Assembly (NCBI RefSeq): GCF_005876985.1
Contig: NZ_VAHD01000002.1
Location: 682,001-746,000, forward strand
Direction: 5' to 3'
DNA from: Rhodoferax bucti
Lineage (GTDB): Bacteria; Pseudomonadota; Gammaproteobacteria; Burkholderiales; Burkholderiaceae_C
DNA: 64,000 nt
Part shown: positions 1 to 64,000 of the stretch, piece after piece
How the letters are laid out: every line of letters starts with the position of its first letter
How positions within the stretch are numbered: position 1 is the first letter of the stretch
Translations under genes and position numbers: made by a program
Notes under the pieces: model-generated
Database searches by the model: none
What the model was told of the DNA's origin: nothing
What the model saw: only the letters and a program-made list of their open reading frames with translations

Positions 1-644
1 ATTCCACCGGCGCTGGCGGCCAATTTCTCATTGACTTCATAGCCGCTGGGGGTGGACACACGCAAGTGGAAGCCCAGCTTGGCGGCGGCCTGCAGCCAGG
101 TGTTGGCCATGTTGTTGCCGTCGCCCACCCAGGTCACGGTTTTGCCCTGGATGGGGCCGCGGTGCTCGATGTAGGTGAAGATGTCCGCCAAGATCTGGCA
201 GGGGTGGAATTCGTTGGTCAGGCCGTTAATGACGGGCACCCGCGAGTTGGCCGCAAAGGCTTGTAGCTTGGTTTGCTCGTAGGTACGGATCATCACGATG
301 TCGGTCATGCGGCTGATGACCTTGGCGCTGTCCTCAATCGGCTCGGAGCGGCCGAGCTGGCTGTCTCCGGTGGTGAGGTGCACCACGCTGCCGCCCAGCT
401 GGTACATGCCGGCCTCGAAGCTCACGCGGGTGCGGGTGGATGCCTTCTCGAAGATCATGGCCAGCGTGCGGTCGGCCAGCGGGTGGTGGCGCTCAAAGGT
501 CTTGAACTTGCGCTTGATGAAGGCTGCGCGCTCCAGCAGGTAAGCGTATTCGTCGGCGCTGAAGTCGTCGAACTGCAGGTAGTGCCGCACTGGCGGCGCG
601 CCTTGGGGCAGGGTGCTGGGGACGGCGTTGCTGGAGAGGCTCAT
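1..644 (-). CDS. argF: Ornithine carbamoyltransferase, N-terminal part (cut by window edge)
   Basis: Transfers the carbamoyl group of carbamoyl phosphate to ornithine to give citrulline in cytoplasmic arginine synthesis. About 214 N-terminal residues are in the window; the family is usually about 305, so the C-terminal ornithine-binding part lies beyond base 1. The carbamoyl-phosphate signature STRTR is at about residues 69-73, followed by VSFE, and a GDGNNMANTW stretch lies near residue 180. The ATG at 642-644 overlaps the TGA of argD (ATGA), so the two genes are co-transcribed and probably translationally coupled, argD first. The frame is open to the window edge with no break. Confidence 0.95.
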   Translation of the reverse strand, partial: MSLSSNAVPSTLPQGAPPVRHYLQFDDFSADEYAYLLERAAFIKRKFKTFERHHPLADRTLAMIFEKASTRTRVSFEAGMYQLGGSVVHLTTGDSQLGRSEPIEDSAKVISRMTDIVMIRTYEQTKLQAFAANSRVPVINGLTNEFHPCQILADIFTYIEHRGPIQGKTVTWVGDGNNMANTWLQAAAKLGFHLRVSTPSGYEVNEKLAASAGG

Positions 645-1858
645 GCGGTTTCTTTCAAAAAGGCAGCAATCAGGGGCGCGAGGATGGCGACGATCTCGTC
701 GGCCTCGGCCACGCTCAAAATCAGTGGGGGCACCAGGCGGACCACGCTGTCAGCCGTCACGCTGATCAGCAAACCTGCATCGGCTGCGCGTTGCACCAGG
801 GCGCCGCAGGGCTTGGACAGGTCCACGCCCATCATCAGGCCCTGGCCGCGGACTTCTTTCACCCCGCCATTGGCAATCTCGGCTTTCAAGGCGGCTTCCA
901 GACCGGCTTTCAGGTGGGCGCCCACCTTCTCGGCATTGGCCAGCAGACCTTCCGCTTCCATGATGCGGATGGTTTCGACCCCGGCGCGCATGGACAGCGG
1001 GTTGCCGCCGAAGGTGGAGCCGTGGTTGCCGGGTTGGAAGATGGTGGCGGCTTTGGGGCCCACCACCACAGCGCCCACCGGCACGCCGGAGCCCAGGCCC
1101 TTGGCCAGGGGCATCACGTCGGGCTGGATGCCTGCCCACTGGTGGGCAAACCACTTGCCGGTGCGGCCCATGCCGCACTGCACTTCGTCAATCATCAACA
1201 GCCAGTCGCGCTGGTCGCACAAGGCACGCACGTCGCGCAGGTAGTCCACGTGCATGGGGTTCACGCCGCCCTCGCCCTGGATGGCTTCAAAGAACACGGC
1301 CACGACATTCGGGTTGCCTTCGGTCGCTGCCTTGAGTGCGTCAATGTTGTTCACCGGCACGCGGATAAAGCCTTCCACCAGCGGGCCGAAACCGGCTTGC
1401 ACTTTGGGGTTGCCGGTGGCGCTGAGCGTGGCGATGGAACGACCATGGAAAGCCTTTTCATAGACAACCACTTCGGGGCGGGCTATGCCCTTGTCGTGGC
1501 CGAACTTGCGGGCCAGCTTCAACGCAGCTTCATTGGCTTCCAGGCCGGTGGAGCAGAAGAACACATTGCTCATGCCGGAACGCTCTACCAACAGCTTGGC
1601 CAGCTCTTCCTGCAGGGGGATGTGGTAGTAGTTGGAGGTGTGGATCAGCTTGGTCAACTGGTCCTGCAGCGCTGGCACCAGTTGGGGGTGGTTGTGGCCC
1701 AGGGTGTTGACCGCGATGCCGCCCAAGGCGTCCAGGTATTCCTTGCCGTTCACGTCCCACACGCGGCAGCCTTGTCCATGGCTCAGGGCGATGGGCAGTC
1801 GGCCGTAGGTGTTCATCACGTGGGGTGAAGACGGCGTGGTAAGGGTGGCGGCGGTCAT
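641..1858 (-). CDS. argD: Acetylornithine aminotransferase
   Basis: PLP-dependent class III aminotransferase that converts N-acetylglutamate semialdehyde to N-acetylornithine; many members also serve lysine synthesis as succinyldiaminopimelate aminotransferase. The protein is 405 residues, normal for the family. The PLP signature shows DEVQ at 224-227 and the Schiff-base lysine K253 in LAKGLGSG. The frame stays open 29 codons further upstream, but the ATG at 1858 has a GGAG about nine bases before it and gives the usual N-terminus (HVMNTYGRLP). It is the first gene of argD-argF, ending in an ATGA overlap with argF. Confidence 0.95.
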   Translation of the reverse strand: MTAATLTTPSSPHVMNTYGRLPIALSHGQGCRVWDVNGKEYLDALGGIAVNTLGHNHPQLVPALQDQLTKLIHTSNYYHIPLQEELAKLLVERSGMSNVFFCSTGLEANEAALKLARKFGHDKGIARPEVVVYEKAFHGRSIATLSATGNPKVQAGFGPLVEGFIRVPVNNIDALKAATEGNPNVVAVFFEAIQGEGGVNPMHVDYLRDVRALCDQRDWLLMIDEVQCGMGRTGKWFAHQWAGIQPDVMPLAKGLGSGVPVGAVVVGPKAATIFQPGNHGSTFGGNPLSMRAGVETIRIMEAEGLLANAEKVGAHLKAGLEAALKAEIANGGVKEVRGQGLMMGVDLSKPCGALVQRAADAGLLISVTADSVVRLVPPLILSVAEADEIVAILAPLIAAFLKETA

Positions 1859-2101
1859 GTCATAACTCCGGGGTTGGCTACAAAACAGATCGGCCCGACT
1901 GCTGCAAAGGCCAGTCGGGCCGTTGAAGCCTGATTTTAGGCGCACTGGGCATGGCGGTTTCGTGACAAATCCACATCACACTGATGCGCACTCGCATAGC
2001 TGGTTTGTCATCTCCATGACAGCGGAGCGGGTAGAATTCTTGTGCGGCGCAGCACCGGCTTTTTACGGTGCAGTGTGCACCCCGAAATTTCGCACGTACT
2101 G

Positions 2102-2440
2102 ATGGCCACCACTCCTCCAAAAGAACTCTACATCCTGGGAATCACGCGGCAAGGCAAGACCTTTCGCCCCAGTGACTGGGCAGAGCGTCTGGCCGGTGTT
2201 ATGAGCCAATTCCGCCCCGGTGGCGCCACCCGTGGCAGCCACCTCGGCTATTCGCCTTGGTGCGTGCCCACCTCGATCGGACAGGTGAAATGCGTCATCG
2301 TGCACCCCGACCTGCGGGACTACGACGTCATGGCCTGGGATTTCTGCCTCAATTTCGCCCGTGACAACGAGCTGCAGGTTAGTGAGACCCGCCCTGAGGT
2401 GCCCGCTGCGCCTGCCGCCCGTCCGGCAGCTCCCGAATAA
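2102..2440 (+). CDS. DUF3579 family protein
   Basis: Small cytoplasmic protein of 112 residues, recognised from the family pattern: an N-terminal ELYILGITRQGKTFRPSDWAE-like segment, then SHLGYSPWCVP, VKCVIVHPDL and MAWDFCLNFARDN. The family is widespread in betaproteobacteria and often sits beside argD/argF, as here, where it is divergent from argD. No catalytic motif is visible and the function is unknown. The last 15 residues are Ala/Pro-rich (PAAPAARPAAPE). The ATG at 2102 was chosen over a longer in-frame start at 2042 because the extra 20 residues do not look like the family. A strong hairpin follows within 25 bases of the stop. Confidence 0.85.
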   Translation: MATTPPKELYILGITRQGKTFRPSDWAERLAGVMSQFRPGGATRGSHLGYSPWCVPTSIGQVKCVIVHPDLRDYDVMAWDFCLNFARDNELQVSETRPEVPAAPAARPAAPE

Positions 2441-2463
2441 TTTTTTGTCCTGACGACAGAAAC

Positions 2464-2493
2464 AAAAAAGCCGTTCAGATGAACGGCTTTTTT
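2464..2493. terminator. Bidirectional Rho-independent terminator
   Basis: Perfect 13-bp stem (AAAAAAGCCGTTC with its complement GAACGGCTTTTTT) around a four-base loop AGAT. A-tract and T-tract on the two sides let it work for both the DUF3579 gene (+) and rpsT (-), which converge here. Confidence 0.9.
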
Positions 2494-2563
2494 GCTTTTG
2501 CTGACAGCGCACCCTAACAAACGGCGAACCTTGTTGCCAAGGTCCGTGCGATTGCCTAAGTGA

Positions 2564-2863
2564 TTAGGCTGCGAGTGCCAAGGCTTTCACCTTGGAAGCC
2601 AAACGGCTCTTGTCGCGTGCTGCCTTGTTCTTGTGGAAGATGCCCTTGTCAGCCACGGTGTCCACCACGGCTTGCATCTTGGCAAACAATTCTGCGGCTT
2701 TGGTCTTGTCACCGGCCACAACTGCCTTTTCCACGTTCTTCACCGCGGTGCGGTACTTGGAACGCAAAGAAGTGTTTGCTGCATTGATTTTGATGTCCTG
2801 ACGGACGCGTTTACGGCCCGACGCCAGGCGCGGGTTCTTTTTCTTGGGTTTACCAGATGCCAT
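2564..2863 (-). CDS. rpsT: 30S ribosomal protein S20
   Basis: Primary 16S rRNA-binding protein of the small subunit. 99 residues, basic, with the classic opening [18 protein letters not shown], a central [18 protein letters not shown] region and the C-terminal [16 protein letters not shown] segment. It is divergent from murJ across 130 bases, a common betaproteobacterial arrangement, and converges with the DUF3579 gene on a shared terminator. Alanine-rich C-terminus (VKALALAA). Nothing unusual. Confidence 0.98.
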
Positions 2864-2993
2864 GATTAATATTCCTTGTGTTGGAGGATGTTGTCAGCAA
2901 AGCCGATGATTATATACCGAGGCCTGTAAAGCCGTCTGCGCAGCCTCGGCCAGCCGTCCGAAAGCGGTCACAGGGGCCGGCTACACTCCGCCC

Positions 2994-4559
2994 GTGAGCC
3001 TTATTAAATCTGTATCTACCGTGTCTTTGTGGACACTGGCCTCCCGCATTACCGGTCTGGCCCGCGAGTTGCTGGTGGCTGCCGCCTTTGGTGCCAGCGC
3101 CATGACGGACGCCTTCAATGTGGCCTTCCGCATCCCCAACCTGTTCCGGCGTTTGTTTGCTGAGGGCGCATTCAGCCAGGCTTTTGTGCCGGTGTTGGCC
3201 GCCAGCAAGGCGCGCCATGGAGACGATGCCACCAAATTGCTGGTAGACCGGGTGGCTACATTGCTGGCCTGCGCGCTGGTATTGACCTGTATCGTCGGGG
3301 TGGTGGCATCGCCGCTACTGGTCTGGGCGATGGCCAGCGGCTTGCAGAAAGATCCAGCCGGTTATGACGCGGCCGTGTTCATGACACGGTTCATGTTTCC
3401 GTATATCGGGTTCATGTCGATGGTGGCGTTGTCGTCGGGCGTGCTCAATACCTGGAAGCGCTTTGCGGTTCCAGCCGCCACCCCTGTTTTGCTCAACATC
3501 AGCATGATCGGTGCGGCTTGGTTGCTGGTGCCTTGGTTCCGGGAGCAGGGCATACAGCCCATTTATGCAATGGCCGTGGGTGTCATGCTCGGGGGCTTAC
3601 TGCAGTTGCTGGTGCAAATTCCGGCTCTACGGCAACTGGGCATGCTGCCCCGGTTCGGTCTCACGCTCCAGGCGCTGCAGGAGGCCATGGCCGATCCAGA
3701 GACCCGCCGCATCGGCAAGCTTATGCTTCCGGCATTGCTGGGCGTGAGCGTGGCGCAGATTTCGTTGCTGATCAATACCCAGATTGCGTCGCACTTGCCC
3801 ACGGGCAGCGTGAGTTGGCTCACCTATGCCGACCGGCTTATGGAATTTCCCACGGCCATGCTGGGCGTTGCTTTGGGGGTGGTGCTGATGCCGCAGCTCG
3901 CAGGCGCGCGCGCTAAAAACGATGCGGCGGGCTATTCCGCGCTGCTGGATTGGGGCTTGCGGATCGTGGTGCTCCTGGCTGTACCGTGCTCCATCGGGCT
4001 GCTGACGTTTTCGAAGCCCTTGGTGGCTGTGCTTTACCACTACGGCGCGTTTTCTGAGCTGGATGTGCAGCAAACCACCTGGGCCTTGATGGGCTGGGGT
4101 GCTGGTTTGCTGGGCATTGTGGCTATCAAGGTGCTGGCGCCGGGCTACTACGCCAGCCAGGACATCAAAACCCCGGTCAAGATTGCGGTGGTGGTGCTGA
4201 TTGCTACCCAGTTGATGAACCTAGGTTTGGTGCCCGTATTCAAGCAAGCGGGTTTGTCACTCTCCATCAGCCTGGGGGCGATGCTCAATGCCGGTTGGCT
4301 GCTGGTGGGCTTGATTCGACGTGGCAGTTTTCAGCCTCTGGCGGGTTGGGGCCGTTTCTTGCTTCAAGTGGTGGCTGCGGCGGCGGTGCTGGTGGTGTAC
4401 CTGTTGTGGGCCGCAGGTCTGGTGGATTGGGTGGCTTTGCGGGCGCAAGCCTGGCTGCGCATCGGCTGGTTGGCGTTGTTGATGGCAGGCGCGGCAGTTG
4501 TGTATTTCGGGGCCCTTTGGGCGGCGGGTTTGAATGTGCGCCAATTCCTGCGGCGCTGA
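2994..4559 (+). CDS. murJ: Lipid II flippase MurJ (MviN)
   Basis: Inner-membrane flippase of the MOP superfamily that moves lipid-linked peptidoglycan precursor to the periplasmic side. 521 residues with many hydrophobic segments, consistent with the usual 14 helices. The N-terminal signature reads LASRITGLARELL, TDAFNVAFRIPNLFRRLFAEG and FSQAFVPVLA, including the arginines lining the substrate cavity. The start is a GTG at 2994; it gives the standard MSLIKSVSTVS opening and no ATG lies nearby upstream. The SirB1-like gene follows after 15 bases and is probably co-transcribed. Confidence 0.96.
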   Translation: MSLIKSVSTVSLWTLASRITGLARELLVAAAFGASAMTDAFNVAFRIPNLFRRLFAEGAFSQAFVPVLAASKARHGDDATKLLVDRVATLLACALVLTCIVGVVASPLLVWAMASGLQKDPAGYDAAVFMTRFMFPYIGFMSMVALSSGVLNTWKRFAVPAATPVLLNISMIGAAWLLVPWFREQGIQPIYAMAVGVMLGGLLQLLVQIPALRQLGMLPRFGLTLQALQEAMADPETRRIGKLMLPALLGVSVAQISLLINTQIASHLPTGSVSWLTYADRLMEFPTAMLGVALGVVLMPQLAGARAKNDAAGYSALLDWGLRIVVLLAVPCSIGLLTFSKPLVAVLYHYGAFSELDVQQTTWALMGWGAGLLGIVAIKVLAPGYYASQDIKTPVKIAVVVLIATQLMNLGLVPVFKQAGLSLSISLGAMLNAGWLLVGLIRRGSFQPLAGWGRFLLQVVAAAAVLVVYLLWAAGLVDWVALRAQAWLRIGWLALLMAGAAVVYFGALWAAGLNVRQFLRR

Positions 4560-4574
4560 ACCGGGAGGCAAAGC

Positions 4575-5429
4575 ATGAAGCTGGATCTGTCCCTACCCAC
4601 TCCGCTGGAGTATTTCGCCAGTCTGGTGCAAGACGATGACGATTTCGCCCAGTTTGAAGCCGCACTCAGCTTGGGCCAGGACGAATATCCCGAGTTGGAC
4701 ATGCAGGCGAGCCTCGATGAAGTTGACCAGCTCTTGGACCGCGTTCGGCGCCGGCTGGCCGATGATGCGTCCGCCTTGCAGCGTGTGCGGGTGTTGAACC
4801 AGTTTTTCTTCACCGACCTAGGCTTTGCCGGCAACGTCAACAATTACTACGACCCGGACAACAGCTTTTTGTCCGCGGTGTTGCGGACCCGTCGCGGAAT
4901 CCCGATCTCCCTGGCGGTGCTCTGGATGGAACTGGCCCAGGGCCTGCATCTGGACGTGCACGGTGTGAGTTTTCCCGGGCACTTCATGGTCAAGGTGAAT
5001 TTGCCCATGGGGCAAGCCGTCATCGACCCGATGTCTGGCCGGTCACTCAGCCGTGAAGAGTTGTCCGAGTTGCTGGAGCCCTACCGCCGCCGCAGTGGGC
5101 TGGTGGACGAGTTTGAGGCGCCTCTGGGTTTGTACCTGCAATCAGCCACTTCGCGCGATATCCTGGCTCGCATGCTGCGCAACCTCAAGGAAATCTACCG
5201 ATCCCAGCAGGACTGGCCACGGCTGCTGGCGGTGCAGGAGCGCTTGGTGATTCTGTTACCAGAGTCTTGGTCTGAATACCGCGATCGCGGTTTGGCCCAC
5301 GCCGAGTTGGGCCATCCGGTAGAAGCGCTCGCCGATTTGGAGCGCTATCTGGAGCACGCAGATCAGGTCGTGGATGTGGAGCAGGTGGTAGACCAGGTCA
5401 AGGCGCTACGCACCCAACACGGCCTCTAG
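4575..5429 (+). CDS. SirB1-like transglutaminase-fold / TPR protein
   Basis: 284 residues. The first two thirds (about 30-185) match the SirB1 N-terminal, transglutaminase-like domain: FFTDLGFAGNVNNYYDP, SVLRTRRGIPISLAVLW-type core, GVSFPGHFMVK and VIDPMSGRSLS. The last third (about 190-284) is helical and TPR-like (LAHAELGHPVEALADLERYLE). The family is cytoplasmic and its biochemical role is not established; the transglutaminase triad looks incomplete, so no enzyme activity is claimed. It follows murJ by 15 bases and converges with purM. Usual length for the family. Confidence 0.85.
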   Translation: MKLDLSLPTPLEYFASLVQDDDDFAQFEAALSLGQDEYPELDMQASLDEVDQLLDRVRRRLADDASALQRVRVLNQFFFTDLGFAGNVNNYYDPDNSFLSAVLRTRRGIPISLAVLWMELAQGLHLDVHGVSFPGHFMVKVNLPMGQAVIDPMSGRSLSREELSELLEPYRRRSGLVDEFEAPLGLYLQSATSRDILARMLRNLKEIYRSQQDWPRLLAVQERLVILLPESWSEYRDRGLAHAELGHPVEALADLERYLEHADQVVDVEQVVDQVKALRTQHGL

Positions 5430-5481
5430 GCACTGATGTACCCTACCAAGAGCCGCGCGCGGTGGCCCCGGTAAATGTTGC

Positions 5482-6531
5482 TCAGGCGACGACGACTTGC
5501 TCGCCTGCGCCTTGGGCAGCAATCACGCCCACGGTGTACACGGTTTCGCCAGCGGCGCGCAGAGTGGCTGCAGTCGCTTCGGCGTTGGCCGCATCCACCA
5601 CCACCACCATGCCGATACCGTTGTTGAAGGTGCGGTTCATCTCGATGTCGTCTATACCGGCGGTTTTCTGCAGCCAGGCAAACAACTCGGTCTGGGGCCA
5701 GCTGCCCTTGACCAGGTGAGCGGCCAAGCCTTCGGGCAGCACGCGGGGAATGTTCTCCAGCAAGCCACCACCGGTGATGTGGGCCAGGGCTTTGATGGGG
5801 TGGGCGGCCAGCGCCGCCAGCACGTTCTTCACATACAAGCGGGTGGGTTCCATGATGGCGTGCTTGAAGGGCTTGCCGTCCAGCGTGGCGGGCACGGTGC
5901 CAGCAGCCTCGGCACGCTCAATGCACTTGCGCACCAGGCTGAAACCGTTGGAGTGCACTCCGGCAGAGGCCAAGCCCAGCACTACGTCGCCGGCCTTCAC
6001 GTCGGCGCCGGTCAGGATTTTGGATTTTTCGACCGCGCCCACGGCAAAGCCGGCCAGGTCATATTCACCGGCGGGGTACATGCCGGGCATTTCAGCGGTT
6101 TCGCCGCCAATCAGGGCGCAGCCGGAGAGCTCGCAACCCTTGGCAATGCCGCCCACCACGGCAGCCGCGGTGTCCACGTCTAGCTTGCCGCAGGCAAAGT
6201 AGTCCAGGAAGAAGAGGGGCTCAGCGCCCTGAACCAGCACGTCGTTCACGCTCATGGCGACCAGATCGATGCCCACGGTATCGTGCATGTTCCACTCAAA
6301 TGCCAGCTTGAGCTTGGTGCCCACGCCGTCGGTGCCGGAGACCAGCACCGGCTCCTTGTAGCGCTTGGGCACTTCAAACAGGGCGCCAAAACCGCCGATG
6401 CCGGCCAACACGCCTTCGCGCATGGTCTTTTTGGCCAGGGGTTTGATGCGTTCAACCAGTGCATCACCGGCAACGATGTCGACGCCGGCGTCTTTGTAAG
6501 AAAGGGGAGTGGAGGCAGAAGATTGGGTCAT
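5482..6531 (-). CDS. purM: Phosphoribosylformylglycinamidine cyclo-ligase (AIR synthetase)
   Basis: ATP-dependent closure of the imidazole ring, FGAM to AIR, in purine synthesis. 349 residues, the usual size. Family marks are [16 protein letters not shown] near the N-terminus, [41 protein letters not shown] and [16 protein letters not shown]. The frame is open far upstream, but that stretch is antisense to the transporter and hda genes; the ATG at 6531 gives the correct N-terminus. It is divergent from the AI-2E transporter gene with 84 bases between, a conserved neighbourhood in beta- and gammaproteobacteria. Confidence 0.97.
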
Positions 6532-6615
6532 GGGAAGTAGCTTTTGGGGTGGAGCGGAGGCAGACCCCGATAGAATTTGCCCAGATTTTAAGGGTTTGCC
6601 CCTTCTCTTTCCTCC

Positions 6616-7698
6616 ATGCAATTCACCCCCACCCAAAAAAGATTCGCCGCCTGGGCCTCCATCGCGGCGTTTACCGTGCTCGCGCTCTGGCTGTTGGCAC
6701 CGGTATTGGCACCGTTTGCGGTGGCTGCGGTGCTGGCCTACGCACTCACGCCGGTGGTCGATTGGCTGGACGATGTGGGCCTGGGCCGCATTCCTCGCGT
6801 CGTGGCGGTGGTGCTGGTCGAAGTGCTGTTTTTGCTCGCACTGTTGTGCGTGCTGTTGCTGATCGTGCCCATTCTGGCCAAAGAGTTGCCGCTGATGCGC
6901 GAGCAATTTCCTTTGTTGCTCGATAGCCTGAATGACACGCTCAAGCCTTTGTTGGCCCAGTGGGGCATCAAGCTCAATCTTGATGTGGTGAGCATCAAAG
7001 GCTTTGTGATGAAGTACCTGAATGCCAATGTGGAAGACGCCTTGGGCTCGGTGCTGGCCTCCGTCAAGCTCGGGGGCAGCGTGGCGTTTGCCCTGATTGG
7101 TAACGTGATTTTGATCCCGGTGGCCTTGTTTTACCTGCTGATGGACTGGAGCCGCTTCATGGGCCAGCTGCGCCAGTTGGTGCCGCCGCGCCTGCGGGCG
7201 CCCACCGACGGCTTTTTGCGCGAGGCGGATGAGGTGCTGGGCCAGTACCTGCGCGGGCAGCTGCTGGTGATGCTCATTTTGGCGGTGGCCTACAGCGTGG
7301 GCTTGGCGCTTTTCGGCTTGGACCTGGCTTTGCCCATTGGCATCTTTACCGGCTTGGCGATTTTTGTGCCTTACCTGGGCTTTGGGGTAGGGCTGGTGTT
7401 GGCCTTGTTTGCGGGCCTGCTGGAGTTCTCGGCCACCCAAGGCATTGCTTATTCTTTGGTGATGGTGGCCGTGGTATACGGCGTGGGGCAGGTGCTGGAG
7501 AGCTTTTTGCTCACACCCCGGTTGGTGGGTGAGCGTATCGGCCTGCACCCGCTGGCGGTCATTTTTGCCTTGTTGGCATTCGGCCAGCTGTTTGGTTTTG
7601 TCGGCGTGCTGGTGGCCCTGCCAGCCAGTGCCGTGCTGCTGGTGGCAATACGTCGCATCCGTGCGGGTTACCTGGCCAGCCGCTTGTACCTGGGTTGA
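6616..7698 (+). CDS. AI-2E family transporter (PerM-type membrane protein)
   Basis: 360-residue inner-membrane protein with about seven or eight hydrophobic segments: two near residues 12-45, one at 65-90, a hydrophilic part at 95-155, and a cluster from about 160 to 345. The C-terminal region [18 protein letters not shown] and [23 protein letters not shown] are typical of the AI-2E transporter (formerly UPF0118/PerM) family. Substrates are uncertain; members are linked to autoinducer-2 export or Na+/H+ exchange, and neither is shown here. It sits between divergent purM and hda, nine bases before the hda start, so it probably forms an operon with hda and the HAD phosphatase. Confidence 0.9.
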
Positions 7699-7707
7699 TA
7701 TTTGCGT

Positions 7708-8391
7708 ATGAAACAGATCGCGTTGGACATCGGCTTGTCCACCGGCCCCACGGTGGCCAATTTTTTTGCCGGCCCCAACGAAGCCGCCCTTAAGCACCTG
7801 GCGCTGTGGATTGGTGACAAAGGCCATGCCCAAAGCCGCTCCCCGGTGCCTACCTATTTCTGGGGGCCGGAAGGCAGTGGCAAAACCCATTTGCTCAAAG
7901 CCGCACGCGAAGGCCTGCGCGAGCAAGGCGCCCGCGTGGGCTGGTTGGGTGCCGCAGACGAGCCCACCGAGTTCGACGAAGCCTGGGCCGCCGTGGTGCT
8001 GGACGATGTGCACCTGTTCACCGCCGAACAGCAACACGCCGCATTCAACTGGTTTGTGAACGCCCAGACCCACCAAAAGCCGGTGCTGGCGGCAGGAGAA
8101 TTCGCTCCGGTGGAGCTCAAGCTGCGTGACGACTTGCGTACTCGCCTCGGCTGGGGCCATATTTTTGGCTTGCAGCTCCTGAGCGAGCCGGAGCGGCGCA
8201 GCGTGCTGCGCCAGGCTGCCGATGCGCGGGGCGTGTTTCTGGGCGATGAGGTGATGGACTTTATGCTCAACCGCTTCAGCCGCGACCTGGGCAGCCTCAT
8301 GGAGCTGCTCGACCTGATGGATGGCTACGCCTTGCAGACCCAGCGCGCCATCACCATCCCCCTTATCAAATCCATGCTGGAAAACACATGA
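7708..8391 (+). CDS. hda: DnaA regulatory inactivator Hda
   Basis: AAA+ protein that, together with the DNA-loaded sliding clamp, stimulates hydrolysis of DnaA-bound ATP and so limits re-initiation. 227 residues. A clamp-binding-like QIALDI lies at residues 3-8, Walker A GPEGSGKT at 53-60, and a Walker B-like VVLDDVHLF near residue 100. The ATG at 7708 is preferred to an in-frame TTG two codons upstream. Its last base pairs overlap the next start (ATGA at 8388-8391). Neighbours (purM, AI-2E transporter) match the conserved context of hda. Confidence 0.93.
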
Positions 8392-9074
8392 CCGTCACCA
8401 AGCTCGCCCTGTTCGATCTGGACCACACCCTGATTCCGCTGGACTCCGACTACGCCTGGGGCGAATTCACCACCGCACGCGGCTGGACCGATGCCGAACT
8501 CTTCAAGCAAAAAAACCAGGAGTTTTACGAGCACTACAAGGCCGGCACGCTGGACATCCACGCGTACATCCGTTTTGCCACCGCAGCCGTCATCCGCCAA
8601 GGCGCTACTAAATCGATAGCTGCTCACGCAGATTTCATGAGCGCTATCATCCAAAAAGCCATTCAACCCCAGGCCCTGAAGCTGGTGCAGGATCACCAGG
8701 CTGCGGGCGATACGGTCATCATCGTGACCGCTACCAACGCCTTTGTGACCCGCCCGATTGCCACGGCATTCGGTGTGGAGCACCTGATTGCGGTTGATTT
8801 GGTAACGGACGACGCCCCCGGCGGCACCGGCTGGTACACGGGTGAAATCGCCGGCGTGCCGTCTTTCCGCGAAGGCAAGGTCACCCGGGTGAACCAATGG
8901 CTCGCAGACCGGGGCCTGAGCTGGGAGACGGTGCACACCACCTTCTATTCAGACTCTATCAACGATGTGCCTTTGATGGAAAAAGCCGATGTGGCCGTGG
9001 CCACCAACCCCGACCCGCGCTTGCGCGCACTGGCCGAGCAGCGTGGATGGCGCATACTCGAGCTCTTCTCCTGA
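8388..9074 (+). CDS. HAD-IB family phosphatase (SerB-like)
   Basis: 228-residue HAD-superfamily phosphatase. Motif I is FDLDHTLI with nucleophile D10 and acid/base D12; motif II is the IVTATN strand; lysine K165-region VPSFREGK and motif [15 protein letters not shown] complete the active site. HAD-IB members include phosphoserine phosphatase and histidinol-phosphate phosphatase; the substrate cannot be fixed from sequence. It overlaps hda by four bases. Oddity: codons 73-87, in the cap region between motifs I and II, are a full copy of the window's 44-bp repeat (copy 1), read as [14 protein letters not shown]. The reading frame is intact. Confidence 0.88.
8604..8647 (+). repeat. 44-bp dispersed repeat, copy 1 (inside HAD phosphatase)
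   Basis: Forward copy of the family defined by GCTAY at positions 1-5, ATAGCTGCT at 13-21, CGCA at 24-27 and RGCGCTAG at 37-44. Here the blocks read GCTAC, ATAGCTGCT, CACGCA and AGCGCTAT with the exact family spacing. It lies in frame in the phosphatase gene and reads [14 protein letters not shown]. Confidence 0.88.
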
Positions 9075-9104
9075 CCCCCGGGCAGGACCGCTAGGAACCA
9101 GAAC

Positions 9105-10712
9105 TTGATCAAAAAATTTATCGACAAATTGCTGGGCAAAAGCCCCGCAGGCACCAGCAAAAAGCCCCAGTTCGGCAAACGGGTGGAGATTCCCGTGTCG
9201 GTGCACGGTATCGACCCCAACCTGGTGGATGAACGCGCCATCAACGTGGTGCGTACCCTGAAGCAAGCCGGGTTTGAGGCCTATGTGGTGGGCGGCGCGG
9301 TGCGCGACCTGCTGGTGGGCTTGCGCCCCAAGGACTTTGATGTGGCCACCAACGCCACGCCCGAGCAGGTCAAGGGCCTGTTCCGCCGGGCTTTCATCAT
9401 CGGGCGGCGCTTCCGCATCGTGCACGTGGTGTACGGCCGCGGGCGCGAGCATGAGGTGATTGAAGTCTCCACCTTCCGCGCGTATCTGGACAACGCTGCC
9501 GCCGAGCAAGTAGCGGGCAATGAGCGCACCAGCAAGAGCGAGCTGGCCGGCATGAAGCACGCGGTAGACAGCACCGGCCGGGTGCTGCGTGACAACGTGT
9601 GGGGCCCGCAGGAAGAAGACGCGGTCCGCCGCGACTTCACCATCAACGCCATGTACTACGACCCCGAGACGCAAATCGTGGTCGACTATCACAATGGCTT
9701 GAAAGACTCCAAGAGTCACACCCTGCGCATGATTGGCGACGCTGCCACCCGCTACCGGGAAGACCCGGTACGCATCATCCGGGCCATCCGCTTTGCGGCC
9801 AAGCTGAGCCCGCTGGGCTTCAAGTTGGAAGCCAAAACCGCCGGCCCCCTGGTCACGAGCCAAAAACTGTTGAACGACGTGCCGCAAAGCCGTTTGTTTG
9901 ACGAAATGCTCAAGCTGCTGCAAACCGGCCACGCGCTGGCCTCGGTGGAGCAGCTCAAGGCCTTGGGCATGGCCCGTGGCATCTACCCGCTGCTGGACGT
10001 GGTGGTGGAGCGAGCAGACCAACCGTTTGTCGCTGCGGCCCTGAAAGATACCGACCGCCGCGTCGGCGAGGGCAAGCCGGTGGCGCCCAGCTTCCTGCTG
10101 GCCTGCGTGTTGTGGGCGGATGTGCGCGATGGCTGGGCCCAGCGCCTCCAAAGCGGCCAGCACAGCCACCCGGCGCTGCAAGACGCGATTGAAGACGTAT
10201 TCAACGCCCGCATCGGCGATGTGTCCGGCCGTGGCAAGTTGGCTGGCGACATGCGCGAAATCTGGCTCATGCAACCCCGTTTTGAGAAGCGGGTTGGCAG
10301 CACGCCCTTTGGCATGGTGGAGCAGCCGCGCTTCCGCGCGTCCTTCGACTTCATGCGCCTGCGTGCCGATGCCGGCGAGATTGACGAGGTGCTGGCTGAC
10401 TGGTGGCAAGAATTCAGCATGGCCAGCGACGAAGTGCGCCAGGACATGGTGGACCAGGTGCGCACCGAACAGCAGCAACAGCGCAAACAGGCGCCCAAAG
10501 GCCCGCGTGGCCCCAAACCGGCGCGTGATCCACGACAGATTCCGCCCGCAGGGCAAGCGCAGGATGCTGCTCCCCGTGACGCATCTGGCGATGACTTCGC
10601 CGAATCTGCCCCAGAAGGCTCCAACGACGCGCCCCGCAAGCGCCGCCGTCGCCGCCGTGGTGGTGCCGCACGTGGTGCTGGCGAGGGTGGTTCGGCCCCC
10701 GCAGGCGAGTAA
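9105..10712 (+). CDS. pcnB: Poly(A) polymerase I
   Basis: Template-independent nucleotidyltransferase that adds 3' poly(A) tails to RNA and promotes decay. 535 residues. The catalytic head shows GGAVRDLLVG at 63-72 and DFDVAT at 77-82 with the metal-binding aspartates, then RRDFTINAMYYD and the neck motif REDPVRIIRAIRFAAKL. The C-terminal tail from about residue 455 is low-complexity and basic (KRRRRRRGG), as in other PcnB proteins. The start is a TTG at 9105 with AGGAACC upstream; it gives the usual MIKKFIDKLLGK opening. folK follows three bases after the stop, the common pcnB-folK pair. Confidence 0.96.
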   Translation: MIKKFIDKLLGKSPAGTSKKPQFGKRVEIPVSVHGIDPNLVDERAINVVRTLKQAGFEAYVVGGAVRDLLVGLRPKDFDVATNATPEQVKGLFRRAFIIGRRFRIVHVVYGRGREHEVIEVSTFRAYLDNAAAEQVAGNERTSKSELAGMKHAVDSTGRVLRDNVWGPQEEDAVRRDFTINAMYYDPETQIVVDYHNGLKDSKSHTLRMIGDAATRYREDPVRIIRAIRFAAKLSPLGFKLEAKTAGPLVTSQKLLNDVPQSRLFDEMLKLLQTGHALASVEQLKALGMARGIYPLLDVVVERADQPFVAAALKDTDRRVGEGKPVAPSFLLACVLWADVRDGWAQRLQSGQHSHPALQDAIEDVFNARIGDVSGRGKLAGDMREIWLMQPRFEKRVGSTPFGMVEQPRFRASFDFMRLRADAGEIDEVLADWWQEFSMASDEVRQDMVDQVRTEQQQQRKQAPKGPRGPKPARDPRQIPPAGQAQDAAPRDASGDDFAESAPEGSNDAPRKRRRRRRGGAARGAGEGGSAPAGE

Positions 10713-10715
10713 GCC

Positions 10716-11192
10716 ATGATCTTGCGTGACCCGGTCCGGGCGTTCATTGGTCTGGGGGCCAACCTGGGCGATCCGGTGGCGGCGTTGCGCAATGCCTTGG
10801 AGCAGCTGGCCTACTTGCCTGCCACACGCTTGGTGCGCGCCTCCAGCTTCTACGGCAGTACACCGGTGGATTCCAGTGGCCCGGACTATGTGAATGCGGT
10901 GGCCGAGATTCGCACCAGTCTGACTGCACCGGCCCTGTTGGCGGCCTTGCTGCAACAGGAGTTGCAGGGGGGGCGTGAGCGGCCCTACCGCAATGCCCCC
11001 CGCACCCTGGACCTGGACGTGCTGCTCTTCGGCAGCGCGCGGATAAACAGCCCCGTGCTTACCGTGCCGCACCCCCGCATGCATGCACGTGCGTTTGTGC
11101 TTTTGCCGCTGGCGGAGCTCGCGCCGGACGAGGTGTCAGCGGCCCAACTGGATGCCGTGCGCGACCAAGGGGCCTGGCGACTGGCAGGGTAA
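10716..11192 (+). CDS. folK: 6-hydroxymethyl-7,8-dihydropterin pyrophosphokinase
   Basis: Transfers pyrophosphate from ATP to the hydroxymethyl pterin in folate synthesis. 158 residues, typical length. Signatures are FIGLGANLGDP near residue 10, SSFYGSTPVD, YVNAVAEI, the substrate-binding YRNAPRTLDLDVLLFG around residues 90-105 and VPHPRMHARAFVLLPLAEL. It follows pcnB closely and is certainly co-transcribed with it. Confidence 0.96.
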   Translation: MILRDPVRAFIGLGANLGDPVAALRNALEQLAYLPATRLVRASSFYGSTPVDSSGPDYVNAVAEIRTSLTAPALLAALLQQELQGGRERPYRNAPRTLDLDVLLFGSARINSPVLTVPHPRMHARAFVLLPLAELAPDEVSAAQLDAVRDQGAWRLAG

Positions 11193-11263
11193 ATCCTCTC
11201 TTTTTCCCGTTCTGTACTTTGTACCGCTGTGGTTAAATTACAGAATAATTAAAGGAGATTGGA

Positions 11264-12856
11264 ATGCATTTCAACCGCATGCGGCTGGCCACCAAGTTGT
11301 GGACCGCCATGGTGGTGATGGTGTTGTCGTTGGGTTTCATCATTGCGCTCACGGCGCTGCAATCCCGCAAGTCCCGCGAGGCTTACGGTGCGCTTAATGC
11401 CAAGTTGGTGACGCAAATCAAGCAGTCCAACCAATGGGCTGCGTTGGAAGATGTCAACGCCACCCGCGCCTATGCGGTGGTGGTGTCGATTGATCCGGGC
11501 GTGGCCAAAGCCTTCAAAGACGAAATCGCCGCCAGCAACACCCAAATTGACGAATTCCAAAAGCTGATCGAGTCGGGCGACCCCACCGAGCAAGATCGCC
11601 AGCAAATCGCCAAGATTGCCGGCTTGCGTAAAACGCTGCAAGACCTGACCAGCCAGACCGCGCTGCTCAAGGTGACCAAACCTGGCGAGATGCCGGCCTT
11701 TGTGGAAACCCAATACCGCCCTGCAGTCGTGGCGCTGCAAAAAGCGCATGACGAGTTTGTTGTCATGCAAGACACCGCTAGCGAAAAAGCGCGCGAGGAG
11801 TTTGAAGCCGAAGGGCGCAAGCTGATTTTGCTGTCCACCAGCGCTTTGGTGCTGGTGATTTGCGGCATTTTGGTGGGAGCAGCCTTTTTGATCCGCTCCA
11901 TCAAACGCCCCTTGGTGCAGGCCAACCAATTGGCCGCCCGCATTGCCGAGGGTGACCTGACCACGGTGGTGGACGAATCCCGCTCCGACGAGTTTGGCGA
12001 CCTCATGCGCTCGCTCGCGGCCATGAACCGGGCTCTCTCGGTCATGGTGTCTCAGGTGCGGCATAGCACCGACAGCATTGCCACCGCCAGCAGCGAAATT
12101 GCCACCGGCAACAACGACCTCGCCCATCGCACCGAAGAAACATCGAGCAACCTGGCCTCTACGGCCTCCAGCATGGACAGCCTGACCCACGCGGTACGCC
12201 TGAGCTCGGACAACGCTCGCCAAGCTGGCACCTTGGCTGCCAGTGCGTCGCAAGTGGCGCAGCGCGGCGGCGAGGTGGTGATGCAGGTAGTAAGCACCAT
12301 GCAGCAGATTGATGCCAGCAGCAAGAAGATTGCCGACATCATCAGCGTGATTGACGGCATTGCCTTTCAGACCAACATCCTTGCGCTGAACGCGGCCGTG
12401 GAAGCCGCCCGCGCAGGCGAGCAAGGCCGTGGTTTTGCGGTGGTGGCATCGGAAGTGCGCTCACTCGCCGGCCGCAGTGCCGAGGCAGCCAAGGAAATCA
12501 AGGCGCTCATCGGCACCTCGGTGGACAAGGTGGAGTCCGGCACTCAGCTGGTGACCAACGCGGGCGCCACCATGCAAGAGATCGTGCAGAGCGTGCGCCG
12601 GGTGGTGGATGTGATCAACGAAATCACCGCAGCCTCCAGCGAGCAAAGCAGCGGCATTGCCGATGTGAACCACGCCATCAGCAACCTCGACCAGATGACC
12701 CAGCAGAACGCGGCGCTGGTGGAAGAGAGCGCCGCCGCCGCCGAGAGCCTGCGCGATCAGGCGGCGCAGTTGGCGCAGGCGGTCTCAGTGTTCAAGGTGG
12801 ACGCCGCCTCCGCGCGCCAGTTGGCGGGCGGCGAGGCGACGCTGTTGCTGCGCTGA
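11264..12856 (+). CDS. Methyl-accepting chemotaxis protein
   Basis: 530-residue chemoreceptor. A membrane segment lies at about residues 12-32, a four-helix-type periplasmic ligand domain at about 35-185 (family MCP four-helix bundle), a second membrane segment at about 188-210, and HAMP at about 212-265 (IKRPLVQANQLAARIAEGD). The cytoplasmic hub IAFQTNILALNAAVEAARAG followed by EQGRGFAVVASEVRSLA starts near residue 366. Methylation helices flank it. There is no C-terminal CheR-tethering pentapeptide; the tail is GEATLLLR. No che genes are adjacent, so it is an orphan receptor. The ligand is unknown. Its TGA abuts the convergent RidA stop (TGATCA). Confidence 0.94.
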   Translation: MHFNRMRLATKLWTAMVVMVLSLGFIIALTALQSRKSREAYGALNAKLVTQIKQSNQWAALEDVNATRAYAVVVSIDPGVAKAFKDEIAASNTQIDEFQKLIESGDPTEQDRQQIAKIAGLRKTLQDLTSQTALLKVTKPGEMPAFVETQYRPAVVALQKAHDEFVVMQDTASEKAREEFEAEGRKLILLSTSALVLVICGILVGAAFLIRSIKRPLVQANQLAARIAEGDLTTVVDESRSDEFGDLMRSLAAMNRALSVMVSQVRHSTDSIATASSEIATGNNDLAHRTEETSSNLASTASSMDSLTHAVRLSSDNARQAGTLAASASQVAQRGGEVVMQVVSTMQQIDASSKKIADIISVIDGIAFQTNILALNAAVEAARAGEQGRGFAVVASEVRSLAGRSAEAAKEIKALIGTSVDKVESGTQLVTNAGATMQEIVQSVRRVVDVINEITAASSEQSSGIADVNHAISNLDQMTQQNAALVEESAAAAESLRDQAAQLAQAVSVFKVDAASARQLAGGEATLLLR

Positions 12857-13315
12857 TCAGCCGATTTCGGCGATCAGCTCAATTTCTACGCACGCACCCA
12901 TGGGGATCTGGGCCACGCCAAAGGCGCTGCGGGCATGCGCGCCCACTTGGGGGCCGAACACCTGACCAAACAGCTCGCTGGCGCCGTTGGTGACCAGGTG
13001 TTGCTCGGTGAAATCCCCCGTGGAGTTGACCAGCGACATCAGTTTGACGATGCGCTTGACCTTGTTGAGGTCGCCCACGGCGGCGTGCAGGGTGCCCATC
13101 AGATCGATGGCGATAGCGCGGGCTGCCGCCTTGCCCTCTTCGGTGCTGATGTTTTTGCCCAGTTGGCCGGCCCAGACGGCGCCGTCTTTCTTGGCAATGT
13201 GGCCGCTCAAAAACACCAGGTTGCCGGTTTGCACAAACGGCACGTAGGCGGCAGCAGGCACGGCCACGGGGGGCAGGGTGATCTGGAGTTCGGCGAGTTT
13301 GTCGTAAATGCTCAT
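12857..13315 (-). CDS. RidA/YjgF family protein
   Basis: 152-residue member of the RidA/YjgF/Rid family, which in its archetype hydrolyses reactive enamine/imine intermediates from PLP enzymes. This one belongs to the longer YjgF-like subgroup: VPFVQTGNLVFLSGHIA near residue 28, NISTEEGKAAARAIAIDLMGTLHAAVGDLNKVKRIV-type core (shown in part) and the C-terminal GAHARSAFGVAQIPMGACVEIELIAEI, with the conserved arginine R133-region. The substrate is unknown. It is monocistronic and converges with the chemoreceptor. Confidence 0.9.
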   Translation of the reverse strand: MSIYDKLAELQITLPPVAVPAAAYVPFVQTGNLVFLSGHIAKKDGAVWAGQLGKNISTEEGKAAARAIAIDLMGTLHAAVGDLNKVKRIVKLMSLVNSTGDFTEQHLVTNGASELFGQVFGPQVGAHARSAFGVAQIPMGACVEIELIAEIG

Positions 13316-13352
13316 GGTGTTGTTCCTGTGAGTTGATGAATAAAAAGAGGCT

Positions 13353-13396
13353 CTAGCGCTCGTATCACTTGCGCGAGCAGCTATGGATTTTGTAGC
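13353..13396 (-). repeat. 44-bp dispersed repeat, copy 2 (supplies stop codon of transglutaminase gene)
   Basis: Reads on the minus strand GCTAC, ATAGCTGCT, CGCGCA, AGCGCTAG at family spacing. Its first 16 bases are the last codons and the TAG stop of the transglutaminase gene (the TAG inside ATAGCTGCT); the rest is downstream sequence. Confidence 0.88.
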
Positions 13397-14403
13397 AAAC
13401 TGCCGCTGGACTGGCTTTGGCTTTGGCTTTGGCTTTGGCCTTGCGTCTGGCGCATGTCCGGCAGCGCGGGGGCTTGATTATCGGTAGGCAGCGGCGCAGG
13501 GGTCTCGAGGTCGTCACGGATTTCCTCTACCGTCACGCCCACCGACAGCGTATGGCGCGAGCCGCCATGAATCACTCCGCGCAAGGGGGAGACATCGCCA
13601 AAATCCCGCCCGGTGGCCACGGTCACGTAGTCCACGCCCGGTGCATGCCACCCCCAGCGGTTGTTGGTCGGGTCCAGGTCCACCCAGCGGGCGCCCTCGG
13701 GCAGGTCGGGCACATACACGCTGACCCAGGCGTGCGAGGCATCGCTGCCGATCAGCTTGGTCTGGCCGGGGGGCGGTTGGGTCAGCAGGTAGCCGCTCAC
13801 ATAACGCGCCGGCAGGCCCATGCTGCGCCAGCAGGCCAGCATGATGTGGGCAAAGTCCTGGCACACGCCCTTGCGCTGCTCCAGCGCTTGTAGCGCCGGG
13901 GTGTTGATCTGGGTGCTGTGGGTTTCGTAGGTGAAGTCGGTGTGGATGCGCTCCATCAGGTCGCGCGCCACGGTGAGCACATCGGCCCCCGCCACAAAGC
14001 TGGGGCGTGCGTAGCCGGCAAACTCCAGCTGGCGCGGTACAAAGGGGCTGGCAAACCCCATTTCGTTGGCCGGCTGGTAGGCCGCGCCGGCTTGGTAGCG
14101 CAGGCTGTCGCGCAGCTGCTCCCAGGGCTGGGCGCTCTCCGGCAGGGCGTGGGCCTGAGTGGAGAGCAGGCTGCGTGCCCGCACCTCCAGCACGCTGTGC
14201 GGCACCTGCAACGAGAAAAAGCAGCGGCGGTTGCCATACACATCACTGGCGCGGCGCTGCACCGGCTGGGGGCTGATGAGCAGGCTGTGGCTCAGCACCC
14301 GTTGGCCGGCGTGGGGCCGTGGTTCCAGGTAGGCCACATGCTGGGCCGTTTCAACGGCCGGCTGGTAGTCGTACCGGGTTTCGTGGGTGACTTGCAGCAG
14401 CAT
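13381..14403 (-). CDS. Transglutaminase-family cysteine protease-fold protein
   Basis: 340 residues. An N-terminal beta domain (about 1-85, MLLQVTHETRYDY) is followed by the transglutaminase core with the triad C181 (KGVCQDFAH), H224 (DASHAWV) and D242 (WVDLDPTNN). This is the COG1305-type partner of the circularly permuted ATP-grasp/alpha-E proteins, proposed to act in peptide or amide modification. The ATG at 14403 overlaps the stop of the upstream ATP-grasp/alpha-E gene (ATGA). The C-terminal tail is odd: it contains a (Gln-Ser)n run coded by a hexanucleotide repeat, and its final codons and stop come from 44-bp repeat copy 2, so the tail is probably not the ancestral one. Confidence 0.9.
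   Translation of the reverse strand: MLLQVTHETRYDYQPAVETAQHVAYLEPRPHAGQRVLSHSLLISPQPVQRRASDVYGNRRCFFSLQVPHSVLEVRARSLLSTQAHALPESAQPWEQLRDSLRYQAGAAYQPANEMGFASPFVPRQLEFAGYARPSFVAGADVLTVARDLMERIHTDFTYETHSTQINTPALQALEQRKGVCQDFAHIMLACWRSMGLPARYVSGYLLTQPPPGQTKLIGSDASHAWVSVYVPDLPEGARWVDLDPTNNRWGWHAPGVDYVTVATGRDFGDVSPLRGVIHGGSRHTLSVGVTVEEIRDDLETPAPLPTDNQAPALPDMRQTQGQSQSQSQSQSSGSLLQNP
13413..13442. repeat. Hexanucleotide microsatellite coding for Gln-Ser repeats
   Basis: Four perfect GGCTTT units followed by GGCCTT on the + strand; on the coding (-) strand these give alternating Gln and Ser codons near the C-terminus of the transglutaminase. Unit gain or loss would change length without a frameshift. 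Confidence 0.9.
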
Positions 14404-17021
14404 CAGGTGCCTACGCTTTGCTTGGTTTCGCCGGAGTGGGTGAAGTAGGTGGCGCTGATGCTCTCGGACACGGTGTACGCCGCGCTCTTGATCAATTGCA
14501 GCAGGGCGCGCAAGGCGGGCATGACCGGGCCGTCCGACGGGGTGTCGCACAAGCCGGCCAAGTCCCAGTCATCGGGGGCGGGCACCAACTGGCTCATGGC
14601 GCATGCGTCTTGGGTGGGGCTTTGGGCCAGCTTTGCCAGCCGCCCGCGCAGGGTGTGGGCCACCCAGGCCAGCGAGCGGGGGTTGTCGCGGTCCAGTACC
14701 AGCAGGTCAATCAGCGCGGCCACATCGCGGCTTTGCTGGTATTGGCCGTGGAAGGTGATGGTGCTGTCAAACAAGCCCAGCAGGGCTTCAAAGCCGCCGT
14801 CGGTGTCCACCGCGCCTGTGTCGAACGACAAATCCAGCGCGGCGGCCAAAAAGTTCAAGCGCTCCACATGCCGGCCGATGCTCAGCAGGCGCCAGCCATC
14901 GTCGCGGGTCATGCGGTCGGTCTGGGCGCCGGTGATGGCAGCCAGGTGGTCGCTCGCATCTTTGAGGATGCGCAGGGCCTGCTGCGGCGCGTAGTCGCCC
15001 TGGGCGGTGAGTTGCGCGCAGCGCTGGAAGATGTCTTCTTCCGCGCGCAGGATGATGTTCCAGTGCTCTTGCGACAGGCGTTCGCGCACCGTGGCGGCGG
15101 CCCCTTTGAGGGCTCGCATGTTGAAGCCCACGCTGGTAGCGCCCTCGGGCGAGGCGAGGTTGGCAATCAGCGAGCGCTCAAACACCCGGCGCGCCTGCAC
15201 CGCCGAGGGCACGCCCGGCAGCACCAGGGTGTTGAGTTGCGCCAGCTGGCTCAACCAGTCGAGCAGCGGGGGGCTGGACTGGTCTTCGCCTCCCAAGCAC
15301 TCCAGCGCCAGGCGCGCGAGGCGGATGGTGTTGTCCGCCCGCTCGGTGTAGCGGCCCAGCCAGTACAGGTTTTCGGCAGCCCGGCTGGTGACCAGGCGTT
15401 TGCGCTGGGCTAGCACGGCGGGGGTCAGGGTGGTGGGCAGCAGGCTGGTGGTATCGACCTCGCCCTGCGTGAGCGCCCAGACATCGGCACTGCTGCCGCC
15501 GCGCTGCATGGCAGCAATGTCAGCGCTGGCGCCCGCCACGCGGGCCAGGCCGCCGGGCAGTACCCGCCACTGAGGCTGGCCTTGGGCGTTGCGCCCGTCG
15601 GACACGGCAAACACCCGCAGCATGACCGAACGGGCCACCATGGCCGCGTCGGCCGCATCTGCCTGCCGGTGCCAGGTGGGCATTTGCGAGAGGGGAATGT
15701 AGGCCTGCACCGTGTGCTCTTCGCTTTGGCGCACGATGCGGCCGGCCAGCCGGTCCAGCGCGCTCTGGCTTAGGGTGTGGCCCAGCATGGCGTCAAAGCT
15801 GGGGTGGATGCTGGAGCCCGGGTAGGTGGGCTTGATGGTGCGCTCGGCCAGCAGGGGCAGGGCCTCTTCCATGGCGCTGCGCTCGCCGCACCACCATGTG
15901 GGCAGGGAGGGCAATGCCAAGGGCTCGCCCAGCAGCGATTGCGCAATGGCCGGCAAAAAGCCCAGCAGCGCGGGCGACTCCAAAAACGCCGAGCCCGGCG
16001 TGTTGGCCACCAGCACGTTGCCCGCGCGTATGGCTTGCAGCAGACCGGGCACGCCCAACGTGGAGTCGGGCCGCAGCTCCAGCGGGTCGAGGTACTGGTC
16101 GTCCACCCGCTTGAGCAGGCCGTGCACCGGCACCAGGCCGCGCAGGGTTTTGAGGAAGAGGCGCTCGTCGCGCACCAGCAGGTCGCTACCTTCCACCAGC
16201 GTCAAGCCGAGGTAGCGGGCCAGGTAGGCGTGCTCAAAATAGGTTTCGTTGTAGGGGCCGGGGGTGAGCAGGGCAATGTGGGCCTGCGCGCCAGCGGGGC
16301 TGGCGGTTTTGAGGCTGTCCATCAGGGCCCGGTAGGTGCTGGCCAGGCGCTGCACTTTGAGGGCTTGAAAGGCTTGCGGAAACTGCCGCGACACCGCCAG
16401 CCGGTTTTCCAGCAGGTAGCCCAAGCCACTGGGCGCCTGGCAACGTTGGCCCACTACCCACCAGTTGCCATCCGGTCCGCGGGCCAGGTCAAAAGCGGCC
16501 ACATGCAAATGCACGCCGCCGGCGGGTTGCACGCCCGCCATGGGCCGCAGGTAGCCGGGGTGGCCGTGCACCAGCGCAGGGGGTAACAAGCCGGAGGTCA
16601 GCAACTGCTGGGGGCCATAAATATCGGCCATCACGGCGTCCAGCAGGCGCACCCGCTGCTGCACGCCGGCTTCGATGTGCTGCCAGTCCGGCACATCCAC
16701 AATCAGGGGAAACAGGTCCAGGGACCAAGGGCGCTGCGGGCCCTCGGTATCGGCATACACGTTGTAGGTGACCCCGTTGTCGCGTATCTGGCGCTGCAGG
16801 CTGGCAAAGTGCTGGTCGAGCCCTGCGGCATCGCCCGCTTCCATATGGGCAAAGAATTGGGCCCAAGCGCCCGTCAAACGTGCGCCAGCAGCTCCTGAAT
16901 TAATAGCGCCGCGCAGCTCGTCAAAGTGTCCGGTGGCTGCCGCGCAGGCCTGCGCGATGCGGGGGGGCGCATCGGCGTCGGGGGAGGGCGGTTCCGGGTG
17001 AAGGTTTGGCGGCGTAGTCAC
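14403..17021 (-). CDS. Fused circularly permuted ATP-grasp / alpha-E protein
   Basis: 872 residues. About residues 75-490 are the circularly permuted ATP-grasp domain (DUF404/DUF407 type): NGVTYNVYAD, LLDAVMADIYGPQ, LGYLLENRLAVSR, LLTPGPYNETYFEHAYLARY, EGSDLLVRD and PDSTLGVPGLLQAIRAGNV. About 545-870 are the alpha-E (DUF403) helical domain, opening SRAAENLYWLGRYTERADN. The same two domains are separate genes at 25711-28199. Such proteins are predicted amide-bond-forming ligases working with a transglutaminase, here the next gene, overlapped by ATGA. The start is a GTG at 17021. Codons 39-53 are 44-bp repeat copy 3 (AINSGAAGARLTGA), in the variable N-terminal region. Confidence 0.88.
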   Translation of the reverse strand: MTTPPNLHPEPPSPDADAPPRIAQACAAATGHFDELRGAINSGAAGARLTGAWAQFFAHMEAGDAAGLDQHFASLQRQIRDNGVTYNVYADTEGPQRPWSLDLFPLIVDVPDWQHIEAGVQQRVRLLDAVMADIYGPQQLLTSGLLPPALVHGHPGYLRPMAGVQPAGGVHLHVAAFDLARGPDGNWWVVGQRCQAPSGLGYLLENRLAVSRQFPQAFQALKVQRLASTYRALMDSLKTASPAGAQAHIALLTPGPYNETYFEHAYLARYLGLTLVEGSDLLVRDERLFLKTLRGLVPVHGLLKRVDDQYLDPLELRPDSTLGVPGLLQAIRAGNVLVANTPGSAFLESPALLGFLPAIAQSLLGEPLALPSLPTWWCGERSAMEEALPLLAERTIKPTYPGSSIHPSFDAMLGHTLSQSALDRLAGRIVRQSEEHTVQAYIPLSQMPTWHRQADAADAAMVARSVMLRVFAVSDGRNAQGQPQWRVLPGGLARVAGASADIAAMQRGGSSADVWALTQGEVDTTSLLPTTLTPAVLAQRKRLVTSRAAENLYWLGRYTERADNTIRLARLALECLGGEDQSSPPLLDWLSQLAQLNTLVLPGVPSAVQARRVFERSLIANLASPEGATSVGFNMRALKGAAATVRERLSQEHWNIILRAEEDIFQRCAQLTAQGDYAPQQALRILKDASDHLAAITGAQTDRMTRDDGWRLLSIGRHVERLNFLAAALDLSFDTGAVDTDGGFEALLGLFDSTITFHGQYQQSRDVAALIDLLVLDRDNPRSLAWVAHTLRGRLAKLAQSPTQDACAMSQLVPAPDDWDLAGLCDTPSDGPVMPALRALLQLIKSAAYTVSESISATYFTHSGETKQSVGT
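16864..16907 (-). repeat. 44-bp dispersed repeat, copy 3 (inside fused ATP-grasp/alpha-E gene)
   Basis: Minus-strand copy with blocks GCTAT, GGAGCTGCT, GGCGCA and GGCGCTTG at family spacing. It is in frame with the host gene and reads A-I-N-S-G-A-A-G-A-R-L-T-G-A, the same frame as copies 1, 5 and 7. Confidence 0.85.
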
Positions 17022-17121
17022 TGGGCGGAGTATGCCAGTCTAGGGGGGATTGGCGGGTATCGGAAGCCCCAAGCAAGGCGTGTGCCGTGGTTACCGTTAC
17101 CGCAAGAACCGAGAGGCCTAT

Positions 17122-17161
17122 AAAAAAAGCCGCTGCAACCCGAAGGTCACAGCGGCTTTTT
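17122..17161 (-). terminator. Rho-independent terminator of the HiPIP gene
   Basis: Twelve-base stem (CAGCGGCTTTTT with AAAAAGCCGCTG) and a 14-base loop, followed on the minus strand by a run of T. It lies 20 bases after the HiPIP stop. Confidence 0.8.
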
Positions 17162-17181
17162 GCGCAGAGCGCCAGTGAGGT

Positions 17182-17487
17182 TTAGGCCTTCTTGGCGTAG
17201 GCGCTGCACCAGCCTTTGCCAGCGACTTGCTTGCCGGCGAACAGGGCGCAAGCGCCTGCTGCGTCAGCGGCTTTACCTTGGAACAAGGCGCAGTTGGCGC
17301 AGGCTTGGCCGGCGGCGTATTTGGGGAACTTGGTTTTGTCGACCTTGGTGGCGTCGGCTTTGTAGCCCAGGCCGGTGGCTTGGGGGTCTTTTTCGTCCAC
17401 CATGGGGGCGGCTGCGTGTACCTGGCTTGCCAGCAGCGCAGTGCTGCCGAGCGCGACTTGAAGCATGAATTCGCGACGTTGTGTCAT
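17182..17487 (-). CDS. High-potential iron-sulfur protein (HiPIP), Tat-exported
   Basis: 101-residue precursor of a small periplasmic [4Fe-4S] electron carrier. The N-terminus has an RR pair (TQRREFML), a hydrophobic stretch and an AHAAA-like cleavage region near residue 26, as in Tat-exported HiPIPs that fold with their cluster in the cytoplasm. The four cluster ligands are C63, C66, C80 and C94 (QACANC, GACALF, GWCSAY). In purple and related betaproteobacteria HiPIP feeds electrons to a reaction centre or oxidase; the partner is not in this window. Monocistronic, with its own terminator. Confidence 0.93.
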   Translation of the reverse strand: MTQRREFMLQVALGSTALLASQVHAAAPMVDEKDPQATGLGYKADATKVDKTKFPKYAAGQACANCALFQGKAADAAGACALFAGKQVAGKGWCSAYAKKA

Positions 17488-17626
17488 GGCTTGGTTTCCT
17501 TGTTGGGGGGCTGGGCCGCAGGATAGCGGTTCAGCCCTGCATTGTTATGAAAAGCGCGGGTGGTTCACTTGATCCGTATCAATACCCGGCTAATGCACTC
17601 CAGTGTTGTGTGGCATGGCAGGGGTG

Positions 17627-18334
17627 TTAGCCCAGTGGCAGGGCGTCGAAACTGGCGTAGCAGTTCTTCAACCAGGTTTTGACGCGCTGGCGCTCGAGCA
17701 TGCCGAGGGCATCGTCGCCCTCCTTGCGGTGGATGGCGGCCCAAAAACTGGCGTTCTGCCGGTCGATCTTGCGCATGCTGGCTTCGTGGAGTTGCGGCAG
17801 GCTGATGACGTGCCCGCCCAAAGCCACGGCTTTTTTGAGCGCGGCAGAGTTTTCCAGTTGCGAAAAGTCGCTACCACGCCCCTGGTTTTTCACCACGATG
17901 TAGTTGGGGCCGGCACCAAATGTGGTGACCAGGCGGTCCAGCAGATCGACCGAGTCTTTGCCTGCATCGGCCACATGCCAGAAGTTAACCGTGATGCCCA
18001 TGCTGGCCATGAGTGAAACCAGGTCGGAGTCTTTGACCCAGCGGGCGAGGGGGGCAGCGGTTTGGGCTGCGAGGTCCACGATGATGTGGGGCTGCACGCC
18101 ATGTGCAGGCATGTCTTCAAATTGCGCGGCAATCAGGTCCAGGCCTTCGTAGCTGTCCACCACCACGGGGGCGGCGTAGTCGGCATAAAAGCGGGTGAAC
18201 GAGGTGTGCGAGCGGTCGGTGTCAAAGCCGGTGAAAGCACGGCCCTTGTCGATGAAGTGCTGGGCCAGCAGGCGTGCGACGACTGATTTGCCGACGCCGC
18301 CTTTTTCGCCGCCTATGAAGTTGATGGAGGGCAT
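17627..18334 (-). CDS. Orphan ParA/MinD-type deviant Walker A ATPase
   Basis: 235 residues. A deviant Walker A KGGVGKS lies at residues 11-17 and the switch-like FDTDRSHTSFTRF follows near residue 37; HIIVDLAAQTAAPLARW near residue 85 is the Walker B strand. The sequence is closer to the plasmid mobilisation/VirC1-like and generic ParA-domain proteins than to chromosomal ParA, and no ParB gene or parS-like cluster is seen beside it. Its partner and cargo are unknown. It lies 29 bases after the AbrB-type membrane protein gene, so the pair may be co-transcribed. The ATG at 18334 gives the correct short N-terminus (MPSINFIGGE); upstream open frame is antisense noise. Confidence 0.8.
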   Translation of the reverse strand: MPSINFIGGEKGGVGKSVVARLLAQHFIDKGRAFTGFDTDRSHTSFTRFYADYAAPVVVDSYEGLDLIAAQFEDMPAHGVQPHIIVDLAAQTAAPLARWVKDSDLVSLMASMGITVNFWHVADAGKDSVDLLDRLVTTFGAGPNYIVVKNQGRGSDFSQLENSAALKKAVALGGHVISLPQLHEASMRKIDRQNASFWAAIHRKEGDDALGMLERQRVKTWLKNCYASFDALPLG

Positions 18335-18363
18335 GAGAATCCTGGGTGAAGTGAAAAGAAAAA

Positions 18364-19515
18364 TTAAGGGTGTGTGCGGCCGGCCACGCGTTGCACCAGC
18401 CAGCGCGAGAGGCGTGGCCCGAGCAACAGCACCATGAAAAAACGCACCATCTGCATGGCCATGACAAAGCCGGCATCCACGGCGGCACTTACCGCAATGA
18501 CCGCGACCGAATCTGCGCCGCCCGGGCTGGTGGCCAGGTAGGCGGTGAGGGGCGGCACGCCACCCAGCACCATGAGGCCGGTGGCAATCAGCAAGCCCAG
18601 CGCAATGAGTGCGCCAATGGCCAGCAACACGCGCGGCAGTACCCGCCAGGCGTGCTCCAAAATCGCGCGGTTGAAGCGCAGGCCGATGCCCCAGCCCAAC
18701 ACGGCATAGGCCAAGGCCAGCAGCGGGCCGGGTAGCTCCAGCTTCCAGGGGCTGAGGTTGTCCAGCACCAGGCCCAACGCCATGGGCACGAGCAGCGCTG
18801 CCCCCGGGAACCCTAGCACCCGCCCCAGCCAAGCAGCTACCAGCACCAAAGCCACACTGATGCCGGCGTGGGTGGGGTTGTGGATGGTGAGCCACTGGCC
18901 GAATTGCGCACCCCAGCTCAGTGCCGCCACGCCGGCCGGCGCAGCCGACACCGAGGCGTAGTGCGCCACCAGCGAGGCAATCGCCGTGACGATGGCCACC
19001 CGCAGGTATTGCATGAAGGCCACCAGCCGCGTGTCGGCACCAAAGTCGCCTGCCATCAGCACCATAGCTGAGGCAGCACCCGGTGCCAGGCCCCACACGG
19101 CAGTGCTGCCCGGCAGCAGGCCGCTGCGCATGAGCCAATAGCCCAGCAGCACGCTGGCGCTCATCACCGCGAATGCAATGCCCAGAAACAGCGGCCATTC
19201 ACCGGCCACACGGTGCAGCACCTCGAAGTGCAGGCTGCGCGCCATCAGGCAGGCAATGACAGCCTGACCAATGGCAAACAACGGGGCAGGTACTTGCACC
19301 TCCATATCCTGCGTGGCCAGCACGACGGCGGCCAGCATGCAGCCCAGCAGCATGCCTGCCGGCACGCCGATGCTGAGAAACACGGCACTGCCCAGCGCGC
19401 TGCACAACAGCAGGGCCGGCCAGTGCAGCCGAGGCCGGTGGCGTAAAGACGGAAATCGCAGATCAGTTCCTGCGCATGTCTTTGGTGAATGGAAACTCTT
19501 TGCTGCCAGGCACAT
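18364..19515 (-). CDS. AbrB-type (former ammonia monooxygenase-like) membrane protein
   Basis: 383 residues, almost entirely hydrophobic, with about ten predicted membrane segments. Two similar halves each end with a Gly/Pro-rich loop (GLAPGAASAMVLMA near residue 145; TSPGGADSVAVIA near residue 330), the pattern of the duplicated AbrB family (PF05145), once mislabelled as ammonia monooxygenase. Function is unknown; transport or regulation has been suggested. The ATG at 19515 overlaps the upstream transglutaminase gene by 53 bases. No other good start is seen before the first membrane segment near residue 32, but the true start is uncertain. Confidence 0.8.
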   Translation of the reverse strand: MCLAAKSFHSPKTCAGTDLRFPSLRHRPRLHWPALLLCSALGSAVFLSIGVPAGMLLGCMLAAVVLATQDMEVQVPAPLFAIGQAVIACLMARSLHFEVLHRVAGEWPLFLGIAFAVMSASVLLGYWLMRSGLLPGSTAVWGLAPGAASAMVLMAGDFGADTRLVAFMQYLRVAIVTAIASLVAHYASVSAAPAGVAALSWGAQFGQWLTIHNPTHAGISVALVLVAAWLGRVLGFPGAALLVPMALGLVLDNLSPWKLELPGPLLALAYAVLGWGIGLRFNRAILEHAWRVLPRVLLAIGALIALGLLIATGLMVLGGVPPLTAYLATSPGGADSVAVIAVSAAVDAGFVMAMQMVRFFMVLLLGPRLSRWLVQRVAGRTHP

Positions 19516-22500
19516 GGATGGTGGCAGGTGGCACCACCAGCATGCCCGGTGTGTGGCCCATGGCGGCGAAGCGGGCCAAGCGGCGGCTCTCGGCCTCGTA
19601 GCTGTTCACTGGGAAGGTGTCGTAATTGCGCCCGCCGGGGTGGGCCACAAAGTACTGGCAACCGCCCAGCGAGCGCTTCATCCAGGTGTCCACAATGTCG
19701 AAGGTCAGCGGGGCATGCACGCCGATGGTGGGGTGCAGGCTGCTCGGCGGGTTCCAGGCTTTGTAGCGCACAGCGGCTACAAATTCACCCACGGTGCCGG
19801 TGCTGGTCATGGGCAAGGCTTCGCCGTTGCAGGTGACCACGTATCGGCTCTCATTCAGCCCGGTGACACGCACTTCCAGGCGCTCCAGGCTGGAGTCCAC
19901 ATAGCGGGCGGTGCCGCCAGCAGCGCTTTCTTCGCCCATCACATGCCAGGGCTCCAGCGCGTTGCGCAGTGTCAGCTCGACGCCCATGCTCTTGACCGAG
20001 CCTACCAGCGGGAAGCGGAACTCGTAGTGCGGGGCGAACCAGCTGGTATCAAACGCGTAGCCGGCCGCGTTCATGTCGGCGATCACGTCATCAAAGTCCA
20101 TTTTGATGAAAGTGGGCAGCATGTAGCGGTCGTGCAGCTCGGTGCCCCAGCGGGTGACCGGTGCCTTGTACGGCGTTTTCCAGAAGCGGGCCACGAGTGC
20201 GCGCAGCAAGAGTTGCTGCACGCTGCTCATATGGGGGTGGGGCGGCATCTCGAAGGCGCGCAATTCCAGCAGGCCCAAGCGGCCTGTGCTGGAATCCGGC
20301 GAGTACATCTTGTCGATGGAGAACTCGCTGCGGTGGGTGTTGCCGGTGACGTCGATCAGGATGTTGCGCAGCGTGCGGTCCACCAACCAGGGCGGCATGC
20401 TCTGGCCATACAACTCGCGGTTTTTGTAGATCTGCTCGATGGCAATTTCCAACTCATAAAGCTGGTCGTTGCGGGCTTCGTCCACGCGCGGGGCCTGGCT
20501 GGTGGGGCCGACAAACATGCCGCTGAACAGGTAGCTTAAAGATGGGTGGTTGTGCCAATACAGCAGCAGGCTGGCCAGTAGCTCCGGCTTGCGCAAAAAC
20601 GGGCTGTCTGCGGGCGTGGCGCCGCCCATCACAAAGTGGTTGCCGCCGCCGGTGCCGGTGTGGCGGCCATCGGTCATGAACTTCTCGGCACTCAGGCGAG
20701 ACTCAAAGGCCGCGTTGTACAAAAACTCGGTGTTGGTGACCAGCTCACGCCAGTTAGTAACCGGGTGCACGTTCACCTCGATCACGCCGGGGTCGGGGGT
20801 GACTTGCAGGAGCTTCAGGCGGGGGTCGCGGGGGGGCGGGTAGCCTTCCAGCACCACTTGCATCTTGAGCTCGGTGGCCGTGGCCTCGATGGCGGCCAGC
20901 AGGTCCAGGTAGTCTTCCAGGCGCTCCAGCGGCGGCATGAAGATGTACATCACGCCCGATTTGGAGCCCACGGCCTCGGCTTTGGGGCCGCTGGCGCGGC
21001 GGGGGTCGCGCACTTCCACGCACAGGGCGGTGCGGGTGATCCAGTGGGCGGACTCAAAGCGGTTCGGAGCCTGCGCGTACATCGCAGGCTCAGGCTGCTT
21101 GGCGCTCTGGGCGTTGGTGGCAATGCTGGTGTCGCCGGTGCCCTTGGCGGTTTGCATCTTGCGGCCGGCTTCCGGCACGGCGAGGTTGCCGGCCAGGTAG
21201 GGCATGCCATTGGCGGCCACTGACCCTGTAATTGCTGTCCCAGTGGCGCCTGCATTGGCGGTTCCCGCGACCGTGGTTGCGTTGGGTGCGTAGCGCTGTG
21301 CAAAGGCTGCGTGTGGGGGCAGCGCGCCGCGGTCTACGGTCGGGTCGCGTTCCACCAAATAGGGGTAGTCGCCTTGGCTGACCCAGGGCAGGGAATCCAG
21401 CGGCAGGCGCAGGCCCATGGGCGAGTCGCCGGGCATGAGGTACATGCGCTCATCGCGGAAGAACCAGGGGCCGGTGGTCCAGCTCGGTCCGGTCAGGCGC
21501 GGGCCATCGCCCACCTTGAGCGGCAGCACATAGCCCACCACTGAGTCCAGCTTCTGCTCGAACACACGGCGCAGGCGTGCGCGCTCCATCTCGTCGTCGA
21601 GCTTGCTGTTGAAGGGGTCCACATTCACCGGCAGGCGGCGCTCGCGCCACAGGTAATACCAAGTGTCTTCATAGCCGGCTTGCACGTATTGGTCGGTCAG
21701 CCCCAACCGGCTGGCCAGGGTGCGGATGAAGGTGCCCGCGTCTTCGGCGGTGTAGTGAGTGGGCTTGCGCTCGTCGGTGAACAGGGCGGGGTTGTTCCAC
21801 ACCTTTTGTTTGTCGGCACGCCAGTAAATGTTGAGGGCCCAGCGTGGCAGCTGCTCGCCGGGGTACCACTTGCCCTGGCCGAAGTGCAGAAAGCCGCCCT
21901 GGCCGTATTCGTCGCGCAGCTTGTGCACCAGTTCGGTGGCGAAGCCGCGCTTGGTGGGGCCCAGGGCGTCGGTGTTCCACTCGGGCGCGTCCCGGTCGTT
22001 CACCGCCACAAAGGTGGGCTCGCCACCCATGGTCAGGCGCACATCGCCGGCCACGAGTTCTGCGTCTACCGCGTCGCCCAGGGTCATGACCTCGGCCCAT
22101 TGCTCGGGTGTGTAGGGCTTGGTAACGCGGGGGGATTCGTACAGACGGGTAACCTGCATGTGGTGGGCGAACTCCACCTCGCACTTGTCCACGCCACCTT
22201 CAATCGGGGCTGCACCGCTGGGTTGCGGGGTGCAGGCCAGCGGGATGTGGCCTTCGCCGGCCAGCAAGCCGCTGGTGGCGTCCAGCCCGATCCAGCCTGC
22301 GCCGGGCAGGTAGACCTCGCACCAGGCGTGCAGATCGGTGAAGTCGACTTCGGTGCCGCTGGGGCCGTCCAGGGATTTGACGTCCGGGGCCAGCTGAATC
22401 AGGTAGCCCGAGACAAAGCGCGCTGCCAGCCCGCAGTGGCGCAGCAGTTGCACCAGCAGCCAGCCGGAGTCGCGGCACGACCCGCTGGCCAGCGTCAGGG

Positions 22501-23014
22501 TTTCTTCCGGCGTTTGCACACCGGGCTCCATGCGGATGGTGTAGCTGACGGCGTTATGTACGAGCTGGTTGATGTAGACCAGAAAGTCGATGGTGCGGCG
22601 TTCCTTGAGGTCGATAGCCTTCAGGAATTTTTCGAACGCCGGGGTCAGCGGCTCGGCCACCAGGTAGGGAGCCAGCTCCTGGCCCAGCAGCTTGTCGTAC
22701 TTGAAGGGGAAGTTCTCGGCCGCAGGCTCCAGGAAGAAGTCAAAGGGGTTGTACACCGCCATTTCGACCACCAGGTCGACCGTGACTTTGAACTCCTTGG
22801 TTTTTTCGGGGAACACCAGGCGGGCCTGGTAGTTGGCAAACGGATCTTGCTGCCAGTTCACAAAGTGGGTGCTGGGCTCGACTTTGAGCGAGTACGAAAT
22901 GATTTTGCTGCGGCAGTGTGGCGCCGGGCGCAGGCGGATAACTTGGGGGCCGAGGTTGACCAGGCGGTCGTACGAATAGTGGGTAACGTGGTTCAGCGCT
23001 GCGTGAATGGACAT
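19463..23014 (-). CDS. Large transglutaminase / DUF2126 protein
   Basis: 1183 residues. An N-terminal transglutaminase domain (1-300) has C180 (ASGSCRDSG), H229 (DLHAWCE) and D245 (IGLDATSG). The rest is DUF2126 (COG4196): LTMGGEPTFVAVND near residue 330, FGQGKWYPGEQLPRWA near 380, FMPPLERLEDYLDLL, GGGNHFVMGGATPADSPFLR and RNILIDVTGNTHRSEFSIDK. DUF2126 has been predicted to be an amidoligase-related domain acting with ATP-grasp, alpha-E and transglutaminase partners. Residues about 570-655 are a low-complexity Ala/Thr/Gly linker absent from the well-conserved core. Divergent from comEC; its stop lies within the AbrB-type gene. Confidence 0.9.
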   Translation of the reverse strand: MSIHAALNHVTHYSYDRLVNLGPQVIRLRPAPHCRSKIISYSLKVEPSTHFVNWQQDPFANYQARLVFPEKTKEFKVTVDLVVEMAVYNPFDFFLEPAAENFPFKYDKLLGQELAPYLVAEPLTPAFEKFLKAIDLKERRTIDFLVYINQLVHNAVSYTIRMEPGVQTPEETLTLASGSCRDSGWLLVQLLRHCGLAARFVSGYLIQLAPDVKSLDGPSGTEVDFTDLHAWCEVYLPGAGWIGLDATSGLLAGEGHIPLACTPQPSGAAPIEGGVDKCEVEFAHHMQVTRLYESPRVTKPYTPEQWAEVMTLGDAVDAELVAGDVRLTMGGEPTFVAVNDRDAPEWNTDALGPTKRGFATELVHKLRDEYGQGGFLHFGQGKWYPGEQLPRWALNIYWRADKQKVWNNPALFTDERKPTHYTAEDAGTFIRTLASRLGLTDQYVQAGYEDTWYYLWRERRLPVNVDPFNSKLDDEMERARLRRVFEQKLDSVVGYVLPLKVGDGPRLTGPSWTTGPWFFRDERMYLMPGDSPMGLRLPLDSLPWVSQGDYPYLVERDPTVDRGALPPHAAFAQRYAPNATTVAGTANAGATGTAITGSVAANGMPYLAGNLAVPEAGRKMQTAKGTGDTSIATNAQSAKQPEPAMYAQAPNRFESAHWITRTALCVEVRDPRRASGPKAEAVGSKSGVMYIFMPPLERLEDYLDLLAAIEATATELKMQVVLEGYPPPRDPRLKLLQVTPDPGVIEVNVHPVTNWRELVTNTEFLYNAAFESRLSAEKFMTDGRHTGTGGGNHFVMGGATPADSPFLRKPELLASLLLYWHNHPSLSYLFSGMFVGPTSQAPRVDEARNDQLYELEIAIEQIYKNRELYGQSMPPWLVDRTLRNILIDVTGNTHRSEFSIDKMYSPDSSTGRLGLLELRAFEMPPHPHMSSVQQLLLRALVARFWKTPYKAPVTRWGTELHDRYMLPTFIKMDFDDVIADMNAAGYAFDTSWFAPHYEFRFPLVGSVKSMGVELTLRNALEPWHVMGEESAAGGTARYVDSSLERLEVRVTGLNESRYVVTCNGEALPMTSTGTVGEFVAAVRYKAWNPPSSLHPTIGVHAPLTFDIVDTWMKRSLGGCQYFVAHPGGRNYDTFPVNSYEAESRRLARFAAMGHTPGMLVVPPATIHVPGSKEFPFTKDMRRN

Positions 23015-23161
23015 GGGCCGGTCTCGGTAAGTCTCACAGGAAAGCCGCGCGGCCCGGGCCGCGCAACCCCCATACTAACAATCGGGTTTGACAAGCACTT
23101 CAAGCAAGGTCCGCGCCATGGCCGCGCCATCGCCCCCTAGTGACCACGCTAGCATGCCACC

Positions 23162-25651
23162 ATGCACGCCACTGCCTCCCGCATTGCCATCTGGCCCCGC
23201 ACCGGCCTGGCGTTGGGCGGCGGGCTGCTGCTGGGCATGGCCTTGCAGCTACAGCAGGCGGGCTTGCTTTCAGCAGGAATTTATGCATTATTTGTGCTGC
23301 TAGCGCTCGTTCTGTATGCGCTAGTAGCTATCAAAAAGAGAGCAGATGCAGGAAGCCAGGTCACCGTGCTGCTGGCCGCTGCGGCATTCGCATGGGGCCT
23401 GACCGGCTTGCGGGCCTTGCTGTTTGTGAGCCAGGCACTGAACCCGGCCCTGGAGGGGCGCGACGTGCTGGTTACCGGCGTGGTGGTCGATATGCCCCAA
23501 GTCACGGAGGCCGGTTTGCGCCTGCGCTTGGCGACGGAGGCCGCGGAGCTGGATGGGCAAGCGGTGCAGGTGCCCGCGCTGCTGGATGTGGGCTGGTACA
23601 CCAGCGCCTACAACGCCCAAGCGCAAGTGCCGGAGCTGCAACGCCCGCCGCCGGACCTGCGCGCCGGCCAGCGCTGGCGTCTGTCACTGCGCCTGAAAGC
23701 GCCGCACGGCAGTGTGAATCCGCATGGTTTTGACTACGAGCTGTACCTGTGGGAGCAAGGCGTGCAGGCCACCGGCTATGTGCGCGCTACCGCCAGCGCA
23801 CCGCCACCGCAGATGCTGGGGCAAACCTGGGCGGCGCCCGTGGCCCTGGCCCGTCAGTGGGTGCGTGAGCGCATCCAGGCGCATGTGGCCGATGCCCGCT
23901 CCGCCGGCCTGCTGGCCGCGCTGGTGGTGGGCGACCAGCGCGCTATCGACCGCAACGACTGGGATGTGTTCCGCGCCACAGGGGTGAGCCATCTTGTGAG
24001 TATTTCTGGTACCCATATCACTATGTTTGCCTGGCTGGCGGTGGGCGTGGTGGGGTGGCTGTGGCGTGGCTCAGCCCGCTTGTGCGGTTGGTGGCCGGCG
24101 CCGCAGGCGGCGTTGATGTGTGGTGTGGCGCTGGCGTGGGCCTATGCCTTGTTTTCCGGCTGGGGCGTGCCGGCGCAGCGCACGTGCGTGATGCTGGCGA
24201 CTGTGGCGGTGCTGCGCTTGTCGGGCGCGCGCTGGCCGTGGCCCTGGGTGTGGTTGCTCACCGCCGTGGTGGTCTTGCTGTGGGACCCGTGGGCGATGCT
24301 GCAGGCGGGCTTCTGGCTCAGTTTTGTGGCGGTGGGGGTGCTATTTGCGACCAGCATTGCTATGGATTTGAGAGCTGCTCCCGCAGATGCTGCGCGCGCT
24401 AGCGCGGCAAAAGACTCTCAAGTTCGCCGTGTCTGCCGCTGGGGCGTGCTGACGGTGGTGCATCTGCTACGCGAGCAGTGGGTGGTCACGCTGGCGCTGG
24501 CACCGCTGGGGCTGTTGCTGTTCGGGCAGGTGTCGCTCATTGGGCTGGTGGCCAATGCATTGGCCATTCCGTGGGTCACGCTGGTCCTCACCCCCTTGGC
24601 CATGGCGGGCGTGGTGTGGCCCGAGTTGTGGACGGCGGCCAGCGGCGCGGTGGCTTTGTTGTATGCGGGGCTGGATGTGTTGGCCGCCTGGCCCTGGAGC
24701 AGTTGGAGTGCGCCCGTGCCGCCGCTGGCAATGGGCATGGCCGGGGTGCTGGGCGGCGTGTTGCTGGTGCTGCCCATGCCGTGGGCGGTGCGGAGTGCGG
24801 GTGTGCCCCTGCTATGGCTCGCCGTGCTGTGGCGCCCCGCATTGCCGGCACCAGGGGAGTTTGAGTTACTGGCCGCCGACATCGGCCAAGGCAATGCGGT
24901 GCTGGTGCAAACCGCGCACCACGCCTTGCTGTTTGACACCGGCCCGCGCTACAGCTTGGAGAGCGATGCCGGCAACCGCGTAATGCTGCCTTTGCTCAAA
25001 GCACTGGATGTGCGGCTGGACACCGTGGTGCTCAGCCACCGGGATATGGACCATGTGGGCGGCGCCGCAGCGGTGCTCATGCAGCAGCCGCAAGCGGCGT
25101 TGCTGAGCTCTCTGGAGCCGCAGCATGCCTTGCAGCAACTCCGCCATTCCGAGCGCTGCGAGGCCGGTCAACACTGGGCGTGGGATGGGGTGGAGTTCGA
25201 GGTGCTGCAGCCGCAGGCCGGCGCTTACGAGGGGCAGCCGGCACCCAAGCCCAACGCCTTGTCCTGCGTGCTGCGCATCAGCAATGGCCGCCAGACTGTA
25301 TTGCTGGCGGGCGACATCGAAGCGGCCCAGGAGCGGCAGATGCTGGCCGATCCGGCGACTGCCGCCAAGCTGCGCGCCGACGTGTTGCTGGTGCCGCACC
25401 ACGGCAGTAAAACATCCAGCACGCCCGAGTTCTTGCAGGCGGTGCAAGCGCAGCACGCGTTGGTGCAGGCGGGCTACCGCAACCGCTATGGTCATCCGGC
25501 CGCTGCGGTGCTGGAGCGCTACCAGGATTTACGCATCCATCTGGTGCCATCGCCCCGTTGTGGTGCAGCGCGCTGGCGCTCTGCAGAGCCCCAAAATGTG
25601 GCGTGTATGCGGGAAGACGAGCGGCATTATTGGCGCCACGATGTGCCATAG
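23162..25651 (+). CDS. comEC: DNA uptake channel ComEC/Rec2
   Basis: 829-residue inner-membrane protein that translocates single-stranded DNA during transformation. It has N-terminal membrane segments, a soluble OB-like DUF4131 region (about 65-215), the polytopic competence domain (about 225-540: DVFRATGVSHLVSISGTHITMF, shown in part), and a C-terminal metallo-beta-lactamase domain from about 570 with DIGQGNAVLVQ, LLFDTGP and SHRDMDHVGG. Length is normal. Oddity: two 44-bp repeat copies are embedded in frame, copy 4 (codons 47-61, LALVLYALVAIKKR, ending a membrane helix) and copy 5 (codons 400-414, AMDLRAAPADAARA, in a loop). No other competence gene is adjacent. Confidence 0.93.
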   Translation: MHATASRIAIWPRTGLALGGGLLLGMALQLQQAGLLSAGIYALFVLLALVLYALVAIKKRADAGSQVTVLLAAAAFAWGLTGLRALLFVSQALNPALEGRDVLVTGVVVDMPQVTEAGLRLRLATEAAELDGQAVQVPALLDVGWYTSAYNAQAQVPELQRPPPDLRAGQRWRLSLRLKAPHGSVNPHGFDYELYLWEQGVQATGYVRATASAPPPQMLGQTWAAPVALARQWVRERIQAHVADARSAGLLAALVVGDQRAIDRNDWDVFRATGVSHLVSISGTHITMFAWLAVGVVGWLWRGSARLCGWWPAPQAALMCGVALAWAYALFSGWGVPAQRTCVMLATVAVLRLSGARWPWPWVWLLTAVVVLLWDPWAMLQAGFWLSFVAVGVLFATSIAMDLRAAPADAARASAAKDSQVRRVCRWGVLTVVHLLREQWVVTLALAPLGLLLFGQVSLIGLVANALAIPWVTLVLTPLAMAGVVWPELWTAASGAVALLYAGLDVLAAWPWSSWSAPVPPLAMGMAGVLGGVLLVLPMPWAVRSAGVPLLWLAVLWRPALPAPGEFELLAADIGQGNAVLVQTAHHALLFDTGPRYSLESDAGNRVMLPLLKALDVRLDTVVLSHRDMDHVGGAAAVLMQQPQAALLSSLEPQHALQQLRHSERCEAGQHWAWDGVEFEVLQPQAGAYEGQPAPKPNALSCVLRISNGRQTVLLAGDIEAAQERQMLADPATAAKLRADVLLVPHHGSKTSSTPEFLQAVQAQHALVQAGYRNRYGHPAAAVLERYQDLRIHLVPSPRCGAARWRSAEPQNVACMREDERHYWRHDVP
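23300..23343 (-). repeat. 44-bp dispersed repeat, copy 4 (inside comEC)
   Basis: Minus-strand blocks GCTCT, ATAGCTACT, AGCGCA and AGCGCTAG at family spacing. Relative to comEC it is inverted, and is read L-A-L-V-L-Y-A-L-V-A-I-K-K-R. Confidence 0.82.
24359..24402 (+). repeat. 44-bp dispersed repeat, copy 5 (inside comEC)
   Basis: Forward blocks GCTAT, AGAGCTGCT, CCCGCA and CGCGCTAG at family spacing, 1.06 kb from copy 4 in the same gene and in the opposite orientation. Read A-M-D-L-R-A-A-P-A-D-A-A-R-A. Confidence 0.82.
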
Positions 25652-25710
25652 TGGTGCATCGGTGCTGTGGCCCGAAGTTTGCATAAGAGGTATTCAGAGA
25701 GGTCTTTTAC

Positions 25711-27225
25711 ATGCAGAAATTCGACGAGATGTACACCCAGCTCCCTTATGAATTTTTCAGCAAGGGCAGCCAGATAAGAGACCACTACAAGATTTACGAC
25801 GAATGGCTTGCGCGCCAGCCCGGCGACATGATGGCCAAACGCCGTGAGGAGGCGGAAATGATCTTCCGCCGCGTGGGCATCACCTTCGCCGTGTACGGCG
25901 AAAAGGACGAGGACGGCTCCGGTACCGAGCGCCTGATCCCGTTTGACCTGATCCCCCGCATCATCCCGGCCCACGAATGGTCCAGCATGGAAAAAGGCCT
26001 GGTGCAGCGCGTGAATGCGCTCAACCGCTTCATCCACGACATTTACCACGACCAGGAAATTCTGAAAGCCGGCGTCGTGCCGCGCGACCAGATTGAGGGC
26101 AACGCCCAGTTCCGCCCCGAGATGGTGGGGGTCGATGTGCCGCACCAGATTTATTCGCACATCTCCGGCATCGACATCGTGCGGGCGCCGGATGCCAAGG
26201 GCAACGGCGAGTACTACGTGCTCGAAGACAACCTGCGCGTACCCAGCGGCGTGAGCTACATGCTGGAAGACCGCAAGATGATGATGCGGTTGTTCCCTGA
26301 TCTGTTCAGCGCGCACCGCGTGGCGCCTGTGGCCCATTACCCCGACTTGCTGTTGGAGACCCTGCGCCAGAGCAGCCCGGCCACTACCGCCGAGCCCACC
26401 GTGGTGGTGCTCACGCCCGGCATGTACAACAGTGCTTACTTTGAGCATGCCTTCCTAGCCCAGCAGATGGGGGTGGAGCTGGTCGAGGGGCAGGACTTGT
26501 TTGTCAAAGACAACTTTGTCTACATGCGCACCACCCGCGGCCCGCGCCGTGTGGATGTGATCTACCGCCGCGTGGATGATGACTTTTTGGACCCTACCGT
26601 CTTCCGCCCTACGTCAACCTTGGGTTGCGCCGGCCTCATCAACGCCTACCGCGCGGGCAATGTGACCATCTGCAACGCCGTAGGTACCGGCATTGCGGAC
26701 GACAAGTCCATCTACCCCTACGTGCCCAAGATGATCGAGTTCTACCTCGGTGAGAAGCCCATCCTTAACAACGTGCCCACCTACATGTGCCGCAACAAGG
26801 ATGACCTGGCCTACACGCTGGCCAACTTGAAGGACTTGGTCGTGAAAGAGGTGCACGGTGCCGGTGGCTACGGCATGCTGGTGGGGCCTGCTGCCACCAA
26901 GGCCGAGATTGAAGACTTCCGCAAAGCAGTGCTGGCCAACCCCGCCGGCTATATCGCTCAGCCCACCCTGAGTTTGTCCAGCTGCCCCACCTTTGTGGAG
27001 AGCGGCATCGCACCGCGCCACATCGACCTGCGCCCCTATGTGCTCTCGGGCAAGACCGTGCAAATGGTGCCGGGTGGCCTGACCCGAGTCGCCTTGAAAG
27101 AAGGCTCGCTGGTTGTCAACAGCAGCCAGGGCGGCGGCACCAAAGACACCTGGATTCTGGAAGAAGACGTGCCTGCGGCTCCCGCTGCAACAGCCGCCAC
27201 CCAGTCGCAAACACAGTCAGCTTAA
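25711..27225 (+). CDS. Circularly permuted ATP-grasp protein (DUF404/DUF407, COG2308)
   Basis: 504 residues. Typical signatures: DMMAKRREEAEMIFRRVGIT near the N-terminus, RFIHDIYHDQEIL, YYVLEDNLRVPSGVSYMLE (the permuted ATP-grasp nucleotide site), VVLTPGMYNSAYFEHAFLA, EGQDLFVKDNFVYM and FRPTSTLGCAGLINAYRAGNV. This is the stand-alone version of the domain fused to alpha-E at 14403-17021, but the sequences are clearly different subfamilies. The predicted activity is ATP-dependent amide ligation on an unknown substrate. The C-terminal 15 residues are Ala/Thr/Gln-rich. It begins a two-gene operon with the alpha-E gene 18 bases on; no transglutaminase follows in this operon. Confidence 0.9.
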   Translation: MQKFDEMYTQLPYEFFSKGSQIRDHYKIYDEWLARQPGDMMAKRREEAEMIFRRVGITFAVYGEKDEDGSGTERLIPFDLIPRIIPAHEWSSMEKGLVQRVNALNRFIHDIYHDQEILKAGVVPRDQIEGNAQFRPEMVGVDVPHQIYSHISGIDIVRAPDAKGNGEYYVLEDNLRVPSGVSYMLEDRKMMMRLFPDLFSAHRVAPVAHYPDLLLETLRQSSPATTAEPTVVVLTPGMYNSAYFEHAFLAQQMGVELVEGQDLFVKDNFVYMRTTRGPRRVDVIYRRVDDDFLDPTVFRPTSTLGCAGLINAYRAGNVTICNAVGTGIADDKSIYPYVPKMIEFYLGEKPILNNVPTYMCRNKDDLAYTLANLKDLVVKEVHGAGGYGMLVGPAATKAEIEDFRKAVLANPAGYIAQPTLSLSSCPTFVESGIAPRHIDLRPYVLSGKTVQMVPGGLTRVALKEGSLVVNSSQGGGTKDTWILEEDVPAAPAATAATQSQTQSA

Positions 27226-27242
27226 GGACGAGGAAACCTTTT

Positions 27243-28199
27243 ATGTTGTCACGCACCGCTGACCACCTTTTCTGGATGTCCCGCTACACCGAGCGGGCCG
27301 AAAACACTGCGCGCATGCTGGATGTGAACTACCAGACATCGCTGCTCCCCCAATCCCATGCCGTGGCCCAGATGGGCTGGCAAGGCCTGCTGTCCATCAG
27401 TGAATTGCTGTACTCCTACAAAGAGCGGCATGGCGAAATTCAGGCCCGCGAAGTGATGGACTTCATGGTCAAGGACGAGAGCAATCCGTCTTCCATCATG
27501 TCCTGCCTGAGCGCCGCCCGCGAGAACGCCCGCGCGGTGCGCGGTGCCTTGACTACCGAGGTCTGGGAAACGCAAAACACCACCTGGCTCGAAGTCAAAC
27601 GCATGATCAAGAGCGGAGACTTTGAAAAAGATCCTTCGCAGTTTTTTGAGTGGGTAAAGTTCCGCTCCCACCTCTCCCGTGGGGTGACGGTGGGCACCAT
27701 GCTGATGGACGAGTCCTTGCACTTCATGCGCTTGGGCACTTTCCTGGAGCGGGCCGACAACACCGCACGTTTGGTGGATGTGAAGTTCCATGCTGTGCAG
27801 AGCGACTTTTTTGGCGTCGCGAGCGAGAAGGACCAAGAGTACGACTTCTACCACTGGAGCGCCATCTTGCGCAGCGTGTCGGCGTTTGAGATTTACCGCA
27901 AGGTGTACCGCGACGTCATCAAACCCGAGCGCGTGGCGGAGCTGCTGATCCTCAAGTCTGACATGCCGCGCTCTTTGCATGCCAGCTTGAATGAAGTGGT
28001 CAGTAATCTGGCTTTGGTGGCCAGCAACCCCGAGAGTGAAACCCTGCGCCGTGCCGGCAAGCTGCGCTCGGAGCTGCAATATGGTCGTATCGACGAAATT
28101 CTGGCGACCGGTCTGCATGCCTACTTGACCCAGTTCCTGGACCGGGTGAACGACCTGGGCATCCACATCAGCCGGGAGTTTCTGGTTCCGGTGAATTGA
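27243..28199 (+). CDS. Alpha-E domain protein (DUF403, COG2307)
   Basis: 318 residues, all-helical. It opens with the family signature MLSRTADHLFWMSRYTERAEN, then ARENARAVRGALTTEVWE, RGVTVGTMLMDESLHFMRLG, TFLERADNTARLVDVK and ILKSDMPRSLHASLNEV. The alpha-E domain always occurs beside or fused to the permuted ATP-grasp domain and is probably its obligate partner. RBS and spacing (18 bases after the ATP-grasp stop) indicate co-transcription. A GCGGC/GCCGC hairpin with a T-run ends the operon. Confidence 0.9.
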   Translation: MLSRTADHLFWMSRYTERAENTARMLDVNYQTSLLPQSHAVAQMGWQGLLSISELLYSYKERHGEIQAREVMDFMVKDESNPSSIMSCLSAARENARAVRGALTTEVWETQNTTWLEVKRMIKSGDFEKDPSQFFEWVKFRSHLSRGVTVGTMLMDESLHFMRLGTFLERADNTARLVDVKFHAVQSDFFGVASEKDQEYDFYHWSAILRSVSAFEIYRKVYRDVIKPERVAELLILKSDMPRSLHASLNEVVSNLALVASNPESETLRRAGKLRSELQYGRIDEILATGLHAYLTQFLDRVNDLGIHISREFLVPVN

Positions 28200-28220
28200 C
28201 CGGCCCGTGACCTGGCAGAG

Positions 28221-28244
28221 AAGCGGCTTCGGCCGCATTTTTTT
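28221..28244 (+). terminator. Rho-independent terminator after the alpha-E gene
   Basis: GCGGC stem, TTCG tetraloop, GCCGC, then A and seven T. It lies 22 bases after the alpha-E stop. Confidence 0.85.
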
Positions 28245-28272
28245 CGTCTGTCAATCAGCTCAAAGTAGGGGC

Positions 28273-28304
28273 AAAAAAAAGGCCCCGTTTTGCAACGAGG
28301 CCTT
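28273..28304 (-). terminator. Rho-independent terminator, phasin side
   Basis: On the minus strand AAGGCCTCGTT, loop GCAA, AACGGGGCCTT (one mismatch), then eight T. It is the first terminator downstream of the phasin gene, about 160 bases after its stop. Bases 28305-28461 hold no gene and would be phasin 3' UTR. Confidence 0.8.
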
Positions 28305-28461
28305 GAAGGGATCCCTGAACCTTGAGGTTTCGAAAGGACCCGAGGAGACAACCGGTAGAAACAAGGGAATGTTTCTGATGACTAAATTATCTCAGGGTTT
28401 TCCCTTGGTTGCTAGAGGGTAGGACAAAAAAACCTAAATTGTTTTAATGTCCACCGTCCAA

Positions 28462-29013
28462 TTAGCGCTTTTTGGCAGCAGAAGTAGCGGCCTTGGTGGC
28501 GTTGGTTGCTGTGGCGGCCACAGCGTTGAAGTTAGCTTCGGCCACTTCAGTAGCTTGCTTCACAGCCTTTTGCACGGATTCCAGTGCATTGTTGGCAGCA
28601 GACACGGAGCTCTTCAGGATTGCAACCACAGACTCGGAACCTGCGGGTGCGTTCTTGGCAGCGCTGTCAACCAGGCCAGCGAATTTCTTTTGTGCGTCAG
28701 CAGCTTGGGCTTCAGCATTCTTGGTGAATTCAGCGCTGGTGGAAGTAGCGATGTCGTACAGGTGACGGCTGTAAGCAGCGGTCTTTTCAGCCAAAGGCTG
28801 CAGCAGGCCGGATTGCAGAGCCAACAGCTCTTGGGCGTCTTTCACGCTCAACAGAGTTTGTGTGTGGCTGGCGGCTTCAGACAACGCAGCTTTGGAAGCA
28901 GTCAGGTTCAGTTCCACAATTTTTTCAACGCCTTCGAAAGCCTTGTTGGTCAGGCCGAACAGGGTTTCGAGGTTGGCTTTGTGGGAAGCGATAACTTGTT
29001 CAACGGTCAGCAT
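28462..29013 (-). CDS. Phasin family protein (polyhydroxyalkanoate granule)
   Basis: 183-residue amphipathic helical protein of the PhaP/phasin_2 type, which coats polyhydroxybutyrate granules and controls their size. The N-terminal part [20 protein letters not shown], then [18 protein letters not shown] and [18 protein letters not shown] are typical of Burkholderiales phasins; the C-terminal 35 residues are Ala/Thr/Lys-rich. It implies PHB storage. Monocistronic, with a 157-base 3' region before a strong hairpin. Codon use is highly biased, as expected for an abundant protein. Confidence 0.9.
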
Positions 29014-29291
29014 AGAGATATCTCCAAAAGTTAAGGTAAAAAATCACCATCTGCTCCGTAACCGTGTCCCCCGGGGACTTTATGTTGCAGTGCAGCATGG
29101 ATCGAATTATAGGCAGTCGTTCCATCAATGCAAGCACTTTTTGTTGCGGTGCAACAATTTGGTGAAATATGCCTAAAACCGGCCGGGTGCGGGGTTTTGT
29201 CATACGCGCGTCACCGCACGCTGAATGTCGGTGTCGCCGGCATTGCCGGTGCCGGGGCGAAGGTATCCGCACCGCTGGCAAAATGGTCTGC

Positions 29292-29735
29292 ATGCAGCCA
29301 CCCGCATTGCCCAAACCCTACGCCGAGCCGCGAAGTGCCTACCGGGTGCTGCGCCCCATTCCCACCCGCTGGTCCGACAACGATGTCTACGGGCATGTGA
29401 ACAACGTCGTGTACTACAGCTGGTTTGACACGGCGGTGAATGCCTACCTGATGGAGCAGGGCGTGTTGGATATCCATGCCGGTGCCACGATTGGCCTGGT
29501 GGTCGAAACCCAATGCAACTACTTTGCGTCGGTGGCTTTTCCCGAGACGGTGCAAGCCGGTATCCGTGTGGCCAAGCTCGGTACTTCCAGCGTGCGCTAC
29601 GAGATCGGCATCTTCGGCCAAGGCGAGACGACCGCCGCCAAAGGGCATTTCATTCATGTGTACGTAGACAGGCTCACCCGCAAGCCTGTGCCGCTTCCTG
29701 ATGCTTTGAGACAACTACTGGAGACCTTGCTATGA
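29292..29735 (+). CDS. Acyl-CoA thioesterase, 4-hydroxybenzoyl-CoA thioesterase-like hot-dog fold
   Basis: 147 residues. The hot-dog active-site segment [21 protein letters not shown] (in part) carries the catalytic aspartate followed by GHVNN, as in YbgC/4HBT thioesterases. [18 protein letters not shown] and [10 protein letters not shown] are further family pieces. It hydrolyses some acyl-CoA; the substrate is unknown. ATG 29292 ([10 protein letters not shown]) is preferred, with an alternative ATG three codons upstream at 29283. The stop overlaps the nitroreductase start (ATGA at 29732-29735), so it heads the thioesterase-nitroreductase-pncB-dehydrogenase run. Confidence 0.88.
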
Positions 29736-30427
29736 CCGCAGCCATCGTCGATGACGCCATCCGCTCCCGCATGTCCGCCCGTGCATTTTTGCCCCAAGCG
29801 GTTGCTAGGGCAGACATTGAAGCCATTCTGGAGGTCGCCAGCCGTGCGCCATCCGGCACCAACTGCCAACCCTGGAAGGTCTATGTGCTGCAAGGTGCGA
29901 GCCGCGATGCGCTGGTCGACAAAACCTGTGCCGCGCACGATGCCATCCGTGCCAACCCTGAGCTGGCTGCGCAGTACAAGGAGGAATACGACTACTACCC
30001 CGCCCAGTGGGTCAGCCCTTATATCGACCGTCGCCGTGAAAACGGCTGGGGTCTCTATGGCTTGTTGGGCATCGGCAAGGCCGACAAAGACAAAATGCAC
30101 GCCCAGCACCAGCGCAACTTCCGCTTCTTCGATGCGCCCGTCGGCCTGATGTTTACCGTGGACAAGGTGATGGGCCGTGGTTCGCTGGTGGACTACGGAG
30201 CCTTTTTGCAAAACATCATGGTGGCGGCGCGGGGGCGCGGGCTGCACACCTGCCCGCAGGCGGCGTGGAATGGCTTTTCCAGCATCATCCTTCCGCACAT
30301 CGGTGCAGGCGAGGGCGAAATGCTGGTTTGCGGCATGTCGCTCGGTTATGCCGACCCGGAAGCGCCGGTCAACACCTTCCACACCCCGCGCGTGCCGGTG
30401 GCCGATTTCACCCGCTGGTTGGAGTGA
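29732..30427 (+). CDS. Nitroreductase family protein
   Basis: 231-residue FMN-dependent oxidoreductase of the nitroreductase family. FMN-contacting [11 protein letters not shown] lies near the N-terminus, [18 protein letters not shown] at about residues 35-53, and the C-terminal [17 protein letters not shown] completes the cofactor site. The natural substrate cannot be told. It overlaps the thioesterase gene by four bases, and pncB begins seven bases after its stop. Confidence 0.92.
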
Positions 30428-30434
30428 GCGCGGC

Positions 30435-31679
30435 ATGATCATCACCAGCCTGCTGGACACCGACCTCTACAAATTCACCATGATGCAGGTGGTGCTGCAT
30501 CAGTTTCCCGGGGCGCAGGTGGAGTACCGCTTCAAGTGCCGTAACCCGGGCGTGGATCTGGCAGCCCATGCGGCTGAAATCCGCGAGGAAATCCGCTCGC
30601 TGTGCAGCTTGCAGTTCTCGGAGAGCGAGCTGGCCTACCTGCGGTCCATGCGCTTCATCAAGAGCGACTTTGTGGACTTTTTGGGGCTGTTCCGCCTGAA
30701 CGAAAAGTACATCACGGTGACACCGCAGGCCAACGGTGAGCTGGAGATCAGCATCGTCGGCCCTTGGCTGCACACCATCTTGTTTGAAATTCCGGTGCTG
30801 GCCATCGTGAACGAGGTGTACTTCCGCAACACCCAACGCGTGCCGGATTTTGTAGAAGGGCGCAAGCGCCTTGAAACCAAGATCGAGCAGTTGCGTGCAG
30901 AAGGGTTGGAAGACCTGAAGATTGCCGACTACGGCACCCGCCGCCGCTTCTCCCGTGCCTGGCATGACGAAGTGCTGCGCGTGCTCAGTGCCAAGCTCGG
31001 CACCTTGCAAAGCCCCGGCAACGCAGCCGGCCGGCCGGGGCAGTTGGCCGGCACCAGCAATGTGTTGCTCGCCATGAAGCTGGGCCTCACGCCCTTGGGC
31101 ACCATGGCGCATGAATACCTGCAAGCCTCGCAGGCCCTGGGCCCGCGCCTGCGGGACAGTCAGATATTCGCCTTCGAGTCCTGGGCCCGCGAATATCGTG
31201 GTGACCTTGGCATTGCGCTCAGCGATGTGTATGGCATGAACGCATTTTTGCGCGACTTCGACATGTTTTTTTGCAAGCTGTTCGATGGCGCGCGCCACGA
31301 CAGCGGTGACCCCTTCACCTGGGGCGAGCGCATGATCGAGCATTACCTGCATAACCGGGTGAACCCGCGCACCAAGACGCTGATCTTCAGCGATGGCTTG
31401 ACCATCCCGCGCACCATTGAGCTGTACCAGCAGTTCCGCGGGCGCTGCCAGCTGGCCTTTGGCATCGGCACTAATCTGACCAATGATCTCGGCTACACGC
31501 CGCTGCAAATCGTCATCAAGATGGTGCGTTGCAACGGCCAGCCGGTGGCCAAGCTCTCCGACACACCCTCCAAGAACATGTGCGATGACGAGAAATACCT
31601 GGCCTACTTGCGCCAGGTGTTTGAAATCCCGAGCCCGGTGGATGCACCGTCGGCCCCCAACTTGTCTGTTTCTGTATGA
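30435..31679 (+). CDS. pncB: Nicotinate phosphoribosyltransferase
   Basis: Salvages nicotinate to nicotinate mononucleotide in NAD synthesis, using PRPP and optionally ATP. 414 residues. The N-terminus [14 protein letters not shown], the [12 protein letters not shown] stretch, [14 protein letters not shown] and the [12 protein letters not shown] segment, which holds the histidine (about residue 226) that is phosphorylated in the enterobacterial enzyme, are all present. ATG 30435 is preceded by a GAG-rich stretch (TTGGAGTGAGCG); longer open frame upstream overlaps the nitroreductase gene and is not used. The stop overlaps the next start (31676-31679). Confidence 0.95.
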
Positions 31680-32674
31680 CTACACGCAATCCCAAACCCC
31701 GCGTCCTCGTTAGCCGGGCCATCTTCCCGGAAGTGCTCGCCCAGTTGGAGTCGGTGTTCGAGGTCGAACACAACCAGGCGGACGCCGTTTGGTCGGCCCA
31801 AGAGTTGACCGCCCGCCTGCAAGGCAAAGACGGCGTGCTCACCACCGGTGGCGAACGCATCAGCGCCGAGCTGCTGCAGGCCTGCCCGCAACTCAAAATC
31901 TGCGCCAATATGGCCGTGGGCTTTAACAACTTCGATGTGCAGGCCATGACGGCCAGTGGCGTGCAGGGCACCAATGCCCCGGATGTGCTCACCGAGACCA
32001 CCGCCGACTTCGGCTTCGCGCTGATGATGGCCGCCGCCCGCCGCATGGCCGAGAGCGAGCACTTTTTGCGTGCCGGTTTGTGGAAGCGCTGGAGCTACGA
32101 CATGTTTTGCGGCAGCGACATCCATGGCGCCACACTCGGCATTCTGGGCATGGGCCGCATTGGGCAGGGCATTGCGCGGCGCGGCTTCCACGGCTTCGGC
32201 ATGAAGGTGATCTATCACAACCGCAGCCGTCTGGATGCGGGGCTGGAAGCGGCTTGCGGCGCGCAGTATGTTGACAAAGCCACGCTGCTCGCACAGACCG
32301 ACCATCTGGTGCTGGTGGTGCCGTACTCTGCTGAATCGCACCACACCATCGGCGCGCCAGAGTTGGCGCAGATGAAGCCCACGGCCACGCTGACCAACAT
32401 TGCGCGCGGCGGCATTGTGGACGATGCTGCGCTGGCCCACGCTTTGCGCAGCGGGCAGATTGCCGCCGCAGGGCTGGACGTATTTGAAGGCGAGCCCCAA
32501 GTGCACCCGGACCTGCTCACCGTGCCCAACGTGGTGCTGACCCCGCATATCGCCAGTGCGACCCTGGCCACGCGCCGGGCCATGGCCCAACTAGCGGCCG
32601 ACAACCTGCTGCGCTTTTTCGCGACTGGCGAGGTGCTCACCCCTGTGAATACGCCGGTGAGCGTACGGCGCTAG
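31676..32674 (+). CDS. D-2-hydroxyacid dehydrogenase (glyoxylate/hydroxypyruvate reductase type)
   Basis: 332-residue NAD(P)H-dependent oxidoreductase. Rossmann motif [16 protein letters not shown] lies near residue 155. Catalytic residues are the Arg in [10 protein letters not shown], the Glu in [13 protein letters not shown] and the His in LTPHIASAT. The overall pattern fits GhrB/GyaR-type glyoxylate and hydroxypyruvate reductases; exact substrate preference is an inference. Coupled to pncB by ATGA. Downstream lies 44-bp repeat copy 6 and then rmuC. Confidence 0.9.
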
Positions 32675-32749
32675 AAGGCATGCGCCGGCGTTTGCGGGCG
32701 GGTAAGGCCGCGGGCCGCAAGCGCAGTTGTGTGGCGCGAGCAATCAATT

Positions 32750-32793
32750 GCTATTGTTTTGATAGCTGCTGGCGCATATGGAACGAGCGCTAG
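32750..32793 (+). repeat. 44-bp dispersed repeat, copy 6 (intergenic, before rmuC)
   Basis: Forward blocks GCTAT, ATAGCTGCT, GGCGCA and AGCGCTAG at family spacing. It is one of the two intergenic members, in the 151-base gap between the dehydrogenase and rmuC, 32 bases upstream of the rmuC start. Confidence 0.88.
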
Positions 32794-32825
32794 CGGCTCA
32801 AATGATGCATAACTAAAAGGACACT

Positions 32826-34241
32826 ATGACGGAATGGATGGTGGTGGCGGGCGTGGCTCTGGGGCTGGTGCAACTGGTTTTGCTCGTGTTGCTTTTGCGT
32901 AGCCGCAATCCCGACGACTCGCAGGCCCGTGCCCAAGAGTTGGCGCAACAGGAGGCCCCGCGCCAGGAGCTGCTGGCCCGCCTGCAAAGCAGCAGCGAAC
33001 GTGTGGAGCGCGAGCTGCGTCGCGAGGTGCAAGAGAGCGCCCGCAGTGGCCGGCAGGAGCTGGCACAAAACCTGGCCACCTTCCAGCAAAGCCTGGTGCA
33101 GCAAACTGCCGAAGCCACCCGCACCCAGAACACCCAGATCGATGCCTTCGGCCAGCAACTCGCGCTTTTGCAAAAGACCCTGTCCGACACCCTGGCGAAC
33201 CAGCTTAGCGCGCTGAGCGAATCCAACGACCGTCGCATGGCAGAAGTACGCCAGACACTCGAGGCCCAATTGGCCCAGTTGCAGACCACCAACTCGGCCA
33301 AGCTTGACGAGATGCGCGCCACGGTAGACGAGAAGTTGCAGACCACCTTGCAAGCCCGTTTGGGCGAGAGCTTCAAGCAGGTGGCTGAGCGGCTGGAGCA
33401 GGTGCACAAAGGCTTGGGCGAAATGCAGTCGCTTGCCCAGGGCGTGGGCGACTTGAAGCACTTGCTCACCAACGTCAAAACCCGTGGCATGTTCGGCGAA
33501 GCGCAGCTGGCATCCCTCTTGGAGCAGGTGTTTGTGCCCGACCAGTACGCCACGCAGGTGGCCACCCGCCCCGGCAGCAAAAACGTGGTGGACTTCGCCA
33601 TCAAGCTGCCCGGCAAGTCGGATAACGGCGAGCCCTTGTGGCTGCCGATTGACGCCAAGTTTCCCAACGAAGACTACGAGCGCCTGCTCGATGCGCAGGG
33701 CAGGGCGGACGCCGCCGCTGCCGAGGCCGCCGGCAAGGCGCTGGAAATGCGCATCCGGCTGGAGGCCAAGTCGATTTCCGAGAAGTATGTGGAACCCCCG
33801 TACACCACCGACTTCGCCATTCTTTTCCTGCCCACTGAAGGCTTGTATGCCGAGGTGCTGCGCCGCCCCGGGCTGATGGAGGCTTTGCAGCGCGAACACC
33901 GCATCACCCTGGCGGGGCCCACCACCTTGTTGGCCATGCTCAGCTCATTGCAGATGGGCTTTCGCACCCTGGCCTTGGAAAAACGCTCCAGCGAGGTGTG
34001 GCAGGTGCTGGGTGCTGTCAAAACTGAGTTCAGCAAGTTCGGTGATGTGCTGGCCAAGGTCAAGTCGCAAACCGAGACCGTGCTCAAAACCCTGGACAGC
34101 GCCGAAGTGCGCAGCCGCGCCATGGGGCGGGCGCTCAAAAAAGTGGAAGCCTTGCCGGATACCCAGGCGCAGGCTTTGTTACCCATAGACCGCGATGCTG
34201 ACCGTGATGGGGACCGGGATGCCGACGGCGCCAGTCTATGA
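32826..34241 (+). CDS. rmuC: DNA recombination protein RmuC
   Basis: 471 residues. One N-terminal membrane helix (about 4-24), then a long Gln/Arg/Glu-rich coiled coil (about 30-205), then the RmuC nuclease-like domain (about 210-420): KTRGMFGEAQLASLLEQV, VDFAIKLPG, LPIDAKFPNEDYERLLDA, ILFLPTEGLYAEVL and LAGPTTLLAMLSSLQMGFR. RmuC limits inversions at short repeats in E. coli. The C-terminus is an Asp/Arg-rich repeat (DRDADRDGDRDADG). Its stop overlaps the MFS start (ATGA). The ATG at 32826 follows an AAAAGGACACT leader with a good ribosome site. Confidence 0.93.
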   Translation: MTEWMVVAGVALGLVQLVLLVLLLRSRNPDDSQARAQELAQQEAPRQELLARLQSSSERVERELRREVQESARSGRQELAQNLATFQQSLVQQTAEATRTQNTQIDAFGQQLALLQKTLSDTLANQLSALSESNDRRMAEVRQTLEAQLAQLQTTNSAKLDEMRATVDEKLQTTLQARLGESFKQVAERLEQVHKGLGEMQSLAQGVGDLKHLLTNVKTRGMFGEAQLASLLEQVFVPDQYATQVATRPGSKNVVDFAIKLPGKSDNGEPLWLPIDAKFPNEDYERLLDAQGRADAAAAEAAGKALEMRIRLEAKSISEKYVEPPYTTDFAILFLPTEGLYAEVLRRPGLMEALQREHRITLAGPTTLLAMLSSLQMGFRTLALEKRSSEVWQVLGAVKTEFSKFGDVLAKVKSQTETVLKTLDSAEVRSRAMGRALKKVEALPDTQAQALLPIDRDADRDGDRDADGASL

Positions 34242-35488
34242 GTCACAGCCCTAGCAACCCGGGCGCACCGGGCCACGATGCGCCTGTAGAGCCCCAAAGC
34301 TTATTGGCACTGCTCAGGCTGATCAGCGGCCATGTGTGCCTGCACGCCAGCATGGCCGGCATGCGCTTGGCGGCGCCCTTGTGGGCCTTGCAGCAGGGCT
34401 ATGGGCCGTTGGCCGTCGGGTTTTTGCTGGCCTTGTTTTCGTTGTCGCAGGTGTTTTTGGCCTTGCCTGCCGGCCGGTATGCCGACCGGCACGGCCTGCG
34501 CAAGCCCGTGTTCTGGGCGGTGGGTGTGTCGATGGTGGGAGCGGCTGCAGCCGCTGCGTTTCCCCAATTCGGGGTGCTGTGTTTCGCGGCGCTGATGATG
34601 GGCGGCGCCACCGGTTCTGCCGCCATTGCCTTGCAGCGCCACGTGGGGCGCGCGGCTGCCGATGCCACCGATTTGCGCCGGGTGTTCAGCTGGTTGTCCA
34701 GCGGGCCGGCAGTGTCCAACTTTCTCGGGCCGGTGTGTGCCGGCTTGCTGATTGACCACGCGGGGGTGTGGTTGGGCGGGCGCGCGGCAGACCATAACGG
34801 CTTTGTGGCCGCGTTTGCATTCACCGCGCTCTTGCCTTCATTGGCCTGGCTATGTGTACGCTCCACGCGCGAGCTGCCTCCGGTAGTGCACGCGGAAGGC
34901 GGCCCACCCAGCGCTTGGCCCTTGTTGCGGGAGCCGCAGATGCGCCGGCTGCTGTTGGTGAACTGGTTGTTGTCGAGCTGCTGGGATGTGCACACTTTTG
35001 TGGTGCCGGTGCTGGGCCACGAGCGCGGGTACAGCGCCTCGGTCATCGGCACCATCCTGGGCGCGTTTGCAGTGGCGGCTGCGGTGGTGCGGGTGTTTTT
35101 GCCCTTGCTGGCGGCCCATTTGCGGGAGTGGGCAGTGGTCACCACTGCCATGGTGGTCACGGCAGTGTTGTTTGCTGCCTATCCCTTCATGCCCAGCGCC
35201 TGGGCCATGGGCGCGTGTTCGGTGCTGCTGGGGCTGACCTTGGGCACGGTGCAGCCCATGATCATGAGCACCTTGCACCAGATCACGCCGCACCATTTGC
35301 ATGGCCAAGCGATTGCCTTGCGCTTGATGACGCTCAACCTCTCCAGCGTGCTCATGCCCATGTTGTTCGGCACGGCGGGTGTGGTGGTGGGTGTGTCGGT
35401 GGTGTTCTGGACGGTGGGCGCCCTGGTGGGGCTAGGTTCACACGCAGCCTGGGGGCTGCGTGAGGGGTCTCAGAGTGCCAGTCCGTAG
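34238..35488 (+). CDS. Major facilitator superfamily transporter
   Basis: 416-residue inner-membrane transporter with about 12 hydrophobic segments. The loop between helices 2 and 3 reads LPAGRYADRHGLRKPVF, the MFS A-motif region. Two six-helix halves are split by a hydrophilic stretch near residues 205-230. Substrate cannot be inferred. It is coupled to rmuC by ATGA overlap. Its last 19 bases overlap the 3' end of the convergent LOG-family gene. Confidence 0.87.
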   Translation: MSHSPSNPGAPGHDAPVEPQSLLALLRLISGHVCLHASMAGMRLAAPLWALQQGYGPLAVGFLLALFSLSQVFLALPAGRYADRHGLRKPVFWAVGVSMVGAAAAAAFPQFGVLCFAALMMGGATGSAAIALQRHVGRAAADATDLRRVFSWLSSGPAVSNFLGPVCAGLLIDHAGVWLGGRAADHNGFVAAFAFTALLPSLAWLCVRSTRELPPVVHAEGGPPSAWPLLREPQMRRLLLVNWLLSSCWDVHTFVVPVLGHERGYSASVIGTILGAFAVAAAVVRVFLPLLAAHLREWAVVTTAMVVTAVLFAAYPFMPSAWAMGACSVLLGLTLGTVQPMIMSTLHQITPHHLHGQAIALRLMTLNLSSVLMPMLFGTAGVVVGVSVVFWTVGALVGLGSHAAWGLREGSQSASP

Positions 35489-36339
35489 AAGTTACGGATG
35501 GTGTCCCAGGCGTCCTGCGGGTCGTCGGTGTAGTGCAGCAGGTTCAGGTCTTCGGGCGAGATGGCACCTTCTTCGACCAGCACATCCATGTTGATCAGGC
35601 GCTTCCAGTAGTCGGTGCCGAAGAGGATGATGGGCACCGGCTTGGCCTTCTTGGTTTGCACCAGGGTGATCACTTCAAACAGCTCATCCAGCGTGCCAAA
35701 ACCTCCGGGAAACGCCACCAGTGCCTTGGCCCGCATCATGAAATGCATTTTGCGGGTCGCGAAGTAGTGGAACTTGAAGCTCAAGGACGGCGTCACGTAA
35801 GGGTTGGCCCGCTGCTCATGCGGCAGGGTGATGTTGAGGCCGGGGGTGAGGGCGCCCATTTCATGCGCGCCACGGTTGGCCGCTTCCATGATGCCGGGGC
35901 CGCCACCGGTGCAAATGAACAGACGCTCCTCTTTGGGCTTGCGGGCGCTGTGGCCAGCCACCAGGCGGGCAAACAAGCGGGCGTTGTCGTAGTGTTTGGC
36001 GTTGCGCATGTGCCGTTGTGCCAAAGCCAGTTGCTGGGCATCGCCACTTTTTTCGGCGGCTTCCAAAGAGGCTTTGGCACTTTCGGGCGACGGAAAGCGG
36101 GCGCTGCCGAACACGACCACGGTGTTGTCGACGCCTTGCTCCGCCTGGTCGATGTCGGGCTTGAGCATTTCCAGCTGGATACGGATGCCGCGGGTCTCGC
36201 GGCGCAGCAAAAATTCGGGATCGGCAAAGGCCAGGCGGTAGGCGTCCTGGTCCAGGGCGCCGCCTTGGTCGGAGTGGTTTTGCAGGTCTGCCCAGGCGTT
36301 GGCAATGCGGCTTTCGTTGAGGTTTTGCGTGTTTTCCAT
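35470..36339 (-). CDS. LOG-family (TIGR00730) Rossmann-fold protein
   Basis: 289 residues. It carries ICTGGGPGIMEAANRGAHE and the LOG signature PGGFGTLDELFE, with FHYFATRKMHFMMRAKALVAF between them. LOG proteins are nucleoside 5'-monophosphate phosphoribohydrolases (cytokinin activation in plants; AMP or other NMPs in bacteria). The N-terminal 80 residues are an extension typical of the longer bacterial group. The ATG at 36339 (MENTQNLNES) is preferred over a more upstream in-frame start. It converges with the MFS gene (19-base overlap) and is divergent from the HPP-CBS gene. Confidence 0.88.
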   Translation of the reverse strand: MENTQNLNESRIANAWADLQNHSDQGGALDQDAYRLAFADPEFLLRRETRGIRIQLEMLKPDIDQAEQGVDNTVVVFGSARFPSPESAKASLEAAEKSGDAQQLALAQRHMRNAKHYDNARLFARLVAGHSARKPKEERLFICTGGGPGIMEAANRGAHEMGALTPGLNITLPHEQRANPYVTPSLSFKFHYFATRKMHFMMRAKALVAFPGGFGTLDELFEVITLVQTKKAKPVPIILFGTDYWKRLINMDVLVEEGAISPEDLNLLHYTDDPQDAWDTIRNFYGLAL

Positions 36340-36429
36340 GGCTTCATTGTGCGGCACTTTCAAGCAGCCTTTGTGACGCAGGGAGCGGCGCACAGATAAT
36401 GTTTTCTCCCGCTCCTTCAAGCATGCGCC

Positions 36430-37614
36430 ATGCCAACAGAATCACCGCCTTCCTCTGACGCCTCCGTCGACACGTTGTCGCGCCGGGCGCGTTGGCGCAT
36501 GTATGGGTTGGCCTTCTGGCCCGCGCCGATTGCCATGGAGTCACGCGAACGTTGGCGCGCCGCCTTGGGCGCCGGGGTGGGGGTGGCCTTGGCGGCGGTC
36601 ATCAGCCACGGGCTGTTCGCAGGACAAGCCTCGGGCATCTGGCTGCTGGCCCCCTTGGGCGCGAGTGCGGTGCTGGTGTTTGCCGTGCCCCTGAGCCCGC
36701 TGGCCCAGCCGTGGGCGGTATTGGGCGGAAACGGGGTGTCTGCCTTGGTGGGTGTGTTGTGCGCGCGCTGGGTGGACAACCCGGTGCTGGCCGCCTCCTT
36801 GGCGGTACCGCTGGCTATTGTGCTGATGCTGTATTTGCGCTGCCTGCATCCACCGGGCGGTGCCATGGCCTTGTCTGCGGTGCTGGGGCATTGGGCGGAT
36901 GCGGGTGTGCCTTGGGCGCCGCTGCTGGCCAATGCGGCGCTCCTGATCGCTGCCGGGGTGCTTTACAACACGCTTACCGGCCGCGCATACCCTCAGCCGC
37001 ACCGGCCGCCAGCCTCCACCATTGATGCCCAGGGACGGTTCACCAAGGCGGACATGGATGCGGCACTGGCCCATTACCACCAGCTGCTGGACGTGAGCCG
37101 TGATGACCTCGAAACGCTGCTTGAGCAAGCGGAGTTGGCTGCTTACCGTCGCAAGCTGGGTGCTTTGCGGTGCGAGGATGTGATGTCGGCCAGCCCGGTG
37201 TCGGTGCAGTTCGGCACGCCGCTTCGCGAGGCGTGGTCCTTGTTGCAGATGCATCGTGTTAAAGCGCTGCCAGTGGTAGACCGCGCGCGGCGGATGGTGG
37301 GCATCATCACGGTGGCAGATTTCATGCGCCATGCAGGCTTGGCGGATGCGGACGGATTGGGGCAGCGCTTGCGCGCGTTCATCCGCGCTTCCGGCACCTT
37401 GAGCTCCGACAAGCCCGAGGTGGCCGGCCAGATCATGACGCGCACAGTGCGTGTGGCCAGCGCACACCGGCCGCTGATGGAGTTGGTTCCCCTGTTCTCG
37501 GAAGACGGGCACCACCACATTCCCATCATCGATGGCGAGTCGCGCCTGGTGGGCATCATCACCCAGTCCGACCTGGTGCGGGCGTTGTACCGTGCGGTGC
37601 GGGTCGAGGCCTGA
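36430..37614 (+). CDS. HPP family membrane protein with two CBS domains
   Basis: 394 residues. Residues about 35-180 form the HPP domain of four membrane helices with LLAPLGASAVLVFAVPLSPLAQPW and the CLHPPGGAMALSAVLG signature that names the family. Residues about 250-390 contain a CBS pair: CEDVMSASPVSVQ ... VVDRARRMVGIITVADF and IMTRTVRVAS ... IIDGESRLVGIITQSDLVRALY. HPP proteins have been linked to nitrite transport in cyanobacteria and plants; CBS pairs usually sense adenine nucleotides. The actual substrate here is unknown. Confidence 0.88.
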   Translation: MPTESPPSSDASVDTLSRRARWRMYGLAFWPAPIAMESRERWRAALGAGVGVALAAVISHGLFAGQASGIWLLAPLGASAVLVFAVPLSPLAQPWAVLGGNGVSALVGVLCARWVDNPVLAASLAVPLAIVLMLYLRCLHPPGGAMALSAVLGHWADAGVPWAPLLANAALLIAAGVLYNTLTGRAYPQPHRPPASTIDAQGRFTKADMDAALAHYHQLLDVSRDDLETLLEQAELAAYRRKLGALRCEDVMSASPVSVQFGTPLREAWSLLQMHRVKALPVVDRARRMVGIITVADFMRHAGLADADGLGQRLRAFIRASGTLSSDKPEVAGQIMTRTVRVASAHRPLMELVPLFSEDGHHHIPIIDGESRLVGIITQSDLVRALYRAVRVEA

Positions 37615-37637
37615 TTCGAGATCTGCTACTTGCGCGC

Positions 37638-37669
37638 AAAAAAAATGGCTCCCGGAGGAGCCATTTTTT
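37638..37669. terminator. Bidirectional terminator between HPP-CBS gene and efp
   Basis: A-tract, TGGCTCC, loop CGGA, GGAGCCA, T-tract; serves both converging genes. A second hairpin lies beside it at 37672-37689 (CAGACAC, loop CGCA, GTGTCTG) with no T-run. Confidence 0.88.
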
Positions 37670-37704
37670 GACAGACACCGCAGTGTCTGTGTGAAACGTG
37701 TGGG

Positions 37705-37748
37705 TTAGACGCGTTTGCGGCAACGCGGCTGGTCAGACGCGTTTACGG
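37705..37748 (-). repeat. Direct repeat of the efp 3' end
   Basis: Two 16-base units, 37705-37720 and 37733-37748, differ at two positions. On the minus strand each reads Arg-Lys-Arg-Val-stop; the second is the true end of efp, the first lies just past its stop codon. Confidence 0.75.
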
Positions 37749-38287
37749 TACTCGCCGGTGCGGGTGTCGATTTCAACGCGGTCGCCTTGGGCCACGAAGA
37801 TTGGCACGCCGATTTCAAAACCGGTGGCGATCTTGGCAGGCTTGAGCACCTTGCCGGAGGTATCACCCTTCACAGCAGGCTCAGTCCAGGTGATTTCACG
37901 TTCCACGCTGGTGGGCAGTTCGACGGAGATGGCTTTGCCTTCGTAGAACACCACTTCGGCGGTCATGCCGTCTTCCAGGTAGTTCAGGGAGTCGCCCATG
38001 TTTTCGGCTTCGACTTCGTACTGGTTGTAATCAGCGTCCATCCAGACATACAGGGGGTCAGCGAAGTAGGAGTAAGTGCAATCCTTCTTGTCCAGAATGA
38101 TCTGGTCCATCTTGTCGTCGGCCTTGAACACGACTTCGGTACCGAAGTTGGCGATCAGGCTCTTGAGCTTCATGCGCACGGTGGCAGAGTTGCGGCCGCC
38201 GCGGCTGTATTCGGTTTTCAGGACGACCATGGGGTCTTTGCCGTGCATGATCACGTTGCCGGCGCGGATTTCTTGTGCGATTTTCAT
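37733..38287 (-). CDS. efp: Elongation factor P
   Basis: 184 residues. Binds stalled ribosomes and speeds peptide-bond formation at polyproline stretches. Family pieces are [31 protein letters not shown] and [20 protein letters not shown]. The tip of domain I reads SRGGRNSA with arginine at position 32, not the lysine of E. coli; Arg32 is the residue rhamnosylated by EarP, whose gene is next on the same strand. ATG 38287 gives the standard N-terminus. The gene ends in RKRV-stop, and this tail is duplicated just downstream. Transcribed after earP, 118 bases apart. Confidence 0.97.
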
Positions 38288-38405
38288 AGGGTTGCGAGGA
38301 CGTTTGTCGCGTACAGCGACTGTAGGCCGCAGTCTGCGGCGGGGCATGATTTGCCCCCCTCAAACCTAGGCGGTTCAGGCGGCAAATTCAGCAAAGCCTC
38401 GCATT

Positions 38406-39611
38406 TTATCGCCTTTTCTGCACGAAGCCGATCAGCGTGCTCACCAAGTCGGGCTGTGCCCGCAGGCGTGTGCGCCAACTGTGCACCTGCGCTTGCCACG
38501 GCGCCAAGGGCAGCGCTGCCCAGCCGGAGCCCCCGGGCAGGGTGGCGGCCCCCAGAGCGCTTGTCGGCAGGCCGTTCCAGGCGGCATGCAACTGGCGCAC
38601 GGTGTTGTTTGCTCCCATGCAGTCCAGAAAGGCAGCCAGTTTGTCGGCGTGGGCACCATCGTCTTGCGGGTAGATGTGCCAAATAAAAGGTTTGCCGGCC
38701 CACAGCGCACGCACCAGGGAGTCTTCCCCGCGCACCAGGTTCAGGTCGCAGGCGTGGAGCAGGGCGTCAAAGTCGGGGTGACTCAGCGCGGGTAGGTGAT
38801 GCAGCCGCAGGGCGTCAGGGCGCAGGTGGGGACCTGCCTGCTCTCGGGCGGTGGGCAGTGCCGCCTCGATGGCCTGGGCTGCCCGACCTGGTGTGACCAG
38901 CAGCAGGGTAGGGGTGTCCGCTTGCATCCAGGCCGCCAGCGCGTTTGCCAACGCTGCAGGCTCGTAGCAAAACAGGCTGACCAGGCGCTCTCCCGCCCAG
39001 GGCACATGGTGCGCAGCCAACCATTCGGCGCGGGTGGCGTCACTCATGTCGGGCTGCTGGGGCAGCGCCGGTTCGCGCAGCAGGCCTCCTGTGCCCGTGG
39101 TGAAGCCGGGGTAATAAAAATGCTTGGTCCATCCCTTGGCAGGCCCCTGCATGACCGGGGAGGGTAGTGCGTGGCAGCGCTCTACATAGCCTTCGGCAGA
39201 CAGGTATTCCAGATTTACCCACACAGGTGTTTGAGGGCTATTTATGCCTCCAGCGCCCGTGGTGTGTGCGCGAGCAGCTATGAATTCAGTAGCAATGTCA
39301 CACCCAAAGCCCTCGATCCACACATCTGCCGGGGGTAGGTGCTGCAAAAAATCGGTGTTGCTGGCTTGGTTCCAGTCCAGCACGGTCACACCTGGCCACT
39401 GCTTGTCCCGTGCGCCGGGGGCCATCCAGGCCAGCGCGCTGCTGTCGTCCACCCACAGCCGCACGGTGTGTCCGCGGTGCGCGAGGTCGGCACACAGGCG
39501 CCAGCACACACCGATGTCGCCAAAGTTATCGATGACCCGGCAAAAAACATCCCACAGCATCGGCGACTGGCTGACATTTGCGGGGCTGGAAGTGACTTCA
39601 GGAAAAGGCAT
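38406..39611 (-). CDS. earP: EF-P arginine rhamnosyltransferase EarP
   Basis: 401-residue inverting GT-B glycosyltransferase that moves rhamnose from dTDP-rhamnose to Arg32 of EF-P. Signatures: DVFCRVIDNFGDIGVCWRL with the catalytic aspartate of NFGD near residue 30, PVWVNLEYLSAEGYVE, FYYPGFTTGTGGLLRE and the nucleotide-binding LVRGEDSLVRALWAGKPFIWHIYPQ (in part). ATG 39611 fits the family; open frame upstream is antisense to uvrC. Codons 107-121 are 44-bp repeat copy 7 (ATEFIAARAHTTGA), in the loop just before PVWVNLEYL. The protein is slightly longer than the usual 370-390. Divergent from uvrC. Confidence 0.95.
   Translation of the reverse strand: MPFPEVTSSPANVSQSPMLWDVFCRVIDNFGDIGVCWRLCADLAHRGHTVRLWVDDSSALAWMAPGARDKQWPGVTVLDWNQASNTDFLQHLPPADVWIEGFGCDIATEFIAARAHTTGAGGINSPQTPVWVNLEYLSAEGYVERCHALPSPVMQGPAKGWTKHFYYPGFTTGTGGLLREPALPQQPDMSDATRAEWLAAHHVPWAGERLVSLFCYEPAALANALAAWMQADTPTLLLVTPGRAAQAIEAALPTAREQAGPHLRPDALRLHHLPALSHPDFDALLHACDLNLVRGEDSLVRALWAGKPFIWHIYPQDDGAHADKLAAFLDCMGANNTVRQLHAAWNGLPTSALGAATLPGGSGWAALPLAPWQAQVHSWRTRLRAQPDLVSTLIGFVQKRR
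39250..39293 (-). repeat. 44-bp dispersed repeat, copy 7 (inside earP)
   Basis: Minus-strand blocks GCTAC, ATAGCTGCT, CGCGCA and GGCGCTGG at family spacing. It is in the same orientation as earP and reads A-T-E-F-I-A-A-R-A-H-T-T-G-A. Confidence 0.85.
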
Positions 39612-39659
39612 GCGCCCGATTGTGCACAAGGGGGCGGCGTGGCCCGACAATAGCGCCCC

Positions 39660-41630
39660 ATGAGTGATACCCATCCTGAAGAGTTGCTGCGAGACGTGGC
39701 GGCACTCCCGTCTTTGCCTGGCGTGTACCGGTATTTCGATGCCGATGGGCAGGTGCTGTATGTGGGCAAGGCCATCAGCTTGAAAAAGCGGGTCAGCAGC
39801 TATTTCCAGAAAAACCATGGTGGCACCCGTATCGGCCATATGGTGAGCAAGATCGCTCGCATGGAGACCACAGTGGTCCGCTCCGAGGCCGAGGCGCTGC
39901 TGCTGGAAAACAACCTCATCAAGACGCTGAACCCCAAATACAACATATTGTTTCGGGACGACAAGAGCTATCCGTATCTGAAGATGACCGGCACCCCGCC
40001 GGTGCCCAAGAATATGGCGCCTGCTGAACCCGGTGCGCCTGCACGCGCGCCGCAGCCGGTGGAGTTTGCCCGGGTGTCGTATTACCGCGGTGCGGTGGAA
40101 AAAAAGCACCGCTACTTCGGCCCCTACCCGAGTGCTTGGGCGGTGAAAGAGGCCATTTTGCTGATGCAAAAGGTGTTCCGCTTGCGTACCTGTGAGGATT
40201 CGATTTTTGCCAACCGCACCCGGCCGTGTTTGCTGTACCAGATCAAGCGCTGCTCGGGCCCTTGTGTGGGGCACATCCAGCCGCTGGACTATGCGCAAGA
40301 TGTTGCGAATGCCGAGCGCTTTCTGCGGGGCGAGGCCCAGGACGTGATGCGGGGGCTGGAGTCCCGCATGATGGCACACGCCGAAAAGCTGGAGTTTGAG
40401 AAGGCTGCCGAGTTGCGCAACCAGGTTGCGGCCTTATCCAACGTGCTGCATCAGCAGTCGGTGGACAATGTGTCGGACCGGGATGTGGATATCCTCGCCG
40501 TCAAGGTGCAAGGCGGCAAGGCCTGCGTGAATCTGGCCATGGTGCGTGGCGGTCGCCATTTGGGCGATCGGCCGTACTTTCCGGTGCATGTGGAAGATGC
40601 CTCTGCCATGGATGCTGCGGAGGAGGGCGCCGCGAGCGCGTCGGTCGAGGTGCAGGTGCTGGAAGCTTTTATCGCGCAGCACTACATCCAGGTGCCCATG
40701 CCCTCGGTGCTGGTGGTGAGCGACCCGGTTGGCAAAGGCCTGCTCCAAGCGTTGTCAGAGCAGACCGGCGTCAAGGCGACGGCGGTGCACCAGCCGCGCG
40801 AGCAGCGCCGGGCCTGGTTGGAGATGGCCCAAACCAATGCTGGCCTGCAGCTCGCACGCCTGCTGGCCGAAGAGGGGTCGCAGCAGGCCCGTACCCGCGC
40901 GCTGGCCGATGCGCTGGATCTGGCGCTCGACAATCTGGACGATTTGCGTATTGAGTGTTTCGATATTTCTCACACAGCAGGGGAGGCGACGCAGGCCTCG
41001 TGCGTGGTATTCCAAAACCACAAGATGCAAAACGCCGAGTACCGGCGCTTCAACATCGATGGCATTACCGGCGGGGACGATTACGCGGCCATGCGCCAGG
41101 TGCTCACGCGCCGCTACAGCAAGATGGCGGAGGCAATCCGGGAGGCCAAGCACAGTGGTACCGCCCTGAGCGGCAATGCGCGCTTGCCGGACTTGGTGCT
41201 CGTGGACGGCGGTAAAGGCCAGGTGTCCATGGCCAAAGAGGTGTTTGAAAGCCTGGGGCTGGACCTGTCGCTGATCGTGGGTGTTGAAAAAGGCGAAGGC
41301 CGCAAGGTTGGGCTGGAGGAGCTGGTGTTTGCCGATGGGCGCGACAAGGTCTATTTGGGTGCAGACTCGGCGGCCTTGATGCTGGTGGCCCAGATTCGCG
41401 ATGAAGCGCACCGCTTCGCCATCACCGGTATGCGTGCCGCCCGTGCCAAGGTGCGCACCGGCGGTAGCAAGCTGGAGGAGATTCCGGGCATTGGCCCCAA
41501 GCGGCGCGCCAGGCTGTTGCAGCGTTTTGGTGGCGTGCGGGGGGTGGAGCAGGCCAGTGCGCAGGACATCGCTTCGGTTGAAGGTATTTCGCGCGAGCTG
41601 GCCGAGGAAATCTACCGGGCCCTGCACTAA
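39660..41630 (+). CDS. uvrC: Excinuclease ABC subunit C
   Basis: 656 residues. Makes both incisions in nucleotide excision repair. The N-terminal GIY-YIG nuclease ([20 protein letters not shown]) covers residues 15-95, the UVR/UvrB-binding motif is near residue 240 ([17 protein letters not shown]), the RNase H-like endonuclease half spans about 390-560 ([28 protein letters not shown]), and the helix-hairpin-helix pair ends the protein ([18 protein letters not shown]). A non-conserved insertion of about 20 residues lies near 120-135 ([16 protein letters not shown]). Followed 20 bases later by pgsA, a common pairing. Confidence 0.96.
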
Positions 41631-41650
41631 GCCGTGCCACAATCCTGACC

Positions 41651-42226
41651 ATGTTTACCACCATCCCCACCATCATGACCTGGGCGCGAATTTTCGCGAT
41701 TCCCCTCATCGTGGGCGTGTTCTATCTGCCCGATAGCATGGCCAGCGCTTATGAACGGAACCTGGTGGCCACCGTCATGTTTGTGTTGTTTGCACTGACC
41801 GATTGGCTGGATGGCTACTTGGCGCGCAAACTGAACCAGACCTCGTCATTCGGTGCGTTTCTCGACCCCGTTGCGGACAAGTTTTTGGTGTGCGCGTGTG
41901 TGCTGGTACTGGTGCATCTGCAGCGTGCCGATGTATTCGTGGCACTCATCATTATTGGCCGCGAAATTGCCATCTCCGCCTTGCGGGAGTGGATGGCCCA
42001 GATCGGTGCCAGCAAGAGTGTGGCCGTCCATATGATCGGCAAGCTCAAAACGTTGGTGCAGATGGTGGCGATTCCCTTTCTGCTGTTCAACGGCACGCTG
42101 TTCGGCTTGATCGATACCCACGCTTGGGGTGTCTGGTTGATCTGGATGGCGGCGGTGCTGACGGTGTGGTCTATGGTCTACTACCTGCAAAAGGCGCTCC
42201 CAGAAATCCGGGCCAAAGCGAGGTAG
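41651..42226 (+). CDS. pgsA: CDP-diacylglycerol-glycerol-3-phosphate 3-phosphatidyltransferase
   Basis: 191-residue inner-membrane enzyme that makes phosphatidylglycerol phosphate, committing lipid to phosphatidylglycerol and cardiolipin. The CDP-alcohol phosphatidyltransferase motif is complete near residues 58-82: DWLDGYLAR ... GAFLDPVADK, with all four aspartates. About five membrane segments. It directly follows uvrC and is likely in the same transcript. Confidence 0.95.
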   Translation: MFTTIPTIMTWARIFAIPLIVGVFYLPDSMASAYERNLVATVMFVLFALTDWLDGYLARKLNQTSSFGAFLDPVADKFLVCACVLVLVHLQRADVFVALIIIGREIAISALREWMAQIGASKSVAVHMIGKLKTLVQMVAIPFLLFNGTLFGLIDTHAWGVWLIWMAAVLTVWSMVYYLQKALPEIRAKAR

Positions 42227-42483
42227 AAGTGCGCGATGAGCGCGCCTGAGGACCTTGTTGCATCTGCTTGCAAATGCACGAAACGCGGATGAAAGAAAAA
42301 AACAGCAAGTGCAAGGGAACTCTCAGGTTTTACGTCTAGAATTCGCCTCCGCACCGCTTCAAAAGCGGGTGCCATATACCGGTACCGTTTGTTGCAGAAA
42401 GCGCCAAGCGCCTGCCAAACCGGGTGCCGCACCAGAAATTTGAAGAGACATTGTTCAACTCCGCTTCCGACTAAGGGGTCTTT

Positions 42484-42756
42484 GTGAATAAAACAGAATT
42501 GATCGAGCACATCGCCAAGCACGCTGACATTTCCAAGGCAGCTGCAACTCGCGCGCTGGAGTCCACCATCGGCGCAGTCAAGACCACCCTGAAAAAGGGC
42601 GGTACAGTTTCCCTCGTGGGTTTTGGTACATTTGCAGTTGGTAAGCGCGCTGCTCGCACAGGTCGCAATCCACGTACCGGCGCTGCGATTAAAATCAAGG
42701 CAGCCAAGGTGCCAAAATTCCGTCCAGGTAAAGCATTGAAAGATGCCCTGAACTGA
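42484..42756 (+). CDS. HU family DNA-binding protein
   Basis: 90-residue nucleoid protein. The beta-arm signature reads [21 protein letters not shown] with the intercalating proline in NPRTG; the N-terminal helix-turn is [18 protein letters not shown]. The start is a GTG at 42484. It sits between pgsA and tRNA-Val/ppiD, the usual place for hupB in betaproteobacteria. The 257 bases before it hold no gene; a TAGAAT at 42337-42342 could be a -10 element but lacks a good -35. Confidence 0.94.
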
Positions 42757-42771
42757 AATCCGGTTTTCGGG

Positions 42772-42847
42772 GGGTGATTAGCTCAGTTGGTAGAGCGGCG
42801 CCCTTACAAGGCGTAGGTCGGCGGTTCGAGCCCGTCATCACCCACCA
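42772..42847 (+). tRNA. tRNA-Val, anticodon TAC
   Basis: 76 bases with encoded CCA. Acceptor GGGTGAT pairs with ATCACCC; D-arm GCTC/GAGC; anticodon stem GCGCC/GGCGT with loop CTTACAA (anticodon TAC, reads GTA/GTG codons); T-arm GGCGG with TTCGAGC. Lies between the HU gene and ppiD. Confidence 0.97.
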
Positions 42848-42911
42848 CCCCCACCCAGCAAAGGCGAACAAATTGTTCGCCTTTTTTGTTGTTCACATGG
42901 AGAGTTAGCGC

Positions 42912-44834
42912 ATGTTTGATTTTGTTCGCAAGCACAGCAAGGTGATTGCAGGCCCCCTGTTCTTGTTGATCATCCTGGCTTTCATCCTGGTAGGTGTGGA
43001 CGGCTATAAAAACATGGCGGCCAAGGGGGCAACGGTGGCCACCATTGGCAATACAAAAATCACCCAGGAAGAATGGGATTTCGCCCATAAAAACGAAGTG
43101 GATCGCCTGCGCACCTCGGTGCCCAATCTGGATCCCAAGTTGTTGGAATCTGACGAGGCACGCTACACCACGCTGGAGCGGCTGGTGCGCGAAAAGGTGA
43201 TGGCAGAGGCTGTGCAAAGTGCCCACATGACCACCAGCAATGCACGTCTGGCCCGTGAGTTGCAACAAAACCCGACGATTGCCAGTTTGCGCAAGCCGGA
43301 CGGCACACTGGATATGGAACGCTATCGCCAGTTGGCGGCCAGTCAGGGGCTGACGCCCGAGGGGTTTGAGGCCCGTGTCCGCCGCGATCTGTCCTTGATG
43401 CAAGTGGAGTCTGCGGTCACTTCTACGGCGTTTTCACCCAAAGCCTTGTCCGACTTGGCGCTAAATGCATTTTTTGAACGCCGCGAAGTGCAGGTTTTGC
43501 GTTTCAGCCCTGCAGACTACGCCGCAAAAATCAACCCCTCGGATGCCGACATCGAGGCGTATTTCCAAGCCAACACGGCATTGTTTCAGTCCACCGAAAC
43601 TGCGAATGTGGAGTACGTGGTGTTGGATTTAGACGCTGTCAAAAAGACGGTGACCGTGAGCGAAGCAGACTTGAAGTCCTACTTTGAGCAGAATGCCAAT
43701 CGCCTGAGCGCCAAGGAAGAGCGTCGCGCCAGCCATATTTTGATCAATGCGCCCAAGGATATGCCGGCCGCGGACCGCGCCAAGGCCAAAGAGCGTGCGC
43801 AAGCGCTGTTGAGCCAAGTGCGTAAAGCGCCGGAGTCGTTTGCTGAACTTGCCAAGAAAAACTCCCAGGATGCAGGCTCTGCGCCCCGCGGTGGTGACCT
43901 GGACTTCTTCGGTCGTGGTGCCATGGTCAAGCCTTTTGAAGAGGCTGCATTCGCCATGAAAAAGGGTGATATCAGTGAAGTGGTGGAGTCGGATTTCGGT
44001 TTCCACATCATCAAGCTGGTAGATATCAAAGGAGCCAAGCAACCCAGCTTCGAGGAAGCCCGTGCCAGTTTGGAACCTGAGTTGCGTACGCAATTGGCCC
44101 AGCGCAAATACGCCGAAATTGCAGAATCGTTCACCAACGGGGTGTACGAACAGTCTGACAGCCTGAAGCCTGTGGCAGATCGCCTGAAGCTGGAAGTGAA
44201 GACCGCTGCCAACGTGCAACGCCAGCCTCTGCCTGGCGCAACGGGACCTCTGGCGAATGCCAAATTGCTGGAAGCAATTTTCAATGCGGACTCTCTGGAG
44301 AAAAAACGCAACACAGAGGCGCTGGAACTGGGTGCAAACCAACTGGTGTCTGCCCGTGTGGTGTCTTACAGCCCTGCACGTTCTTTGGCTTTGAATGAAG
44401 TCAAGGCGCAAGTGCGTGAGCGCCTGGTAGCCAGCCGTGCATTGGAGCAGGCCAAAAAAGAAGGTGCTGACAAGCTTGCTGCGTTGCAAACAAACCCCGG
44501 CGCTGTCACTTTTCCAGCGGCTCTCACCATCTCGCGAGATGCCGCACAAGGTTTGCCCGGTGCGGTGATTGATGCCGCTCTGAAAGCGAATGCGGCCAAA
44601 TTGCCTGCCTTTGTAGGCACGGATGTCGCAGGCCAGGGTTACGCTGTTGTGCGGGTGAACAAGGTTCTGCCGCGCAATGCGGTGGAAGAGGCAAAGGGCA
44701 AGCAGGAGCAAGCCCAATTCGCCCAATGGGTTGCCGCTGCGGAGAGCAGTGCCTACTACGAAAGTTTGAAGCAGCGCTTCAAGGTGCAAATCAAGGTTCC
44801 GGCTCCGGGTGCTGCCAAAACGGCAACGAATTGA
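42912..44834 (+). CDS. ppiD: Periplasmic chaperone / peptidyl-prolyl isomerase PpiD
   Basis: 640 residues. One N-terminal membrane anchor (about 13-33) holds the protein at the periplasmic face near SecYEG. A SurA-like N-terminal chaperone region (about 35-250) follows, with a parvulin domain at about 270-375: RASHILINAPKDMPAADRA (in part), FAELAKKNSQDAGSAPRGGDL and FGFHIIKLVDI. A long C-terminal helical part follows. The length is typical. It lies downstream of tRNA-Val in a conserved hupB-tRNA-ppiD order. Confidence 0.93.
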   Translation: MFDFVRKHSKVIAGPLFLLIILAFILVGVDGYKNMAAKGATVATIGNTKITQEEWDFAHKNEVDRLRTSVPNLDPKLLESDEARYTTLERLVREKVMAEAVQSAHMTTSNARLARELQQNPTIASLRKPDGTLDMERYRQLAASQGLTPEGFEARVRRDLSLMQVESAVTSTAFSPKALSDLALNAFFERREVQVLRFSPADYAAKINPSDADIEAYFQANTALFQSTETANVEYVVLDLDAVKKTVTVSEADLKSYFEQNANRLSAKEERRASHILINAPKDMPAADRAKAKERAQALLSQVRKAPESFAELAKKNSQDAGSAPRGGDLDFFGRGAMVKPFEEAAFAMKKGDISEVVESDFGFHIIKLVDIKGAKQPSFEEARASLEPELRTQLAQRKYAEIAESFTNGVYEQSDSLKPVADRLKLEVKTAANVQRQPLPGATGPLANAKLLEAIFNADSLEKKRNTEALELGANQLVSARVVSYSPARSLALNEVKAQVRERLVASRALEQAKKEGADKLAALQTNPGAVTFPAALTISRDAAQGLPGAVIDAALKANAAKLPAFVGTDVAGQGYAVVRVNKVLPRNAVEEAKGKQEQAQFAQWVAAAESSAYYESLKQRFKVQIKVPAPGAAKTATN

Positions 44835-44857
44835 CCGAAAAGCTTTGAATTTCAGGT

Positions 44858-44863
44858 TATAAT
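44858..44863 (+). promoter_or_regulatory. Probable -10 element of the tRNA-His promoter
   Basis: Perfect TATAAT 11 bases before the mature tRNA 5' end. The only -35-like hexamer nearby is TTGACC at 44831-44836, with a 21-base spacer, longer than the usual 17, so the promoter assignment rests mainly on the -10. Confidence 0.4.
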
Positions 44864-44873
44864 TTTTGTCTAC

Positions 44874-44950
44874 GGTGGCTGTAGCTCAGTTGGTAGAGTC
44901 CAGGATTGTGATTCCTGTTGTCGTGGGTTCGAGCCCCATCAGCCACCCCA
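44874..44950 (+). tRNA. tRNA-His, anticodon GTG
   Basis: 77 bases including the encoded extra 5' G (G-1 at 44874) that pairs with discriminator C73, and encoded CCA. Acceptor GTGGCTG-side pairs with CAGCCAC; anticodon loop holds GTG within GGATTGTGATTCC; T-arm GTGGG with TTCGAGC. Confidence 0.97.
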
Positions 44951-44956
44951 AGATAT

Positions 44957-44984
44957 AAAAAGCCCGCGCAAGCGGGCTTTTTTT
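44957..44984 (+). terminator. Rho-independent terminator of tRNA-His
   Basis: Stem AAAAAGCCCGC / GCGGGCTTTTT, loop GCAA, seven T. It can also terminate the converging quinone reductase gene on the minus strand. Confidence 0.9.
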
Positions 44985-45007
44985 CGTCTGTGCTTTTGCA
45001 GTGGTCT

Positions 45008-45991
45008 TTACACCGGTCCGTTCACCATCACCAATTTGCCCATGACCTGGCGTGAACCCATGTGGGCAAAAGCGGCCTTGAGGTCGGCCATGGGGATGGT
45101 GCGGTCGATAACGGGTTTGATTTTTCCTTGCCCGTACCATTGGGCGAGCTCTTGCATCATGGCGGCATTCGCCTGTGGCTCGCGTTTGGCAAAGTCTCCC
45201 CAAAACACGCCCACGATGGAGGCTCCCTTGAGCAATGCGAGGTTGAACGGCAGCGCAGGAATGGGGCCGCTTGCAAAGCCCACCACCAGATAGCGCCCGC
45301 GCCAGGCGATGGAGCGGAAGGCCTGTTCTGCGAAATCGCCGCCTACGGGGTCATAAATTACATCCGGGCCTTTGCCGCCGGTGAGTGTTTTGAGCGCATC
45401 CCGCAGGTTGTCGGTCTGGTAGTTGATGGTTGCATCCGCGCCCAGGGTGGTGCACAAGGCGCATTTTTCTGCGCTGGACGCCGCAGCGATCACTTTGGCA
45501 CCCATGGTCTTGGCAATTTGAATGGCGGCCGTGCCCACGCCACCGGCCGCACCGAGTACCAGCACCGTTTCGCTCGCCTTCAGTTGCGCGCGGTCCACCA
45601 AGGCATGGTGAGAAGTGGCGTAAGTCATGATGAATGCGGCGGCGTCCACCATCGCAAAGCCGGGTGGCAACGGCATGCACAGGGCTGCGGGCGCGAGTGT
45701 GTGGGTGCCAAAGCCGCCGGTGCCACTCAGGCAGGCCACGGCTTGGCCTATCTTGAGGTGTTTGACGCCATCGCCCAGCGCCACCACGGTGCCGGCATAT
45801 TCGGCACCGGGCACAAAAGGCAGGGGCGGTTTGATTTGGTACTTGTTCTGCACGATCAGCAGGTCGGGGAAATTCAGGCTTGCTGCCTTGATGTCCACCA
45901 GCACCTCGCCGGGGCCGGGCGTCGGCGTGGGCAGTTCTTTCCAGTTCAGCGCGTCTACCCCTGTAGGGTCTTCACAAAGCCAAGCATGCAT
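45008..45991 (-). CDS. Zinc-independent MDR-family NADPH:quinone oxidoreductase
   Basis: 327 residues of the medium-chain dehydrogenase/reductase superfamily. The N-terminal GroES-like half shows LNFPDLLIVQNKYQ and PFVPGAEYAGTVVALG; the Rossmann half shows LGAAGGVGTAAIQIAKTMGAKVIAA near residue 145. Zinc-binding residues of classical alcohol dehydrogenases are absent, so it belongs to the quinone reductase/zeta-crystallin group. Substrate unknown. ATG 45991 (MHAWLCEDPTG) is the usual start. It is divergent from surE with 128 bases between. Confidence 0.9.
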   Translation of the reverse strand: MHAWLCEDPTGVDALNWKELPTPTPGPGEVLVDIKAASLNFPDLLIVQNKYQIKPPLPFVPGAEYAGTVVALGDGVKHLKIGQAVACLSGTGGFGTHTLAPAALCMPLPPGFAMVDAAAFIMTYATSHHALVDRAQLKASETVLVLGAAGGVGTAAIQIAKTMGAKVIAAASSAEKCALCTTLGADATINYQTDNLRDALKTLTGGKGPDVIYDPVGGDFAEQAFRSIAWRGRYLVVGFASGPIPALPFNLALLKGASIVGVFWGDFAKREPQANAAMMQELAQWYGQGKIKPVIDRTIPMADLKAAFAHMGSRQVMGKLVMVNGPV

Positions 45992-46119
45992 GCAGTGTCT
46001 CCAAAGGGTGGTTCCTGCCAAATCATAGGTTGCACGGTGGGCTTGCTACAGCACAGATTGTCCCGGCGGCGACGGGCTCGTAGTCCGACCTCTACAATGC
46101 CTTCACACTCTTTTTAGCT

Positions 46120-46890
46120 ATGAAAATTCTCATTTCCAACGACGACGGATACCAGGCGCCAGGCATCGTGGCTTTGTACGAGGCCTTGAAAGATGTCGCC
46201 GAGGTGGAAGTTATTGCCCCCGAGCAAAACAACAGCGCCAAGTCCAATGCCCTGACGCTGCATTCCCCTTTGTACGTGCACCGTGCATCCAACGGTTTCC
46301 GCTACGTAAACGGTACCCCAGCAGACTGCGTGCATATTGCCTTGAGCGGCTTGCTGGACTACCGGCCGGATTTGGTGGTGAGCGGCATCAACAACGGTGC
46401 CAACATGGGGGACGACACGATTTACTCCGGCACCGTGGGCGCGGCGATGGAGGGTTTTTTGTTTGGCGTGCCGGCGATTGCGTTTTCGCAGGTGGAAAAG
46501 GACTGGGTGCACCTGCAGTCTGCAGCGCACAAGGCACGCGAAATGGTGTTGGCCATGCAGCAGCAAAAGTTGATCACCACAACCCCTTGGCTGTTGAATG
46601 TGAATATTCCCAACCGGCCGTTTGAAGACATTCGCTCTATCAAACTCTGCCGTTTGGGTAAGCGGCATGCGGCGGAGAAAGTGATTCAGCAACAAAGCCC
46701 GCGCGGCGAGACCATGTACTGGATTGGTGCTGCCGGCCCGGCCAAAGATGATGCCGAAGGCACCGACTTTCACGCGACTGCGCAGGGCCATGTCTCGGTC
46801 ACGCCCTTGCAAATCGATCTCACTGACCATGCCCACTTGGGTTACTGGGCGCAGACCATGGGCCGTGTCGCGCAACCGGCAAGCGCATGA
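46120..46890 (+). CDS. surE: 5'/3'-nucleotidase SurE
   Basis: 256-residue metal-dependent survival protein. Metal ligands are D8 and D9 in [12 protein letters not shown], the Ser in NNSAKS and the Asn in [20 protein letters not shown]. It dephosphorylates nucleoside monophosphates and short polyphosphate. It heads surE-pcm-nlpD-rpoS, the stationary-phase block conserved across beta- and gammaproteobacteria, and overlaps pcm by four bases. Confidence 0.96.
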
Positions 46891-47708
46891 AAGAGCGGCC
46901 TTCGTTTCCGGCCCGGCTGGACAGCACGCTGGCCAAAAACCGCCCCAGTGCGGTGGGTGGTTTGGGGCATGCGGCTCCCGCCTTGACCGTGGTGGCCAAG
47001 ACGGCTGCAGGGGTTGCGGGCGCTGGCAAATCCAAAGGGGCGGCGATTCCGGTGCCCTTGGGCGTAGGCATGGATTCCCAAGCCGTGCGCCAGCGCATGG
47101 TGCAAAAGCTGGCAGGGCAGGGGGTCACTGACCCCTTGGTGTTACAGGCCATGGGCAGGATAGAGCGGCATCGTTTTGTGGACAGCGCCTTGGTCAACCA
47201 GGCCTATGAAGACACCAGCTTGCCTATCGGTTTGGGGCAGACGATATCCAAGCCCGGTGTGGTGTCCCGCATGATCGAGTTGCTGCGCAATGGCGCCACC
47301 GGCCGTATGGGCCGGGTGCTCGAAATCGGTACCGGTTGCGGCTACCAGGCGGCCGTGCTGAGCTGTGTGGCGGAGCAGGTGTACAGCGTCGAGCGCCTGC
47401 GCGGCTTGCACGACAAGGCGCGCGAGAACCTGCGCCATCTGCGCTTGGCCAACCTGCATTTGTTGTTTGGTGACGGCATGGTGGGCTATGCCCAAGGCGG
47501 GCCGTATGCGGGCATTATTTCTGCCGCAGGCGGCGATGTGCTGCCCCAAGCGTGGATCGACCAATTGGCCGTCGGCGGGCGCTTGGTGGCGCCTACGGTG
47601 CATGCGGGTGGGCAGGCCTTGATGGTGGTGGACAAGACCCCGCAAGGCCTACGCCAGAGCATTCTCGAGGCCGTGCATTTTGTGCCCCTAAAATCGGGCG
47701 TTGCCTGA
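46887..47708 (+). CDS. pcm: Protein-L-isoaspartate O-methyltransferase
   Basis: 273 residues. Repairs isoaspartyl residues using S-adenosylmethionine. The catalytic domain starts near residue 60 ([20 protein letters not shown]) with [17 protein letters not shown] and the SAM-binding [28 protein letters not shown] follows. The family is about 210 residues; this one has an N-terminal extension of roughly 55, low-complexity and Ala/Lys-rich, with no signal peptide. The ATG overlaps the surE stop (ATGA). nlpD begins 14 bases after its stop. Confidence 0.94.
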
Positions 47709-47722
47709 AGGAAAAAATCAAT

Positions 47723-48619
47723 ATGCTGGGTTCGCGTAGTTTGTGGGTGGGATCAGTCGTGGTGGCCACGGGAATGTTGGTTGCGTGCGGCTCCAAGCCC
47801 CTGACCCGAGCGCCGGTGGAAGACCGGTCCAACCAGGCACCCAAGCAAGTGGTAGTGACGGACGTGCGTACCCAGGCCGTCAAGCAGCCTCCGGGTTTTG
47901 AGAATGCGGGCAAACCGGGTTACTACACCGTCAAGCCCGGCGACACGCTGATTCGCATCGGGCTGGAAAGTGGCCAGAGCCACAAAGACATTACCCGTTG
48001 GAACGCCCTTGAGAACCCCAACAAAATTGAAGTCGGCCAGGTGCTGCGCATCGTGCCGCCGGTTGCCAGCGAGGCCGTCACTGCCAAGCCCGTAGTGGCC
48101 GCCAGCAGCACGACAACCGCCTTGCCTCCTGCGGCGCCTGCCAGTGCCACAGCGGCCAGCAGCGCCGCCAGCGCGCCCGCCAAAGCCGCATCTGCACCGG
48201 CGAGTGCACCCGCCGCCGCTGCCGCGCCTACGGCTGCCAGCACCGGTGATGACGAAGTGGCGTGGATCTGGCCCGGCAAGGGCCCGGTGCTCGCCGGGTT
48301 TGATGAAGTGAAAAACAAGGGTGTGGATATCGGTGGCAACGCGGGCGACCCCGTGCTGGCCGCCGGTGAGGGCAAAGTGGTGTACGCAGGCGCCGGTTTG
48401 CGGGGCTACGGCAACTTGATCATCCTCAAGCACAACAACACCTACCTCACGGCCTACGCCCACAACCAGACCCTGCTGGTCAAAGAAGACCAAACGGTGA
48501 AAAAGGGCCAGAAGATCGCCGAAATGGGCAACAGCGATGCCGACCGGGTCAAGCTGCACTTTGAAGTGCGCAAGCAGGGCAAGCCGGTGGACCCTGCCAA
48601 GTACCTGCCTCCCCGGTAA
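47723..48619 (+). CDS. nlpD: NlpD-type lipoprotein with LysM and degenerate LytM domains
   Basis: 298-residue outer-membrane lipoprotein that activates amidases in cell separation. The signal peptide ends in the lipobox LVAC near residue 22. LysM spans about 70-115 (YYTVKPGDTLIRIGLESGQ). A Ser/Ala/Pro linker (about 120-180) precedes the M23/LytM domain (about 185-298), KNKGVDIGGNAGDPVLAAG ... LHFEVRKQGKPVDPAKYL. The first zinc-ligand histidine of active LytM enzymes is missing (KGVDIG), as in known NlpD activators, so no endopeptidase activity is expected. ATG 47723 gives the lipobox signal. rpoS follows seven bases later. Confidence 0.94.
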   Translation: MLGSRSLWVGSVVVATGMLVACGSKPLTRAPVEDRSNQAPKQVVVTDVRTQAVKQPPGFENAGKPGYYTVKPGDTLIRIGLESGQSHKDITRWNALENPNKIEVGQVLRIVPPVASEAVTAKPVVAASSTTTALPPAAPASATAASSAASAPAKAASAPASAPAAAAAPTAASTGDDEVAWIWPGKGPVLAGFDEVKNKGVDIGGNAGDPVLAAGEGKVVYAGAGLRGYGNLIILKHNNTYLTAYAHNQTLLVKEDQTVKKGQKIAEMGNSDADRVKLHFEVRKQGKPVDPAKYLPPR

Positions 48620-48625
48620 CACACC

Positions 48626-49651
48626 ATGGCCTCGCCCCCCGCCTTCACCGACGATGACGACAACGTCCCCGGTGAAGGTGTGGAGCCGGTTTATACGTCA
48701 AATGGCTCTCTAGCGCCCGCCGAATATGCGCGAGCAGCTCCTGATTCCATAGCAAAAGACGCTGCGCACCCGGAGATTGATAGCCTTGCTGACGCCGAGC
48801 AGGGCCCCGACGCCTTGGCGGTCTACCTGCGTGGCGTGCGCCGTACGCCGCTATTCACCCCCGAAGAAGAGTTTGCCGTGGCGACCCGCGCCCGTGCGGG
48901 TGATTTTGCGGCCCGCCAGAGCATGATCGAGCACAACCTGCGCCTGGTGATCAGCATTGCCAAGGGCTACGCCGGTCGCGGGGTGCCGATTTCGGATTTG
49001 ATTGAAGAGGGCAACCTCGGGCTGATGCACGCTATCGACAAGTTTGAGCCCGAGCGGGGTTTCCGCTTTTCCACCTATGCCACCTGGTGGATACGCCAGT
49101 CGGTGGATCGCGCACTCATGTACCAGGGCCGTGCGGTGCGCCTGCCGGTGAATGTGGTGCGCGAGGTGCAGCAGGTGCTGCGCGCCCGCAAGCTGCTGGA
49201 GAACGATCCGGCCCTGCTGGCCCAGCGCCCGGAGGGCATCCGTGTCGAGGACATTGCCGCCTTGCTCGGCCGGGACACGGTAGACGTGACCGACCTGCTG
49301 GCCATGGCAGAGGCCCCCCGCTCACTGGATGCCCGCTCCGACCACTCCGGCGATGAACATTCGCTGGGCGACGGCCTGGCAGATACCGTGTCCGCCACCC
49401 CCGACCATGTGGCGCTGGAGCACGAGGTGGATGCCTTGTTGGAGGAGTGGATGGCCACCCTGAACGCCCGGGAGCAGGAGGTGCTGGAAGCCCGCTTCGG
49501 CCTGCATGATCGCGATCCGGAAACCCTGGAAACCCTGAGCGAGCGCCTCGGCCTGACCCGCGAACGGGTGCGCCAAATTCAGAACGAGGCGCTGTTCAAG
49601 CTCAAGCGCTACCTCGCCCGGCGCGGTATCAAGCGGGAGTTTCTGATCTGA
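48626..49651 (+). CDS. rpoS: Stationary-phase sigma factor RpoS
   Basis: 341 residues. Region 1.2 begins DALAVYLRGVRRTPLFTPEEE near residue 60; region 2 has EHNLRLVISIAKGYAGRG, DLIEEGNLGLMHAIDKFEPERG and FSTYATWWIRQSVDRAL; region 4 ends ETLSERLGLTRERVRQIQNEAL. The first 60 residues are acidic and poorly conserved, and codons 29-42 there are 44-bp repeat copy 8 (LAPAEYARAAPDSIA). Directly behind nlpD, where rpoS promoters usually lie inside nlpD. The ATG at 48626 is the likely start; an internal start after the repeat cannot be ruled out. Confidence 0.93.
   Translation: MASPPAFTDDDDNVPGEGVEPVYTSNGSLAPAEYARAAPDSIAKDAAHPEIDSLADAEQGPDALAVYLRGVRRTPLFTPEEEFAVATRARAGDFAARQSMIEHNLRLVISIAKGYAGRGVPISDLIEEGNLGLMHAIDKFEPERGFRFSTYATWWIRQSVDRALMYQGRAVRLPVNVVREVQQVLRARKLLENDPALLAQRPEGIRVEDIAALLGRDTVDVTDLLAMAEAPRSLDARSDHSGDEHSLGDGLADTVSATPDHVALEHEVDALLEEWMATLNAREQEVLEARFGLHDRDPETLETLSERLGLTRERVRQIQNEALFKLKRYLARRGIKREFLI
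48710..48753 (-). repeat. 44-bp dispersed repeat, copy 8 (inside rpoS)
   Basis: Minus-strand blocks GCTAT, GGAGCTGCT, CGCGCA and GGCGCTAG at family spacing. Inverted relative to rpoS, and read L-A-P-A-E-Y-A-R-A-A-P-D-S-I, the same frame as copies 4, 9 and 11. Confidence 0.86.
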
Positions 49652-49677
49652 GTGCGCCGACCTGAGACAATTCAGGG

Positions 49678-51144
49678 ATGACAGACGTACACAACAACGA
49701 CATGGTTTCGCCCAAGCCGCTGCCTGAGGGCTGGCTGGCCGTCAAATCCCTCGATCTGGAAGCCCAGGGCGTGGCCCACCGCCCCGATGGCAAAGTGGTG
49801 TTCATTGAAGGTGCCTTGCCCTTTGAAGTGGTGAGCGCCCAAATGCACCGCAGCAAAGCCAGTTTTGAGAAAGGCACGCTCACCGAGATCCACACCGAAT
49901 CCTCCCAACGGGTGCAGCCGGCGTGCCCGCACTTCGGCTTGCATGAAGGCGCCTGTGGTGGCTGCAAGATGCAGCATTTGCACGTAGGCGCTCAGGTCGC
50001 CGTGAAGCAACGGGTGCTGGAAGACAACCTGCAGCACATCGGCAAAGTCAAGCCGGACAACGTGGTGCGCCCCATTGAAGGCCCGGCCTGGGGCTACCGC
50101 TACCGCTCGCGCCTGTCGGTGCGCTTTGTGCGTAAAAAGGGAGCGGTGCTGATCGGCTTTCACGAGCGCAAGAGCCGCTATGTGGCCGACATGAAGGTCT
50201 GCCCTGTGCTGGCGCCCCGCGTGAGTGCCATGCTGCTGCCGCTGCGCCAGTTGATTGAGTCCATGGACGCGGTGGAAACGATTCCCCAGCTCGAACTCGC
50301 CATGGGCGACATGGGCACCAGCCAGGACAGCCAGGCTGGCGTCATCGCCCTGGTGATGCGCCACATGGAGCCCTTGTCAGAGGCCGACAAGGGCCGCCTG
50401 CGCGAATTTGCGGCCACCCAGCCCGGCCTGCAATGGTGGCTGCAGCCCAAGGGGCCAGAGACCATTCACCGCTTGGATGAGCTGCCTGGCCATGAAACCG
50501 GCGACCTGGCCTACACCTTGCCGGACTACGGCATCACCATGCCTTTCCGCCCCACGGACTTCACGCAGGTGAATCCGCACATCAACCGCGTGCTGGTGTC
50601 CCGCGCGCTCGGGCTGCTGCAGGTGCAAAAGACCGAGCGGGTGATTGACTGGTTCTGCGGCCTTGGCAACTTCACCCTGCCGCTGGCCACCCAGGCGCGC
50701 GAAGTGCTGGGCGTGGAGGGGGCCGAGTCGCTGGTGGCCCGCTCGCGCGAAAACCTGGTATTCAATTCCAAGCAGAAAGAAGCTCTGGCGCCCGATACGC
50801 CTGCGCTGGCAGCTACTAAATTTGTAGCGCGCAACTTGTTTGAGATGACGCCCGAGTTGTTGATTGCCGATGGCAGCGCCGACAAATGGCTGATCGACCC
50901 GCCCCGCGAAGGCGCCTACGCCCTGGTGCAGGCCCTGGCCGCCTTGCACCAGCAGCCGGAGCTGCGCCAAGGCTGGACGCCGCCCAAGCGTATCGTTTAC
51001 GTGAGCTGCGCTCCTGCGACCTTGGCGCGCGATGCCGGTGTGCTGGTCAACGAAGCCGGCTACACCTGCACCAAGGCGGGGGTGGTGAATATGTTCCCCC
51101 ACACCGCGCATGTGGAGAGTATTGCGGTGTTCGAGCTGAACTAA
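49678..51144 (+). CDS. rlmD: 23S rRNA (uracil-1939 C5)-methyltransferase RlmD
   Basis: 488 residues. A TRAM-like N-terminal domain (about 10-75) is followed by a [4Fe-4S] cysteine cluster ([19 protein letters not shown], in part, near residues 82-98), a central domain, and a C-terminal SAM methyltransferase with [13 protein letters not shown] near residue 325, [10 protein letters not shown] near 405 and the catalytic Cys in [12 protein letters not shown] near 443. Codons 370-383 are 44-bp repeat copy 9 ([14 protein letters not shown]), within the methyltransferase domain between the GLGNF and DPPR motifs. Monocistronic, with a terminator just past the stop. Confidence 0.93.
50785..50828 (-). 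repeat. 44-bp dispersed repeat, copy 9 (inside rlmD)
   Basis: Minus-strand blocks GCTAC, GTAGCTGCC, AGCGCA and GGCGCCAG at family spacing; the most diverged full copy. Inverted relative to rlmD, read [14 protein letters not shown]. Confidence 0.78.
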
Positions 51145-51145
51145 A

Positions 51146-51172
51146 AAAAGCGGAGCCTAGTGCTCCGCTTTT
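51146..51172 (+). terminator. Rho-independent terminator of rlmD
   Basis: Stem AAAAGCGGAGC / GCTCCGCTTTT with loop CTAGT, directly after the rlmD stop. It overlaps the last codons of the converging lipoprotein gene, whose Lys/Ala tail is coded by this hairpin. Confidence 0.85.
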
Positions 51173-51534
51173 GCTTTGGGCTTGGTTTTGGCCTTGCTAT
51201 CGTCCGCCGCTTTTTCGGTGATGACTTCTTCCGAGGGCGGCGGCGGTGGCGGTGCGGGCTTCAGGCCTTGGGGGGCCACGCCTTCGATTTTGTTTTCCCG
51301 CATGTAGAGGTCCATCTCTTTCCATCCGGCGAATACGGCGGCTTTGGAGGCTTTCTCGTTCAGCGAGTAGCAGTCTTCAATGCTGCGCAGCCCGTGGCGG
51401 CAGGCGCTGCCGATGGCTTTGGCTTCGGCCTCGCGCTGGGCGATCTTCGGGTCTGCCATGGCCGCCTGGATGGATTGCAGATCGCAAGCCGTCAGCAGCA
51501 GGGCAGAAAGAAGAAGCAGGGGGCGTAGTGTCAT
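51157..51534 (-). CDS. Small Pro/Lys-rich lipoprotein of unknown function
   Basis: 125 residues. A clear lipoprotein signal: hydrophobic LLLLSALLLTAC with the acylated cysteine near residue 17. The mature part has two cysteines (about 45 and 55: GSACRHGLRSIEDCYSLN) that could form a disulfide, then GWKEMDLYMRENKIEG, a run of seven prolines and a Lys/Ala tail. Not recognised as a named family; it looks like a conserved Comamonadaceae outer-membrane lipoprotein. It converges with rlmD, and its 3' end runs through the rlmD terminator. Confidence 0.7.
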   Translation of the reverse strand: MTLRPLLLLSALLLTACDLQSIQAAMADPKIAQREAEAKAIGSACRHGLRSIEDCYSLNEKASKAAVFAGWKEMDLYMRENKIEGVAPQGLKPAPPPPPPSEEVITEKAADDSKAKTKPKAKAEH

Positions 51535-51604
51535 AGGGCGGATGGAGTGCTACCAGTTATATCGGCAATTACGCTCAACTATTAACCCTTGATGCGCGGG
51601 CAAT

Positions 51605-51631
51605 AAAAAAGGCCCACGAGGGGCCTTTTTT
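51605..51631. terminator. Terminator of the BI-1/YccA gene
   Basis: Stem AAAAAAGGCCC / GGGCCTTTTTT with loop ACGAG, 20 bases after the stop of the minus-strand BI-1 gene. Symmetrical A and T runs make it usable from either side. Confidence 0.88.
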
Positions 51632-51651
51632 GAGGGTGCATGCGCAAGCGC

Positions 51652-52347
51652 TTAGTCGCGCTCGCCGCCGAAGATGCCCAGCAAGGCCAGCAAGTTCTGG
51701 AACACGTTGACGATGTCCAAATACAGGGCCAGCGTTGCGGTGATGTAGTTGGTCTCGCCGCCATCGATGATGCGCTTGACGTCGTACAGCATCCAGAAGC
51801 TGAAAATGCCGATGGCCGCCATGGAGAGCGCCATCATGCCGGCGCTGGAGCCCACAAAGGCGTTGATCAGGCCACCCACCAGCAGCACGATGGTGCCCAC
51901 CATCAGCCACTTGCCCATGCCGGTCAAATCGCGCTTGATAACGGTAGCCAGGCTGGCCATGGCAAAGAACACGCCAGCGGTGCCGCCGAAGGCCGTCATG
52001 ATCAGCTGGGGGCCGTTGCTGAAGCCCAGCGTGCGCTGGATCAGGGGCGACATCATCAAGCCCATGAAGAAGGTAAAGCCCAGCAAGACGGGTACGCCGG
52101 TGGCCGAGTTCTTGGTTTTCTCAATGGCAAAGATGAAGCCGAAGGCCACTGCCATGAACAAAACAAAGCCCAGCATGCCGCTGAACAGCGGCGCAATATT
52201 CAGTGCCACGCCGGCCCAGGCGCCCAACACGGTGGGAATCAGGCTCAGCGAGAGCAGCCAGTAGGTGTTGCGCAGCACTTTGTTGCGTTGCGCGGTCGAT
52301 GCGCCATAGCCCAGGCTCTGGCCGAAGGTTGTAGTGCGATCTGTCAT
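51652..52347 (-). CDS. Bax inhibitor-1 / YccA family membrane protein
   Basis: 231 residues with seven hydrophobic segments. The family C-terminus reads ALSMAAIGIFSFWMLYDVKRIIDGGETN followed by ATLALYLDIVNVFQNLLALLGI (both in part), with conserved aspartates that in the bacterial homologue BsYetJ form a pH-sensitive Ca2+ leak. YccA in E. coli interacts with FtsH. No specific role can be assigned. The N-terminus NKVLRNTYWLLSLSLIPTV is also typical. Monocistronic. Confidence 0.93.
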   Translation of the reverse strand: MTDRTTTFGQSLGYGASTAQRNKVLRNTYWLLSLSLIPTVLGAWAGVALNIAPLFSGMLGFVLFMAVAFGFIFAIEKTKNSATGVPVLLGFTFFMGLMMSPLIQRTLGFSNGPQLIMTAFGGTAGVFFAMASLATVIKRDLTGMGKWLMVGTIVLLVGGLINAFVGSSAGMMALSMAAIGIFSFWMLYDVKRIIDGGETNYITATLALYLDIVNVFQNLLALLGIFGGERD

Positions 52348-52560
52348 GGTGTTACTCCAGTTAAAAAACTGCGGGGTATGCGCCGCGTGGTGCGTGCGTG
52401 ACCTGCAGATGCGAACATTCTAGGGTTTTGCAAGGCCGCCCCCGTGCTTTGTATGTCTATTCCAGCACTTTCGGGTGGGGCTGATGTGTGTTGGGCGGCA
52501 GAAAGAGGCCTTGCGCTTTGGGTATGCTCTGGGTTTTCACCCACTTTTAACCTGAGCACC

Positions 52561-52968
52561 ATGAAAACCAAAGCTGTACTCGAATTTTCCGACGTGGCCG
52601 CCATCGCCGCTGCTGCATACGCCGAGGCTGTCAAAAACCACTGGGCAGTGAGCATTGCCATTGTGGATGACGGCGGCCACCTGTTGTCCTTCCAGCGTCT
52701 GGATGGCGCCGCGCCCATCTCCTCGCACATTGCGCCCGGCAAAGCCCGCACGGCTGCCTTGGGTCGCCGCGAGAGCAAGGTGTACGAAGACATGATCAAT
52801 GGCGGCCGTGTCTCTTTCTTGAGCGCCCCTCACCTGGATGCCTTGCTGGAAGGCGGCGTGCCGATCATCAAAGACGGCCAGTGCCTGGGTGCGGTGGGTG
52901 TGAGCGGCGTCAAGTCGAGCGAAGACGCGCAGATTGCCAAGGCGGGCATCGCAGCCATTGGTTTGTAA
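52561..52968 (+). CDS. GlcG/HbpS family heme-binding-like protein
   Basis: 135 residues of the GlcG/HbpS (DUF336) family: VSIAIVDDGGHLLSFQRLDGA, then SSHIAPGKARTAALGRRES, FLSAPHLDALLEGGVPI and GAVGVSGVKSSEDAQIAKAG. Relatives include HbpS, an extracellular heme-binding octamer, and GlcG of glycolate operons; there is no signal peptide here, so it is probably cytoplasmic. The ATG at 52561 matches the family start. The gene ends in front of a double copy of the 44-bp repeat that forms a strong hairpin. Confidence 0.87.
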   Translation: MKTKAVLEFSDVAAIAAAAYAEAVKNHWAVSIAIVDDGGHLLSFQRLDGAAPISSHIAPGKARTAALGRRESKVYEDMINGGRVSFLSAPHLDALLEGGVPIIKDGQCLGAVGVSGVKSSEDAQIAKAGIAAIGL

Positions 52969-52982
52969 GCCGCGTTCTCGCT

Positions 52983-53037
52983 GCTATCAAAAAAATAGCT
53001 GCTCCCGCACAGCGGATGTGCGCCAGCAGCTATTTTT
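52983..53037. repeat. 44-bp repeat, copy 10: palindromic double copy acting as hairpin
   Basis: A forward partial copy (GCTAT, ATAGCTGCT at exact family spacing, CCCGCA) faces an inverted partial copy (GCGCCAGCAGCTAT). The arms AAAAATAGCTGCT and AGCAGCTATTTTT pair perfectly and extend to a stem of about 20 bp with one mismatch around loop AGCGGAT. With T-runs on both sides it is probably the terminator for the GlcG-like gene (+) and hemP (-). Confidence 0.85.
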
Positions 53038-53052
53038 ATGCCCAACGCGGGC

Positions 53053-53262
53053 TTACTTGGTTAGGATCAGTTTGCCGGCTTTGGTGGTTTGCAGGCGGTA
53101 ACGCTGGCCTTTGTACTCAATGTCCACGCTCTGGCGGGCCCCCAGCAGGGCGCTGGCTTGCACCACCGGGCCCCAATCCGGAGTGCGTGCCTCTGGGCTA
53201 CTCGGGCTGGCCTGGAGGGGGTGAGCGTTCGGCATGGGCGCCAAGGTGCTGGGTGTGTGCAT
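53053..53262 (-). CDS. hemP: Hemin uptake protein HemP
   Basis: 69 residues. The C-terminal half is the HemP family motif: a short lead-in (SALLGARQSVDIEY), then KGQRYRLQTTKAGKLILTK. HemP proteins are small Fur-regulated factors needed for heme or iron uptake gene expression in several betaproteobacteria and are usually next to heme or TonB genes. ATG 53262 starts ten bases after the exbD stop, so it is the last gene of the receptor-piuC-tonB-exbB-exbD-hemP run. The first 35 residues are Pro-rich and not conserved. Confidence 0.85.
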   Translation of the reverse strand: MHTPSTLAPMPNAHPLQASPSSPEARTPDWGPVVQASALLGARQSVDIEYKGQRYRLQTTKAGKLILTK

Positions 53263-53272
53263 GCCGCCTCGT

Positions 53273-53695
53273 TCAGTGTTGGGGCTCGGTGATAAAGCCG
53301 ATTTTGCGCAAGCCGGCTTGCTGTGCGGCCGCCATGGCCTGCGCCACAAACTCGTAGCGCACGGCCTTGTCTCCCCGGATGTGGAGCTCCGGCTGGGGGT
53401 CTTTGGCCGCCTCTGCCTGCAGCACGCCGGGCAGGGCGTCGGTGCTAACGCTGGCTTGGTTCAGGAAGTAGGTGCCCTGCGCATCCACGCTGAGCTGCAG
53501 GGTTTCCGGCTTGGTTTGCTGGGGCTGGCTGGTGGCGGTGGGCAGCTCTACATTCACCGCATGTTTCATCACCGGCACGGTGATGATGAAGATGATGAGC
53601 AGCACCAGCATCACGTCCACCAGGGGCGTCATGTTGATTTCGTTCATCACCTCGCCATCGCTGTCGGCGCTGGCGTCTTGCATTCCGAATGACAT
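53273..53695 (-). CDS. exbD: Energy-transducing protein ExbD
   Basis: 140 residues. One N-terminal membrane helix with the essential aspartate in MNEINMTPLVDVMLVLLIIF, near residue 27, then a periplasmic domain (VELPTATSQPQQ, LHIRGDKAVRYEFVAQAMAAAQQAGL). With ExbB it uses proton-motive force to energise TonB. It lies 21 bases after exbB on the same transcript, and is followed at once by hemP. Confidence 0.95.
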   Translation of the reverse strand: MSFGMQDASADSDGEVMNEINMTPLVDVMLVLLIIFIITVPVMKHAVNVELPTATSQPQQTKPETLQLSVDAQGTYFLNQASVSTDALPGVLQAEAAKDPQPELHIRGDKAVRYEFVAQAMAAAQQAGLRKIGFITEPQH

Positions 53696-53716
53696 GGTAG
53701 GTTCCTCGGCAGCGGC

Positions 53717-54436
53717 TTAGGCTTTTTTCATGGCAACGACCTTGCCATCGGTACCCTGGTGGTGGCTCACCCGGGCGCCGGTGACGAAGTAGGCGTGCAG
53801 GTCGTGTGCAAAGCGGTTGAGCTTGGTGAGGATGGACTTGTTGCCCCGCACCAGCGCGTTGTAGCCCAGCACGGCGGGAATGGCCACGGCCAGGCCCAGT
53901 GCCGTCATGATCAGTGCCTCGCCAATCGGGCCGGCAACCTTGTCGATGGTGGCCTGGCCGGAGGCGCCAATGCCCATCAACGCGTGGTAGATGCCCCATA
54001 CGGTGCCGAACAAGCCCACGAAGGGCGCCGTAGACCCTACCGAGGCCAGCACGGCCAGGCCGCTCTGGAAGCGGGCGGTGCTGTCGTCAATGCTGTTGCG
54101 CAGGGAGCGGCTGATCCAGTCGCTGATGTCCAGGGCGTCGTGCAACTGGGTTTGGGTGTTGCGGTGGTGGGTAGTGGCTTCCTGGCCGGAGCGGGCCAGT
54201 TGCACAAAGGGGTTGTCGGTCGGGGTGCCCAAGGCCTGAATGCCGCCTTCAAAGTCGGCGCTGTGCCAGAAGTTTTCGGTGCGGGCCGCCAATGACTTGA
54301 ACTTGAAAATGTCCAGCGCCTTGATGAGGATCACGATCCACGAGGCCAGCGACATGCCCAGCAACAGCAGGGCCACGAATTTGGTGACCCAGTCGCCTTG
54401 GGTCCAGAGGGTGGCGAGTCCGAGTTGGGATTCCAT
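53717..54436 (-). CDS. exbB: Energy-transducing protein ExbB (MotA/TolQ/ExbB family)
   Basis: 239 residues with three membrane helices (about 18-40, 130-155 and 175-200). The family core reads LAVLASVGSTAPFVGLFGTVWGIYHALMGIG (in part) and GEALIMTALGLAVAIPAVLGYN. It forms the pentameric proton channel with ExbD. The long cytoplasmic loop (about 45-125) is typical. It is spaced 50 bases from tonB. Confidence 0.95.
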   Translation of the reverse strand: MESQLGLATLWTQGDWVTKFVALLLLGMSLASWIVILIKALDIFKFKSLAARTENFWHSADFEGGIQALGTPTDNPFVQLARSGQEATTHHRNTQTQLHDALDISDWISRSLRNSIDDSTARFQSGLAVLASVGSTAPFVGLFGTVWGIYHALMGIGASGQATIDKVAGPIGEALIMTALGLAVAIPAVLGYNALVRGNKSILTKLNRFAHDLHAYFVTGARVSHHQGTDGKVVAMKKA

Positions 54437-54486
54437 ACATTTACTCCAATCAAAAAATCAAATTCAGGTGAATAAAACGGGGCGAC

Positions 54487-55185
54487 TCAGCGAGTGAGTT
54501 GCCAGTTAAAGGGCACGTCAAACCACATGCCCTGTGGCACGCCGTCGCGTTTGCCGGGTACATAGCGCCACTTGAGAGCGGTCTCCAGCGAGGCTTGGTC
54601 GAGGCGGTCAAAGCCACTGCTGTGTTTCACGCTGGCCTGACTGGCTTGGCCATCGGTGCCGATGAACACGCGCACCACGACCTTGCCGGTTTCGAGCAGG
54701 CGCTTGCTTTGGGCGGGGTAGGCCGGTTTGGGGTTGTTTAGGTAGTCCGCATCGCTGGAGGGCATTTCCACCTTGGCCGGTGCAGGGGGCGCTGGTGGTG
54801 CGGCGGGGGCGTTGCCACTGGTGCTGGCGGTGGTGTTGGCCGATGCGGCGGCCGGTGCCGTTGCGGTGGGAGCCGCAGCCGTGGCTGCAGGTGCGGTCGC
54901 GGATGGCGCAATGGCCAGCGGTGCAGGTGTGGGGGGCTTGGGTGCAGTCTGCTTGGCAGCCGGTTGCGGCTTGGGGGTGGGGCGCGCTGGGGGTGGAGGC
55001 GAGGCGGGGGCCATGATTTCCACCAGAATTTCTGCAGGCACCACCACTTCTGCCACACGGCGTAGCAAGCCGGTGTGCAGCGCCCACAGCACCAGAATGT
55101 GCAGGGCAACCACGCTGATGGCGATGGAGGTGTTGCGGCTCATGGCAGGCAGGGGGCCGGGTCGGGCAAGGTCAAAGGTAGACAT
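54487..55185 (-). CDS. tonB: TonB energy transducer
   Basis: 232 residues. A single N-terminal membrane anchor (about 17-38: SIAISVVALHILVLWALHTG), then a Pro/Ala/Lys/Thr-rich spacer (about 55-135) that spans the periplasm, then the C-terminal TonB domain (about 145-232): PKPAYPAQSKRLLETGKVVV, DRLDQASLETALKWRYVPGK. Couples ExbBD to outer-membrane receptors. ATG 55185 chosen; an internal ATG at 55143 (MSRNTSIAIS) is also possible. It is between piuC and exbB in the iron operon. Confidence 0.93.
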   Translation of the reverse strand: MSTFDLARPGPLPAMSRNTSIAISVVALHILVLWALHTGLLRRVAEVVVPAEILVEIMAPASPPPPARPTPKPQPAAKQTAPKPPTPAPLAIAPSATAPAATAAAPTATAPAAASANTTASTSGNAPAAPPAPPAPAKVEMPSSDADYLNNPKPAYPAQSKRLLETGKVVVRVFIGTDGQASQASVKHSSGFDRLDQASLETALKWRYVPGKRDGVPQGMWFDVPFNWQLTR

Positions 55186-55220
55186 GGCGGTGTACGGGGG
55201 AGGTGGGGTATGGCGCACGC

Positions 55221-55904
55221 TCAGGTGTCGGCCCACATGCGCAGCATGTTGTGGTAAACGCCGGTCAACGCGACGGTTTCATCCGAATCGCCATGGCGGC
55301 GGCGCAAGTTCAGCAGGTTCATATCCAGCTCGTAGAGCATGCGGCGCTGCTCGTCGCCGCGTACCAGGCTCTCAATCCAGAAGAAGCAGGCCACCCGGTG
55401 ACCGCGTGTCACGGGCTTGACCTGGTGCAGGCTGGTGCCCGGATAGAGCACCGCATGGCCTGCCGGCAGTTTGACGGTTTGCTCTCCATAGGTGCCGGCG
55501 ATGGTGAGTTCGCCACCGTCGTAGTCGGCCGGGTCGCTCAAAAACACAGTGCACGACACATCGGTGCGCAGGCGTTGGCCGGTACCGGGTAGGTAGCGCA
55601 CCGAGCCGTCAATATGGTTGCCGTAGAAGTTGGAGTCCCCGCCGTAGCGGTTCACACGGGGCGGAAACACTTTTTTTGGCAACGCCGCCGAGAAGAAGGT
55701 GGTGTTGCGGTCCAAGGCGCGCAGCACCAGTTCCCGGATGCTGCGCGCGATTTCGCCGTCGTGGTCGAGCTGCTCGTTGTTTTTGACCTGCTTGGCCAGC
55801 TCGCCAGTGCCTTTGCGCCCGTCCACCCACGGTGCCTCTTTCAAAAGTTGCTGGGCGTGGGTGACTTCATCGGAAGTCAGGAGTTCGGGCAGGTGCAAAA
55901 GCAT
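55221..55904 (-). CDS. piuC: Fe(II)/2-oxoglutarate-dependent PKHD-type hydroxylase PiuC/YbiX
   Basis: 227 residues. The iron facial triad is H97 and D99 (GNHIDGS) and H160 (TSLHQVKP), with R170 for 2-oxoglutarate, the standard PKHD hydroxylase arrangement. PiuC/YbiX always accompanies the catecholate receptors PiuA/Fiu; its substrate is not established. It follows the receptor by 29 bases and precedes tonB by 35, so it belongs to the same transcript. Confidence 0.93.
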
Positions 55905-55933
55905 GGCGGTGGCTGGCAGGGAGTGGGTGGGGT

Positions 55934-58174
55934 TTAGAACTTGTGGGTCAACGTCGCCTGGACATTGCGGCCCGCACCGGGTGTGTAGAACGAGGTGTAC
56001 AGACCGTCGGCATACAGCTTGTCGAGGGCGTTGGTGACGTTCACCTTCAGCGCGGTTTTCTCGCTGAATTTGTATTCGCCCATCAAGTCCAGCGTGGCGT
56101 ATCCGGGTGCAAAAAAGCCCGGGTTCCGGTTCGGCGACTGTTCGCTACGGAAGTTGACACCGGTGCCTGCGCGGAAGTTGGGCGTGAACTGGTAGGTTGT
56201 CCACACGGTTCCACTGTGCACTGGGGTCAGGGAGGGGCGATCGCCAACGCGATCACCCGCTGTGTTTTGGGTGCAGGTTCCTGTTGCGGGGCACGGTGCG
56301 GCCGCATCGACCATGGCGTCAGGCATCCACATGTAGGAGCCGTAAACCTCCCATTTCGGGGTCAACATGCCGGAGACGTCAACTTCCAGACCCGTGGCAT
56401 GGCGACGCCCGGATAGCACCGCTGTGGCAGCAGCGTTGTCTGGGTCGGTGTTGCGTTCGTTGAACTTCACCGACTGGAAGATTGCCAAACGAGTGGTGTA
56501 GCGCTTGTCTGCAGAGTCCAGCTTGGCACCAATCTCTACGTTGCGGCTCTGCTCAGGTGGTGCATTGGAGCTGGTGCCGCTGTAAGAGTAGGTGTCTGCA
56601 GACGTGTTGTACGAAGTGCCCCATGAGAAGTGGTAAGAGCTCAACTCCGTAGGTTGGTAAAGAACACCAACGCGCTGACTCCAGTTCGCAATGGTCTGGT
56701 CGTAAGCGGCTGTTTTGTTGCCGGCAGCATCTTCGGTAACGTAGTTGCCACGCATGCGGTCAAAACGTAATCCGCCCAGCACCTTCCAGTGTTCTGCGAC
56801 TTGCACGAGGTCCATGGCGTAGAGACCCAGGTTATCGGCCTGGAACGCGCTGGAGCGGCTGAGTACGCGCGCACCTTCATCCACGGATGCTCCGTCGTTT
56901 GGAGTGGCTACTGTCGTGGAAGGGCGGCTTGCACCTCCAGTCACTCTGAACACGTTTTTGTTCTCTTGGGCCACATCCACCCCAGTGAATAGCTCATGTT
57001 TCAGGCCGAAGGCCGTGAGCTTTTTGGTGTAGTCGCTTTGGAGGTAGACGGAGTTCAGATCTTGAATCTTGTTCTGCGCTCCGCGCGTAATTACCGTGGC
57101 ATTTGAGAAGTTGTTAATTCCTGTTCCGGCTGCGTAGTTCCACAGAGTGGCCCGTTGGTCGCGGGTGTACACACCACGGCGTACGCTGGTTTTCAGTTCG
57201 CTGTCGTCGTCAAAGCGGTGGGTGTGGCTGGCGGTGATGTAGTTCGCAGTGCCATCGTTGTAGTCGCTGGCCATGCCGTAATACGTTTGTGGCGCGATGG
57301 CTTCGTTGAGTACGCTGGTCGCAGTGTCTGCAGTGGATGTGGGTTTGATCCAGCGCACGCCGTAGTTGATGCCGTTATTGTTTTCCAGCGAATACAAGCT
57401 GACCGAGAACTCGTCTTTGGTGCCGATGCCCCAGCGGTAATTAGCGGCTATCCCGCGCTTGTCGATGCTGCTGCCCGCGCCGTTGTTGTCGGCCTTGGTC
57501 GCCATGGCGTTGATACGCAGGCCGGAGTCTTCGCCGGTTTTGATGTTGAAGTCGCCAGTAACGCGGCGGTAGTTGTAGCTGCCTAGCGTGGTGGTGACTT
57601 CGTTGTCGTCTATCGCGCGGCCTTGTTTGCTGCTTTGGTTGACGGCGCCTCCGGTGGAGCCACGCCCGAACAACATGGAGGCAGAGCCACGCAAGAGTTC
57701 GATTTTGTCGCTGTTGAAGGTGTCGCGGTCATAAAACGCGGGGTCCCGCATGCCATCTACAAAAATGTCTCCGGTTTGCGCCAGCGAGAAACCGCGCAGG
57801 CGGATGTCTTCTTCACCGCCCTCGGCGGCCAAGAAGGTCACGCCTGCGGTGTTGTGCAGCACGTCCTTGAGGGTGTCGAGGTTGCGGTCATCGACCAGCT
57901 TCTCGGTGACCACGGTGATGGATTGGGGAATATCCCGCAAGTCCTGCTTGCCCTTGCCAATGCTGGTGGTGGTGGCACGCACAGAATCTTTGCCCTGGGC
58001 TTCTTCTGCCTGCTCGGTGATGGTGACCTGCTTGAGCGATTTCACGGGGGCGCCGGCGCTTTCTTGCGCAACCGCTGAAAACGAGCCGGCCAGCAGCATG
58101 GCGCCCAGGGGCAGCAAAGTGGCGGGGGAGTGGGATGAGGGGCTGGAAGTCTCCAGTGGTTTGGTGTGTGGCAT
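55934..58174 (-). CDS. TonB-dependent siderophore receptor (PiuA/Fiu-like)
   Basis: 746-residue outer-membrane receptor. Signal peptide to about residue 37 (SFSAVAQE), a plug domain with [20 protein letters not shown] and IDVLRG-like [20 protein letters not shown], then a 22-strand barrel ending in the outer-membrane signal ...VQATLTHKF. Pairing with piuC suggests catecholate or monomeric catechol siderophores, as for Fiu/PiuA. ATG 58174 is preferred over an in-frame TTG nine bases upstream. It is the first gene of the iron operon, with a Fur-box-like palindrome about 90 bases upstream. Confidence 0.93.
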
Positions 58175-58260
58175 AGCGCTCAATACGTTCGTGTGAAAGA
58201 ATTTGCTGGCTATGTCTTCATCACCTCCGGTGACAACTGACGTGGCTTGCTGAAAGTTTT

Positions 58261-58289
58261 AAGTAAACAAGAATTATTCCTGTTTGCTT
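58261..58289. promoter_or_regulatory. Fur-box-like palindrome upstream of the siderophore receptor
   Basis: On the minus strand the centre reads GGAATAATTCTTGTTT; the full 29-base site is a palindrome with two mismatches. About 19 of 25 positions fit the ATGAGAAT-n-ATTCTCAT form of the Fur box (eye count). It lies 87 bases before the receptor start, in a divergent iron-gene region. Confidence 0.55.
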
Positions 58290-58301
58290 GCAAAAAAATG
58301 G

Positions 58302-58517
58302 TTACAGATGACGCGTGATCTGCATGGTTTTCCATGCGCCGTGGACCAGTGCTGCATTCGCGTGGCAGCATTCCACGACATCGCGGGCGCAGTCTTCGCA
58401 GCGGCCGCACTGGGTGGCAACGCCCAGATCGATCTGGATATCTTCAAAGCTTTTCCCCTCACTGGCGTGCTGGTGAATTTCTTTGTCAGAGACGCGGTGG
58501 CAAACGCAAACAATCAT
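58302..58517 (-). CDS. bfd: Bacterioferritin-associated ferredoxin
   Basis: 71 residues. The [2Fe-2S] ligands are C4 and C6 (MIVCVCHRVS) and C37 and C40 (TQCGRC), the Bfd pattern; C43 is additional. Bfd reduces bacterioferritin to release stored iron and is induced by iron limitation. No bacterioferritin gene is in the window. It points toward the receptor operon on the same strand, with the receptor's own promoter region between. Confidence 0.93.
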   Translation of the reverse strand: MIVCVCHRVSDKEIHQHASEGKSFEDIQIDLGVATQCGRCEDCARDVVECCHANAALVHGAWKTMQITRHL

Positions 58518-58558
58518 GGAAGCTCACAGTGAAGCGTTGAATGGAAGTTGCGTATTCT

Positions 58559-58581
58559 AAATGGGAATTTGTCGCATTTGC
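58559..58581. promoter_or_regulatory. Fur-box-like site upstream of bfd
   Basis: AAATGGGAAT, three bases, then TCGCATTTGC: about 18 of 23 positions match the AAATGAGAATAATTCTCATTTGC-type box (eye count). It lies 42 bases before the bfd start on the minus strand. Confidence 0.55.
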
Positions 58582-58679
58582 ATTCTTTGTAAAGAAATAA
58601 TGTCTATTGGGTTGAAACACAACAGCACTTTTACCTCTGGAATCCAGATGAACTGTGTCGGACAGATGATGGCTATCAT

Positions 58680-58698
58680 TGCGAACAATTCTTATTTG
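58680..58698. promoter_or_regulatory. Fur-box-like site upstream of the SEL1 protein gene
   Basis: TGCGAACAATTCTTATTTG matches about 16 of 19 positions of TGAGAATAATTCTCATTTG. It ends 14 bases before the ATG at 58712, a position where Fur binding would block the ribosome-site region or overlapping promoter. Confidence 0.5.
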
Positions 58699-58711
58699 AT
58701 GCGAATAAATA

Positions 58712-59485
58712 ATGCCGAACAATGTTCTTGCTCTCCCCGATAGCCTGGCCTCTTTGAATGCACTTTCACCGGAGGACTGGCAGTCCATTACTGCGGACGA
58801 GCCCATGGCGGCGGCTGCCTGGATGCAGGCGGCCGCGCACCTGGGCCATGGAGACGCGCAATCCATCCTGGGGCAGTGGTTGCTGGATGGTCATGGTGTG
58901 GAGCGCAACCCCCAGGAGGCGCTTGGGTGGTTTCTCAAGGCCGGTAAGCAAGGCCACATCGTCGGCATCAACATGGCCGGGCGTTGTTTTGAAAATGGTT
59001 GGGGTACCCCGCCCGATGCGTTTGCGGCGGTCAACTGGTACCGGCAGGCGGCACACAAGGGCTTGGAGGCGGGCATGTACAACTATGCGAACATGCTGGC
59101 TACCGGCCGTGGTGTGCGCAAAGATCCGACGGCTGCGCTGGAGTGGTACCGCCGTGCCGCCCGCTTGGGGCATGCCAAGTCCATGACCAAAATCGGCCAC
59201 TTTTATGAAGACGGCCGCGTGGTGCGCAGAGACGTGGAGGCAGCCTTTACGTGGTTTGAAAAGGGCGCCCATGGGGGAGACTTTCGCGGGCAGTTCAACT
59301 ACGCCAGCATGCTAGCCGCCCGGGGGCAGCTGCAACAGGCGCTGGAGTGGCTCAAAAAAGTGCCCCTCACCGCCACGCCCGGCTACAAGCGCTTGGCGGG
59401 TGAGCAACTTGTGCAGTCCCCCACGCCTGAGTTTCAAGCGGTAGGGCGGCAGATGCTGGAAAGCCTGGAGGCCTTAGCTCCGTAA
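58712..59485 (+). CDS. SEL1-like repeat protein beside the iron operon
   Basis: 257 residues made largely of SEL1/TPR repeats: AQSILGQWLLDGHGVERNPQ, AGRCFENGWGTPPDAFAAVNWY, YANMLATGRGVRKDPTAALEWY and IGHFYEDGRVVRRDVEAAFTWF (each in part), about 36 residues apart. No signal peptide, so probably cytoplasmic. SEL1 repeats bind partner proteins. A similar protein lies next to piuA-piuC in Pseudomonas aeruginosa (PA4516, from memory), suggesting a real link to that uptake system. A Fur-box-like site lies just upstream; it is divergent from bfd. Confidence 0.87.
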   Translation: MPNNVLALPDSLASLNALSPEDWQSITADEPMAAAAWMQAAAHLGHGDAQSILGQWLLDGHGVERNPQEALGWFLKAGKQGHIVGINMAGRCFENGWGTPPDAFAAVNWYRQAAHKGLEAGMYNYANMLATGRGVRKDPTAALEWYRRAARLGHAKSMTKIGHFYEDGRVVRRDVEAAFTWFEKGAHGGDFRGQFNYASMLAARGQLQQALEWLKKVPLTATPGYKRLAGEQLVQSPTPEFQAVGRQMLESLEALAP

Positions 59486-60655
59486 CGCCGTTGGCGGTAG
59501 CACCATCGCATGGTTGTCCCACGCGGTGGAGAGGCGGTGCGAGGTCGGGGCTGCGGCGTCTGCCGGGAGCCACAAAGCCGCAGCCTCGCCTGCCGCGAAC
59601 AATCTAGGGCCCTGCCCGCTCAGTGCTCCTACGCCCGCCAGCGGGATGAGTTGTTGATCGTCGCCCCGCACCGACCACGACACCATCCATCCCGCACGGG
59701 GCGCGCTGATCCAAAAGCGGCCGTGGGTGCAGCACACATCGCCGGCGTAGCCGTCCCAGCCCGGCGGAGCTTGGCCGCCGTGCCAGTCCACGGTTTTCAA
59801 CTGCCCGTCGCGCCACAGCGCCAAGGCCGGAGCGTGCTGGCGTGCAGTCGGGTCCGGGTGCTCGGCTTGCATCGCAACGGCAACTGTGCCGTCCGCAGAC
59901 CGTGCAAGATGGCGCAGGCTCAGGTACGGGTCGTCCAGAGACCAGCCTTGTATGTGCTCGCCCGTGGTGGGCTCCAGCACACTCAGGTTGGGCGCCATGC
60001 GCCCGATGTTGAGCTTATGCCTTCCGGTTTCGGGCAGGTTGAGAATGCCGCCATTTGCCACCAGCAGATGGTCGTTTGGCAAGGTGAGTAAGGCGTGCGG
60101 GCCGATGCCATGGCTGGCAAATTCGCGTTGTTTCTCCAGGCTGGCCCAGTGGCGCTCTACCACCAGGCCGGCTCCGGTTTCTCCATCGGTTTCGGTGGTG
60201 AAAAATGTGGTGCCGTCCAGGCTGGCGCAAGCGTGGCCGGCCAGGTAGCGATCGTCTTCCAGGGGGTGCCACCGCAGGGCGCGCTGGCGGTGCAAGTCCA
60301 TGCGCAGCAGGTATTCCCCGGGGCGGCGGGCCAGCACCAGGGCTTGGGCGCCCGGCAAGCCTGCTGCCGCCGGCACAGGCAGCAGCCCATGCGCCCGCGC
60401 CGGTAATGCGATGCCCCGCAACTGCACGCCCGGAGACCAGATGCCGGCATACGCCGTCTCCCCCTGTTGCCAAGCGGTCAACACGCGCAGCGCCGAGCGG
60501 CTGCTTGCGGCCCCTTCTTGTGCGGCCGCAGCTGCGTGGGTGGTGCCCCCCAGCCAGCCCACACAGGCTGCCAGTGTGGTTTGCAGCAGCGTGCGACGGC
60601 TGAGGCTAGCGCTACGGGTGCTGGTGGGTGGCGTCACGGAGGGCTCAATCGCCAT
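59474..60655 (-). CDS. DUF1513 protein, Tat-exported, last gene of the imelysin operon
   Basis: 393 residues. An N-terminal Tat signal SRRTLLQTTLAACVGWLGG with cleavage near THAAAA leads to a beta-propeller-like DUF1513 domain (QALVLARRPGEYLLRMDLH, GHACASLDGTTFFTTETD, GIGPHALLTLPNDHLLVANGGI, in pieces). Function unknown. The family is found beside imelysin-type iron proteins, as here. ATG 60655 is chosen; 60661 is also possible. It overlaps the end of the imelysin gene upstream and the convergent SEL1 gene by 12 bases. Confidence 0.85.
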   Translation of the reverse strand: MAIEPSVTPPTSTRSASLSRRTLLQTTLAACVGWLGGTTHAAAAAQEGAASSRSALRVLTAWQQGETAYAGIWSPGVQLRGIALPARAHGLLPVPAAAGLPGAQALVLARRPGEYLLRMDLHRQRALRWHPLEDDRYLAGHACASLDGTTFFTTETDGETGAGLVVERHWASLEKQREFASHGIGPHALLTLPNDHLLVANGGILNLPETGRHKLNIGRMAPNLSVLEPTTGEHIQGWSLDDPYLSLRHLARSADGTVAVAMQAEHPDPTARQHAPALALWRDGQLKTVDWHGGQAPPGWDGYAGDVCCTHGRFWISAPRAGWMVSWSVRGDDQQLIPLAGVGALSGQGPRLFAAGEAAALWLPADAAAPTSHRLSTAWDNHAMVLPPTALRS

Positions 60656-61712
60656 CAGCATCGGTGAAGCCCAGCGAAAAGTCGAACAGCTCGCTCCCCA
60701 GGTCGCTCACGTAGCGGTGCAAGCCCGCGAGGCTTTGCTGCGCACGCTGGAGGCTGGCCGTGTTCTCGGGCCGGGCCTGGTGGAGTGCCTGCACCATCGC
60801 GCGGGTCAGTACCTGCAAGCGCTCTGCCTCCCGGGGGTAACGCCGGCCCAGCAATAGGCTGTGCAGGGTGCCGGGCAAAGGGAGCGCGGCGTGGCAGGCA
60901 GACCCCGGTGCGCTGTCCAGCGGGCCGGTGAAAAATGCCTGCAAGGCACGCGCCTGTGCTTGCCAGGCAGCCCGCGTTTGGCCGCTGACGCCGCGGACCC
61001 ATATGGCGCTGTCTTTGCCACGGGTATTGGCTTTGAGCTTTTTCAGCCGCAACTGCTCCAGGCTGCCCACCGCCTGCCCAAACCAGTTGCCGTAGGCGGA
61101 CCAGGCGTCTGCCTCGTCCCATGTCGTTTGGTGGAGTGCGGTGTAAGCCTGCTCCAGGGTGCGGGCTTCCAGCAGCACCTGCTCGGCCAGCGCTACAGCC
61201 AGTGCAGGCTGGGGCGCGCTGCCATCGTTGCGAAACAGCAGCCACTCGAGCGCAGGCAGGCCTTTGGCACTGGCGCCAATGGTTTGCAGGGCTTGCGGGG
61301 AGTCAAAGCGGGTAGTGCCGGCGTCCAGCAGCACCTGAATTTGCGCCGGGCGCGTTGGCCAAAAATCCACGGTGCGCGCAGAGCGGCGCTCCAGCAAGGC
61401 GTCTACCGGCACGGCAGACAAGGTCTCCCAGGCCAACATGCTGTTCACCCAGGCGGCGCGGCAGTCCGCCCAGGGGCGGGTGCGCAGGTGCTCGTGCAGC
61501 GTGTGGCTGTGCTGTGCAAATGCGTTGGCGGCGGGCAACAGGCTGTGGCCCAGCAGGTCCAGCACCAATTCGGATGCGCGTATGTAGGGAGCTGGGGCGG
61601 CAGGTGTACCTTCACAGCCAGGGAGTGCTCCTTTTTTGATAGCTGCTCGCGCATATTCCATAGGCGCTAGGGCCATAAATGGCATCAAAAATGCGAGATC
61701 ACGTCGTTTCAC
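60645..61712 (-). CDS. Imelysin-family (M75-like) periplasmic iron protein, second copy
   Basis: 355 residues, with a hydrophobic N-terminal export signal (about 5-24) and an imelysin domain (ASELVLDLLGHSLLPAANAFAQ; GLPALEWLLFRND; LEQAYTALHQTTWDEADAWSAYGNWFG, in part). Imelysins are iron-regulated periplasmic proteins thought to bind or sense iron. The GxHxxE motif of the first imelysin is here GLPALE, with Pro in place of His. The GTG start at 61712 overlaps the di-heme gene stop (GTGA). Codons 15-28, inside the signal peptide region, are 44-bp repeat copy 11 (LAPMEYARAAIKKG). Confidence 0.87.
   Translation of the reverse strand: MKRRDLAFLMPFMALAPMEYARAAIKKGALPGCEGTPAAPAPYIRASELVLDLLGHSLLPAANAFAQHSHTLHEHLRTRPWADCRAAWVNSMLAWETLSAVPVDALLERRSARTVDFWPTRPAQIQVLLDAGTTRFDSPQALQTIGASAKGLPALEWLLFRNDGSAPQPALAVALAEQVLLEARTLEQAYTALHQTTWDEADAWSAYGNWFGQAVGSLEQLRLKKLKANTRGKDSAIWVRGVSGQTRAAWQAQARALQAFFTGPLDSAPGSACHAALPLPGTLHSLLLGRRYPREAERLQVLTRAMVQALHQARPENTASLQRAQQSLAGLHRYVSDLGSELFDFSLGFTDADGD
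61627..61670 (+). repeat. 44-bp dispersed repeat, copy 11 (inside imelysin signal region)
   Basis: Forward on the + strand: GCTCC, ATAGCTGCT, CGCGCA and GGCGCTAG at family spacing. Inverted relative to its host gene and read L-A-P-M-E-Y-A-R-A-A-I-K-K-G. Confidence 0.85.
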
Positions 61713-63157
61713 AAAGACTCCACAAAAGCGACCAGTGCGCGGCGCTCATCGGCTGAAAGTTTGAGTACCCGCTCTTTGGCGGCCTGTGCCTCGCCGCCGT
61801 GCCAAAGAATGGCTTCCAGCACGCCGTTGGCACGCCCGTCGTGCAGCAAGCGGCGGTGGCCGTTCACGTCGTGGATCAGGCCCACGCCCCAGAGAGGCGG
61901 GGTTTTCCACTGTCGGCCATTGGCTGCAAAGTCGGGCCGGCCATCCGCCAGCGCGGGCCCCATGTCGTGGAGCAGCAAGTCGGTATAAGGCCAGATGGTG
62001 AGGCCTTGTACCTTGGGGCTGGACAAACGGGGGAACGGTGGCTCGCCCGTGGTGTAGCTGGGTCGGTGGCAGGCGCTGCACTGTGCTTGGGTGAACAGCG
62101 CTTGCCCCTGGGCGACGGTCGCCGACTCGGCATGGCGGCGCGCGGCCGGCGCCAGGGTGGCTTGGTAAAAGACCACATCCGACAAGGTGCGGTCGTCGAT
62201 CTCGGGGGCCTTTCCTTGCGCGCCTCGGGGGGCGGCGAGGCAGTCTTTTTGCGCGGGGGTGCAGGCTTCTTGTGGGTGCTGGGTCGAGGTGATGCCGATG
62301 TCCCCCAAAAACGCCCCCGCCGTCTGGCTGGCAATGCTAGCCTGGTTGGCCTTCCAGCCGAAACGGCCTACGCGCATGGCCTGGGCGAAGTCGTCCCACA
62401 CATGATTGACCTGGCCTTTGATGGGGCCGGGGCTTGCCGCTTGCGCAGCCGCATTGGCCACAATGTCGGCCTCAGGAATAGCCTCTAGCAAACCTACGCC
62501 CGCCATGTGCGGTGCAATGCGGGGGCTCAACATGGCACCCGGTGCCAGCGGGCCATAGGCCAAGTTGACAAGTTCGTAGTGGGGTTGACGCAAGGTGTAA
62601 GGGGTGCCGTCTGCAAAGCGGCCCCGCAGTGTTTGGTAGCGAATGCGAACCTGCCCCTCGGGCTGCACGCCTTGGATGGCGGCGTTGTTGAACTGGTCGC
62701 CATACACCGGGTCGGGCACCACGCCACCGTGGGCGCCCACACCCGGCACCGAGAGGCGCATCAGCAGCGCCACGGGCTGCTCGCTCAGCCCTTTGCGGAA
62801 GTCGGGCGGAGCGCCACGCCCGTCTTGCACATGGCAGCCGCCGCACGACCGGGCGATGAAGTGAGGGCCTAATCCGTCACGCGCGGTGGTGGATGCCGGT
62901 GCTTCCACCCAATTGCGCCTGAAAAAAGAGTTGCCCACGGCAAAGCGGGCGCGCTCTTCATCATCCAGCGTGGGCAAGGGCATGGAAAACGCATTGCGTC
63001 CGGTGGCAAAAGCGGTGGCTGCACCCGCTGTCAGCTCGCCTTGCGCGTTGCCGCTGGTTTGGGGGCTGGTATTGCCCCACAGGGGCCAACACAAAGCGGC
63101 GAAGGCACCTGCGGCAGAAATAGCCAGGCCGAACTTTTGGCGAGGCCGCAGCTTCAT
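61709..63157 (-). CDS. Di-heme thiol-oxidoreductase-like protein (COG3488, cytochrome c peroxidase-like)
   Basis: 482 residues with an N-terminal signal anchor (about 8-27). Two c-type heme sites: CGGCH at 105-109 and CSACH at 360-364. Between and after them lie FFRRNWVEAPAS, PGVGAHGGVVPDPVYGDQFNN and the C-terminal HDGRANGVLEAILWHGGEA. The family (di-heme oxidoreductase, putative peroxidase) is found between two imelysin genes in many proteobacteria, as here, and is presumed to act with them in periplasmic iron handling or redox. ATGA and GTGA overlaps couple it to both neighbours. Confidence 0.9.
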   Translation of the reverse strand: MKLRPRQKFGLAISAAGAFAALCWPLWGNTSPQTSGNAQGELTAGAATAFATGRNAFSMPLPTLDDEERARFAVGNSFFRRNWVEAPASTTARDGLGPHFIARSCGGCHVQDGRGAPPDFRKGLSEQPVALLMRLSVPGVGAHGGVVPDPVYGDQFNNAAIQGVQPEGQVRIRYQTLRGRFADGTPYTLRQPHYELVNLAYGPLAPGAMLSPRIAPHMAGVGLLEAIPEADIVANAAAQAASPGPIKGQVNHVWDDFAQAMRVGRFGWKANQASIASQTAGAFLGDIGITSTQHPQEACTPAQKDCLAAPRGAQGKAPEIDDRTLSDVVFYQATLAPAARRHAESATVAQGQALFTQAQCSACHRPSYTTGEPPFPRLSSPKVQGLTIWPYTDLLLHDMGPALADGRPDFAANGRQWKTPPLWGVGLIHDVNGHRRLLHDGRANGVLEAILWHGGEAQAAKERVLKLSADERRALVAFVESL

Positions 63158-64000
63158 TTGGTTTGGGCGAGCTTGGTGATGCCGATGGCAGCGGCCGCTT
63201 CGGTGATGTCCTTGGACTGCTGCACCAGGCTGTCGATGGTTTTTTGCACCCGCTGGCGACCGGGGGCGTTTTTGTCGCCCACGATCTCGCGGTCAAACGG
63301 AGCCTGGATGGCACTGGCGTTGGCTACGCTGGTCGCGATCTGCTGGCTGGTACGCTCCGCCACCAGGGCGTTTTTTGCTGCAACTAGGTCTTTGAGAGAA
63401 GGGCCTTGCAAGAGACTGCCGTCCAGGCGCTTATAGCTGCCCAGCCACACGTTTTCGATGCCCTGTGCGTTGGCCACGATGTCGCGGTGGGTGTTATCGG
63501 AGAAGCACGAGTGCTCGTCTTCCTTGTCCTGGGTGTTCATGGCGACTTCCATGCGCTCGCCCGCCAACTCGCCGCGCGAGAGGGAACCCAAGCCCACAAT
63601 CATTTTGCGCACCGACTGCATGCCGCCTTGCTCGAACCGGGCGCGGTAATTTTTGGCACCGGGCGCCCATGCGTTGACGAGAAAGCTCAAGTCATCTACC
63701 AGCAGCTCGGTAGCGGTGTTCAGGAAAGCCCTGCGTCGATCTGCGTTGGGTACTTTGCCATCCACAAAGTCTTCAAAGGAGCGGTTGCCGGGGCCGGTGT
63801 CGCTTTGGTCTTGGCCCCACAACATGAATTCGATGGCATGCCAACCCGCAGCAATGTTTTCTTCACCGCCGCGCTCATTGAGCTTGGCCAGATTGGCTTT
63901 GGTTATTTTGATTTTGGGGTTGTTGACGATGCCGGCTTTAGGCTTGCCCGCCACGCTGTCGATATACGACTCGTCCAGCGGCCAGGCGTTCAGGCGGCCT
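63154..64000 (-). CDS. Imelysin-family iron-regulated protein, first copy (cut by window edge)
   Basis: About 281 C-terminal residues are in the window; the frame is open to base 64000 (upstream codons read RLNAWPLDESYIDS), so the start lies outside. The GxHxxE motif is intact: AAGWHAIEFMLWGQD. KNYRARFEQGG, GLGSLSRGELAGERMEVA, DKEDEHSCFSDNTHRDI and IENVWLGSYKRLDG are typical of IrpA/IcmP-type imelysins. It is the first visible gene of the imelysin / di-heme / imelysin / DUF1513 operon and overlaps the di-heme gene by ATGA. Its promoter and any Fur site are beyond the edge. Confidence 0.92.
   Translation of the reverse strand, partial: GRLNAWPLDESYIDSVAGKPKAGIVNNPKIKITKANLAKLNERGGEENIAAGWHAIEFMLWGQDQSDTGPGNRSFEDFVDGKVPNADRRRAFLNTATELLVDDLSFLVNAWAPGAKNYRARFEQGGMQSVRKMIVGLGSLSRGELAGERMEVAMNTQDKEDEHSCFSDNTHRDIVANAQGIENVWLGSYKRLDGSLLQGPSLKDLVAAKNALVAERTSQQIATSVANASAIQAPFDREIVGDKNAPGRQRVQKTIDSLVQQSKDITEAAAAIGITKLAQTK

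What the first reader, a model, noticed from the sequence alone, without database searches (positions are those of the whole stretch)
48710..48753. Repeat copy inside the N-terminus of RpoS
The stationary-phase sigma factor carries LAPAEYARAAPDSI before region 1.2, coded by repeat copy 8. The N-terminal part of sigma factors affects promoter binding and turnover, so an inserted peptide could alter RpoS behaviour, or mark a spot with little constraint. The copy is also just downstream of where rpoS transcripts start translation, so the sequence could affect mRNA structure.
Basis: partly seen in the sequence, partly recalled or inferred. Interest (0 to 1): 0.6.

Follow-up and report, generated by a model that had tools for sequence, protein, structure and literature searches.

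The report
Ancient REP-like repeat translated inside RpoS
A 66-base DNA element scattered over this Rhodoferax-like genome in about 500 places also sits inside the gene for the stress regulator RpoS, where it has been inherited for a long time; its core bases look protected by natural selection, and it is linked to a transposase-like gene that seems to have lost its cutting residue.

Summary
In detail: RpoS residues 22-43 are encoded by a repeat copy, window 48689-48754, one of 11 in the window and about 510 places in the genome (control 2). In the order sample the element is abundant only in this family (Comamonadaceae). It is no recent insertion: 33 of 81 rpoS genes (window included) carry it before region 1.2, and 49 of 52 placed copies are at the same spot in a congener with flanks about 85% identical. 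There the core bases are 91% identical and the loops 70%, in intergenic DNA too, so the core is constrained as DNA. I found no sign of an effect on RpoS, mRNA folding or translation start. A copy lies at the 3' end of a single-copy REP-associated tyrosine transposase (RAYT) gene here and, clearly, in 9 of the 10 nearest relatives examined; its strength tracks genome copy number (rho 0.82). In this genome and five congeners the RAYT has Phe at the catalytic Tyr, yet dN/dS is 0.14-0.19. Best reading: REP-like sites whose RAYT may now only bind DNA. Binding is inferred, not shown.

The parts
48626..49651 (+). rpoS, 341 aa; region 1.2 at residues 62-95
48689..48754 (+). 66-bp repeat copy in rpoS, translated as VYTSNGSLAPAEYARAAPDSIA (residues 22-43), 75.2 bits
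   Evidence: present at the orthologous site in G205 and in named relatives
8603..8668 (-). repeat copy, 58.4 bits, inside a predicted gene (8388-9074, +)
13332..13397 (+). repeat copy, 72.5 bits, overlapping the end of a predicted gene (13381-14403, -)
16843..16908 (+). repeat copy, 60.7 bits, touching the edge of a predicted gene (14403-16844, -)
23279..23344 (+). repeat copy, 68.0 bits, inside predicted gene 23162-25651
24358..24423 (-). second repeat copy in predicted gene 23162-25651, 59.0 bits, antisense
32749..32814 (-). repeat copy, 76.0 bits, outside predicted genes
39229..39294 (+). repeat copy, 69.7 bits, antisense inside predicted gene 38406-39560
50764..50829 (+). repeat copy, 53.7 bits, in frame inside an rlmD-like gene (49678-51144; name recalled from its sequence, no family search run)
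52982..53047 (-). repeat copy, 57.3 bits, outside predicted genes, with extended palindrome
61626..61691 (-). repeat copy, 70.4 bits, outside predicted genes; one of 3 copies not found at the orthologous place in G205

Best explanation
The RpoS peptide is the translation of one copy of a REP-like interspersed DNA element of Comamonadaceae. The element is associated with a single-copy REP-associated tyrosine transposase (RAYT) and was presumably spread by it long ago. The rpoS copy most simply entered the poorly constrained N-terminus in a common ancestor of many Rhodoferax, Curvibacter and Hylemonella lineages, in the sense frame that is free of stops (LAPVxxAxAAxxxIA), and has been inherited since, decaying in some lineages. 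Shown: copy number, positional conservation, core conserved above loops, position at the RAYT end, Tyr-to-Phe change in the RAYT. Inferred: that the core is kept because a protein binds it, and that the RAYT, probably no longer able to cut, is that protein.
For: 509 places against 2 in control; 197 copies and no shuffled hit. Copies are nearly independent of one another, median nearest-neighbour identity 0.727 against 0.697 column-shuffled, one close pair. 49 of 52 placed G000 copies are present at the orthologous site in G205, and 50 of 51 in reverse; core 0.911, loop 0.697, flanks 0.847. Intergenic pairs alone (18): core 0.926, loop 0.671. Core exceeds loop in 39 of 47 untied pairs, p 5.5e-6; orthologues, found by flanks only, average 52.5 bits where neutral change predicts 27.4 (15% change) or -2.6 (30%). 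In G000 and L269-L278 column 0 of a copy lies 13-17 nt after the first base of the RAYT stop codon: 44.0 bits in G000, 14.6-36.0 in nine, 1.4 in L274; the other 19 of 30 loci reach at most 2.5 bits near the gene end. RAYT-end score against genome density: rho 0.815, p 4e-8, 30 genomes, not corrected for kinship. The catalytic Tyr (Y115 of 4er8) aligns with AYIDLNP; it is Phe in 6 of 9 RAYTs L268-L276. dN/dS of five Phe-type pairs 0.14-0.19. The RAYT is found in 54 of 61 genomes of the genus sample and in 29 of 29 good-quality ones.
Against: No binding data. The GTAG tag of REPs is at the right end in 38 of 196 copies (120 have ATAG), and there are no close pairs as in REPINs, 0 neighbour pairs under 200 nt among 234 copies. 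Stem positions show no covariation, so a hairpin is not proven. L273-L275 and L294 of the RAYT clade keep Tyr, so loss is not uniform. G247 and G213 have canonical RAYTs and 488 and 396 places, so the Phe change is not needed for upkeep. G218 (293 places), G223 (203) and G207 (121) have many repeats with a poor RAYT-end match. The matrix was trained on G000, which favours relatives with the same variant. At gene 3' ends overlapping copies are mostly sense (29 against 11 antisense), which a pure DNA site would not need. Of five RAYTs scanned, the three altered ones fall below NCBIfam's RAYT cut-off.
Confidence: 0.68

Rival explanations
1. The element is a genome-wide binding site for another host protein, or a DNA-uptake signal of natural transformation, and the link to the RAYT is only its origin. 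Even spacing, preference for certain reading frames, and scarcity in acquired DNA are features of uptake sequences (recalled, not looked up).
For: Copies are more evenly spaced than Poisson in G000 (variance/mean 0.42 in 75 windows of 20 kb, none of 5000 simulations as low); in 220 kb of G247 (0.44 at 10 kb, p 0.008; 0.46 at 20 kb, p 0.07; 0.73 at 5 kb, p 0.09); in G205 without six low-GC windows (0.52, p 0.04, exclusion made after seeing the counts). No copy in those 120 kb where 17.7 were expected. No lead/lag bias (108 against 119, 16 ambiguous).
Against: All of the 540 kb of G205 gives 1.20 and G256 1.08-1.60 (9 stretches). The element is 66 bp with about 20 fixed positions, long for an uptake signal, and one case shows a clean presence/absence gap of about 100 bp, which fits insertion better than growth by point mutation. 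Fixed place at RAYT ends.
Confidence: 0.2
2. Plain old selfish DNA: inactive REP-like insertions that survive only because they are harmless, like Rickettsia palindromic elements in genes.
For: In-frame insertions at tolerant places such as rpoS and rlmD; intragenic copies spread evenly along genes; decay in several rpoS and rlmD lineages.
Against: Neutral relics would lose core and loop alike. Core 0.911 against loop 0.697, and orthologue scores 25-55 bits above neutral expectation. Few half-decayed copies: 7 peaks between 10 and 20 bits and 8 between 0 and 10 (control 0 and 1), beside 174 between 20 and 75 bits, in 1.264 Mb.
Confidence: 0.1
3. The insert was kept in RpoS because the peptide changes RpoS function or turnover.
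For: The peptide pattern AIDxVA persists even in rpoS copies whose DNA match is weak (L085, 4.3 bits; L077, 2.1 bits).
Against: Same element in many other predicted genes and between genes; relatives without it have RpoS with other N-termini of like length; in the 33 carriers two synonymous core positions (columns 27 and 39) are invariant and the eight core third positions average 0.720, against 0.625 for third positions of region 2 (carriers were chosen by score, which favours this).
Confidence: 0.05
4. The copy acts as an mRNA structure in the rpoS leader.
For: It begins 63 nt after the first base of the start codon.
Against: Repeat segment folds like shuffled sequence, z -0.01; inside predicted genes 42 copies are sense and 30 antisense; no pair covariation.
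Confidence: 0.02

Closest known systems
REP elements / REPINs with RAYT (TnpA-REP), e.g. E. coli REP with TnpAREP (PDB 4er8)
   Same: Short, high-copy, palindromic consensus core, tied to a single-copy Y1 transposase with a copy at the gene end; abundance tracks the RAYT-end copy.
   Different: 66 bp, solitary, no fixed GTAG tag, 72 of 196 inside genes, cores constrained at orthologous sites, and a transposase with natural Tyr-to-Phe.
[quoted passage not shown]
   Same: GGGGTCAG-type inverted repeats in both flanks, at most 2 mismatches, in L278, L280, L282 and L286, and in one flank of many other loci; protein longer than the RAYT model (231 against 146 positions). Compare PMC3733652 section 16, PMC6006769 section 20.
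   Different: Subclass not tested; no HTH domain found by Pfam at E 0.1 (5 proteins). PMC6006769 section 20 reports no REP-like sequences near subclass 2.1 genes; here a high-copy element lies at the gene end. Both papers call the catalytic Tyr conserved in their sets; here it is Phe, Ser or Ala in several.
Rickettsia palindromic elements (RPE)
   Same: Palindromic interspersed DNA inserted in frame in protein genes (PMC3733652 section 15).
   Different: Described in Rickettsia; no sequence comparison made here; the present family is linked to a RAYT and shared across genera of Comamonadaceae.
BRE, Beta-proteobacterial repeat element (PMC3110155 section 14)
   Same: Interspersed repeat of Betaproteobacteria, some copies inside coding sequences, also counted in Rhodoferax and Polaromonas.
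   Different: About 90 bp, 69% GC in Bordetella, at most 29 copies, 4 in R. ferrireducens; sequences not compared here (figure and supplement not seen).

Membership tests
REP/REPIN element | High copy number (over 100 per genome) | tested here: met
   509 places against 2 control
REP/REPIN element | Associated with a RAYT gene whose flank carries the repeat | tested here: met
   Copy over 5 bits at the RAYT 3' end in 10 of 30 loci, all among the 11 nearest (L268-L278; L274 fails); correlation with copy number
REP/REPIN element | GTAG or CGTC tag next to the palindrome | tested here: not met
   GTAG at the right end in 38 of 196, ATAG in 120; CGTC on either strand anywhere in 33 of 196
REP/REPIN element | Extragenic, often in close inverted pairs | tested here: not met
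   72 of 196 wholly inside predicted genes; 0 neighbour pairs under 200 nt of 234 copies
REP/REPIN element | Hairpin supported by pairing | tested here: inconclusive
   Stem partners are complementary in consensus but pair no more often than independent columns would
RAYT (NF047646 / PF01797) | Match to family model | tested here: inconclusive
   G000 protein 45.9 bits against cut-off 80 for NF047646 (its best and only hit), 30.1 against 23 for PF01797; canonical L277 and L278 reach 84.9 and 85.6 for NF047646
RAYT (NF047646 / PF01797) | HUH motif | tested here: met
   HFH in all of L268-L276
RAYT (NF047646 / PF01797) | Catalytic Tyr (Y115 of E. coli TnpAREP) | tested here: not met
   Phe in G000 and 5 of the 8 other RAYTs L269-L276; Tyr in L273-L275
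Rickettsia palindromic element type | In-frame insertion into protein genes at many loci | tested here: met
   72 of 196 inside predicted genes, 62 of these in the two favoured frames; rlmD length difference
DNA uptake sequence | Promotes uptake of DNA | not testable with these tools
   none

The most novel reading that the evidence does not exclude
In a Rhodoferax clade a RAYT has become a catalytically dead, sequence-specific chromosome-binding protein, and its several hundred former transposition substrates, about a third of them inside genes such as rpoS, are now selected, rather evenly spaced binding sites, that is, a domesticated transposon end turned into genome architecture.
Probability: 0.3. 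Interest if true: 0.85.

Novelty: new variant of a known kind. Interest (0 to 1): 0.6.

Why it matters
What RAYTs and REPs do for their hosts is an open question; PMC8049555 (passages read) says the function is unknown and models a benefit. Here copies at orthologous sites in two genomes show strong core constraint beside free loops, and a natural Tyr-to-Phe RAYT kept under purifying selection would separate DNA binding from mobility, so a host function becomes directly testable by ChIP-seq and deletion. It also explains the odd peptide in RpoS and like peptides in other proteins of the family.

Tried and rejected
Replication-strand polarity: a run of plus-strand hits on contig 1 in the capped listing suggested it, but sampled stretches show 108 leading and 119 lagging copies, 16 ambiguous. 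Wrong core spacing gave 67 hits against 14 control, i.e. background, and served as a check. RNA element: no Rfam family reaches its gathering score at a copy in the window (only two tRNAs), no stable fold, no covariation. Plasmids and phages: no match with the rpoS copy at E 1e-3. Recent mobility: one pair of copies over 0.9 identity among 197, none among 39, 25 and 62 copies of three relatives. Peptide-level selection as the only cause: intergenic copies show the same core constraint.

Literature: no paper on this family came up in the searches 'Comamonadaceae + interspersed repeat + palindromic' (0 papers), 'Rhodoferax + repetitive extragenic palindromic' (1 paper, BRE), 'RAYT + Rhodoferax', 'DNA uptake sequence + Comamonadaceae'. 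Searches listed general RPE, REP and RAYT papers, of which only the five named in the report were opened. PMC3733652 has no occurrence of Rhodoferax, Polaromonas, Acidovorax, Comamona-, Delftia or Burkholderiales in its main text. Only open-licence PubMed Central papers are held; the 2017 RAYT classification cited by others was not read.

Limits: own gene caller, not a curated annotation; copies for orthology chosen at over 20 bits in G000; the dN/dS value for L268-L269 (1.26) is implausible and was dropped, and dS of the pairs L268-L270 and L268-L271 is near saturation (1.4-1.9); L201 was left out of the RAYT alignment (no RAYT frame found). RpoS starts are first ATGs (or other starts) and look wrong for some loci (e.g. 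L065, L082, L094, L096, L112, L120, L134, L136, L139). Scores and counts for the correlation were copied by hand.

Full report
Observation. The rpoS ORF (48626-49651, +, 341 aa) contains a repeat copy in frame. A matrix built iteratively from copies of this genome defines a 66-bp element; in rpoS it is 48689-48754 and encodes residues 22-43, VYTSNGSLAPAEYARAAPDSIA. The window has 11 copies, and this is the eighth. The core pattern AGCGCYYG-N7-TGCGCNAGCAGCT has 509 places in the 3.67-Mb genome at up to 3 mismatches, against 2 for the reversed pattern. In 1.264 Mb of own sequence the matrix finds 197 copies over 16 bits and none over 8 bits in shuffled sequence.

Where the family lives. At up to 2 mismatches, the 80 family genomes examined (own included) hold from 1 to 494 matches; 117 genomes of other families in the order hold 0 to 11. 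Taxa outside the order were not searched. The family has no name in those calls; the named relatives are Rhodoferax, Curvibacter, Ramlibacter, Polaromonas and other Comamonadaceae. No match of the rpoS copy in the plasmid or phage collections. In G205 six 20-kb windows of low GC hold no copy where 17.7 are expected. With my own gene caller (coverage 0.867), 72 of 196 copies lie wholly inside genes, 60 overlap gene ends and 64 are intergenic. Inside genes 39 are sense in the rpoS frame, 23 antisense in one frame, and 10 in other frames, as expected if stop codons exclude the rest; at gene 3' ends 29 are sense and 11 antisense.

Age and rpoS. One search confirmed 286 relatives and kept the best 80. 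Among these and the window, 33 of 81 rpoS genes hold the element at over 20 bits before region 1.2; a pattern scan puts it 86 nt after the start in 16 of the 80 and 77-89 nt in five more. Others hold weaker remnants down to background. On a quick RpoS tree the carriers are spread over several deep groups, while Ramlibacter, Caenimonas and some Curvibacter lack it; 34 of 78 inner branches are weakly supported. This fits one old insertion with later decay; repeated insertion is not excluded. In rlmD (best 29 other family loci of 75 genomes with a match), 27 of 29 have a longer segment at the site of window copy 50764-50829, 14 of 29 have an element over 20 bits somewhere in the gene, and two (L346, L347) are 7 or more residues shorter there and have none.

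Not recently mobile. The 197 copies are almost as different from one another as if each column were shuffled (median nearest-neighbour identity 0.727 against 0.697), with one close pair. Samples of G205, G256 and G247 have no close pair. Of 234 own copies over 20 bits, 52 could be placed by their flanks in 540 kb of the congener G205: 49 are present there; in reverse 50 of 51. The one reverse absence is a clean gap of about 100 bp in the own genome at window 30423/30424. Of the three forward absences, one is a weak copy (21.7 bits) whose orthologue is similar sequence of the same length; the other two lie in poorly conserved stretches.

Selection on the core. In the 49 pairs the 21 core positions are 0.911 identical, 14 loop positions 0.697, the left part 0.730, and the flanks 0.847 by BLAST. 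In 18 intergenic pairs core is 0.926 and loop 0.671; within genes (24 pairs) third codon positions are 0.852 in the core, 0.748 in loops and 0.718 elsewhere in the element. Core exceeds loop in 39 pairs, the reverse holds in 8, and 2 are tied. Orthologues were found by flanks alone, yet they average 52.5 bits against 57.5 for own copies; random change of 15% would leave 27.4 and of 30% -2.6. So a DNA-level constraint acts on these positions. The conserved stems do not covary, which says neither yes nor no about hairpins.

Spacing. In G000 copies are more even than Poisson: variance/mean 0.42 in 75 windows of 20 kb, none of 5000 simulations as low; 0.36 without four low-GC windows. In 220 kb of G247 it is 0.73, 0.44 and 0.46 at 5, 10 and 20 kb (p 0.09, 0.008, 0.07). 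In G205 it is 1.20 at 20 kb over all 540 kb and 0.52 (p 0.04) after leaving out six low-GC windows, a choice made after seeing the counts. In G256 it is 1.08-1.60 (nine stretches). The evenness is firm in one genome, suggestive in two, and not seen in the fourth.

The RAYT link. A Y1 transposase domain protein (231 aa) is present once in G000 (C1:16112-16804, -). In 61 genomes of the genus sample 54 have it, and 29 of 29 of good quality. Column 0 of a copy lies 13-17 nt after the first base of its stop codon, so the 66 bp overlap the gene end by a few bases: 44.0 bits in G000, 14.6-36.0 in nine of the ten next loci and 1.4 in L274; the other 19 of the 30 loci examined (of 57 matches) have at most 2.5 bits near the gene end. 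The RAYT-end score and the genome-wide density of the element correlate (rho 0.815, p 4e-8, n 30); genomes over 5 bits have 65-139 places per Mb, the other 20 have 1-81 (Mann-Whitney p 2e-5). The genomes share ancestry, so these p-values overstate independence. In some relatives the gene is flanked on both sides by GGGGTCAG-type inverted repeats, as in the TIRYTs of PMC3733652.

A natural Tyr-to-Phe RAYT. Alignment to E. coli TnpAREP (4er8, E 3.5e-4, query L278) puts Y115 on the Tyr of AYIDLNP. PMC8266576 (passages read) reports that Y115F, Y130F and Y125F mutants of three TnpAREP gave no cleavage or transfer product. In G000, G227, G257, G205, G256 and G241 this residue is Phe; in G199, G218 and G228 of the same clade it is Tyr; in all nine the following Asn (metal-site residue in E. 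coli by PMC6006769, passage read) is His. HUH is kept. Five Phe-type pairs have dN/dS of 0.14-0.19, so these proteins are maintained. Separate lineages have Ser or Ala there (L208, L285, L288, L295). The clade of ten is firmly joined (100/100; it includes L294 with Tyr on a long branch), but the order of Tyr and Phe changes within it is not settled. NCBIfam's RAYT model is the best hit of the three altered proteins scanned, below its cut-off, and exceeds it for L277 and L278.

Reading. The peptide in RpoS is a by-product of an old insertion. What keeps the element's core is unknown; the best candidate is binding by the RAYT, the next an uptake or chromosome-organising role. The finding is more interesting for the family than for RpoS.

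Literature base. Seen: PMC3110155 (passages and section 14), PMC3733652 (abstract, outline, sections 15, 16), PMC8266576 and PMC8049555 (passages), PMC6006769 (passages and section 20). Features of uptake sequences and the name rlmD are recalled, not looked up.

Noticed in passing
L285, L288, L295 (G242, G216, G204) and L208 (G172): RAYT homologues with Ala or Ser at the catalytic Tyr position, apparently separate losses from the Phe clade.
   Followed up: partly
G205:C1 about 2820001-2940000: About 120 kb of low-GC DNA (0.45-0.54 in 10-kb windows) without a single repeat copy, perhaps an acquired island.
   Followed up: partly
window 50764-50829: Repeat copy in frame inside an rlmD-like gene, with the longer segment in 27 of 29 family loci; two family members lack it.
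   Followed up: yes
window 23279-23344 and 24358-24423: One predicted gene (23162-25651) carries two repeat copies in opposite orientation.
   Followed up: no
window 15328-15377 and 27258-27307: Inverted repeat of 50 nt, 80% complementary, unrelated to this family.
   Followed up: no
G015: Family genome with 494 places of the core pattern at up to 2 mismatches and 20 Y1 transposase matches, several with identical scores.
   Followed up: no
L132, L125 (Polaromonas and relative) rpoS: Weak possible remnant of the element in the RpoS N-terminus (14.8 and 8.2 bits), hinting at an older insertion.
   Followed up: no
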